The notes under the pieces are model-generated. The model was not told the DNA's origin. It saw nothing but the letters and a program-made list of their open reading frames with translations, and searched no databases. The translations under genes and the position numbers were made by a program. A stretch of DNA of 64,000 bases from Xestospongia bergquistia (Eukaryota > Porifera > Demospongiae > Haplosclerida > Petrosiidae): the NCBI GenBank assembly GCA_963965975.1, contig OZ014419.1, forward strand, positions 1,364,001 to 1,428,000, in the 5' to 3' direction. This document shows, one piece after another, positions 1 to 64,000 of this stretch. Every line of letters starts with the position of its first letter. Within the stretch, counting starts at the first letter, position 1.

Positions 1-105
1 TACACCACACATACACACACATAAAACCCTACAAATCCCTCTCCCCCCCGGTGGCGGGGGAGAGGGTATGTAGGGTGTGCGTGTGTGTGTGTGCTGCGTG
101 TGTGT
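1..105. repeat. Imperfect foldback hairpin
   Basis: A CA-rich left arm (about 8-48) ending in CCCTCTCCCCC pairs imperfectly with a right arm beginning GGGGGAGAGGG (56-66) and running into a GT-rich tract to about 95. This makes one long hairpin with a short GGTGG-type loop. It looks like a small foldback repeat or MITE remnant rather than coding sequence. Its left edge may lie outside the window. Confidence 0.6.
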
Positions 106-207
106 AGGTTGATGTCCTTTTTCACTTCCTCTTTCCTCCATCCATCCATCCATTACATTTTCATAACCAGTTCAGTTATAACTACCTTTTCTTTCTTTCC
201 CTGCAGG

Positions 208-462
208 ACCATCCCTGTTGAAAAAGATGAGCTGTCTCTCCATTCTACATCTATTCATTCATCATCATCTCTTCAGCAATGCAGTTCATTGACTTCTCTC
301 TCTTTTTCTTTCTCTATGTTCTCAAATTGTGGACTTGGTTGGTTGCTGGATTCTCTCTTTCTGGACTGGATGGACTATTGGGGAACTTTCTCTGGTTCTT
401 TCTGGACTGGATGGACTCTTCGGAACTTTCTCTGGCTCTTTCTGGACTGGATGTCTTTGTAA
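208..462 (+). CDS. Possible terminal exon of an upstream gene (partial)
   Basis: A pyrimidine-rich tract ending in CTGCAG is followed by an open frame that starts TIPVEKDELSLHS, is Ser-rich, and ends in a Trp- and Leu-rich tail at a TAA/TAG-rich region near 462. The tail is encoded by a DNA tandem repeat of about 41 bp (358-455, roughly 2.4 copies; repeated unit begins CTTTCTGGACTGGATGGACT). No family is recognised. The frame could equally be chance coding through a repeat, so the call is weak. If real, the rest of the gene lies left of the window. Confidence 0.25.
   Translation, partial: TIPVEKDELSLHSTSIHSSSSLQQCSSLTSLSFSFSMFSNCGLGWLLDSLFLDWMDYWGTFSGSFWTGWTLRNFLWLFLDWMSL
358..455. repeat. 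41-bp tandem repeat, about 2.4 copies
   Basis: The unit beginning CTTTCTGGACTGGATGGACT recurs three times with small differences (TATTGGGG versus TCTTCGG). It overlaps the doubtful terminal exon. Confidence 0.7.
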
Positions 463-978
463 TTTTTTTCTTTATAGTTTCTTAATATTTTTTCTGTTTT
501 TTTTGTAATTTTTGTAAAACATTTTTTTGTCAATTATATCTTTTTAAAAATTAAATTTCTTTATTTTGCTACTTAATCTTTTATTGTTGAATTGTTTAAA
601 CATAATTTTATAATAATAATAATAATAATAATATAATTATAATTTTATAATTGAATTCTTTATACTTAATTTTCAAATTACTTAAAATTTAAGTTATATC
701 TTTAACTTAGTTCTTTCTTAATTGATTCTTTAATTAATTTGTCAATCAATTGTACTTTTTTAAATATAAGAAATTCAAAATTTAATTGAATTAAAAAGAA
801 ATTCTTTTTGACTAATTTTTAGTTTTTATATTTAGTTTAAACGTTCTAAATTTCTTAGATTTACTTTTAGTTTAATAACTAATTGTTTTAATAATTGATC
901 ATACATAAAAATTTCTCTAGTTAATTAAACTTCTATAATATTATTTGTTTAAAAGGGCGTGGCACTGTTTATGCTCAA
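463..978. other. AT-rich intergenic stretch
   Basis: The stretch is very AT-rich, with poly-T runs, an ATA trinucleotide run near 610-632 and many TTAATT words. No gene is seen. The final 30 bases probably hold the 5' leader of the amidohydrolase gene. Confidence 0.6.
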
Positions 979-3751
979 ATGGCTGAAGACAAGTTAGTTG
1001 AGAAGTTAACAGACATTTTTTTCTTTTTTACACATATTATGATCTCTGTAGTGTGTCACTGATAACAGAGGAGACCACTCAGTCAGTGAGTGTTGAAAGA
1101 GAAACCGTGTTTTGTTCCAGTGTTCACACCCAAAGTTATAAGTTCTCTGTCAAACATCAGTGTCTTTCTGGACCACCCCCAGCAGTAGGAAGATGGTCGT
1201 TTCTTGGATATGTAGCACAGAAGGTAAAGAACATTTTTGATGTATATTTTACATAGATTAGAAAAATAAATTCACCTATTTATTGAGTCATAACGTTGTG
1301 GGAATATTCCAGAATGTCTAATCCCAAAATATGTAATACGTAATAGCCAATATGTCTAAAAAATATTAGTGAAAGTGATAAGGATAAATGTGATTGTTTG
1401 TTTACTGGATTACTTACTACATCACCTTCATTATAATAACTCTTATAGGACAAAATCTTTTCTCGTATCTCCAGTACTTCTTTGCCAATATTCACAACTC
1501 TGTTTAGAGTGAGGTTTACTCATAGCCAGATAAATGTTTCTTCATCTTTTTGTGTTTAGATAGTCTCCATTCTCTGTTCTTTAAATTATGGTCCTAATCT
1601 CAGTAAACTTATTTTCATAGTAGCAGCATTATCAGTACAAACATTCCCTGTCATATGTTAAATTAACACTGACTGTGATATTTAAAATTTCCAATACTAA
1701 GCTACCCTTTCAATGAACACTTTACATTAGACAATTAGGGATTAGATGAGTCATTTTGGGATTATACATTCTGGGATGTATTCCATACTAATTCCTATAT
1801 TACTGGATATACATTCTCCATGATTTACCTTGTTTAGTTAGGAGGTAATTTTTGCTATGAGCCTGAAGATCTGTTGGATTCACAAGGGGTATGTTCTCTC
1901 TCTGAAACTACCCAAGAAATTCTTCGTCATAGAGTTTTTCATGATTTAGTGAGTTGATTTAGTAATTTATTTTGACAAACTCTTTTGTCTCAGAATCCAC
2001 AGGATATTGTGGACTATCATTGCCATCTTGTTGGTCATGGTGACTCAGGATCAGAGTGTTATTTGCATGCATCTGTATGTACTTACTTTAAAAGTCACAA
2101 ACATACTAGTTCTGTCTTCCATATTGTGATTGTGTAATTGTTTTTTTTAACTGGCTATATAGGCCCAATCATGGTGGTATCCTCTACGTCGTCTCAAAAC
2201 TGCCATCTTTATGGGAGCATCACAAGTCACCGAAAGAGAAGGGTTAGTTGCTGCGGTTACCATTTCTCAAATTCCTTCTTCACTAGTGGTGACATACAAT
2301 ATATAAGTCGTCTCATTCGTTTGATTAATCACTTTGTTCCAGCTAGTGTCTTGAATACACCAGGGACAGGGTATAAACATGGTAAATATTGTATGCTCCC
2401 TTTTGACAAGTTCTATGATCCTGAAACTGGACAAGATGATCTTAACAGAACAACATTTGTAAGATATATAACTAGTGTTCTTTAAATACTCAATACACTT
2501 TGTCATTAGTATGTCCCCAATGAATACTCTCTTCAACTGGCTAATGAATTACCTGATTTATTTTATCCTGTGGGTTCTGTCAATCCCTATCGTCCAGATG
2601 CTCTCTCCATGTTACAGTACTTAGCTGAAAATGGAGTCACTATCATAAAATGGCTGGTAAGTTGATGAGGTATTGTGTAATTGTGTTTATTGTGTCTATC
2701 ATAGCCCAATTCCATGGGAATAGACCCATCAGATGAGAAATGTGTTCCTTTTTATAAAAAAATGAAAGAGTTGGATATGGTATAATTGATCACATGACTT
2801 ATTAGTCATATTATATGTACTATATTATTAAACATGTAGGTTTTGTTAGTACATTGTGGTGAGGAGCATTCTGTTAATGCTGGTTTTATTGATAATCGAC
2901 TTGGAAATCCTTTACTGTTGAGACAGTAAGCCAGCTGTCAGTTCTCATCTTTTATCCCCTCCTGTCTCTCTGTAGACCATTGAATTGTGGATTGAAAGTC
3001 ATTACTGCACATTGTGCTACTGAGGTAAGTATTGATGTTATTGTATTGTATTGTTTTGAGGTTAGTTTGGATCACAAAATGAATGTACTTCTTGTGTTTT
3101 GTGATCCTTATATGAAGAACCAAACATTTTAATGTCATATTAATTCCCAGGGCTATGCTACAGACTTTGATAACAATAATGTCTCTGTACCATGTTTTGA
3201 TCTTTGGTTACGATTGATGAGAGACGATCAGTAAGTCATGTGAACATCATGTGATTCAGTTGTCATGTGACCAACACATTAGGTATAAGGGTCTTTTGTA
3301 TGGAGATATAGCTGCAGTGTGTGCAGTCTTGAGAGTGTCCTACTTACAACAGCTAATACAAGCAACAGTAAAATAGAGCTTAGATGTCCCATCTGTTTTT
3401 ATTTTGTTCCTTTTCTACAATTCAGGACATCCATGATCGGCTGGTATATGGATCAGATTATCCAGTACCTGCTATTAATCTAGTTGTACATACCTCTCGT
3501 CTTCAAAGGTACAATAAATATCAGATAGATGGATGGACAGATAGGCAAAAAAATGCGTTAAATAAAGAAATTAACATGTTAGGTTTGGTCTCATTACTGG
3601 TGAGGAGAGAGTTGCTTTGAATGAGCTCTATCATTACAATCCTCTACTTTTTGATGTGGCTTCTAAGAGGGTGTTACGTGGTCCTAATAATGAAACATTC
3701 CCTGCTGCTCTATTCAAGGCCCACACTGACTTGCCCCCTGTGAAACACTGA
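979..3751 (+). CDS. Amidohydrolase-2 family metal-dependent hydrolase
   Basis: Fourteen exons can be joined in frame: 979-992, 1052-1223, 1838-1888, 1994-2074, 2163-2242, 2287-2458, 2510-2656, 2705-2779, 2840-2925, 2976-3024, 3151-3230, 3283-3367, 3426-3508 and 3583-3751. All junctions are GT-AG and together they give about 447 residues. The protein carries the TIM-barrel metal-site motifs of the Amidohydrolase-2 family: DYHCHLVG (HxH) early, KWLPNSMGIDP, LLVHCGEEHS, ITAHCATEG and YGSDYP (late Asp). Such enzymes hydrolyse or decarboxylate small cyclic or amide substrates with a bound divalent metal. The substrate cannot be told here. The N-terminus contains GRWSFLGYVAQKLGG, vaguely like the leader of bacterial relatives. 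Exons 1-2 and the 614-bp second intron are the least certain part; the core from 1994 is solid. The next gene is convergent, 190 bp away. Confidence 0.82.
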
Positions 3752-3837
3752 GCTACTATTGTAGGGGATAATAGTCGATATTATTGTATCCTTTTTTAGC
3801 TCCAAAAGTAAATTTATATAAATTATTTTTTGTGAAT

Positions 3838-3910
3838 TTATTTCTCAGCATATCAAAATTATAAATAGTTTATTATTTCTCAGCATATCAAAATTATAAA
3901 TAGTTTATTA
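3838..3910. repeat. 33-bp direct repeat, two copies
   Basis: TTATTTCTCAGCATATCAAA followed by an AT-rich 13 bp is present twice back to back between the convergent amidohydrolase and PAPS synthase genes. It probably lies in 3' untranslated sequence. Confidence 0.8.
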
Positions 3911-3942
3911 TTACATTTTATTGACAATAAATTTTATATTAA

Positions 3943-6637
<2,695 letters not shown>

Positions 6638-6835
6638 ATCACAGGAGAAGACGTCGTTATCACAAATTTAAGGGCTGTGGGCGCATTACACAATTCACCG
6701 AGAACGCCTCGGTACAGCATGAAAAAGAGCTTATAGGGCGTGGCTTAGCTGAAGTCATATGAAGACATAACAAAATATTGTATAAAACATTACATAATTA
6801 TTATAAACAAGTGATTTATTGCATCAGTATAAGTG

Positions 6836-7559
6836 CTATTGTACATGATCATCCTCTCTGCTATTATCAGTTCTAGTGGGAGGGGCAAATGGGATTCCAG
6901 CCACACCCTTTATGTGTCCATTACCTCGCTGGATCCGTCGGACACGATCAGGTTTCTCACGACGATATTGGACCATTCTTTGAAAATCTATAACATACAT
7001 AAAACCAGATATTTGTATCTGAATTTCAGGGGCACTAGATTGATAAGACTTTTCAAGTTCTGATGATATTCTCTCTTCATACAACCACCATCCTCCACCC
7101 TTAGCTTCGTAAACCCATTGAGGGGAAGTCTCAATGTCTTGTGATACAAGAGCTGATGGAGCTTTAGGGTGAGAGATAGCATCAGATGGAATAGGTGTCC
7201 GACATAAGGCACACACTCCTTGTCGGACAAAGACACCTTTGATACATAGATAACAAAAAGTGTGTTTGCAAGGTAAAGTTACTGGGTGGATCCTTTTATC
7301 CTGACAAATCGCACATAGTTGGTCTTCTGGTACAGACTTTTTGTCCTCTAAATAATAATAAGAAAGAATCAACATATCAACGCCTTGTTAATAATATCAG
7401 TGTTGTACAAGTAAACAATAAAAAGTGTATACCTTCTGATCTTAGTGATAACTTGCTTAATTCTGCTTCTAAATGATTGACATCATCTGTCTGGTGTTCT
7501 TTTGAGGTTTCCTGATCTTCATTGTCTTTTTTGTTGTCTATAGCTTCTTCATCAGCCAT
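6836..7559 (-). CDS. RNF146: RNF146/Iduna-like RING-WWE E3 ubiquitin ligase
   Basis: Family members bind poly(ADP-ribose) through the WWE domain and ubiquitinate PARylated proteins such as axin after tankyrase action. Two exons: 7432-7559 encodes an acidic leader (MADEEAIDNKKDNEDQETSK) and 6836-7347 the rest, joined across an 84-bp intron. The second exon has a C3HC4 RING (CAIC, then CKHTFCYLC, then CALC) followed directly by a WWE domain (PQWVYEAKGGGWWLYEE to VQYRREKPDRVRRIQR). About 210 residues in all, so it lacks the long C-terminal tail of vertebrate RNF146 with its tankyrase-binding motifs. A shared promoter with MOB1 is likely, since the two ATGs are 172 bp apart head to head. Confidence 0.93.
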
Positions 7560-7730
7560 TGCTACCGAGATTTGTTTATACCGTAAGTAATTTAAAAGAG
7601 GTGTGGCTTTCTAATTAAGGGAATGGCAGTAATTTCAATTGCCAAATTGATACTCAACCCACTAACTAGCTAGCTGGTGCCATCAACACTTTAGACTAGG
7701 AGGACCTATTGTCTCTTTAGAAGCAAGAAA
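7560..7730. promoter_or_regulatory. Bidirectional promoter between RNF146 and MOB1
   Basis: The start codons of RNF146 (-) and MOB1 (+) are separated by only 171 bp, so both 5' leaders and core promoters must fit here. No TATA box is obvious. The word AACTAGCTAGCTGG near 7660-7676 is a short palindrome. That the promoter is shared is inferred from spacing only. Confidence 0.5.
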
Positions 7731-9392
7731 ATGAGTTTCTTCTTAAACATGTAAGATTTTATAATGTTTATATGTAATTTCTAATAGAAACCTTGGTTGA
7801 TACTTACCTGATGAATGAATACTTGTATTATATACAATGCCAATTTTTTATTAACATTGTATTTCCTTCTTTAGGCGTAACTCCTCAAAGACCGTCAAAC
7901 ATAAACGGTTTCCAGAAGGATCACATGGACATGAACTGATGAAACACGCCTCTCAGACTTTAGGGTCTGGTAATATTAAACTTGCCGTTCAGCTCCCAGA
8001 GGGGGAAGACCTTAATGAATGGATAGCTGTAAATAGTGAGTTAATAGAAAGTTTGCTGTTTGTGATGCTACAGTGTAGTGTAGTGGGAATTGTATTAGGA
8101 CATGAAATGCTTCAGTCAAAGTGTGTGATTGTACATTCACAACTGGTATTGTGATGTGTGTGGGGACAATGGCCTCTTTACTCAATGTAGTAATTTTATT
8201 GATAGGCTATTAGATTTATCACAATTTGTCATTCTATTTGCACTGATATTAGATCTTGTAATTTTGTGTTTTGTATTTATTAGTATTGATTTTTGTGTCT
8301 TTTCGTTTCTTGTTTGCACAGCTGTCGATTTCTTTAATCAGATCAATATGTTATATGGTACAATCACTGAACACTGTACATCAGAATCTTGTCCTGTTAT
8401 GTCTGCTGGGCCTAAGTAAGAAGAGAGAAAGAGAGAGAGAGAGAGAGGTGGAATTAACACCAGTATGTCAACACCCAAAATGTCTATGTATCAAAATATC
8501 AACAAAGTAAATGTTTATTTGTTTGTGAACTGAGATAAATTGCAGTCTTGGCTTGCAACACTTGTTTCCTTAGCCAACTGACTATAAATACAGCGTTTAC
8601 ATCTAGAAAAACCAGGGCCTGGCTAGATTGGATTCTAAAAACAGTAGTTACATAATCAACAGTCATAAAATTATTTGGTCTCAGCAAAAAATTGATTCCA
8701 ATTTTGATTCACATTGGCATAGACATTTTAACATGTTGGTATTTACATTTTAGGAGTTGACATTTTGGACCAAACCCAAGAGGTGCAGATGTTAAAGTAC
8801 AATATATTGATTGATACAATACTATTCAAATCACTTCTTTCATCCATGCACTATTTCAACACATACACACACCACCTGTATGCATAAAGTATCACAAAAC
8901 ATTAAACAATATCTATTTAGCATGGAGAATGACTTGGCATTTATCCAAGATAAAAACTATAGCCCTCACTATATAAGGGGAGTATGTTATACCACAATAG
9001 TTAACCTGATTTTGAAAGGAAATTGGTATTGAGTTTATTTTTATTCAGTTATATTTATATGTTTGTTGATATAATAACTTATGGTTTGTATAGACAACAT
9101 TATAATTACTCATCACTTACTTGTATGGTAGTGGGAGTATATGGTACTTTACATAACAATCTCATTTATCAGTTGACGTATCATATTAATATCATATCTG
9201 ATTATCCTGTTATGTCTTTATATAGATTTGAATATCATTGGGCTGATGGTACCAATGTCAAAAAACCCATTAAATGTTCTGCACCCAAATACATTGACTA
9301 TCTCATGACGTGGGTACAGGAACAATTGGATGATGAGAATATTTTCCCTTCAAAAATTGGTGAGTTTGTTTTCAGAAATGTTATAGATATTT

Positions 9393-9445
<53 letters not shown>

Positions 9446-9795
9446 GGTGTTACTTTTCCTCGTAATTTTATCACTGTTGCTAAAACAATTCTCAAACGTC
9501 TCTTCCGAGTGTATGCTCATGTCTATCATGCTCATTTTGATGACATTCTCAAACTCAATGAAGAGGTCAGTTTAGCAAAGGATAAAAAAGTTTAAAAATT
9601 AATTTTTCACTAGCAAAAGACTCAATGATTGAGCCACACTTTTGGTGAAAAAACTAAACATTTCATTCCATCATTTAGGCACATTTGAACACTTCCTTCA
9701 AACATTTGATGTATTTTGTCCATGAATTTAACCTGATTGATAAACGAGAACTTACTCCAATGCAAGAACTGATCGACAAAATGCTGAAAGACTAG
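7731..9795 (+). CDS. MOB1: MOB1 kinase activator
   Basis: This is the Hippo-pathway co-activator that binds LATS/NDR kinases. Six exons: 7731-7750, 7875-8029, about 8321-8416, about 9225-9360, about 9447-9567 and about 9679-9795. The protein starts [25 protein letters not shown] and has the family core [14 protein letters not shown] and [18 protein letters not shown]. The zinc site is complete: HCTSESC supplies two Cys and YAHVYHAHF two His. The C-terminus [21 protein letters not shown] matches MOB1 rather than MOB2-4 types. Length is about 215 residues, as usual for the family. Intron 3 (8417-9224) is unusually long for this neighbourhood, and intron 4 ends in a (CT)n run that doubles as its polypyrimidine tract. 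A polyadenylation signal-like TTAATAAA lies near 9893. Confidence 0.95.
8417..9224 (+). other. Long MOB1 intron 3
   Basis: This intron of about 808 bp begins with a (GA)n tract (8421-8447). It carries the TTTTAGGAGTTGACATTTTGG-type near-repeat at 8725-8770 and no convincing exon. The other MOB1 introns are under about 300 bp. I see no coding potential beyond chance open frames. Confidence 0.55.
9397..9446 (+). repeat. (CT)n microsatellite serving as MOB1 polypyrimidine tract
   Basis: About 24 CT dinucleotides end directly in the CTAG acceptor of MOB1 exon 5. Length changes here would alter the splice-site tract. Confidence 0.9.
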
Positions 9796-10414
9796 TTATG
9801 TCTTATGTAATTATTGTAAAGTTACCTAATACACAACAATGGTACTCTGTCACACGTTATATAGCAATTATGAAACAATATTGTAATTTTTTGTTAATAA
9901 AAATTTGTAGTTTGAATGTGTTTTAATTGTATGTAAGTTAATCTCTCCTTTTCTTATTATATCTTTTAAAATTGCACACTTACTGATTGTATCCGATATG
10001 TCATTTCTGTGAAAATGGTTTTCATATAATTTTTTTTAATTTAAATAATTTCATGTTCAACAGGTTCAATGTCTTTTTTATTATTTATAGATTAAGTTAG
10101 AACGACAAGGCTATCAAAATTATTTTAACTATCCTTTTCTTTTTTGAGATTGACACTAAAATTTTACAGGTGACAACCTTTTTTGATCTCGACTACGGTA
10201 TGCAGATGATAAAATTAATGAAAATATTCATAGACCCTGGAGACTAAACAAAAGACGACAAACAACCGCGCCCAAACCGTATGATAACAGGGTGTGGTAC
10301 ATATTTGTGCGTATTGGTCGCAGAAGAAACGCCCTCTTTCTGCAACTGTCCGGTCTCTTTTCCAGTATTTCCAGCCGTTGATTGCAGGTTTGAAGCGAAA
10401 ATAAACTGTTCAAA
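9796..10414. other. Intergenic region, MOB1 3' end to cadherin promoter
   Basis: The left part is AT-rich and holds the MOB1 3' untranslated region. The right part (10240-10410) is noticeably more GC-rich and probably contains the cadherin promoter and leader. No gene is seen. Confidence 0.5.
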
Positions 10415-13400
10415 ATGGCTGCATTGTCTCGATGCAGACTAAAGGCGGTTCATACAGCAATACCACTTCTATTGCTGTTCCTGCTGCAGCAAGTGAGCCA
10501 CACCCATGCTCAAGGTGAGTATAAAACTATTACTTTATTTGTCAAAATATCTTACATTAATCAATTAAAATACAAATATGTGCATTAATTATTGTTTTAT
10601 TACACTTCTAGAAAATGAGTTTCCATATTTCAGTGGAGAAGAAGTAACTCTACATATATCTGAAAACTTCAACACAAGTATGAAATCACATCAATATACT
10701 CTGCATGTACTACTGATGGCATATATTTCTTTGCTGTTATTTAAAATTTACTGTTTTTATTATCTCATTGCAGATTTGTCAATCAACTCTGATAATCCTT
10801 TGCATGCCATGGATGATGAGAACGATACCATTGAATACTACATACCAAATGGAGGACTTGGTTCTTTATCGTTTGATATTGTAACAGTTAATGAAAGCAA
10901 TCTTGGATATTTTGGATATCTCTATTTCAAAAGTGGTGTCGTTTTAGATCGAGAGGTATGTTTCCTTACTAAATCCATTCTTAGTACCATAATTATGATC
11001 ATGACTATTACATAATGCAATTATCCCATAATTATTGATGTCTTTATTATGTTTGATCTTTTAGTCGAGAGATGAGTATAATGTGCGTGTGTATGCTAGA
11101 GACAATCAAGATCACGGCAATGTTCCTGATTCTTACATTGATGTCACTGTACGTATTACTGATATAAATGATAATACTCCAGGATTTTCAAACTTGCCAG
11201 ACACTATAACATTTTCAGAGGTAATATATTATTAATTTTATTGAGTGTCTTAAATAATATTGTATATATTTCATACCTAGAATACCAACATTAACACTGA
11301 ACTGTTTCAAGTTGTAGCAGACGATGATGACAGTGGTCAGAATGGTATCGTTAGATACAGTGTGATTGATGTAAGTGACCAACCAGCTGTGAATTTTTAT
11401 TTTGATTTACGTTGCAGGTTGATCCAGCATCTGGTTTAAACAAGTTCACCATCTATTTATCTAGTGGTCAGATTTTTCTAGCACAAAGTTTGGACTATGA
11501 AAGTGTGACAACATATGTATTGACAGTGAGAGCTCAGGTTAGAATTAATATTTACCACGGTGACATATTTAGTATCTAGAGAAATAAATTCTTTCAATTG
11601 ACTTTGTTTATTTTACTTAATATAATTTTGGTAACAAATTTGGTAATAAATTCCAAGTGTTTTGTTAATACTTCTTGTTTTTGTTCTATAGGACAAGGGA
11701 AGTCCACCACTGTCTACCAGTGAAGAACTTACTATCAATGTCATTGACTTCAATGATAATCCTCCAATATTTGATCAGACCATGTATGATAGACAAATCT
11801 ATGAAAATGTGACCAAAGTAGGACGACACATGACAATAATATTTTGAGACAATATTTATTCCTTCCTTGTTTTATGCAGGGATATTTTGTACTGAGTGTT
11901 TCAGCACATGATCAAGATATCGGAATAAATGACAGAATTATCTACTCATTCAATTCAAGTAAGAAATAAAGTACCAGGAGGTTTGATGAACAATCTGAGA
12001 AGATTTGATAATTACTGCAAAACACATCTGGTTTCCACAGATATATTACATTACATATATTAGGCGTTGGGTTTAGCAGTCAATTTGATTATTTCATTAA
12101 ACTTACAAGTTACCATAGCAACAATATGTCTATCATTATTAAGCAATTTTTTCTTGTTCTGCTAGGTGTTCCTCAAATAGATGGAGATGTAGCATTTCTT
12201 ATTAATTCAACAACTGGAGATATTACAGTAAATGCAAAACTGGACTATGAGTCTGGTGTATCTTCTTACTCACTCTTTGTTAAAGTCAGTCCCATATTAC
12301 ATGTACAGAAAATAATACTACTGTAGGCTGCTGAAGCAAATGATCCTAGTATGGTGGCAGCTGTTCAAGTGATAATCACGGTATTGGATATCAACGATAA
12401 TCCACCTACATTTGTCAAAACAAACTACAATTCTACATTAACTGAATCAACAGGTATTGGAACTGATGTTGTCACGGTGATGGCCATGGATCCTGACAGT
12501 GTAAGTGAACACTTTCAACAAAAGACTGCTACAAAAATCAATCCAATTTATTATGCATCACTTACGATATTCATACCATATATACAATAGAGCATAATTA
12601 AGTGTTTTAATTAAATGAATTCCTCTTTTCAGAGATATCCTTCATTTGGAGAGACATCTGTCACATATTTATTCTCTTTATTATAGGGAATTAATGGTCG
12701 ATTTGAGTTTGAACTGGTAAACTTACTTAATACACCATTTCCATTCAACATCACTGCTAGCCCAAATGGAGAGTCTGGCACAATACAACTGATCGACACT
12801 TTGGACTACGAGAGTTACCAGATGTACAAGTTTGAGGTAAGAAACCACTAGTCAATTATTATTATGTGATGTTATGTTTAGGTGAGAGCTGTGGAAGTAG
12901 TCAATACAAACAAGAAAACTGCTACAACTACAGTGACTGTGACTGTTGTCAATGAAAATGACAACACGCCTACCTTCACCAAAATTGAATATGCCGCTAA
13001 TGTATCAGAGAATGCTCCTCCTGGTACTCTGGTCACTAAAGTACTTGCCGAAGATGCAGATATAGGAACTTTTGGTGTGGTTTACTACTATTTGGTCAAT
13101 GACTATGGAAAATTTACAATTAACCGAACAACAGGTTTAATCACAACAACAGATGAGATTGATTTTGAGACAGTTCAAAGTTATGCATTGTCTGTAGTTG
13201 CTAACGATTCTGCTACTTTACCTGTACAACAAAAGTAAGTAGTACTATAGTGAGACTAGTCTCATACCCAGACCTACAACAATAGAGGAAGTACTTTTAA
13301 AGTTCCCTATTGTTATAGGTCTGGGTACGAGTCTACCGGACTACAGTGAGACTTGTCTACACTGGTACAATCATTAGATTCGTACTAACAATTACCAAAT

Positions 13401-16400
13401 GATCTATTAATGAATCAATCCTACTAGTGTACTACAATATGTTATCATTATGTCTTTAGAAGTCAGAAGGTACTAGTTCAAGTGACAATCTTAGATGTTA
13501 ATGATAATGGACCAGTTATCATTGTTAATGGCAGTGTAACAGAGACAATGGTTACAAGAAACTTGGAGGAGGCTCAAGCACCAGGCCAACTTATCTTTGT
13601 CGTTGATGTAAGGACAGGCTCAATTATAATTAAAAGTGTCACTGTCTATTCTGTAGGCTGAAGATCCAGATGGATATCCACACAATGAATTAGACTATTT
13701 CTTAAAAGTTCTTAGTCCAGCTGGACTCTCAAAACCTCACTTTGAGTTTTCTGACCAAGCTCGGTACATTTAAAATTATTATAAATCATTTTTTGTATTA
13801 AAATCAAAATTATGCTATTTCTCCTTTTCTCCAGTAACCAACTTGTGACTAAAGTCAGTCTTGACTATGAAGAAATTCAAACATATACAATAAGATTGTA
13901 TGTGACTGATCTTGGAGATTACTTACAGGATAGTTCTTCTGGTTCTGGATCAGGAGATACTGCTGTCTATCGGACAGTCACAGATCTTCCTGCTGATCAT
14001 GTAGACTTTATTGATGTTGTTCTTAATGTAGTAGATGAGAATGATAATAACCCTAAATTTGTTGATGGAATTGATGTTTATGCTTTTGATGTCATAGAGG
14101 AAGAACCAAATGGAACATTTGTTGGTAGTGTCAAGGTATGATATAATACTGATCACTGACCATTGATCATTTATTACTAATAGTGATCACTGATACTAAT
14201 AACTAATATTGATACTGATCATTGATTATTGATCACTGATTGTTGATATTAATACTGATCATTGGTCACTGATACTAACTACTAATGTTTTGATCATTGA
14301 TTATTGATCACTGATTGTTGATATTGATACTGATAATTGATCACTGATACTGATCACTGATGTTGATATTGATATTCTAGTTTACATAGCTTATATTGAA
14401 ATCTTTCTTTTCCCTGATATTAGGCTACTGATAGAGATAGTGGTTTGTTTGGCACTGTACGTTATTCTCTCTCTGGTGTAGATCATACAAAGTAAGTAAC
14501 ATGTGTCTGCATTTGTAAAAGTGATATTTATTTATCAAATCACTTTCAGTTTCAGCATTGATCCAGTCTCTGGAAACATCACAACAAATAGTTCTATTGA
14601 CAGAGAAAGAAAAGACAGGTGTGTACGCATAAAAATTTAACAAATTATCTTTGCATATAAAACTGGTTTTGCTAACAGGTTTGACCTGATTGTGACTGCC
14701 ACCGACTTAGATCCAGTACAACCATTATCATCTACTGCCACTTTGACACTAACTATCATCGACATTAATGACAACAATCCTACCTTTAGTCAACCCATAT
14801 ACTATGACAATGACATTGTAGAGAATACAATTATTATCAGTATTCCTGTCACTGCTACTGACAATGATGTTGGCAACAATTCTGCTATTACTTATAGTAT
14901 AGCAGAAGGCAACAAAGGTTCTACATTCATTATAAGTAGGCAATGTGCTGTACAGTTTTGTGTGTGTGATCTCTTCTCATTATAGATTCTAAAACTGGTA
15001 TAATTAGTCTTGATCTTACTAAACAACTTGATAGAGAGACGTACCCAGATTATCATCTTCTTATTCAGGCAACTGATGCTGGTGTACCACCACGTACTGG
15101 GAATGCCACTGTTATTATTGTGCTACAGGTACTAGAAGATAGTGGTAAAAATGACCCCAGCTCTCTCTCTCTCTCTCTCTCTCTCAGGATCAAGATGACA
15201 ATGATCCTACATTCTCTCAACCACTTTACATGACAAATATCACAGAAGATACAACAATTGGTACAGTGGTTACAGTGATTACTGCTTCAGATCCAGATGC
15301 TGGAGCTAATGGTGTAGTTCGTTATGAATTCTATCCTAGTGTCTCGAATTTTGTCATTGATGAAAATACCGGAACAATCAGAACAGCAGCCAAATTTAAC
15401 TACGAGACCGGGCCAAATTCCTTCACCCTTAACGTGAGTATGCTCCTTTGTATGAATGTATATATTGCTTAAGTTTTATTGAAAATTAAACAAGCTGTAT
15501 ATTTATTTAAATGTACTTAATGATGATTCTATTTAATAACAGGTCAGAGCTCAAGACAATGGGGACATGGGTATGCCAGGCGCCACTGATGTTGTCATTA
15601 TCATTTTAGATGTCAACGATAATGCTCCTGTCTTCTCACAAAGTAAGTCATTGTTGTATGATTTATCTCCTTCACATATGCACACACACCCTCTCTTTCT
15701 CTAGGCTCTTACCAAATCTCTGTTGCAGAGGATATCGATGGCGATACTTCAATCCGTCAAGTTATAGCCTCTGATGCAGATTCTGGCAGTAATGCAGATA
15801 TCCTTTTTTACATAACTAGTGTTGAGACTGTTGGTGCTGTTGTAATAACTGATGTAGAGGTATGATCATCTGTATTGTCATTATGTAATACTCATCTCTC
15901 TCTCTTTCTTAGGCTAATAATGTCACAGATCTATTCTATGTTGATCTGGATTCTGGTATTCTTTATCTCTCATATGACCGAAGTCTGGATTACGAGAGTG
16001 TCAAAACGTACAATATACATGTTACAGCTGTTGATAATGGATCACCCTCCTTGAATAGGTAAGACTAAACCTCATCAAAAATACTGCAAATGTAAAACAC
16101 TTGTTAAAAGTCAAACACACTATCTTTGTGTGTATGTATGTATGTACATTGTACATGTATGTATGTATGTATGTATGTACATTGTACATGTATGTATGTA
16201 TGTATGCATGTAACTATTTGTTATGTTTCCTGTAGCTCTACAGTTGTAACTGTTACAGTGACAGATGTCAATGATAATGAACCTGAATTATCAGAAGTTG
16301 TCTATTACTTGACACTTTCTGAAGCAACAAGTGTAGAGTCAACACATAGCATTGCCCTACTTAGCTATACGGATGATGATTCTGGTTCTAATGGTGTTGG

Positions 16401-19400
16401 GCAATACAGCATTACTGGAACTAGTGAGTATAATATCTTTCATACAATGTACATGTAATATGTACTCATATAATATGTATTCATATAATATGTATTCATG
16501 TAATATGTACTCATGTCATATGTACTCATGTCATATGTACTCCTGTAATATGTACTCTTGTAATATGTGCTCATGTAATATCTATTCGTGTAATATGTAC
16601 TCCTGTAATATGTACTGATGTAATATGTACTGATGTAATATGTATTCATGTAATATGTACTCTTGTAATATGTGCTCGTGTAATATGTATTCATGTAATA
16701 TGTACTCCTGTAATATGTATTCATGTAATATGTACTCCTGTAATATGTACTGATGTAATATGTACTCATGTAATATGTGCTCATGTAATATGTATTCATA
16801 TAATATATGTATTCATGTTCTCGTGTAATATGTATTCATGTAAAATCTATTCATGTTACATGTTTATTAGAGAACTAGTAACCTTGATACCCATTAAGAC
16901 TATATTATTTATATCTTAACTTCTCTATTTACTGAACAACTTTATCTCCTTCCTCAGGTATTTTTAGTATATCCCCATCAACTGGAGTACTCACATTGAA
17001 GTCTCCTCTTGATTATGAGACACTCCAAAACTTTTCTTTTACACTAGTAGTCACTGATGGAGGTGTACCTCCAATGAATGATAGTGCCACTGTCTATGTA
17101 ACAGTCACAGATTCCAACGATAATTCTCCCTACTTCACTAACCCTGTTTCTCCATTCGAAGTGGATATCAGTCTTTACGAAGGACCTTACTCTGAGTATG
17201 AAATATTTGATGTAAGTCTTGTTGCATTCTCAATGATATTGACTTGGAGATACAGTTGTATTAATAGTTGTCTCCTCTCTTTAGTTTGATGCTAATGATT
17301 TAGACAGTGGAGTCTTTGGAACTGTTAGCTTCACTATTACTAGTGCTAGTGAGACTGGAGTATTCTCCTTGAACTCTACTGATGGACGACTCTTCCTCAA
17401 TAAAACACTTAACAGAGAAGCAGAAGACTCCTATTCACTTACAATCACTGCTAGAGATGGAGGTAAGCAATCAGTAACCAGTGGAGATTAAGTTAACCAA
17501 TTGTCTTCTCCATCACACTAGGTAATCCTTCTCGCACAGCTACAGCAGCTGTTAGCCTGACTGTATTGGATGTCAATGAAGAGCCTCCTTATTTTACTGC
17601 TGGACCCTATTTATACACTATTAATGAGAATGCTGCGACAGGTATGACGCTTGTCACTGTCCAGGCTACTGATATTGACTTTGGTGCCAATGGAACTGTT
17701 TATTATAGTTTGAGCAATGATACATTAGTCAGGTAAGTACCTTATCATATGGATACTGACTGTCATTTCAGAATGAATCTTTGGATCTCTATAAGATATT
17801 GTAATTATATTGGGAATGGGAGTTTGAATATCAGAGTTTAAACATGAGTCTTTCTCATTTTTTTACAGTATCAATAGTAATGGTGTCATTACAAACAAAG
17901 TCGGATATGATTATGAACTCATGCATAACTTCTCTGTTAAAGTCATTGCTAGTGACGGAGGTAGTCCCTCTCTTTCCTCAAACGCGACACTCACTGTGTT
18001 CATTAATGATCTCAACGACAATTATCCCCAATTTGAATTTGATAGTTATGGACCTTTCACACTCTCTGAAGATGCAACTAATCATATTCTCACAAGAGTC
18101 TCTGCTACTGACAGAGACTCAGGAGCTAATCAAGACATCACTTACCAGCTTGAAAACGGACAAGGCAAATTTTCAATTGATACTGAAAATGGAGATATTA
18201 GTCTGGTGTCAAGTCTTGATCGTGAATTGACTAACTTCTACACACTTACAGTAAAAGCTAATGATCATGGCGTTGTTCGGCTAACATCAACTATCTCATT
18301 GAATGTAAGTGTCTCCGATATCAACGACAATTATCCTCAATTGGTTAAAAATGTTTATACACTAAATTTCCCAGAGAACACCTCCGAAGGTTCACTCATA
18401 GTCACCCTAGAAGCCACTGACAGTGATTTAGGTATTAATGGAACTGTTCAATTCTCCATTGCATCCGGAAATATTGGTAATGTTTTCAATATAACAACAG
18501 TGTACGAGGGAGATGCTTATAAAGGACACATTCAACTTCAAGGCCAGCTGGACTATGAAACTCAAATCCCATACACCCTAGTGATCAAAGCATATGATTT
18601 GGGTACTCCTTCCTTGACTAGCACAGCTAACATTTTCTTGACTGTTACAAATATCAACGACAATTATCCTCATTTTTCTCCATCAAACAGTTATTCATTC
18701 CAAGTGTCTGAAGTAGCTGCAGCTTCCACACCTGTCGGAACTATTCTAGCCTTAGATAATGATCTCAGTCCATTTGGTCAAATAACATCATACAGCTTTG
18801 ATGATGGTACACCAGCTGATGTAACTGGTAACTTCACCATTTCTGCTAGCTCTGGTGTCATCTCAGTCTCTTCATCTGCTTCCTTGGATTATGAAAGTAG
18901 ACAACAGTTTAGCTTCAATGTGAAAGCAACTGACAGTGGAGGTCTGTCCTCAACAGCATCAGTTGTTATCAATGTCATAGACTACAACGACAACCAACCA
19001 GTGTTTGGTAGTGACCAATATTATGGAAATGTTTCTGAAAATCTACCAGCTGGGCAATTTGTTGTTAGGGTCAGTCATTTATAAGTAAATGGTGGAATTA
19101 TATGATAGCGTAGCCTCTTTAGTAATGGAGATATATTTTATTTTATTATTGTTATTACACATATTATAATGGCAGTATTATTGTTCTTTAGGTTCATGCC
19201 ACAGACAATGAAGGAAATGATGATATAACATATGCTATTGAAGATGGAGCATTTTCAAAGTTTGCCATCAATTCTACTGGACATATTACTACAACTGGTG
19301 AATTAGACAGAGAAACTCGTGCAATATATATCCTTCGTGTCCGAGCTACTGATACTGGAGGCAGTCCTCTCTCTGGATTTACTCAAGTAAAGATTGCTAT

Positions 19401-22400
19401 GAAATTGATTAACAAATGCAACTCTCTCTCTCTCTCTCTCCCTCTCTCTCTCCCTCTCCCTCTCTCTCTCTCTCTTTCAAGGTTGAGATCCAAATATTGG
19501 ACACTAATGACAATCCTCCTGAATTTTCTTCAGTCAATGTAGAATATTCTCTTGTTGAGTCTGTACCAATTTCAACGGTCCTTTCTCCTATCTTAACAGC
19601 CACTGATAATGACATTGGTACTAATGCAGACATCACTTACTATCTTACAGGAGAAGGAGTACCTAGTATTTTTCACATTAACACAACAACAGCAGAAATT
19701 TCTCTCCAAAGTTCTTTGAATTATGAGGTCAAACAGAACTATTCCTTTATCTTGTATGCAATTGATGGTGGCAGTCTTTCAAAGAGATCTCTGAATGTTT
19801 CAATTACATTAATTGTATTAGACTTCAATGACAATACACCACAACTCACTCAGAATACTTACACCAAAACAGTCAATGAGGTGAGGATAGAATGTAGCAT
19901 CCATTTTGTCTATTTCCCTTTTTGTCCACTTCCATTTCATCTATTTCCCTTTTTGTCCACTTGTTTTGTCTACTGATCCAATGTTAATGTTTTATTTATA
20001 GCTTTTAAAGTCTAAGGTTTGGGTTCTAAAAATGTTTATCAAATATTAGTGGCTGACTTAGATTGTGCAAAAGATAACTTAATCACGAGATAAAATGGGA
20101 ATAATAGCAATTGAAAATAGTTAGAACATTATTAATATTATAATTGGTACTTGTTTGCAAAAAGTACAAGCAAACTAAAATTTTTCTTACTAGCCAATTT
20201 GTGAAATGGGATAATACTTTATGAACACATTTTTATGGACGTGATAATATCATTAATTTGTACATTTTAGAGTTTTCCTAATGGTGGATTACTATTACAA
20301 ATATCGGCTACTGACGATGACCAACCAGGGCCTAACTCTGAAATCACTTATTCAATAACTGAAGGTAAGAACTTATTGATCTGCCATATTTTATCAGTTC
20401 TCTCTCATTTATAGTGGAAGGCATTGTACTGTCAGCTGCACCGTTTTCTATCAATGCCATGTCAGGAGAGATTTTCACAACAGCTTACCTTGATTATGAA
20501 CAGACCACTTCATATACTATCACTGTAAAAGCAGAAGATAATGGAACACCGAGAAGATTGGTGAGTTTAAAATGTGGACCTAATTCAATAAAATTAATAC
20601 TCAGGGAATTTAATAGTTCTCAGCAATGACTTTAAGGTTTTAAAATGAGAATTGTGCATTTTATAACTAAATAACAAAATACACAAAAAACTATCTTTTT
20701 TATTTATTTAACTCTTTAGTTATATTATATTTTCTTTCTATAGTCAACTGGAACTGTCATTATTACAGTGCTTGATGTGAATGATAACTCACCAGCCTTC
20801 AGTCAAGCCTCTTATGTTCAGAATATTGATGAAGGGGACGTTGGTCCAGATGGCAAATATGTGCTCACTATATCAGCTGTGGACAATGATGGGACATCCC
20901 CTAATAATGACGTCGTCTATAGTATTAGCATTGGACTTAGCAGTGTCTTTAGTATCAACAGTACAACTGTAAGTTTAAATGACACAATTAAATTTTGCAG
21001 TGAAACCTCTGACATTTTGAAATTATCCTGAGGTGTCTTAGAAGTTAAGCAATACATTGAGCTAGTTGTTTTATACTGAAACAATGTCTCAAATATAACA
21101 AGTGTTCTTAATTCAGAGTGTCCTTTATGAGATGTTTCACTGTTATATCTGAATAGCTAAATGCCACAGAAAGACTGACTATTATTTTAAATGATATAAC
21201 CACAAACATTACTACTATTACTTGGTTTCCGTATTAGGGTGAGATTCGTGCTATCCAAAACCTTGACTATGAAGGTATCAAGTCATACACATTGACTATC
21301 ACAGCTAAAGATAGTCCATTTGATCCAGCTGACACTCGTACCAATACTACTCAGGTACTACTTTATAACAGCTGTATATTTTATGTTTGGTTTTCAGGTC
21401 ACCATCAATGTGCAAGATATCAACGACAATTATCCTCAATGGGGAGACACACCCTTTAGAATTAGCTCCACCATTTATGGTGGTAACATCTTAGAGTCAG
21501 CATCACTATACACAGATGTCCTCGTTGTCAATGCCACCGATGCAGACTCAGGAGCTTTTGGAACTATTGCATATTACTTGATTACACCTACAGGTACAAC
21601 TAGCTGCATTAATGCAATATGGTTTTAATTTAACTACTGATTTTCTGTAGGCAAGTTTGAAATTAACAGTACTTCAGGTGTGGTTTATACTTATGGTGAC
21701 TTGGATTATGATCTTGTTAGCCAATATAATCTAACTGTTGAAGCTAGAGATGGAGGCAGTCCACCAAAAACAGCAACGGTAAGCAATGAGAGATATTCAT
21801 TTTGAAGGAACTGATTCCCTCCACTTACTACTTCCACTTATTCTTCCTCTACTTCCATTAATTGCCCCTTTACTTCCACTTCCACTTATCCTCCCTCTAC
21901 TTCCACTTATTCTCCTTTTATTTTCCATAGGCATTGATTGTTATCAATGTTATAGACATCAATGACAAAACACCTTCATTTTTGTCCAGTTTCTATTATG
22001 AATCTATCTCTGAAGGTACTACATGGCATATAATTTAAGTGGTAAAATAATCATTGCCTTCTTTTAGATGCTGAAGTTGGCACCAGTGTTATTGATCTCA
22101 ATGCTTTTGATGCAGATTCTCCTGATCTTTATTATAGTATTATAACAGGCAATGAACTCAATTTCTTCAGAATCAATGTCAGTAATGGACTGATTGAAGT
22201 CAATACACCACTGGATAGAGAAACAGCAGTGAGCATACAGATGGAAATCATGGTTACCGATGGCTCCTTCAATGTGAGCAATCATAAACATCACATTTTT
22301 CAAACTACATTGTCTCTATATTCAATTTGCACATGTTACAAATCTAAACATATTTAAATGTAGCAAAGATGTGAGATATATTTTAATGAGAGAATCCTTA

Positions 22401-25400
22401 CTTTCTGTTTCATTTCTCTAGGGTACTACAAACTTACAGATTGTACTTGTTGATGTCAACGATAATGCACCTCAATTCCAAGACTCACATTACTATACCA
22501 ATATCACTGAGAATACTATCAGTGGACCTGTTCTATTGGTAAGAGAAGATAGCTAGTCATTTACTTTACTAATCCTGTTATCATTTTTTTCCTTCTTTTA
22601 GTATTCTGCAGACGGCAATACAACTCGGATTGAAGCTATTGATCCTGATCAACCAGACACACCTAACTCTGTGGTAGTTTATGAGTTATATGGACCAAAC
22701 CAAGGATTACTTCACATTGATCCATCTTCAGGTAATGCTAACAATATGTGTTCTTTCTATAGGAGACACTCACAGACCTTAGAAACTGACTAAAATCTAT
22801 TGTCCCAAAAGATAGAAATGTCTTTATTTCATTTTAAAGATCAGTTCTTTAACATTTTATTTCTCTATAGCTGTACTTACAGTGGCTAGTGGTGCAATGT
22901 TGGATTATGAAACACAGCAAATAGTTGAAATCATTGTAATAGCTTCAGACTCTGTACCAGCTCCTGACAAAAAGTCGAGTAATGTCACTATTACCATCTT
23001 TGTTGAAGATGCCAATGATAATCGACCAGTTTTTCAGCATGGATCTTATTCTGAGGCCTTGTCTGAAGACACTTCACTTAACACAGTACTTGGTGTTAAC
23101 ATTGTTGCTATTGATATAGACACTGGATTAGGAGGAGTTGTTGAGTATTCAATTTTGTCCTCTAATCCATTGTTGTCTCAAGAACTGTTTGAAATAGACC
23201 CAACCAATGGTATATATTATTCCATTCATTCATTATTCCATTCATTCATTATTCCATTCATTCATCATTCTATTCATTCATTATTCCATTCATTCATTAT
23301 TCCATTCATTCATCATTCCATCCATTCATTAATCCATCCATGTATTCATCCATCTATTTATTTATCCATCTATTTATTCATTAATCCAATTTTCAATCCA
23401 TCCAGCTTCAGTTACACTAGTGGGTCAATTAGATCGAGAGACAAGTTCTTCAATAAACCTGACAATCATGGCACGAGACAGCATCACACCATATCACTCT
23501 TCAGTAGTCTCTCTTTTTATAAATGTTGAAGACATTAATGATAATCCACCTGTATTTGATCAAACAACGTATCATGTTTCAGCATTCGAAGATATCATGC
23601 CAGGTAGTAATATCATCAAACTCAATGCTACTGATGCTGACATATCTGTGAATGCATTGAGATCATTTAAATTACTCACGATGAATAATACATTTAATAT
23701 CAACCCAACCACTGGACAAATTACAACTATTCTACCACTTGATCATGAAACTGATCCTCTCATAGAAATGGTTGTCCGAGTCTGTGATAAAGGTGTCAAT
23801 CCCGGTCCCCTTTGTTCCAATACTACTGTAGTTGTGACTGTACTAGACGTCAATGACGGTACACCAATGTTTGATTATGCCACCTATAAAACTTCAGTAT
23901 GTAATGATACTCTCCCAGGCAGTGTTGTACTACAAGTTTCTGCTACTGACACAGACTCTGGCAGCAATGGTGAAGTAGATTTCTCTCTAGTTGGTAGTCT
24001 AAATAGCGCCTTTACATTTGACAACAAGAGCGGACAAATCATACTGGATACATTTATTAATGACAATGATACTGGAATAACAATCTCCTTTCAGATTCGT
24101 GCCACTGATAATGGCAGTCCTCAGCGTTCCAGTACAACTAGTGTTGAGATTTATCTATGTGATAGAAACAATGAGGTTATCAGTTTCAATCAATCATATT
24201 ACTATGGAGATATTACAGAAAATGTGCCACCACCAGTAATTGTATCCACTGTTTTTGCCAAAAGCACGGCAGGTTCAGTTACTTACAGTATTATACCACC
24301 AGCACAAGATATTCCTTTCAATATATCATCAAATGTAAGGTTTTTTTATCAAAGAAGCATATTATACTACTGATATCTACTTGTTTAGGGTGAAATCACT
24401 ACAACTGAACCCCTAGATAGAGAGTCTAGAGATATTTATACTCTTTCCTTACAAGCTATTGATAACGATACTCCACCAAATACAGCTTATGCTACTGTAA
24501 GTGTTTAAGAGTGAACTTGCGGTGTTAAATGTCTTCTTTTATTTTGTGTGTACAGGTCACTGTGATAGTACGTGATATCAATGATCATCCTCCTAAGTTC
24601 CTTCTCACACCTTACACCTTCACTATCACAGAAGAAGAGAGCCATGTAGTGGTGAGTTATGAATAAATGGCACAAACAGATGATCAGACAGATGAATGGA
24701 TAGTTTGACTGACTTCTCTTCTATGTCATTTTTCTTTGCAGTTTGTTGGTGCAGCCATTGCTACTGATCCTGACCAACCATTTGCTGAAAGTGGTGTGAT
24801 CTACTCTATTGATCCAGCCTCAAATCCTGATGGTGCATTTCATATTGATCAAAACAATGGTAGTATTACAGCCATTAAACCCATTGACAGAGAAACCAGA
24901 GACCAAATTCAACTTAAAATACTAGTGAGTTTTAATATTATGTGTGAATGTATGAATTATATACTCTCTAATAATGTTTAGGCCACAGACTTAGATCCTC
25001 TTGATCAACGTGTTACGACAGCTACTGCTGTTATTACTGTACTTGACATCAATGATAATAAACCTATATTTGAAATGGATGGCTATTACACATCAATTCT
25101 TGAAAACATACCTCCTTCCTTTAAAGTTAGTACTTGCACAAATGAAAGAGAGAGAGAGAGAGAAACAGAGAGAGAGAGAGAGAAATTAAAACTCTGAATT
25201 TCTTCTTTTAGATTGGTGAAGTTACAGCTACAGATTTAGACATCAATGAGAACAAACGCATCACATATTCCATTGTATCTGGCAGTGAGAACAAATTTAA
25301 CATTGAATGTAAGTAACTATGAATTCTCACAGCAAAAGTATAAAATCATATTATCATTATAGCCAACTTGGGTTATGTTCGAACTACAAATGAATTGGAT

Positions 25401-27541
25401 TTTGAAACCAATGCATTTTATAACCTCACTATAAAAGCTCAAGATGCTGGAAATCCTTCTTTAAGTTCATTCACATACTTTGAAATAACTATTGAAGATG
25501 TCAATGACTGTACACCTCAATTTAATCAAGCTGAATATGGATATTCAAATCTACCTGAAGACACTGTTCCTGGTTAGTACTTACAACTTTGTACTTGTAT
25601 TGTATTAATATTGTTCTTTTTTAGGACAAGTTTTGTTTGATATTGATGTCAGTGACTGCGATAGCGGACAGAACAGTAATATTACTTTCAGCATCACTGG
25701 AGGTAAGAGATATTTGTGTGTTGATAATGATTTACTTTGTAACAAAGATATTCGGGATAGTTTAGTAGTTAATGTCATGAATGGTTGATGAGTATTTTGT
25801 ATTCTATAGGACAATCATCGCCTTTCTCTGTGGATCCTTGGACTGGTGTGATTACTGTGAGTGGTTCTCTTGATTATGAAACTATACAGGACTACCAGTT
25901 TGATATTAAAGCTGCTGATTTGGGTAATCCATCTCTCTTTAATCTCACTATAGTAAGTATTTTAATAGTTAAGAAATCATTAAGTACATATATAAATTAA
26001 TTTAGGTATCTATTACTATACTGGATGTTAATGATGAAACTCCAATGTTTGTCGGAGGTCCTTATGAACAGAGTATTGTGGAGGTATTATTAGCAGAGTT
26101 GAAATTTGAGTAACATTACCCTCTCTCTATCTCTCTATCTCTTTCAGGATGTTACTAATGGATACATCTTCCTTACTGTGTCTGCTCAAGATGGTGATCG
26201 ATCATCAGCTAATAATGTACTGAGTTTTAAAATCCTCTCTGGCAATGAAAATAGTAAGTTTCTCTCTCTCTCACTCTCTCTCAAACAGCACTTTTATTCT
26301 CTTATTGAATTCTCTCCCACTAGATCATTTTAGTATAAACCAAGCATCAGGGCAGATATCTGTGGTGAACTCCTTGGACAGAGAATCACAAGACAGGTGA
26401 GGAAGAGTGAACAACTAAAAGTATTACTAATGATCTCCACTCCTATAGTCACTTTTTGGTCATTGAGGTCACTGATAATGGAGTGCCATCTCGTTCTGAT
26501 AACACCACTCTTAACATCACGGTTCTTGATGTCAATGATAATCCACCTGCTTTTGTTAACTTACCAACTGATCCCATCAATGTCAAAGAGGTTAATGAAT
26601 GAACAAATAATAAATTAATTTTGGCCAATGGTACTCTAATATCTTTATGTTTAATTTAATATATTATGTAATTACATCCAATACTGGCATTACTTTCTCT
26701 CTGTCTCTGTGTCTGTCTCTCTGTCTCTCTGTCTCTCTCTCTCAGAATTCAACTAATGTTTCTGACTTAATATATACTGTGATGGCCAATGATCCAGACA
26801 TTGGAGAAAATGGACTGGTAGAGTTTCAGCTGAACACATTTGAAAATCTATTCAGTATTGGGATTACTTCAGGAGAAATTTTGCGAGTGGGTGTACTTGA
26901 TTATGAAGATATCAAGGAATATGAAGTGAATACACTACATTTGTCACTATGGAAACATATAAGTTGCTATAGTAACTTATGTTAATTATTCTTTTAGCTA
27001 TCAATTCAAGTTACTGATGCAGCTCCTCCTTATCATAAAATTCCAGCAACATTGAGAATTATTGTGGATGATATCAATGACAATGACCCCATCTTTACAC
27101 TGGTACATTAATACTGGATCCAATACTATTCATGTGTAGTAATGTCACCAGTATAACATATGATATTGTATTACTTAGCTAACATCAGCTGGATTATTTC
27201 TTTATTTCCCTCTCTTTCTCTCTCTCTCACACACACACACAGTCTGAGTATACAGGTACACAAGCAGAAGAGACTGAACCACAAACTGAAGTTATTGTCA
27301 CTGTTCATGCTGATGATGCTGATGAGACCAGTATTAACTCTGCCATCACTTATGTGATCACAGGTGAGCCCATTTCAAAGGAGATCATTCTTTTTCATGT
27401 TGATAATATTGATAATATTCTTCTTTATATATAGAATGTATTAACTGTGGAGATGAGACATTGTTTGAAATAAATAGTACATCTGGAGACATCACTAACA
27501 CCAAGAAATTGGTAAGATTATGGACTACAATTGGTTTATTG

Positions 27542-27577
<36 letters not shown>

Positions 27578-30500
27578 ATAGAGTCATGAACAAAACACTT
27601 GGTATCGTCTCACAGTGATGGCCATTAATCTTGGTGCAGATCCACAGCGAAATACAACAGCTAGTGTTTATATAACAGTCACAGATATCAATGATCACAG
27701 TCCAGTGTTCAATCAGACCTCTTACTCTGCTACTATCAGTGAATTAATTGCAGATAATAGTCACATCCTAACTGTATTAGCAACTGATGGAGATGAACCA
27801 AATGTGAGGAGCTAAATATTGTTATATATATACTATATATATAATATATATATATAGTAAAATATATATAATATATATAATATATATTATATAATATATA
27901 ATATATATATAGTATATAGTATAATATGGTATATCATATGTTATATTTGTTAGTATCTATTTAAATGATACATCTGTCTTCTCCACTTATAGACTGATAA
28001 CAGCGAAGTTCATTATTTTATTACAACAGTTATACCAAATAATCCATTTTCCTTGGATGAAAACACTGGTGAACTCTTGATCTCAGGAAGTCTTGACAGA
28101 GAGTCTATACCCACATATTCTGTATGTCATTGACTATATTAATATAGCACTGATGCACTATTATCAAATTCAATTTTTTTAGTTTATGATACAAGCTACA
28201 GATCGTGGTAGTCCTCAAATGAGCAGCAATGTTCCAGTAACTATTACATTGACTGATGAGAATGATAAACCACCTGTATTTGTTGAGAAAACAAAAACGT
28301 AAGATTAACACATTATTTCAGTATCACATGACTATCACATGACTATTGATGCTTGCTGCATGCTTCATTAAGAATGGAGTTTATTCTTTAATCATGGTTA
28401 TTTTCTCATTAAGGGTTCAAGTTAGTGAGGGGACATCCTCTTTCCCTCATGCTTTGTGGCGAGTTGGGTACACTGATGATGATTTGAGTATAAATAAGGA
28501 ATCGAGATTTGGACTATTAAGAGAAATGAATGGAACACAACCTATTGGTAAGGAAAGAGTGTCTGTTCATTTATGAAATAATGAGTAAAGGGATAGAGAG
28601 TTGGTTGGTATGATATAGATGGACACAGTCAAATTGGTTGTCATATATCATGTGTTCTAGGTGTTCCTCTGATTTTTGTTAATGCCTCGTCTGGTGAGGT
28701 TTTATTGACTGGTCCTGTTGACTATGAGACAACAAAGTCCATTATAGGATTTATATCTGTAAATAATACAGTCATTGGAGTTGGAGATTTATGTGGTGGA
28801 GGCCTTACATCCAGTAAGACAAAAACAGACACTATATTGCACTACATTACATTGTATTCCACTATATTACACTATATTCCACTATATTGTACTATATTGT
28901 ACTATATTACACTATATTCCACTATATTCCACTATATTACACTATATTCCACTATATTGTACTATATTCCACTATATTGTACTATATTCCACTATATTCC
29001 ACTATATTGTACTATATTGTACTATATTCCACTATATTCCACTATATTGTACTATATTGTACTATATTCCACTATATTCCACTATATTCTACTATATTGT
29101 ACTATATTCCACTATATTGTACTATATTCCACTATATTGCACTATATAGTACTATATTATACTATATTCCACTATATTACACTGTATTCCACTATATTGT
29201 ACTATATTGCCCTATAATAATAGACAAAATTGTATTAATAAATTTTTTTTGATTTACAATGTAGAGTGCACTTTGTGGGACACTGCAGAATTAACAATTG
29301 AAGTTACTGATTACAACGACAATCCTCCTGTCTTGCAGAGAAGCAAGTACTCCAGCCGTAAGTTGCCTGCTTGCTACATACATATTCTAAAATCATTACT
29401 ATACAGCACAATTAAATTATACATTATGTCTGGCAGTATATAATGTAATGTTTTTATTCATTTTCTTTCCACAGAGGTGAGTACTGAAGCTCATACAGGG
29501 ACACAAGTACTTCAAATTATAGCAACAGATGCAGACACTCAACAGAACTTTGCTAATGTAAGCAATACATTCAAAATAATATTATAGAAATATAAATATC
29601 TCATTCGTAAAGATTCAATACCAACTTGGAACAGGTAGCAGTCCTAAATTCCGTATAGATTCTACTGGTTGGATAATCACACGTGGTACATTTACTAACA
29701 ATGATGGAGAAACCTTCACAGTATTGGTAAACCATTACTGTAGTATCTTCCCAGTGTTCATACGTATGATTTTTTGCATACAGGTGGAAGCTTATGATAA
29801 TCTTGGTAATGCACCTAGTTTCACAGCTACTGCTACCGTAGAAATATTAGCTATCAGTGACTTCAAGAGAGTTTTAGTACTATTTAACTGTGGTATAAGC
29901 AGTTTTACAGAGGAGAAGGAAAACTTCATTGTTCAGTAAGTTGTCAGAGAAGGAGGAATTGATTTTACATCATTATCATCATTTTTGTTCAGAACTCTTT
30001 CCAATCTTACCGGCTACAATATTATCGTTGAAGAAGTAAGGGAACATGTCTTAAGTGACTCTGGTGAAGTTGATTCCACAAAGTAAATATAGAATTAATA
30101 TGTACAGTCATATTGATTTTATTGTGTGTAGAACTGATTTTATTTTCCACGCTGTGGATCCAAGAACAGGAGAAATCATCGACTTTGATACGTTCATTGT
30201 TCGACTTGATGTGGATCGATTCTTTGAAATTGTAACTGTAGCAACTTGTAATCCTAGTTCAATTACTGTTAGTTATAACAAATGGCAACAAACAGTCCTG
30301 TGTTATTCTTTCTTTCTTTTAGTCTCTACAACAACAAGAAAGTTACCCACAAGTAGAAACCGTAATGTATTTCTTGATAACTCTCTGTTTCATTTTAACA
30401 TTGGGAGCTATTGTGTTACTTGTACTAGCTTGTCAACAGCGTTATATGTAAGAAATATTTGACCAATAAATTTTATCTTTTCTTTTTTTGTTAAGTGCTA

Positions 30501-30997
30501 TCAACTCCATCATGAAAGATCGAGTCCTTGATGCATTCTATGGTAACCCTGATCCTTCTCTCTTAGAAGGTGGCGCTATGCCTAGAGACTTCTCTGGGGA
30601 GTCTTTTGAAATGAAAGGGTAATTTTTTTCTCCTGTCCAGTTATCTTTTTTATTTTACTTTTATTTTTATTAATATTTCTTATTTTTGTCACAAATCTAG
30701 AAGAGTAACGAAGAACATGATTTATACTGATCCACACTTTCATTTGAGTCCTCTAGAAACCAGCAGAGGAGCCTCTTCAGTGTAAGTATTGCATTATTAA
30801 TATTTAGAATTATAGCATCACTCCTCTCTGATCTGTAGTGGAGATGCTTCCAGTATGCAACAAGAAAATCCATTGTACAGTGAATATGCTGATGAGGAAC
30901 TCCGAGTGGATCTGTTCCAACCTCCGTCAGATGAAGAAACTGAAGGTATGAAGATATCTGTTTGTCTTCTTTTCACTTGTTTCACTTTTCTCTTTTT

Positions 30998-31078
<81 letters not shown>

Positions 31079-31085
31079 ACACACA

Positions 31086-31134
<49 letters not shown>

Positions 31135-31141
31135 ACACACA

Positions 31142-31197
<56 letters not shown>

Positions 31198-31287
31198 CTT
31201 ACAGGTGATATCGATGAAGGTCGTCTCCTTCATGCAGCTATTCACGCTGATGATTTTGATGACAACGATTCCACTACTCTTATTTAA
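10415..31287 (+). CDS. Giant transmembrane cadherin with about 35 EC repeats
   Basis: The first exon encodes MAALSRCRLKAVHTAIPLLL and then LLFLLQQVSHTHAQ, a signal peptide. About 35 calcium-linker motifs (DxNDNxPxF type) follow at roughly 11165, 11748, 12390, 12950, 13495, 14035, 14760, 15190, 15610, 16265, 17110, 17570, 18008, 18318, 18650, 18980, 19498, 19830, 20775, 21415, 21960, 22450, 23010, 23530, 23850, 24150, 24575, 25045, 25490, 26020, 26525, 27070, 27690, 28255 and 29310, with LDYE and AxDxD motifs between them. No EGF or laminin-G domain was seen. After the last repeat comes a membrane-proximal segment (29830-30230), then one transmembrane helix (YFLITLCFILTLGAIVLLVL, 30360-30430), then a tail of about 130 residues with ENPLYSEY and the end STTLI. 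The protein is roughly 4,000 residues, estimated from repeat number. The architecture recalls CDH23/protocadherin-15/Fat-like giants without EGF-LamG. Dozens of short introns interrupt it. Confidence 0.9.
13257..13335. repeat. Foldback hairpin in a cadherin intron
   Basis: The left arm (13257-13290, containing AGTCTCATACCCAGACC) pairs with the right arm (13303-13335, GGTCTGGGTACGAGTCT) over about 30 bases with few mismatches. The arm sequence resembles that of the hairpin at 47339-47377. Confidence 0.8.
14145..14370. repeat. Intronic minisatellite of GATCACTGATA-like words
   Basis: Interspersed copies of TGATCATTGATTATTGATC and GATCACTGATTGTTGATAT alternate for about 225 bp within one cadherin intron, with larger duplicated blocks of about 90 bp (14215-14280 and 14290-14350). 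Confidence 0.85.
16129..16209. repeat. (TGTA)n repeat with duplicated block
   Basis: TGTATGTATGTATGTACATT is followed by GTACATG, then the block repeats. The repeat lies in a cadherin intron. Confidence 0.85.
16449..16860. repeat. 15-bp minisatellite in a cadherin intron, over 20 copies
   Basis: The unit TAATATGTACTCATG recurs in register for about 400 bp with changes mainly at the C/T and A/C/G positions before TG. It is open on both strands in one frame each because 15 is a multiple of 3, giving repetitive pseudo-peptides that I do not call genes. Flanking exons of the cadherin join across it. Confidence 0.92.
19420..19480 (+). repeat. (CT)n/(CCCTCT)n polypyrimidine tract
   Basis: About 60 bases of CTCTCTCTC interspersed with CCCTCT precede the AAG/AG acceptor of a cadherin exon encoding VEIQILDTNDN. 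Similar shorter CT tracts precede exons at 15164, 26690 and 27547. Confidence 0.85.
19905..19972. repeat. Direct repeat of about 33 bp, two copies
   Basis: CTATTTCCCTTTTTGTCCAC occurs twice within a cadherin intron, spaced by TTCCATTTCAT. Confidence 0.8.
21808..21930. repeat. CTTCCACTTATTC-type minisatellite
   Basis: Degenerate copies of CTACTTCCACTTATTCTCC fill most of one cadherin intron and form its polypyrimidine tract. Confidence 0.75.
23213..23402. repeat. (CATT)n-type repeat, CCATTCATTCATTATT units
   Basis: A 15-16 bp unit CCATTCATTCATTATT grades into CCATCCATCTATTTATT over 190 bp of cadherin intron. The open frame through it is an artefact. Confidence 0.88.
27816..27935. repeat. (TA)n-rich intronic stretch
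   Basis: Near-pure TATATA/ATATAT sequence with several palindromes inside a cadherin intron. Confidence 0.85.
28838..29215. repeat. 10-bp minisatellite ACTATATTCC/ACTATATTGT, about 37 copies
   Basis: A strict 10-bp period with two main unit types (ending CC or GT, rarer AC) runs for about 375 bp within a cadherin intron. The donor just before (CCAGTAAGAC) and acceptor after (AATGTAG) flank it. Long open frames in all three forward frames are by-products of the period. Confidence 0.93.
29828..30240 (+). other. Cadherin membrane-proximal domain (candidate MAD/ferredoxin-like)
   Basis: The segment after the last EC repeat starts ISDFKRVLVLFNCGISSFTE and continues through LSNLTGYNIIVEEV and FHAVDPRTGEIIDFDTFIVR. 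It lacks cadherin motifs and alternates predicted beta strands and a helix. In CDH23 and protocadherin-15 a membrane-adjacent ferredoxin-like domain lies at this place, so homology is plausible. This rests on position and a loose pattern, not an alignment. Confidence 0.45.
30483..31287 (+). other. Cadherin cytoplasmic tail exons with NPxY and PDZ-type C-terminus
   Basis: Four short exons follow the membrane exon and join in frame: AINSIMKDRVLDAFYGNPDP, then GRVTKNMIYTDPHFHLSPLE, then GDASSMQQENPLYSEYADEE, then GDIDEGRLLHAAIHADDFDD with the terminal STTLI. NPLY matches NPxY (PTB-domain or endocytic signal). The last three residues TLI fit a class I PDZ ligand (S/T-x-hydrophobic). No catenin-binding region of classical cadherins is visible. 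The final intron holds the long (CA)n array. Confidence 0.7.
30999..31193. repeat. Long (CA)n microsatellite in the last cadherin intron
   Basis: Nearly 195 bp of CA dinucleotides carry periodic ACACATACAC and ACCCACAC interruptions, suggesting larger duplicated blocks. It ends 12 bp before the acceptor of the final coding exon. Confidence 0.95.
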
Positions 31288-32341
31288 TATGCTCCAAACA
31301 AACTTATGTTATGTTTCTAGATAATTTTGAGTTGGTTTTTAAACGCCATATTTTATGCTATACATGTTAATACACACTTACTGTTATTACAAAATATAAT
31401 AGACTACTACATTCTATTTTATATTATTGTGTGCAACATTATTTTTTGAAGTGTTCTTGTTTTGATTTAGAGATTATAATAATTTAATATCAAACTAGTA
31501 CTCTAGTATTGTGTAGATTCATTGTTAAATTTGATTGGTTGATTTAGCCAATCTATAGTTGTTTTCATTGTATAATTATAATGCATAATAAAATACTAGA
31601 AGTTTAATAAACATTATATACTTTGTTCTTATTGTTAATACTAATGACAAGTCATTAGTTGATTGTCAGAGTTTATAAGATTCTATATAGCATCTCATTA
31701 GACAATAGCCACCAATCATATTTATATTCACAATGTAGTCTATTTCTCCCTAATGTTTGTACTGTATAGTAGCATGGAAGATAGAGCATCTGTTGCTTTA
31801 TCTTAATAGGGAATACTGTAGTCTACTTCCATTATTATTATTAACGTCTGGGCAACTGTAGTAAATAATACAGAGTGGTGTTTATTATATATACTTCAGT
31901 ATCTCATTATGTATTATTTGCACCAAAAAAACAAATAGAATTATCAACTAAACCAATCCACGGTGAATATACTGTTATTTTGTAATATATTTTGTTTCCA
32001 TGAGCTAATTGCTACACGTACAAGTAGTGTTACTTTAACTGTGAAACAATTTGTAAACAGCTGAAGACTAGATAAGCAGCTGAAGACTAGATTATTCTTT
32101 TAGATGAAACAGAGTAAAATCAAACTCAAAAGTTTATTGTTATAATATAATATCACTACAAAAATAGCTAATTAATTTATTATTATTACTAACAAATATT
32201 TATTGTTGTATGATCTAACATAACAACATATTGTTTCTACGAACTATTAATATTTAGTTAAAAAACTACAACAAAAATAAATAATACTTCAAATGTTGAA
32301 AACTAAAAAAAAATAAAAAAAGCCACACTTATTATAAAGTT
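31288..32341. other. Intergenic region between convergent cadherin and GDH copy 1
   Basis: This AT-rich stretch includes both 3' untranslated regions (AATAAA-like words near 31586 and 31607). From about 31514 on it is homologous to 37824-38625, marking the left edge of the GDH tandem duplication. No gene is seen. Confidence 0.7.
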
Positions 32342-37161
<4,820 letters not shown>

Positions 37162-37452
37162 TTTGTTTTTGTTTGCAGAAATATCAACACAGACACTCTA
37201 ATTAAGATTTTAAAATCAAACGCAATTAACTTGAAGGAAGACTTTAATCTATCTTCTCCACCGAAATTGCAAGAGACTGGAGTGCGTCGTCTATTAATGA
37301 CTAATAAAGTTGCTCAGAGACCAAGTTAATTCATTTTGGGGGACTAACATGGGGGCGGCTAGTTTGAAGAAGAGACTGACCCGTTTTGACGTGTTGCCAT
37401 TAGCAACTTACTGAAGCCGAAGGTGCTCAGAGACCACGTTAATTAATTCATT

Positions 37453-37562
37453 TGTTTGGAGCTGAGTTCTCGAAGATACATCGACATCCTTAAGAAATTG
37501 ATTGGAGAGACAAAGTTCTTATAGAATAATCCGCCTAAAGTCATGCCTCATAAAAACAAATA
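37453..37562 (+). pseudogene. Relic of ArgE-like exon 1
   Basis: TTTGGAGCTGAGTTCTCGAA and the following 90 bases match exon 1 of the ArgE-like gene at 42128-42243. The ATGGCTCTTAG start is gone, a stop (TAG) replaces CAG in the FLQNN codon string, and the frame is disturbed near the end. It was copied with GDH and then decayed. No further ArgE exons follow because unit 1 is truncated. Confidence 0.85.
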
Positions 37563-37684
37563 AGTGATATCAATCAAATTATTATAGTTTGATAGTAGGA
37601 GTGTTAATTATTGTCAGTTGGAATCTTGTGATGTTGCAAAAAATAAAAATTAATGGTTGAAATTAATTTGACTATAGTAATTAA

Positions 37685-37820
37685 CAAGATGTATTGCATT
37701 TATCTGGACAATCTGCAAGAAAAATGGAAGTAATCCATTAATAGAGTAACGTTTGTTTATAGTTAACAGAGTGATTTGGTTTATTTAGTCTTTCCACGAA
37801 ACTCGATTTCCTTTTTATTA
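37685..37820 (-). pseudogene. Truncated 3' end of the secreted-protein gene
   Basis: This sequence matches the last mini-exon and the beginning of the penultimate exon of the gene at 42467-43360, including the GGACAATCTGCAA acceptor region and AGTCTTTCCACGAAACTC. Homology stops abruptly at about 37,820, the tandem-duplication breakpoint, so this copy never had its 5' part. Confidence 0.75.
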
Positions 37821-38625
37821 TGCAGATTCATTTGTAAAATTGATTGGTTGATTTAACCAATCTATAGTTGTTTTCATTGTATAATTATAATGCATAATAA
37901 AATACTAGAAGTTTAATAAACACTACTTTCTTTTCATTACTAATAAGTCATTTGTTGATTGTCAGAGTTATAAGATTTTGTAAAACATATCATTAGACAC
38001 CACTTACCTTAATCATATCTGTATATACAAAGTAGTTTATTTCCTTCTCACTGCAGTAACAAGAAAGGATAGAACATTCATTGCTTTCTTTTAATAGGGA
38101 AATCTGTTGTTCTACTTCCAATATTATCACTAACGTCTGAGCAACTGTAGTAATTAAGTGAGAGTGGTGTTTTTTATACTTCAGTATCTTATTATGTACT
38201 ATTTAGAACAAAAATGACAATAACTTCGTCAAATAAACTAATCTATTTTTACAGTGAATATACTATAATTATTGTGTAGTATATTTTGTTTCCATGAACT
38301 AATTGCTACACATACAAGTAGTGTTACTTTAACTGTGAAACAATTTGTAAGCAGCTGAAGACTAGATTATTCTTTTATTATTATAACTTTTTATATGAAA
38401 GAAAGAACAATCAAACTCAAAGTTTATTGTTATAATATAATATCACTACAAGAATGGCTAATTAATTTATTATTATTACTAACAAATAATAATAATAATT
38501 ATTGTTATATGATCTAACATAACAATATATTGTTTGTATTAATTATTAAGATTTAGTCAAAAAACAACAACAAAATAAATAATACTTCAAACTAAAATAA
38601 AGAATCCCACTACTATGACAAAGTT

Positions 38626-41600
38626 TTAAGAGAAAGTGATACCAGCTTGTCGATAGACTTCATAGATTTTCTCCAAAGCACACACATAGGCAGCAGTACG
38701 AAGATCAAGTCCTAACTTATAACGATCAAGTGCCTTCATGATTTGCTAGCATTGAAAGAAGAATATTGACAGAGTGTGAAAACAAATACATTGACTTACC
38801 TTTGCTGATCTCACCATAGTCCATTCCAAACCAGAATTAACAATGTCTTTCTCAGAAGCACCCTAATAACAACAATTAGTTTTATTATATTAACAAATTA
38901 ATAACAAACTTTTATACTTGTAACTCACTTTTATACGGCTCTTAAATTCTGATGAAGGAACAATAGAAACACCATTGATAAGTTCTCCTAAACTTTGTTC
39001 AACAGAATCTAACATAAAAATAATGCTATAATAATAACTATTGTATTGTTATAGTGTTTAAAAGTGTGAGTGTGTACTACTTAAACATATAAGATAGTAT
39101 TATTATTAATACATTATTATTTAGAATATTATAATAGTGATACTTACTTAACAAATGGTAGTTACTGTCTTCTTCATATTTCCAAGTAAGACGTCCAAAA
39201 CTGACATGATTCAAGTTCTTGAGCCATTCAAAGTAGGAGACAGTAACGCCACCAGCATTACAGAACATGTCCTAAGAGAGAACATATCGTTAATATCAGT
39301 AATTTAGGTATACTCTGTGGAAAACTCTTAATTTTTACTTACTGGAATAACTAAAACATTCTTTTTATGAAGAATTTTTTCAGCTGCAATGGTTGTAGGT
39401 CCATTGGCTCCTTCAGCAATAATCTATAAAGATAATTTCAAGACTGACTCATCAAATGTATTCATGTACACATGTATATATTGGTGTGGATGATTGTAAC
39501 TGTGAGAATAAAGTTAAAACATCACCTTAGCTTTGATGTTCTCAGCAATTTCAGCTGTAATTTGCTGTTCACCAGCAGCAGGTACTAATATATCACAGTC
39601 AGCTTCAAGTAGATTGTTGTCTGTGGGTTGAGCACCAGGAAACCCAATAATAGAGCCAAAATTTGCCTGTAAATGTAAAAACAAGATAAAAAAAATCAAG
39701 ATGGTGATTATGACACTAGATTAAATATTATTAACTACAATTATTTTACACTTGACTGCCTTTCATTCACCTCTTTGTAATCTTCTAGTTCTTTGGGATC
39801 GATACCTTGAGGATTGTAGATAGAACCATTCCATTCCATTACACCAATACACTTGGCACCTTCACGACAAAGATATCGCATTGAATGGAGCCCGACATTG
39901 CCAAAGCCCTATAGAAACAGTGAAGAGGAGTGTTCAATAATCACATTATATATAATTATAGTATAATACATGCATTATAAATCTGGAAATCTTAGAATGG
40001 TGTATTAAATATTGATGTTATTTTATTTTCATGGTATTGAGGATTATGACTATAATTAACACCATCAGTTTGTGGTTCGTGTTATAAAACAACCATAAAT
40101 GTTAATTTACAACATAGTATAATAAACTTTACATAAAAATAATTATTATATAATAAATTCTATTCTAACATACCTGAATAACAAAAGTCTTTCCTTGAAG
40201 TCCAGGTGTCAATCCAATTTGAGAACAGAATCTGTCCTCATCAATGAAGCTTTTAACGCTATGGAACAAACCCTATATGCATTGTAAAAGGATAGTTTAT
40301 TTGTTGCAGTTAACACATACTCTTCCAGTAGCTGATGTTCTTCCATGTATACCACCTTGTGGTATTGGTTTACCAGTAACACAAGCATGTGCATTGACGT
40401 CAGCATTACCTGATGGAGGAAGAAAACATGTTACATTACATTATACATTGATGTATCTACTGACCATGAGTCATGGCATAAGTATCAACTATCCAACTCA
40501 TTTCTCTTTCGCCCGTTCCCATATCAGGAGCTGGAACATCTAGACCAGGACCAATAAATCCTTTCTTTGCCAATTCCATAGTGAAACGACGAGTAATTTT
40601 CTCAAGTTCTTTCACCTAAAGAGCAAGAAATAAGTATAACAGCAAGTCTATTATAAATTGAATTGATATCTGGGAACTAAATATTGTAAATAGCTCTTAC
40701 AGAATATTTTTTGGGGTCAATTTTAATACCACCTTTAGCACCACCAAAAGGTACATCAACCATAGCATTTTTGAATGTCATTAGAGTAGCTAATGCTTTA
40801 ACTTCATCTTCAGTTACATCTTCACTAAAACGTATTCCTACAAGAGACAAATAAAATAATTATGAGAGAGAGAGAGAGAGAGAGAGAGCAATGATACTAA
40901 GAGTAGTTAATGTTAATAAAATGCATTCCTAAAGAGATCATGGTCTTAGCTGGCGTTATAAAGTTTAAATAGTACATAAATATTGTATAAAAATGAGACA
41001 AGAACAAGAATTAGACAAAAGATTCAACAATTAATTACATCATACCTCCTTTACAAGGGGTCCTATGCTGTGAATGTTGGGCCCTCCATGCTTTTACCAC
41101 TTCCATTTTACCATTGTCACGGTTGATGGGAAAGCTGACATGGAGGACATGATTACAGGGTAAGATAAGTTTGAGTACACCTTCAACATAATTACGTTTC
41201 TCCTGTTCACTAATCATCCTTTTATCGGCGGCTATTAAATCCTCAACAACAATTTGTGACGCCTAAAGAACAATACCAATCAATAATGTAACAAAGAATA
41301 TTAAATTGGTAAAATATTTTTTTCATTCTTAAATTAAACTAAAAATATGTACCTGTATAACAAATACACATGTGAGTACATGTTTACTAACATGGTTTAC
41401 ATACATGTACACGCCTTCCTTTACATGTGCTACTACTACAAATGAAGGCGTTTCATATAATTATGAAAAGACAGGAAGTGGCAGTAATGATAAGTAGTTC
41501 CATTCATTTATAAACTACATATGATATAATTATCTTAATTAATTAATTAATAATGTAATTTTAGTAATAAAAATAAAATTATACTGTTGCATTTCGATAA

Positions 41601-41876
41601 GTTGACTCAGTCAATGACTTTTTAGAGACAAACACCTGTTTTAGATAATCAGTGTTAACTAGTAACAATTAATAGTAATCACTATATCGTTAAATCTTCA
41701 TGCATCGCTTCATCTCTCACCTTCTCACTGAATTTGAGCACCATGTCATTGAAACTAAGTTTGTCTTCATCTTGAAGAGTGCTCGAAATACTGGAACATC
41801 GAATTCCTTGAGAAAACAATTGTCTCATTTGAATGAGACGTCTTCCAGGTAGACGCAACAATTGGTTTAAACTCAT
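38626..41876 (-). CDS. GLUD1: Glutamate dehydrogenase, mitochondrial (copy 2)
   Basis: This is the paralog of copy 1 with the same exon-intron plan and near-identical coding sequence: leader [69 protein letters not shown] and C-terminal GITFS. Intron 1 is only about 0.4 kb, without the LINE/NIDO insertion. A (GA)n tract (40864-40887) sits in the intron before the exon beginning [15 protein letters not shown], longer than in copy 1. The ATG (41874-41876) is 251 bp from the divergent ArgE-like start at 42128. Both copies look functional, so dosage or tissue divergence is possible but not shown. Confidence 0.93.
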
Positions 41877-42127
41877 TTTGTTTTGTTTGTTTTCAACAAA
41901 ATATAAACACAGACGCTCTGATTAAGATTTTAAAATCAAAAGCAGCGAAGAAAGACTTTGATCTATCTTCTTCACCGGAACTGCAGGTTGAAGAAGAGAG
42001 TCAGAGGTGTATTGGAGGCGTCACCCATTAGTAACCAATCAGATTGCTCAGAGACCTAGTTAATTCTTTTTGCAGGACTAACAGGGGAGGGGCTAGTTAT
42101 TATATTTCTATGATACACGTGTCTGAA
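41877..42127. promoter_or_regulatory. Divergent promoter between GDH copy 2 and ArgE-like gene A
   Basis: The two start codons are 251 bp apart on opposite strands. The stretch shares CTCAGAGACC(T/A)AGTTAATTC with 37310-37335 of unit 1. Use as a shared promoter is inferred from spacing only. Confidence 0.45.
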
Positions 42128-44018
42128 ATGGCTCTTAGTTTGGAGCTGAACTCTCAAAGATACGTCGACCTCCTTAGGAAATTGATTGGAGAAACAGAGT
42201 TCTTACAGAATAATCCGCCTAAATTCATACCTCAAGAAGATAGGTGAGTGATATCAGTTTAAAAGGTTATAGTTTGATGGTAGGGATGTTAGTTATTGTA
42301 AGTTGGAAAATCTTGTTATATTAAAAAAATAAAATGGTTGAAATTAATTTGACTATAGTACTTTAAATTTGTTTTACTGTCCAAATATAGTAAGGCTGTA
42401 ATAAAAAGAAGTTTAGAAAGTCTAAATTAAAAAAAAAACTTGATAGAGATTATGATTGTAATGATTTCAAGATGCATTGCATTCATCTGGACAATCTGCA
42501 ATAAAAATAGAAGCAATCCATTAATAGAGTGACATTATTTTATTTAGTCTTACCACAGAACTCTTGATTTCCTTTCTTTCCTTTGTCTTTCTTGCCTTTC
42601 TTGTCTTTCTTGCCTTTCTTGCCTTTTATCTTCTTACATTTGCAATAAAGACCTGGTTTCTTTGCCTTTGGGTTTCCTTGTAGAGCAACTGATTCACTCA
42701 TGAAAGTGACTGTACTGATATTAGGAATTTTTATGTCAATATCGTTAGGATCTTGTGGTGCATTGGTTCCATTGAACTTCACACATTTATTGCATAGTAT
42801 GAGAATACTCAATGAAAACGTGGTTGTTTGTACATCATCTTTTTCTTTCATATTACATTGGAAGTCCAGTACTTTTATCATGCATCCTTCTTGGAGTTGT
42901 CCAGAAGTAACTATACTATTTATTACTACCTGTACAAATCCATTTGATAGTTTCAGACATGATAAAGTAGTAGAGGTAAATTTTAGATCCACTTCTCGAC
43001 CTTCTGCAGGCAAACACTTACCTAGTAGCAAAAAGAATTTTTTAAAACTGATATAGATTAGAAGTTAGTTTCTTACCACATCCATCAGTCACATCGACAT
43101 TGCCTAGAAAAAATTTAGCGAAGCATCCTCCACAGTTGTCAAGTTGACAGATTGCACCTGTAACATTTTCACACGTTGCTGTATCACAAGGATCCATTCC
43201 TGTACAGTTACGTGCTGGTTTGTTACGTGGACAAGCTATAGGTATGAGAAGATGTTAGCATTAATTTGCATGGATAAAACTCACGTGGTTGTGCATTAGC
43301 CTGGTACACGAGAACAAAGAAAAGAAATGCTGCAGTTGCTACTAATGTTTTTCCTGCCATTATTGATGCACTTTGGAGTAGAGGAGAAAGATCTGGATAT
43401 GAATTACTCACAAAATATTCTATGGATGAGGTTAGAGAAACTAGTGATGTTAAATCATTTGAGTCCCAGTTAACTTAGCTTAAAAGAACTGACTTACAAA
43501 GTATAGCAAGGAGTATATTTAAACCCTGGATCTCTTTTCCAGTACATCACACTACAGCTGTGCCTTTATATACTAGTAGCTTAGAAACCATCACACATGT
43601 GTAACAGAATGTAGAAGTAATGCATAACTGTCCTCTCCCTGTTGTTGATGAGCTTCTGTTTCTCAAGATATTTAATTAATTGGGAACTTTGCCAACTCAA
43701 GTGTCACACCTTAACAAATCACCTTCTATTGTAAGTGATTTCAATAATTTGCCAACTATTATCAGTTACACCCACTGTATTGTGTTAACTCCCATTAAAA
43801 ATTGGAGCGTGTGGTTAAATGTTTGCTTTATGGAATTTAGTTTATGTTCGTTATCAATAGTTTGTTGGTACATGATTCTATTCTTTGACACAATTTTTAT
43901 TTGTTGTATTTTGGTTACAATATGTCAGCAGGTTTACTATGTACTAATTTGTTTTTTAGTACTTTCAATTACTTCTTATTACAATAAGATAAATAATATA
44001 ATATTGTGTATGTGTATG

Positions 44019-44064
<46 letters not shown>

Positions 44065-47000
44065 TGGTTCACTAGTCTACATGGATTAAACTTGCCAACA
44101 AGGGAATTTGTAAAAGACGTCATCAAATCTTGAAGGTGAAATCTTTTACAAATTCCCTCATCATCAGGTTTATCTGAAAAATTATAGATCGATTAATCAT
44201 GATATATAGTTTATCATGAGATTCATAATTAGCTGCCATTAACACTCCATAATTAGCTGCCATTAACACTCCATAAATAGCATTATTATGGTTGTTGAAC
44301 GATATTCTTTTAAAGATCTTGAGTTGGTAAGTTATATAACACTTATGGACTCATCAACGAAGACAACCAATAAACCTTATCATGAGATCTGTAAAAATAC
44401 AGACGGTATGCAGTTTTTAGAGAAGGAACTAGTCTTTTAAGCTCTCTGGCTCTATATTTCAAATATTAATCTGCTATATAGGAGATCTATATATGCATTT
44501 TATATAAAACCATTCAAAATGCATGGGCTATGAATCTCATCATAAGATATATATCTTTTTTAAGGAGTGATAGTGACAGGTTAGTATGAATTTCATATAT
44601 ATATATGTTTCAATTGTAGACTGTCTGTATATACCTGTTGACTTGAGATTTTAATATTATTTTCTTTATATTTCAATATTCATTAATAGAATTATCTGGT
44701 TCATTTGATTTGATATACTAGCTTTTAAACATGACTTTTTCTCTTGAGAAAATGAGTTAGTTGTAGACACTCATTTATAGTATATAGTAGTAGCAGAAGA
44801 ATTAATCCAATAGTTTGTAAACACTGCTAAATTGTGAGTAACATATTGTAATATATTATTTGCCTTCTAATTGTATTACCTCCTTATTAAGATACACCTG
44901 TTGAAGCAGTACACGATAGTAAGTAATATGGCTACTATAGCAGATGTACATTTACTACCAGTACCGGACATAGTGTTATGATGATTACTGATATATCATT
45001 TAGCATTATTTGAACTATATTAAAATCATCTAATGAGACATTAATAATTATAATTTTTTATAATTGTGTACAAACTTCTAATACCTTGCCAATTTTCAAT
45101 AGCAAGAATTCAAATGCAACTTGGTATCAGCTTTATTATAACTCATAGTAATGGTTACTGAGATGTTCTGATTAGATACATTATATCAATACTCTATATA
45201 GACTTTATATCTTGGGTATAGTAATATTAATACACTTAAAAGTGAACCCAGAGGAAGATTTTGTTTTCCATGATTTTGCTATATGGTAATCAGAATATAC
45301 TATTAATTTGAATATATTAAAAGCTAGTAATAATATAAGTAATATAAGCCAATTATACCAGTCTGGATTGTTATAATTAACAAAGGAAACAATAGTAATT
45401 CACATACCCACCCTAACAGAGTTATCAGTCCCACCTAATGATAAGATAATCAACCACTTGTATAAACTAGAGATTGTTATCATGTACTACTCCCTGTATG
45501 TAACATGATATTTTAGTAAATTTATTATCACCATAACTATTATATATATATTCCTTAACAAAGATAGAATGCTAATATTGTTTATATTATCTGGAACTAT
45601 TAACAATACATCATTTACAATTAATATTTTGGGTTGACTCTAATTGTAAGTAAATTTTACTTACAATTAGAGTCAACCCAAAATATTGAACTGTATACTC
45701 TGTAGTATATAATTATGTATTTGTTACTACCATAATATGATACTAATTTAATTTTAATTTTAATTTTGTTTACCTTTGAGATATTACTTTATTGACAAAT
45801 TACTATTGCATAATTATATACTGCAGAGTATACAGTTCAATATTTTGGGTTGACTCTAATTGTAAGTAAATTATAAATGATGTATTGTTAACATTTCCAG
45901 ATAATATAAACAATATTAGCATTCTATCTTTGTTAAGGGATACATATAATAGTTGTAACCTCAAATGAAATTAACAATTTATTAACAGCTGTTCTTCATA
46001 TTGTTCTTATTTTTATAACATATTCAAAATTTCTTTTTATATTAATGAAATTCAGGGTACACATAACTACACAATAATTGTTTGTATAAAAAGAGTCAAT
46101 TTAACTGAAGTCAATTACAATTGAGATTGTTGTTGACCCAGGAATTTACTCAATTTGGACACCTTTGTGGGCAGGCTATATGATAACAAAAAAGAAAATA
46201 CCTTTGAAATATGATCAAATATTTACTTACGACATGTTGGTGTGAGCTTGACTTTAGTACAATCACAGTAATAAGATAACTTTTTCTTTAGCTTGATCTT
46301 CTTTATCTTAAAAGTTTTACTTTTGATAAGAATGGAACTTGAAGTTATAGTTGGAGGTATTATTGATATAGGAAGAGATTGGAAATTGGGATAGAAGAAA
46401 CAACGATTACAGAGAACTAGAAATTTTATTTGGAGCTCAACATTAAAGGAGCCTTTCCTGTTCTTTTGCTTACAACAATATGTTTGTATTTTGACTGTAC
46501 AATTCTGTCTGTGAATGTCTGGGAGCTGTAGGTATATAGCAGTCTCTATTGTTGTAACTTTTGGTAGATCACGACATTTGCAGTTCATGGCTGTTAATAT
46601 ACTAGTAAACTCAAAACCTTGGGCTGGCCAACAAGTCTCTGAATAATGAATAAGACAATAATTAAGATGTTTGTTGTTGATGTGTAGTATCTTACGAGCA
46701 GTAGTAGTTGTCACATAAAGTAATATTAGAAGACCAGATAGCACCACAATCTTCATTGTATTGTTGTATACTTTTAAAATAATAGATGATTTTAATTTTA
46801 AAGGAATCCAGATATTTTATTCTTTTATTTACTGTTGGTTGTAGAGAAAACACTTACTTGTTCTTTTTCACAACTTGAAGTTTAGGTATTTCACAGCTTG
46901 AAGATATGATGGCGTCTTGAAGTTTAGGTATTTCACAGCTTGAAGATGTAGTGGTGTCTTTAGTCTTTACTTCCTTCTGTTGTGTAGTTCAAAACATGTC

Positions 47001-49480
47001 TTTTATGCTACTTCTCAAGAATGGAATTTTAAGTTAACTTTAGATGTAGCAAGAATTCAAAATCAGATTATACACGAAGTATAGTAGTGTATAGCACTAA
47101 CTACAAAAATTTGAGTCACATATTTTGTGTAAGTCAGTACAATTAGCGATTTTAATCTTAGGAAAAGAAAATTTACTAATATATCATAAAATAGTTATTT
47201 AATAATATATTTAAAACGTTATTTTAAATTATTAGAAAAAACATTTTATTCAAAATTCTATTTTGTACTAATGTGATTACCAAGCCTAAAGGCAAGGCAC
47301 ATAGTTGAGATTTTTAGACTTTGTTGTCCATTATCTATAGTCTCATCCCCAGACATCATACCCATGGGGATGAGACTAATCTGGTTAGTAAGAAATTCCT
47401 ATTAAACTATGGTGTGTGGTTGGACTCTAAATGTCTTGTATCTTTTCATTTACTAGAGCTATTAAACATCTTCTTGAAGCTCTCAAGTCTCACACTATTG
47501 AAAATGGTGGACCACTAAAAGTTGAACATGTCACTTATGTTGAAGGGCGTGGTAATCTCGTCATAGGATATTCACCTCCGAGTGCTACCGAGGGTACAAT
47601 ATCATTTATAGGTAGCCATTTGGACTGTGTTCCTGCTGATCCTGAGACATGGGAAAGACATCCCTTCAAGTTAACTGTGGAGGTACATATAATTCTGGTT
47701 TCAAACTTTACTTTAAAAGTGATATAAAATTATTGCTATATTATAGGGTGACAAGTTGTATGGACGTGGTACTACTGACTGTTTGGGACATGTTGCTTTG
47801 ATAACCGACCTGTTTATCCAGCTGGCTGAGAAGAAACCTCAACTCAAACGTTCTGTGTGGGCTGTCTTCATTGCATGGTATGTAACTATGCCTCATTGGA
47901 TGCTAGAATCATTATACATCTAAAAATCACTAAGTTACTCCCATGTATTGGGTAAATTAGGTATTCTTTGAATGTGAGTGACAACTTGTTAGATCAGAGC
48001 TATTAATAAGATTTCTGTTTATCACCTTTCATGCATGCAGGTGTAGATTTTATAGAACTTCATGCAATAATAACAATTCAATTTCAGTTAAATGAATTAT
48101 TTATAATTGGAATTTTAGGTTCCTTCAATATTTGTAATAGTTGTATTATATTATTTGAGATTATCTCTTTTGTAGTGAAGAGAACAGTGTTATACCTAAT
48201 GTTGGTGTGGACATGTTACTAAAACATGGAAAGCTAGATGGTTTACAAAATGGACCAGTTTACTGGATAGATTCTGCCGATATGGATCCTTGTATAGGTA
48301 CATACTGTATTACATTATAGATACTGTAGAGTACCTCCATAAGATCCACTACTACTTAAATCTTAATACTACATACTTAATTAGGTTGTGCAAGCACTCC
48401 ATAGTCATGTAATTGTCTGCATTAAATGTGTTTTTGAGGTAATATCTATCTAGGTACTGCTTCAGCAATTATGTGGATGTTAAAAGTGACTGGACGTCTT
48501 TTTCATTCAGGTTTACCACACAAAGTACATGTCATTATAATTTCAACCAAGTATGTAATCCTTCATTTGTAGGGTATCAATAGTCTAGAATTAGCAAATG
48601 AAATTTGTGCTTATTTGCAGACTAAATTCTATCAAGATTATCCTGCAGTAAGCTCTAACATATACTCCATACTGCTGTAATCTTTATTTTACATAATAAG
48701 CATCCTTCTGAAGAGCAATATCAATTCCTAACACCCTCTACTATGAAACCCACTCAAATTAAATGTTCTGAAGGTTCTGTGAACCAGTTACCACCTTGGA
48801 CTGAAATAAAAGGCAAAAAATAATTATCATAATTAATTTCTTTATTAACTCTCTTTCTTTTATTATTAACAGGTGACATTCGACTGACTCCATTTTACAA
48901 TGTGGATGAATGCATCAAGAGAATGCAAGGCTATGTAGAAGAATTAAACAATGGTAATAATTATAATAAAAAGAAAATATTGACATTATATTATTAGATC
49001 TGAGTCTTTTACCAATGCGAGGGCCATGCAGTAAATATTCTATCTCTGATTCTAATATTGGACAAACCATTACTGGTAAAATAGAATTTCGACTAATGGG
49101 AGAAGCATTTAAAGTGCTTGAAATAATTGTTTACTTTAATTATATGTATTTGATTTTAGGGCATAGCTTGTAACTTGGAATCTTGTGGATATAAGAATCT
49201 TCATGAAGCTACTGCTGAAGTATTAGGTGTTAGCAATCCATACTCTGATTGCGGTAGCTTACCACTTGTAGCCGACCTCCAAGAAGCTGGCTTTGATGTT
49301 CAAGTATACACTTGTACATTCAATGTCTGTTAGAATGAAATTATTTTCTTTTTATCTATCTAGATTACAGGATATGGTCATAGTCATGTTTATCATGGAG
49401 ACAATGAATACTGCAGTCTCTCGTGTATGCAGGATGCTATGAAGATTCTCAGTCATATACTGGACAAGTACAACCAGTAA
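42128..49480 (+). CDS. Acetylornithine deacetylase-like M20 hydrolase (gene A)
   Basis: In plants and Dictyostelium, related enzymes act on N-acetylornithine. Exon 1 (42128-42243, MALSLELNSQRYVDLLRKLI) is followed by an intron of about 5.2 kb, then exon 2 at 47457 (AIKHLLEALKSHT). Phases match those of gene B, whose first intron is only about 75 bp. Metal-site motifs are SFIGSHLDCVPADP (HxD), LYGRGTTDCLGH and the EE of CEENS. Later come LFHSGLPHK, STMKPTQ, GDIRLTPFYNVDEC and YGHSHVYHGDNEYC. All later exons are open. One intron (48813) needs a GC donor, because reading through AAAGGCAAAAAATAA gives a stop. Exons 2-3 and the intron between are nearly identical to gene B, but later parts diverge. 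Alternatively, exon 1 could be orphaned and the rest driven by a new start. Confidence 0.8.
42467..43360 (-). CDS. Small secreted Cys-rich protein, unrecognised family (paralog 1)
   Basis: It lies antisense in the long intron of ArgE-like gene A. Reconstructed exons on the minus strand: the signal peptide MAGKTLVATAAFLFFVLVYQ plus ANAQ from 43360; an exon at about 43077-43237 with CPRNKPARNC, DPCDTATC and CQLDNCGGCFAKFF; a large exon at about 42550-43028 starting KCLPAEGREVDLKFTSTTLS; and a mini-exon ending 42467 that reads DCPDECNAS. The large exon has LILCNKC, then LYCKCKK and a Lys-rich GKKGKKDKKGKKDKGKK run. Without the last splice the frame would stop at 42540 after GNQEFCGKTK. The large exon and terminal mini-exon correspond to those of the gene at 46150. 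The Cys-pair exon is extra. Function is unknown. Confidence 0.7.
44018..44061. repeat. (TA)n microsatellite
   Basis: About 22 TA dinucleotides. Confidence 0.95.
44101..44158. repeat. Hairpin with 17-bp perfect arms
   Basis: AGGGAATTTGTAAAAGA (44101-44117) pairs with TCTTTTACAAATTCCCT (44142-44158) across a 24-base loop. It is probably a tiny foldback element. Confidence 0.9.
44224..44275. repeat. 26-bp direct repeat, two copies
   Basis: CATAATTAGCTGCCATTAAC plus ACTC is present twice in a row, followed by a third partial CATAAATAG. Confidence 0.9.
45530..45960. mobile_element. Large nested palindromic foldback element
   Basis: Outer arms: TTCCTTAACAAAGATAGAAT onward (45551-45595) is the reverse complement of 45896-45940, and the match extends into the flanking ACTATTATATATATA. 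An inner block with TTTTGGGTTGACTCTAATTG occurs at about 45628-45660, inverted at 45656-45690, and again direct at about 45838-45872. A third block (GAACTGTATACTCTGTAG, 45690-45716) is inverted at 45811-45838. The order is A-B-B'-C-C'-B-A'. There is no coding capacity, so it would need a transposase from elsewhere. It is best called a MITE or foldback element. Confidence 0.85.
46150..46756 (-). CDS. Small secreted Cys-rich protein, unrecognised family (paralog 2)
   Basis: The signal peptide MKIVVLSGLLILLYVTTTTA is followed by a probable 57-bp intron (GTAAGATAC to TTATTCAG, in frame and stop-free). Removing it gives AQTCWPAQGFEFTSIL, which parallels KCLPAEGREVDLKFTS of the other copy. Further shared landmarks are the spacing of CCKQK/QCNMK, FLVLCNRC versus LILCNKC, and YYCDC versus LYCKC. 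The donor after LTPTC splices to a mini-exon at 46150-46175 reading PCPQRCPN and stop. It is smaller than paralog 1, lacking the DPCDTATC exon and the long Lys run. It lies antisense in the same ArgE intron. No family is recognised, and secretion is inferred from the leader. Confidence 0.7.
46874..46957. repeat. 42-bp direct repeat, two copies
   Basis: CTTGAAGTTTAGGTATTTCA begins each copy; the ends differ slightly (GATATGATGGCGT versus GATGTAGTGGTGT). The repeat lies just upstream of secreted paralog 2 and could lie in its promoter. Confidence 0.9.
47339..47377. repeat. Hairpin with 12-bp perfect arms
   Basis: AGTCTCATCCCC (47339-47350) pairs with GGGGATGAGACT (47366-47377). The left half AGTCTCATCCCCAGAC resembles the cadherin-intron hairpin arm AGTCTCATACCCAGAC at 13258. 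Confidence 0.85.
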
Positions 49481-50554
49481 TAATAATTGCAAATTATAAG
49501 GAGAAAATTGATTTCTATAATTAAAATTTCACGACAAGTACACTTTTTTGACTAGCATGTTTGTTGTCTGTATATAAGTGATCCTTAAGTGGATGATGTA
49601 TACAATATATGATGATAATAAAATAATGTTAAATTCATATAGTTAGTTTCATCATAGATATAACAACGTGAAATTTCCCTTTGCTTTGTGGTTTAGTTTT
49701 CTTTTTGTACAGTATATATAAAGTGGGAATGATGTTTACATAAGAATTACTGGTTTGGCCTTTTGCTAAACATTTTGACAGGTGTATATATAGTTGCCTT
49801 CAGACGTAGATAACAGGTAATTAATAAATATTAATAAGATAATTCTAGAGCAATGTCATAGGAGGAGCTTCATGTAAATTGTTTTTGTTTCTTTCCTTAT
49901 TTGGTGCTTTAAGTATTCAATGTCTATAAAAAGGGTGTGGTCTCAAGTGCCAGAACCAATTTCAATTTTAATTGTTTTACAGCAAGTGATTAAAACAATA
50001 AATTATTTACGTTTGTCAATTAATGAACAGCCATTTAAGGGGTTAATGACAAGATAAGATCATAATTGATAACGTCTAGTTAATGTACCAGGAAGATGGT
50101 GGTAGGAATGGACTTAGAGGGCATGTAACCAGCAGGTCTATTGCAACTATAAAGTGCTATCAGGACTACATCATTGATCACTTCCTATAAACCCTAAACA
50201 TAGAAACATATGAGATCATATGTTACTATTTATAGTAATCACATGGTTACACCCAGTTAGAGGTGGATATCTCCAATGATTGTATGTTCTCTGTAACTTT
50301 GTCTAATGTTGAATTAAAGATGATAAGAATAAGTACAACTTTTCTAATTTATAAATTTTAGAGCAAAACACCTCAAGTATTTTACCATTCAATTCAATAT
50401 TCCACTCTTTTAATTGTAGACTAGAGAATCATATTAGTATGAACTAAATGTTTATTACAAAATTAAGAACCAACAGTAATGAAAATATGGATATACAAGG
50501 CAAGAAGTTATTAAATAAATTTCTAAATTATCCATTTGTTTTGTTCTTGTTCTT
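49481..50554. other. Intergenic region between ArgE-A and the Ig gene (convergent)
   Basis: The ArgE-A 3' end with an AATAAAATAA signal-like word lies near 49616. The rest is AT-rich DNA without recognisable genes or repeats. Confidence 0.6.
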
Positions 50555-51678
50555 TTATTCAAATTCGCCACTACCTATTAAGAATGAGATAATAAACTGT
50601 TTACAATTGTTATATGTAGCTTACTTGATTCAACTAATTCAATTCTCACAGTTTGAGTGTCAGTGTTACAATCATTGATAGCAGTACAGATATAATCACC
50701 AGTGTCAGCTTCTGTGACTGTAAATGATAGCATTTGGTCCATTGCTATCCTTTGATTAGGTCCACTAATCATGTATTTGTCAGCAAATTTAGTGATACAT
50801 TTTATATCAACTATATCTCCTCGATTAGGACAGAGTGTAGCATTACTGTTTAGAGGACATTGATTATCAGATTTTCCTCGAAGTGATGCAGAGACTGAAG
50901 ACACTTTTGGATCTGAAAGAGGGCCATAAAAGGAAAAAGAAAGATATATAACTTACCTAAGAGAACACAAGAGACCTCAGTATCATATCCAAACCGATTA
51001 GTGAGATTACATAATATGCTTCCATGAATTTGTGCAGATATTAGACCTACTTTCCACATAACCAAATGTGTTGAATAGCCAATCTCATTCACAGGAGGTG
51101 CCACACCAAGAACAAAAGGAGGCCCTGTAATTAGCTCTCCATTCAAGAAAAATTGAGCTGACGGTTCTGGTTGTATCTTTTCTTTTTGTGAACACACAAT
51201 ACCAGGAAAAAATGCTGTCATTTGTTCTAAACAGAATTTTTTCCCAATTCTATATGATGCCATAATGTTCATAAATAATACGACAGGGTCATTTCCTCTT
51301 TTAATGGTTGGAGAATCACCTAAAAGATAAATAATGGATTTATATTGAGAATTTAATATTCTATTATAAATTATTTTACATTCAAATTTGAGATAATAGT
51401 ATTCAATATTCTATTGTATTATGTGCTCTCTTTATGTGTGAATTAAGTAGGTGTTACAGTGGGCATCTGACCTATAACATCTGTTGTAGAACTAAAGTTG
51501 ACACACATCCTTATAGGGTGGGGACCGAGAGGTACTTGTGTATCATAGCAAACTTTACAAGTGTAGCGACCAGCATTGCCATATTTGGATGGAGATGTAA
51601 TGGATGGATGGTATATATATAAAAACCTGTCATTATCACCATATATTTCAATTCTGGAGAGAGAGAGAGAGAAAATCA

Positions 51679-51766
<88 letters not shown>

Positions 51767-52326
51767 GTGTGTGTATCACATACCCAGTTGAATATGAAAC
51801 AGGGGTCATTGAAGCTAAATGCCCATTCAAATCAAAGTTTTGAACAAACCACTCAGTTTTTATATTAGAAATAATAGGACTAAACTCTAGAATTCTATTA
51901 ATAATTGGACTGCAGTCAAAAGTCATCTTGACTGTATCTCGGATTAATACAATGCGTTCCAATCTATTTTTTGGTATCTGTACTGTCACATTACCAGCTA
52001 CAGAGTGAAGAATTATAAATAATTGAATATATACCGATATAGATATATTATATCAATTAACTGACATTTTATAAATGGCCTCCCATCATTGGGTATTTTA
52101 AGGGGACCAGGCCAGGGATAAAATTCACAATAACCACATATAAATACCTATATATTGGAAGGAAAACAGTGAATTTAAGAGATAATGTGATTAATTGCGA
52201 AGTATTATAATAATACAATTTTTTAATCAATAAAATTAATTATTATAAATTAAAAACAGCACATATTGAAAATAAGAAAATTTTACTTACTGCAAAGAAA
52301 ATCAAAACAACAGCAGTGCCTGACAT
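50555..52326 (-). CDS. Secreted immunoglobulin-domain protein
   Basis: The start MSGTAVVLIFFA (52315-52326) is a short hydrophobic leader interrupted by an intron. Later exons give CGYCEFYPWPGPLKIPNDGR, then VTVQIPKNRLERIVLIRD with MTFDCSP and EWFVQNFD, then YGNAGRYTCKVCYD, then SILCNLTNRFGYD, and finally an Ig-like unit with VDIKCITKF, FTVTEADTGDYICTAIN. The (D/N)xGxYxC signatures mark about three Ig-like domains. After LVESS the last exon reads SGEFE and stops at 50555-50557, so no transmembrane helix or tail follows. A secreted form is inferred. A (TA)n array of about 90 bp lies in one intron. The ligand is unknown. It lies antisense between ArgE-like genes A and B. Confidence 0.75.
51683..51762. 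repeat. (TA)n microsatellite in the Ig gene intron
   Basis: About 40 uninterrupted AT dinucleotides. IYIY open frames on both strands are artefacts of it. Confidence 0.95.
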
Positions 52327-53179
52327 ATTGCATTAACATTCACTATGATAATTACTTGCTCAGTGGCACTGTTGATAGACTCCTCTGTTTATATTCCAGT
52401 AGACAATGAACTTGTAAGACTGAATACTATAATGTATGCATTTATGAGTAAACGTGACACAATTGATGACAAAGAACTATAATAAGCTTTAATTCCTTTC
52501 CCAGAAGTAAGTGAATAAGACTATTTACATTGGAGATTATAGATGCATGATATAATTGTGTTCTCATTCACCACATCATATAGGAAGCCTTCCAAACTAC
52601 TTCTTTAGATACCTGTACTCTGATGGAGTATGCATTGCCATAGCAACAGTGTGAAGTTTTGATCTTCCACTTATAAGGCTTACATAAATTACACATCCTC
52701 ATTGTGTTACTTGAATTCATGTAATTGTGAAATACATGCATTTAATTTTAAATTTTATAATCAATGTAAATTATTGTAGACTTGTAGAACATGTTTTAGT
52801 CATTGATGACATTAGGTGGAGTATTCAGTACTTTATAATCTATTACTATGGATGAATGTCTGTCTATGTGCATATATCATAGTCTTGCATAGCCAGCCCC
52901 TCCCTCTATCGGGATAGAGGGAGGGGCTTATTTACTGTTATAAACTGTTATAAACGTGGTTCCTTCAATTGTGGAACCAATCACAAGTCATATAATTCTT
53001 AAAACCATTGAAATATAGAAAATTATGGAACCCGTGAGATAAGTAATTATTTATTCATGGGTCATGATGACACTCACTCAATGGTAACCTTTTGAATTAA
53101 CTATTGAGTGGGTGTCTCTTCAATACTCATGCTATGAATAAACAAATTAATCATCTGACCTGACTCGTTGACCAGTAAC
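52327..53179. other. Divergent intergenic region, Ig gene to ArgE-B
   Basis: Promoters of both genes must lie here. It also contains the perfect hairpin at 52895-52928 and an imperfect inverted repeat, CACTCACTCAAT (53071) with ATTGAGTGGGTG (53104). No gene is seen. Confidence 0.6.
52895..52928. repeat. Hairpin with 16-bp perfect arms
   Basis: AGCCCCTCCCTCTATC pairs with GATAGAGGGAGGGGCT with a 2-base loop. It is strongly GC-rich in an AT-rich setting, and its purine/pyrimidine arms resemble those of the hairpin at the window start. Confidence 0.92.
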
Positions 53180-55378
53180 ATGGCTCTTGGTTTGGAGTTG
53201 AATAGTCAGAGATACTTGGATCTGCTCACGAAATTGATTGGAGAGACAGAGTTTTTGCAGAATAATCCTCCAAAATTCATACCTCAAGAAGACAGGTATG
53301 TAGAAGACATGTGACAATGATATGTAATTATATCATCATTTTAATGCAATTCTGGTTTCATTCTCTTCAGAGCTATTAAACATCTTCTTGAAGCTCTCAA
53401 GTCTCACACTATTGAAAATGGTGGACCACTAAAAGTTGAACATGTCACTTATGTTGAAGGACGTGGCAATCTTATCATAGGATATTCACCTCCGAGTGCT
53501 ACTGAGGGTACTATATCATTTATAGGTAGTCATTTAGACTGTGTTCCTGCTGATCCTGAGACATGGGAAAGACATCCCTTCAAGTTAACTGTGGAGGTAC
53601 ATATAATTCTGGTTTCAAACTTTACTTTAAAAATGATATAAAATTATTGCTATATTATAGGGTGACAAGTTGTATGGACGTGGTACTACTGACTGTTTGG
53701 GACATGTTGCTCTGATAACAGAATTGTTTATCCAGCTGGCTGAAAAGAAACCTCAACTCAAACGTTCCGTGTGGGCTGTCTTCATTGCATGGTAAGTCAA
53801 ACCTGCTACATTAACCAGAAATCAAAAGTAATGTAAAATAACTTGTTTGTTTAGTTAAGGTAATTCATATGTGAACACCATGTGATAATTGATTTAGAGA
53901 TTAATAACAGGGCTTCTATAATCACTATTTGATTTTTAACTTATTCCTATACTTAGTGAGGAGAATACTTCAATACCTAACGTTGGAGTAGATGCTATGC
54001 TTAAAGATGGCAGGCTAGAGAATTTCAAGAATGGACCTATATATTGGATTGACTCAGCTGACAATAATCCTTGTGTTGGTAGGTTAATTGTTAACATGTG
54101 TTTGTTTTGTTAACTTCAAGCTTCAAATTCAAAGATACATGTTAGATATTAGAATTTTATTTAGTATAGATGGTTATCTTTGCTCCATTAGGTACTGCTT
54201 CGGCTGCAATGTGGAAATTGAGAGTCGATGGTCGTCTTTTTCACTCAGGTCTCCCTCATAAGGTAACTGTCCAATACTGTGACATTTTATGTAGACCAAG
54301 TTAATTTGACAGGGCATAAACAGTGTGGAATTGGCTGATGAAGTGGTTTCCTATCTACAGAAAAAATTCTATGAAAACTATCCTGCTGTATGTTATTATA
54401 ATGAATACATTAATAAATAGTGATTTATGGTTGGGTAGGGCAATGAGCAATGACCACATTGATAGATAGAATCTATTTTCCTCGTAGCATACTGATGAGG
54501 AGCGTTACATGTTTGCCACACCCTCTACCATGAAACCCACTCAAATTCAATGTTCTGAAGGTGCTGTTAACCAAATTCCTGCTTGGACTGAGGTCAAAGG
54601 TCAGATCATGTACTATATTATGACAACTGATGAATATTCTATTAAAGGTGATATACGTCTTACTCCTTTCTATGATATTGATGAGTGCATGGCAAGAATT
54701 ATGGGATTAGTGGAAGAGCTAAACAAAGGTCTGGTATTTAGTACAAGCTAGCTATTCAACTTATATGTCTTTACTATAGACTTTAGTGTTCTACCAACAC
54801 GTGGTCCATGTAGCAAGTATTCCATCACTGATACTACAACTGGTGAGAGTTTTACTGGCAAACTGACCTTCAAATTTGAGGGAGATGCAATGAAGGTAGT
54901 TACCGTGACAACAATAGAGCATTACTTCCCTTATCTAGGGCATTGCTTGTAATATGAATAGCCAGGGCTTCAAATTCCTTCATGAAGCTACTAAAGAAGT
55001 TCTTGGAGAGAGTAAGCCTTTCTCTATCTGTGGTAGTCTCCCTCTTGTGGGAGACCTGCAAAAGGCTGGCTTTGATATTCAGGTACCACTTTCATGAGCT
55101 AGTGTAAAATTTGATTTGATACAATCATACTACCTAGCTATCATTTTGTTATTATAATAGAAATAATAGAGAAATAGACTAAAATCCAGACTAAATGGAA
55201 TAGACATTTTAACTGACTATGTATAAATTGCTATAGATCAATCAGGTATCGTTTCTCACTACAGACATGTGGTTACGGTCACAGTCATGTCTACCATGGC
55301 AACAATGAGTACTGCAGTCTCTCATGTATGCAGAATGCCATCAAAATTCTGAGCCACATAATAGACAAGTACAACTAG
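53180..55378 (+). CDS. Acetylornithine deacetylase-like M20 hydrolase (gene B)
   Basis: The start MALGLELNSQRYLDLLTKLI is followed after a 75-bp intron by AIKHLLEALKSHT, then SFIGSHLDCVPADPETWERH, LYGRGTTDCLGHVALI, FIACEENTSIPNVGVDAML, KLRVDGRLFHSGLPHK, TPSTMKPTQIQCSEGAVNQI, GDIRLTPFYDIDECMARI, a C-terminal half with GSLPLVGDLQKAGFDIQ, and CGYGHSHVYHGDNEYC. HxD, GRGTTD and EE cover the expected M20 metal site. About 11 exons give about 430 residues, close to plant-type acetylornithine deacetylases. All splice sites are canonical and no break was found. It is the most compact and complete family member here. Its last exons were duplicated to 59037-59480 as a pseudogene. A TTTTTTAATAAATT signal-like word lies near 55490. 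Confidence 0.87.
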
Positions 55379-56189
55379 TGTTGGCAGTAGTGTATGATTC
55401 CTATATTGCCATAATAAGAGACAAACATTGAATTTTCCTATGTGCTAGGTCCTTTTTGTTACATGTATTAGTTTTTATTTACTGTTTTTTTTAATAAATT
55501 CTTTCCCCTACTTATTATCAAACTATGTTGAGTCTTCTGAGGAAGCTGATCATGACTTGTCTGTAACTTTTCACTGGAACATCATATACACAATTTCAAT
55601 TAAGCACATGTAGGTAATAATAACAGCTAGCATATTAAATATTGAATGTATTATATAGTCTGACTTCAGCCAGACATGACATAATATGACATCAAATATA
55701 TGTTATATCAAGGTCAAATATACACAACCATTACTTTCAGACATACAAGAAATGAGTACAGACATGACAACTAGACATATCATTGAAATCATTAACTAGA
55801 ATTATTAATCAGATACTACAAACACATCTGGATTTTCCTTTTTACATTATGTATAGTACACTCCTCTTCGGATCCTCTGAGATTACTCACTCACTATACT
55901 CTTAGATCATCACTCATTAAACTTTGAGATCGTTCACTTACTACATTTGTATGTAGTGCACACACAAACACAAATTGCATTATGACAGACATAAGTCTAT
56001 TGATCTATGATCAATTTTTTTTCTATACCATTACTTAACTGTTACAAAGGTCTCTTGGATGTTATCTGAATGTTGCTTTTGTATGATTTCTGTACTTGTT
56101 ATATAAAGGCCAGTTGGATGGTCTGACCATCATTATTACAATTAGGCACTGTTTCTTGCTAAGGAATATTCTCATCTACATATATCATC
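55379..56189. other. Intergenic region B to C
   Basis: No gene is seen. The part from about 55545 is homologous to 59560-60150, upstream of gene D, as part of the second tandem duplication. Confidence 0.7.
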
Positions 56190-58581
56190 ATGGCTTTGAA
56201 TTCGGAACTTAACAAGGAACGTTTCTTGGATCTATTGAAAAAACTCATTGGAGAGACTGTTAACTTGCAGAATGATCCTGATAGAGGATACATTCCTAAA
56301 GAGGAATTGTAAGTTAATTAAAGAGCATGTGTGATATATACATTATTCTTCACAAGTTCTCTAAGAAGCTAGCTTGACAACTGTTACAATATAGACAGGA
56401 TGATGTTGATTATTTCCATGCATGCATGCTCTGTCAAAGCCATGCATGTAGTGTATATATACAAAGATTTAAAGAGATAATGCACAGGACAAAAAAAGAA
56501 ATTCTCTCTATATATAATATATGCAAAATATATACATGTGTTTTTAACAATTTACTACTACAAGTATATAATGCTGCAATACATACAGGGCTTGTGCTCA
56601 TGTCTTGGATGCAATTAAACCATATCTTATTGAAAATGGTGGATGTCTCTGTCATGAACACTTGGTTTATGATAAGAAACAAGAACGAGGGAACCTCATC
56701 ATTGGGTATGTGCCACCAACTTGGAAACCTGAAAATGGGACAGTGTCTTTCATTGGGAGTCACTTTGATGTAGTACCAGCCAATCCTGACGATTGGAATG
56801 TACCTCCATTTGAACTTACTATTGACACTGATGTGAGTGATTTTATAGTATAACCTAGTCATCTTTTAAATGAGTGTTCTACATATAGGGTGATAGTTTG
56901 TATGGACGTGGTACTACTGACTGTCTGGGACATGTTGCTCTGATAACAGATCTTTTTATCCAGTTGGCTGAGAAGAAACCTGATCTTAAACGAGCTGTTT
57001 GGGCTGTTTTTATTTGCTCGTGAGTAATTTTAACTGTATAAGGCAATGTAGTATTGAAAAATAATAATATTGTTTAGTGAGGAATACACTACTCCTGGTA
57101 TTGGAATAGATCGATTGCTCTCTGAAGGAAAACTAGAACGATGCCAATATGGACCTTGTTATTGGATTGATTCCTCAGAGCGTCAACCTTGCATTGGTAT
57201 ATAGAGAATGATATAAAATTTATAAATGTCCATTTAAATTACAGGTTGTGCGTCAAAGGCTAATTTTGTTGTAGCTGCTACTGGGAAAACTGGTCATTCC
57301 GGATTTCCAAAACAGGTTATTGTTGCTTTTTGACTAGTTTACACAAAAAATGTTTGTTCTCTCAATAATAGGCCATTAATAGCATTGAGTTTGGTGATGA
57401 AGCATGCAAATACCTACAGGATAAATTCTATGCTGATTTCCCAGCTGTAAGTGTTTTAATGTATAAGAAATGTCTTACTTAAATTCTATTGTCAAGCATC
57501 CTCAAGAGGAAGAGTATGGTTTTCAATCATCTTCTTCAATGAAACCAACTCAACTTGTGCAGACTGAGAACAGTATCAATCAGATACCAGGCTATGCAGA
57601 AATTAATGGTAAAACTGCACATAATGGAACAACTGATACTCTAACAATTATAGTATATGCTAATAATTACATGTCATGCATATATAGTACCATACTTCAG
57701 TTTCCATGGAAATGAATAACAATAAAACAAAATTAATTCAATCACTCACTTTTATATATCTGTGAATTTAGGTGACATTCGTCTCACTCCATTCTATGAT
57801 ATTGATGATTGTAAAGCTAAACTCAAAGAATATGCAGAAGAGCTCAATCGAGGTAATTATTATTATAATGTGGTACAGAAAGTTCATTTAACATTAATGA
57901 TCATTACAGATCCAACTGTTCTTCCAAGTCGTGGTCAGTCTGGGTATGTCATTACTGACGATACTGGAGTTCTCATTAAAGGTGAACTGGAATTAAAATT
58001 TGTTGGAGAAACACTAAAGGTATTAGATCCATTAGCTGATAATTATAAGTATTGGATTACATAACATGTAGTAGACACACAAAAATGTCATGTATCCTAG
58101 ATACATGGTGTAGTAATGTTTGTGAACTTTGTCTGACTATGAGCTAACTTGTAGTGCACATGTATTAATTACACTTAATTGTATTTTGTGGATTCCATAG
58201 TGGATTACATTATAATATAACAGAATCACAAAACCAGTAATATAGGTTACACATATATAGGGCATAGCTTGCGACCTTGATTCTGATGGATACAAGAACT
58301 TAAAAGCTGCTGTGACTGAAGTTGTTGGAGAGAGTGTTCCTTACTCCATCACTGGTAGTCTGCCTGTTGTTGGTGACCTTCAAGATAAAGGTTTTGACAT
58401 TCAAGTATGACACATTACGGGAGAATAGTGCATGTATTGGTTCTTGTCTTGCTATATATAGATTATTGGGTTTGGTTTTGATGCTGTTTACCATGGTGAC
58501 AATGAGTATTGTAGTCTTTCCTGGATGGAAGATGGTATGAAAATCATGACTCGTATTTTAGAGATGTACAACGAGCAATGA
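56190..58581 (+). CDS. Acetylornithine deacetylase-like M20 hydrolase (gene C)
   Basis: Same exon plan as gene B. The protein starts MALNSELNKERFLDLLKKLI, then SFIGSHFDVVPANPDDW, SLYGRGTTDCLGHVALI, FICSEEYTTPGIGIDRLL, GKTGHSGFPKQ, SSMKPTQLVQTENSINQIPG, GDIRLTPFYDIDDCKAKL and SLPVVGDLQDKGFDIQ, ending GFGFDAVYHGDNEYCSLSWM. The HxD, GRGTTD and EE metal motifs are kept. Compared with A and B, GYGHSHVYHGD has become GFGFDAVYHGD and LFHSGLPHK has become TGHSGFPKQ, so substrate preference may differ. All exons are open. The intron before exon 2 is about 280 bp. Gene D is a near copy. Confidence 0.86.
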
Positions 58582-58964
58582 AAACCAAGAAATGTTTATG
58601 ATTTATATACCACCAAACTTTATAACCCTATAGGCTGATCTTTTTTCTTTTAAGAAGTTATTAAATAAATATTGTGATTGTGTTGTAGAATTGATTTCAT
58701 TATATTCAAGTAGTAAGTGATTGTCAATGATATCATTTTAAGTTGTAAAGGCAGAAAACCAGTACATAATTTTACTGTAAAGCAAGAAAATTTGGCAAGC
58801 TAGGAGAAAAAATTAAGTTCATACATTTTTGAGAAAATGAAAATAATTTGTATTATGAAGATGAATCATTTGGTATATGATGACAATGTATGAGAAGGAT
58901 AATAGATAATGACTATTCTTCTCTTTATCATTTTTTATGACTAATAAACATGTATAGTATAAGT

Positions 58965-59040
58965 AAATGCTGTTTATAATGGTATGAGTATTGCAGTCTA
59001 TCCTGAACAGAAGATAGAACAAAAATCACAAGTACTATAA
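58965..59040 (+). pseudogene. Relic of an ArgE-like terminal exon
   Basis: TGCTGTTTATAATGGTATGA followed by GTATTGCAGTCTATCCTGAACAG matches the last exon of gene C (58472-58540). The His and Asp codons of the YHGDN motif are lost and there are small deletions. An equivalent relic follows gene D. Confidence 0.75.
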
Positions 59041-59480
59041 ACTGACCTTCACATTTGACAATATGAAAGTAGTTACCACGACAACAATATAGCATTACTT
59101 CCCTTATCTAGGGCATTGCTTGTAATATGGATAGCCAGGTTTTCATATTCCTTAATGAAGCTACTAAAGAAGTCCTTGGAGAGAGTAAGCTTTTCTCTAT
59201 CTATGGTAGTTTCCCTCTTGTGGGAGACCTGCAAAAGGCTGGCTTTGATATACAGCTGCAATTTTCATGAGCTAGTATTTAATTTGATGTTAGCTAGCTA
59301 GCTGCCATTTTGTTATATAATAGAAATAATAGAGAAATAGACTAAAATCCAGACTAAATGGAATAACTGATGATGTATAAATTGCTATAGATCAATCAGG
59401 TATTGTTTCTCACTACAGACATGTGGTTAGCCACTGGTTACAGTCACAGTCATGTCTACCATGGCAACAACAAGTTTGTT
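59037..59480 (+). pseudogene. Broken copy of the 3' end of ArgE-like gene B
   Basis: Three 3' exons of gene B are recognisable. They carry substitutions, a lost donor (CAGGTACCA became CAGCTGCAA near 59253), an insertion in GTGGTTACGG that gives GTGGTTAGCCACTGGTTACAG, and an internal deletion that removes the NEYC end. No upstream exons are attached. It arose with the second tandem duplication. Confidence 0.85.
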
Positions 59481-60150
59481 TAAAAAAACTCATTCCCTTA
59501 CTTATTATCAAACCTATTTTTAGTTTTTTGAAGAAACTGACTAGTGGAGAAATGTTCTATATGAAGGGAACAGGTCTGTCACTTTACTATAGGAACATCA
59601 TATATACAATTAAGCACATATAAGTAATAACAGCTAGCATGTTAAATATTGAATGCATTATATAGTCTGACTTCAGCCAGACATGACATAATATGACATC
59701 AAATATATGATATCAAGGTCAAATACACACAACCATTACTTTCAAGAAATGAGTACAGACATGACAACTAGACAAATGTATCATTGAAATCATTAACTAG
59801 AATTATTAACCTTTTTACATTATGTATAATACACTCCTTGTCGGATCCTCTGAGGTTACTCACTCACTATACTCTGAGATCATCACTCATTACCTTTCAG
59901 ATCATTCACTTACTACATTTGTATATAGTGCACACACAAACACATTTTGTATTATGACAGACATAAGTCTATTGATCTACAATCAATTGTATTCTATACC
60001 ATTATTTAACTGTTACAAAGATCTATTGGATGTTATCTAAATGTTGCTGTTGTATGATTTCTGTACTTGTTATATAAAGACCAGTTGACCATACAATTAG
60101 GCCCTGTTTCTTGTGCATGCTAAGGAATATTCTCATCTATATATATCATC

Positions 60151-62612
60151 ATGGCTTTGAATTTAAAACTTAACAAGGAACGTTTCTTGGATCTATTGAA
60201 AAAACTTATTGGAGAGACTGTTAACTTGCAGAATGATCCTGATAGAGGATACATTCCTAAAGAGGAATTGTAAGTAAATTAAAGAGCATGTGTGACATAT
60301 ACATTATTCTTCACAGGTTTTCTAACAAACTAAATTAGCAACTGTTATAATATAATCAAGATGATGTTGCATGAAATTTTGATTTAGTTTCCTAGTCTTA
60401 GATGAGTATATATGTTAGACATACTCAGATAGGTATTAGACAAGTTACTAAGTAACTGCACATATTTCATTGTAGGATTATTTCCATGCATGCATGCTCT
60501 GTCAAAGCCATACATATAGTGTATATATACAAAGATTTAAAGAAATAATGCACAGGACAAAAAAAGAAATTCTCTCTATATATAATATATGCAAAATATA
60601 TACATGTGTTTTTAACAATTTACTACTACAAGTATATAATGCTGCAATACATACAGGGCTTGTGCTCATGTCTTGGATGCACTTAATCCATATCTTATTG
60701 AAAATGGTGGATGTCTCTACCATGAATACTTGGCTTATGATGAGCAACAAGAACGAGGGAACCTCATCATTGGGTATGTGCCACCAACTTGGAAACCTGA
60801 AAATGGGACAGTGTCTTTCATTGGGAGTCACTTTGATGTAGTACCAGCCAATCCTGATGATTGGAATGTACTTCCATTTGAACTTACTATTGACACTGAT
60901 GTGAGTGATTTATAGAATAACCTAGTCATCTTTTAAATGAGTGTTCTACATATAGGGTGATAGTTTGTATGGACGTGGTACTACTGACTGTCTGGGACAT
61001 GTTGCTCTGATAACAGATCTTTTTATCCAGTTGGCTGAGAAGAAACCTGATCTTAAACGAGCTGTTTGGGCTGTTTTTATATGCTCGTGAGTAATTTTAA
61101 CTGTATAAGGCAATGTAGTATTGAACTATAATAATATTGTTTAGTGAGGAATACACTACTCCTGGTATTGGAATAGATCAATTGCTCTCTGAAGGAAAAC
61201 TAGAACGATGCCAATATGGACCTTGTTATTGGATTGATTCCTCAGAGCGTCAACCTTGCATTGGTATATAGAGAATGTTATAAAATTTATAAATGTCCAT
61301 TTAAATTACAGGTTGTGCGTCAGCTGTTTCTTTTGTTTTAGCTACTACTGGGAAAACTGGTCATTCCGGATTTCCAAAACAGGTTATTGTTGTTTTTTGA
61401 CTAGTTTACACAAAATATGTTTGTTCTCTCAATAATAGGCCATTAATAGCATTGAGTTTGGGGATGAAGCATGCAAATACCTACAGGATAAATTCTATGC
61501 TGATTTCCCAGCTGTAAGTGTTTTAATGTATAACAAATGTCTTACTTAAATTCTATTGTCAAGCATCCTCAAGAGAAAGTGTATGGTTTTCAATCATCTT
61601 CTTCAATGAAACCAACTCAACTTGTGCAGACTGAGAACAGTATCAATCAGATACCAGGCTATGCAGAAATGAGTGGTATGACAACATAATGGAACAACTG
61701 ATACTCTAACAATTATAGTATATGCTAATAATTACATGTCATGCATATATAGTACCATACTTCATTTTCTGTAGAAATGAATTTTTATATATCTGTGAAT
61801 TTAGGTGACATTCGTCTCACTCCGTTCTATGATATTAATGATTGTAAACGTAAACTCAGAGAATATGCAGAAGAGATCAATCAAGGTAATTATTATTATA
61901 ATGTGGTGCAGCAAGTTCATTTAACATTAATGATCATTACAGATCCAGCTCTTCTTCCAAGTCGTGGTCAGTCTGGATTTGTCATTATTGGCGATACTGG
62001 AGCTATCACTAAAGGTGATCTGGAATTAAAATTTGTTGGAGAAACACTAAAGGTAATAGATCCATTAGCTGATAATTATAAGTATTGGATTACATAGCAT
62101 GTAGTAGACAGACAAAAATGTCATGTATCCTAGATACACGATGTAGTAATGTTTGTGAACTTTGTCTGACTATGAGCTAACTTGTAGTGCACATGTATTA
62201 ACTACACTTAATTGTATTTTGTGGATTCCATAGTGGATTACATTATAATAACAGAATCACAAAACCAGTAATATACATTACACATCTATAGGGCATAGCT
62301 TGCAACCTTGATTCTGATGGATACAAGAACTTAAAAGCTGCTGTGACTGAAGTTGTTGGAAAGAGTGTTCCTTACTCCATCACTGGTAGTCTGCCTGTTG
62401 TTGGTGACCTTCAAGATAAAGGTTTTGACATTCAAGTATGACACATTACAGGAGAATGGTGCATGTATTGGTTCTTGTCTTGCTATATATAGATTATTGG
62501 GTTTGGTTTTGATGCTGTTTACCATGGTGACAACGAGTATTGTAGTCTTTCCTGGATGGAAGATGGTATGAAAATCATGAGTCGTATTTTAGAGATGTAC
62601 AACGAGCAATGA
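60151..62612 (+). CDS. Acetylornithine deacetylase-like M20 hydrolase (gene D)
   Basis: Near-identical to gene C in exons and introns: MALNLKLNKERFLDLLKKLI, SFIGSHFDVVPANPDDW, LYGRGTTDCLGH, FICSEEYTTPGIGIDQLL, GKTGHSGFPKQ, GDIRLTPFYDINDCKRKL and GFGFDAVYHGDNEYC. Metal-site motifs are intact. Differences from C include SAVSFVLATT for SKANFVVAAT, and EYLAYDEQQERGN for EHLVYDKKQERGN. An insertion of about 120 bp in intron 1 (60370-60480) is not in C. All splice sites look canonical and no stop was found, so it is probably a young functional duplicate. Confidence 0.86.
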
Positions 62613-63192
62613 AAACCAACCAACTTTTGATTTATACACCAGCAAACTTTATAACCTTATAAGATGATTTTTTTAAAGAAGTTAGTAAATTGTGATTTGT
62701 GTTGTAGATTTGTTTTCATTATTCAAATAGTGATCATCAATGATATCATTTTAAGTTATAAAGGTAGAAAAACTAGTACATAATTATTTACCTGTAAAGT
62801 AAGAAATTTGGCAAGTTGAGAGAAATGAAGTCAATGTGTTTTTGAGAAAATGAAGATATTTTATATTATGAAGATGAATCATTTTGGTATGATCTGTCTA
62901 ATGATGATGTAGGAGGAGGATAATGACAATTCTTCTCTGTAACATTTTGTATGACTCAAAAATGCATATGTTTACAATGGTATGAGTATTGCAGTCAATC
63001 CTTAATGGAGATAGAACAAACATCACAAGTAGTATTTGAGATATGTTAACAAGTAATGAAAACCAACAACATCCTTGATATTTATACTTTCAATTTTAGT
63101 TTATAAGGTCAGTCTTTAGAAAGGTTTGTAGAAGAAATTTGTGTTGTAAAATTAGTTTTCATTATTTTAGTAGCAGTGATCAAAATTTATCA
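62613..63192. other. Region downstream of gene D
   Basis: The 3' untranslated region of D is followed by AT-rich DNA homologous to 58582-59040, including the terminal-exon relic at 62958-63070. Nothing else is recognised. Confidence 0.65.
62958..63070 (+). pseudogene. Relic of an ArgE-like terminal exon (second)
   Basis: GTTTACAATGGTATGAGTAT to AGTAATGAAAACCAACAAC matches the last exon of gene D through its stop and 3' flank, with deletions and a lost reading frame. It is the same relic as at 58965-59040, but longer here. Confidence 0.75.
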
Positions 63193-63413
63193 TTATATCA
63201 CCATAAATTGTAGAACATGATCAATTAGTTCATTGAAAAGGTCTAGTCCAGTTGGCAGTTGTAGGTGGTGGAAATCTATATATTATAAACAGTAATTAAT
63301 TGTGTTTGTTATGATATATAGCTATTCTACTCCTATGTTTTAAATACCTTGATTGTTGGGTTGAAAAACCTGGGATAGGAATTGGATGAAGTCCTCCAGT
63401 AGGGGGTCTGGGT
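63193..63413 (-). CDS. Candidate alternative C-terminal exons of the MFSD1-like gene
   Basis: Two candidate exons (63348-63413 and 63193-63275) have proper splice borders (TTTGTAG acceptor, AAGGTATTT donor, ATATATAG acceptor). Joined, one frame reads DPDPLLEDFIQFLSQVFQPN and then DFHHLQLPTGLDLFNELIDH, stopping at 63193. This looks like real amphipathic protein. Joining to the transporter exon would need a donor at GAACTTG/GTTTCT near 63596, which is weak. They may instead belong to another isoform or gene. Confidence 0.35.
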
Positions 63414-63542
63414 CTACAAAAGTACAAATATTTTTAATATAAATTATATTAAAATTTTGAACATATCAGTTCCATATAAATATGGATAATACTTTATTTT
63501 AAGCTAACAATTAACTCTAATATTGCAAATTATAATCAGTAA

Positions 63543-64000
63543 TTATAATGCATGTTCTCTTTCCAGTTCTTCTTGATTCATCCATTGAGAGAAACCAAGT
63601 TCAATTGTACTTGACGAAGATGTGCTATCAGATGATGATGACTCATCTGATGAGGAAGAGGAGGATGATCCCTCAGATGATGATGATGAGGATGACGATT
63701 CTTCTTCTTCTCTAGCTTTTCTAGTCTTTGCTGATATATTTAGTGTACTCTTGTCTGAAGTAGCGTCAAGTAAACAGAGATCAAGTGCCATTATAAATGC
63801 TACAAACAGTAATAAAGAGTAGAACATTTCCAGTATTTTAAAACCACCATTATCAGCTATATAACCAGTTACAAGAATCACTATAATATAGAGAATAGCT
63901 TCAAATGAGCCTATTATTCCATAGACAGTTGCTTCATGTGATTCTGGGACCAAGTATGCAGGTACTGGCGACAGTGCTGAACAAAACAAGGAATCAGAGA
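63543..64000 (-). CDS. MFSD1: MFSD1-like major facilitator transporter, C-terminal part (partial)
   Basis: Only the 3' exon (63543-63976, acceptor TTGTTCAG just upstream) lies in the window. It encodes LSPVPAYLVPESHEATVYGI, then two transmembrane helices (YIIVILVTGYIADNGG and FYSLLLFVAFIMALDLCLL), then a cytosolic tail. The VPE...TVYG and following helix pattern fits the last transmembrane segments of MFSD1, a lysosomal transporter. The tail is a long Ser run broken by Glu/Asp (SSSSEGSSSSSSSDESSSSD), rich in possible CK2 sites, and ends EELEREHAL at 63543. The gene continues beyond 64000. Confidence 0.7.
   Translation of the reverse strand, partial: SDSLFCSALSPVPAYLVPESHEATVYGIIGSFEAILYIIVILVTGYIADNGGFKILEMFYSLLLFVAFIMALDLCLLDATSDKSTLNISAKTRKAREEEESSSSSSSSEGSSSSSSSDESSSSDSTSSSSTIELGFSQWMNQEELEREHAL

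Follow-up and report, generated by a model that had tools for sequence, protein, structure and literature searches.

Two intron-nested genes of the sponge Xestospongia bergquistia as probable members of an uncatalogued family of secreted cysteine-rich proteins

C-terminal cystine-knot and netrin-like (NTR) domains are cysteine-rich and are found at the C-terminus of extracellular proteins. The allorecognition and aggregation factor genes of sponges are marked by expression in grafts, polymorphism, and Calx-beta or Wreath domains. One report describes intron-nested genes as common in sponges, with 3358 in Amphimedon queenslandica and 2432 in Aphrocallistes vastus, and gives 0-83 nested genes for two other annotations, which the authors attribute to the annotation method (PMC10282587). 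The two genes described here, A and B, likewise lie inside an intron. They are located in a 64-kb stretch of DNA (C9:1364001-1428000, hereafter the window), and the genome searched comprised 146.5 Mb in 21 contigs.

It had originally been predicted that A and B are antisense within one host intron, and both indeed lie on the minus strand, enclosed by the first two exons (42110-42244 and 47458-47682) of a plus-strand M20 gene, which we take to be a CNDP-type dipeptidase. Exon 3 of this host passes the Pfam Peptidase_M20 cut-off (25.1 vs 24.6 bits), whereas exon 2 alone falls below it. The host is part of a tandem cluster of M20/CNDP-like dipeptidases at 37450-62610 (plus strand). This cluster contains a relic exon 1, interrupted by a stop, at 37450 and four copies whose exon 1 matches are at 42110, 53171, 56190 and 60151. 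Intron 1 of the host, placed by exon matches and splice positions at 42246-47457 (plus strand, about 5.2 kb), holds both genes. Since intron 1 of the other three dipeptidase copies is short (about 74, 282 and 389 bp), only the host copy has the long intron that carries A and B. Dipeptidase copies 1 and 2 share 95.5% identity over 47444-47883 and 53356-53797 but 84.7% in exon 1, a contrast that points to gene conversion or to a recent duplication of partial extent.

Several other features were observed around these genes. An imperfect inverted repeat of 420 bp lies between A and B (45535-45954, 71% between its own strands); membership in a repeat family was considered for it, but the genome search, which skips very common words, gave no second place. 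Between dipeptidase copies 1 and 2 there is a possible Ig-like gene on the minus strand (approximately 50581-52052), whose two domain matches, to Ig_2 at E 0.015 and to I-set at E 0.026, are below cut-off, and one of its ORFs reaches a (TA)n repeat at about 51678-51790. Approximately 75 kb past the window, at C9:1502757-1523415, is a tandem array of peptidase C1 (cathepsin-like) exons; it was considered as a marker of sponges, but the copy that was read has CGSCWAFS, as in ordinary cathepsin, and is thus uninformative about phylum.

Both minus-strand genes can be spliced in frame, A from four exons into a product of 243 aa and B from three exons into a product of 164 aa. Hydropathy together with the spliced translation indicates a hydrophobic, signal-peptide-like N-terminus in exon 1 of A (43285-43360, where the donor was also used) and of B (46696-46756). 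In A this is followed by exon 2, which encodes an 8-Cys module (43077-43235, 159 bp, with both ends in phase 1; placed by spliced translation and genome matches), and by exon 3, which encodes the core domain with a Lys-rich run near the core's end (42554-43021; spliced translation and core comparison). The core domain of B, placed in the same way, occupies exon 2 (46231-46638), so that the architecture of this gene is a signal-peptide-like N-terminus plus core. Each gene closes with a mini-exon supported by spliced translation and the mini-exon scan, which reads D-C-P-D-E-C-N-A-S and a stop in A (42467-42495) and P-C-P-Q-R-C-P-N and a stop in B (46150-46175). The five introns, with lengths of 49, 55 and 58 bp for A and of 57 and 55 bp for B, are all GT-AG and in phase 1, in keeping with the exon plan that the two genes were expected to have in common. 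The 57-bp intron named in the original prediction is the first intron of B, and its coordinates for B's mini-exon stand, while those for A's (42467-42490) required correction at one end. The motifs C(L/W)PA(E/Q)G, LCN(K/R)C, YC(K/D)C and C-P-x-x-C, previously noted with LCNxC and YCxC as the middle two, were each found in both spliced proteins.

The mini-exons had been regarded as doubtful and are now well supported at the level of sequence. The pattern sought began with AG and two bases, continued with C-P, two or three codons and C, and required a stop within 25 residues. It was scanned for over 0.4-1.6 kb that spanned the end of the core exon and the sequence beyond, in A, B and six of the seven other core copies (all but C15:3823370). 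A CP-x-x-C mini-exon with a stop behind a phase-1 acceptor was present in all eight, with exactly one mini-exon-like place per stretch scanned. In the 64-kb window as a whole, the same scan gave three places for the two strands together, A and B included. One of the eight, C15:3868519, looks broken because its core exon has a stop before the last cysteine; its mini-exon is still recognisable.

The cores of A and B share 25% identity (BLASTP, E 2e-7), and their local score of 112 was reached by none of 300 shuffles in which the cysteines were kept in place and the remaining residues shuffled (maximum 64). Together with the signal-peptide-like N-termini, this homology bears out the description of A and B as two secreted Cys-rich paralogs. 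At least nine core copies are present in the genome, A, B and the broken copy included, and the number is a lower bound because the genome search scores best candidates only. Besides A and B these are C13:1605846, C15:1609894, C15:3461655, C15:3809925, C15:3823370 (a near copy of C15:3809925), C15:3868519 and C15:3871149, and there are core fragments or decayed copies near C15:3829880, 3834761, 3863446 and 3864623. When run against a small number of ORFs, a five-copy profile matched three copies outside its build (E 6.8e-20, 8.3e-14 and 9e-8); it also matches A and B, but both are among its builders, and the pairwise shuffles provide the independent support. Several core copies and fragments are interspersed with module- and Kunitz-bearing genes over approximately 62 kb at C15:3809925-3871781. 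Candidates that were rejected as core copies include C5:6286094 (E 0.28, antisense to a long ankyrin-like ORF as judged by eye) and C5:6292445 (E 0.60), both at chance level, and two C6 places that fit the CxPA(E/Q)G pattern with no profile match over either.

In sequence terms, the core is characterised by the signature C-x-P-A-x-G ... L-C-N-x-C ... Y/F-C ... C-D/P-C-P-x-x-C, a short tail and a stop, over approximately 140-225 residues. This putative domain is C-terminal, behind a signal peptide in B, the 8-Cys module in A, or fibronectin type III (fn3) in one and the same ORF at C13:1605846 (PF00041, E 1.4e-7) and C15:1609894 (E 3.5e-6), both over the cut-off. By eye on unspliced sequence, C15:3461655 and C15:3809925 resemble B in having a signal peptide plus core. 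A search for Ig before the core gave Ig_2 at E 0.0084, below the Pfam cut-off, for C15:1609894, no Pfam family in the two ORFs before C13:1605846 that could hold Ig, and neither a Pfam nor an Ig match in the ORFs before C15:3871149, including an fn3-like one. Taken jointly with the exon history discussed below, A and B are very likely members of an uncatalogued family with a C-terminal Cys-rich extracellular domain. The original prediction of a shared family holds, and the family extends beyond the pair, since the core recurs elsewhere and twice stands behind fn3.

Searches of known families agree with the earlier view that the family is unrecognised, as neither a Pfam-A model nor a credible PDB sequence match was found. 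In scans of whole A and B and five single cores, no Pfam-A family exceeded its curated cut-off, and the core had no Kunitz or other inhibitor match. Rep-A_N appeared in one of the five cores scanned (E 0.004-0.007, 17 bits vs a cut-off of 26.7) and was rejected, and NCBIfam gave one chance-level match (E 0.49) in one of seven members. Against PDB sequences, there was no match to A alone at E up to 10 (phmmer) or to the five-copy core profile, and the seven-copy profile reached E 0.41 at best; its matches at E 0.41-0.92, two alphavirus E2 entries and one uncharacterised protein, are at chance level. An AlphaFold model of the core exons of A and B, built from these two sequences, had a mean pLDDT of 50.8, which is too poor for fold comparison and offers at most a hint that the core may have three long strands. 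The core domain was not named in the titles and abstract starts covered by a literature search, which does not imply that it is unpublished.

The eight-cysteine domain encoded by exon 2 of A is distinct from the core. A genome search with A listed 134 matches, of which 91 rows were at E 1.0e-3 or better by hand count; subtracting A's own core and module leaves 89 other matches at E of about 1e-3 or better. These are matches and not genes, because neighbouring rows may come from the same gene; many rows also contain stops, since the match extends beyond its exon. Within the window, A is the only match of the module profile, and in the six other core-bearing loci (7-9.5 kb each) there was none at E up to 0.01. 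Kunitz domains adjoin the module at both places scanned, C7:7159846 and C15:3841000-3847000, where four of the six ORFs given to Pfam were Kunitz. The five module copies scanned had no Pfam match over cut-off, and A's own module matched no Pfam family, PF00014 (Kunitz/BPTI) included. An extra Cys-rich exon that A had either gained or kept was suggested originally. The exon itself is confirmed, and gain is the better reading because the module is separate, has 89 other matches and was not found in the six other core loci read. As a length of 159 bp with phase-1 ends is expected for exon shuffling, A probably acquired the module in this way, as an inserted exon with symmetric 1-1 phase.

The sequences speak less clearly on the local duplication within the host intron that had been predicted from position and exon plan. 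In a tree of eight cores A and B are joined with support of 72/55, as long branches that meet, and there is no well-supported set around either. Shuffle z values are about as high to other copies (A-C15:3868519 11.0; B-C13:1605846 10.6) as between the two (10.4), so the sequences fail to show the duplication. It is plausible from the common strand and intron.

The Lys-rich run noted in A was recovered as a strong basic 25-residue window near the core's end. Across the eight cores, the best such window has a net charge of +11 to +14 in six, a value reached by 0-7 of 2000 same-letter shuffles. These runs are mostly Lys and occur in one of three loops, namely before the LCNxC strand (C15:1609894, C15:3809925 and C15:3871149), after LCNxC (C15:3461655 and C13:1605846) or after YCxC (A). 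Among window ORFs of at least 120 aa, two of 31 reach +9, and their values of 13 and 9 equal those of A and B, both of which were left in. Because basic runs recur at three loop positions, we propose polyanion docking as a putative role. The core would be a compact domain with approximately 4-6 disulfides and loops tolerant of insertion, and its polybasic loops would dock the protein by charge on acidic glycans or proteoglycans, whether in the matrix, in mucus or at the cell surface. Adhesion would come from the N-terminal part, which in A would instead contribute the activity of the 8-Cys module associated with Kunitz domains. An extracellular setting fits the fibronectin, Ig-like and Kunitz domains found as neighbours. 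Docking is weakened by B, whose window of +9 is within shuffle reach (168 of 2000), and by C15:3868519 (early stop), which is without a run (+3, reached by 1921 of 2000), and it is proposed tentatively, as somewhat doubtful. The explanation as a whole, which combines family, exon history and docking, comes close to an even chance without attaining it.

Lys runs can also come from slippage in A-rich DNA, which counts against docking. The genes could encode structural or recognition proteins that are specific to the lineage, in which case the Lys runs would be neutral products of slippage in length-tolerant loops, with no charge-based binding. Slippage is a fair alternative in an AT-rich genome (26-38% GC by 2-kb blocks in the window), and the place and length of the runs vary among copies; however, the charge per 25 residues is strongly positive and not mixed, and the runs recur in six of eight copies. 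This reading appears unlikely. Secreted defence or protease control appears equally unlikely, with the stable core scaffold acting on microbes or proteases, the module of A derived from Kunitz-bearing genes and the cationic runs acting on bacterial surfaces. The proteins are small, secreted, cationic and Cys-rich and the module adjoins Kunitz domains as described above, yet the core is without an inhibitor match and the two copies behind fn3 are better suited to adhesion. It is far less probable that A, B or both are in decay or unexpressed, as copies left behind in the intron. Other copies are broken, as seen in the early stop at C15:3868519 and the fragments near C15:3829880, 3834761 and 3863446, but in A and B the reading frames are open and the splice sites in phase, and both retain a signal-like N-terminus and the mini-exon. 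Polyanion docking also has a broader form, in which selection repeatedly put polybasic runs in three loops of a lineage-restricted domain, making it a general docking C-terminus of secreted adhesion proteins; A would then be a hybrid, produced by exon shuffling, of two domains absent from the libraries searched. This form appears improbable, on a par with defence and neutral slippage.

These genes draw attention to two putative extracellular domains without a Pfam model, of which the 8-Cys module is abundant in the Xestospongia bergquistia genome. The signature CxPAxG ... CxCPxxC-stop includes a mini-exon of less than 30 bp, which could easily be overlooked in gene prediction. Should the recurring polybasic loops be functional, the family would provide a simple test case for anchoring secreted proteins to an acidic matrix.

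Compared with known systems, the CxCxxC-like ending of the core recalls the C-terminal cystine knot, but none of five cores matches the cystine-knot or NTR Pfam families at E up to 10. The fn3/Ig adhesion proteins are approached by the two other core copies that follow fn3 in the same ORF, whereas A and B are without fn3 or Ig and the core is without a Pfam match over cut-off. Similarly, A has no Kunitz domain and its module no Pfam match over cut-off, but Kunitz/BPTI-bearing secreted genes of the same genome carry copies of this 8-Cys module.
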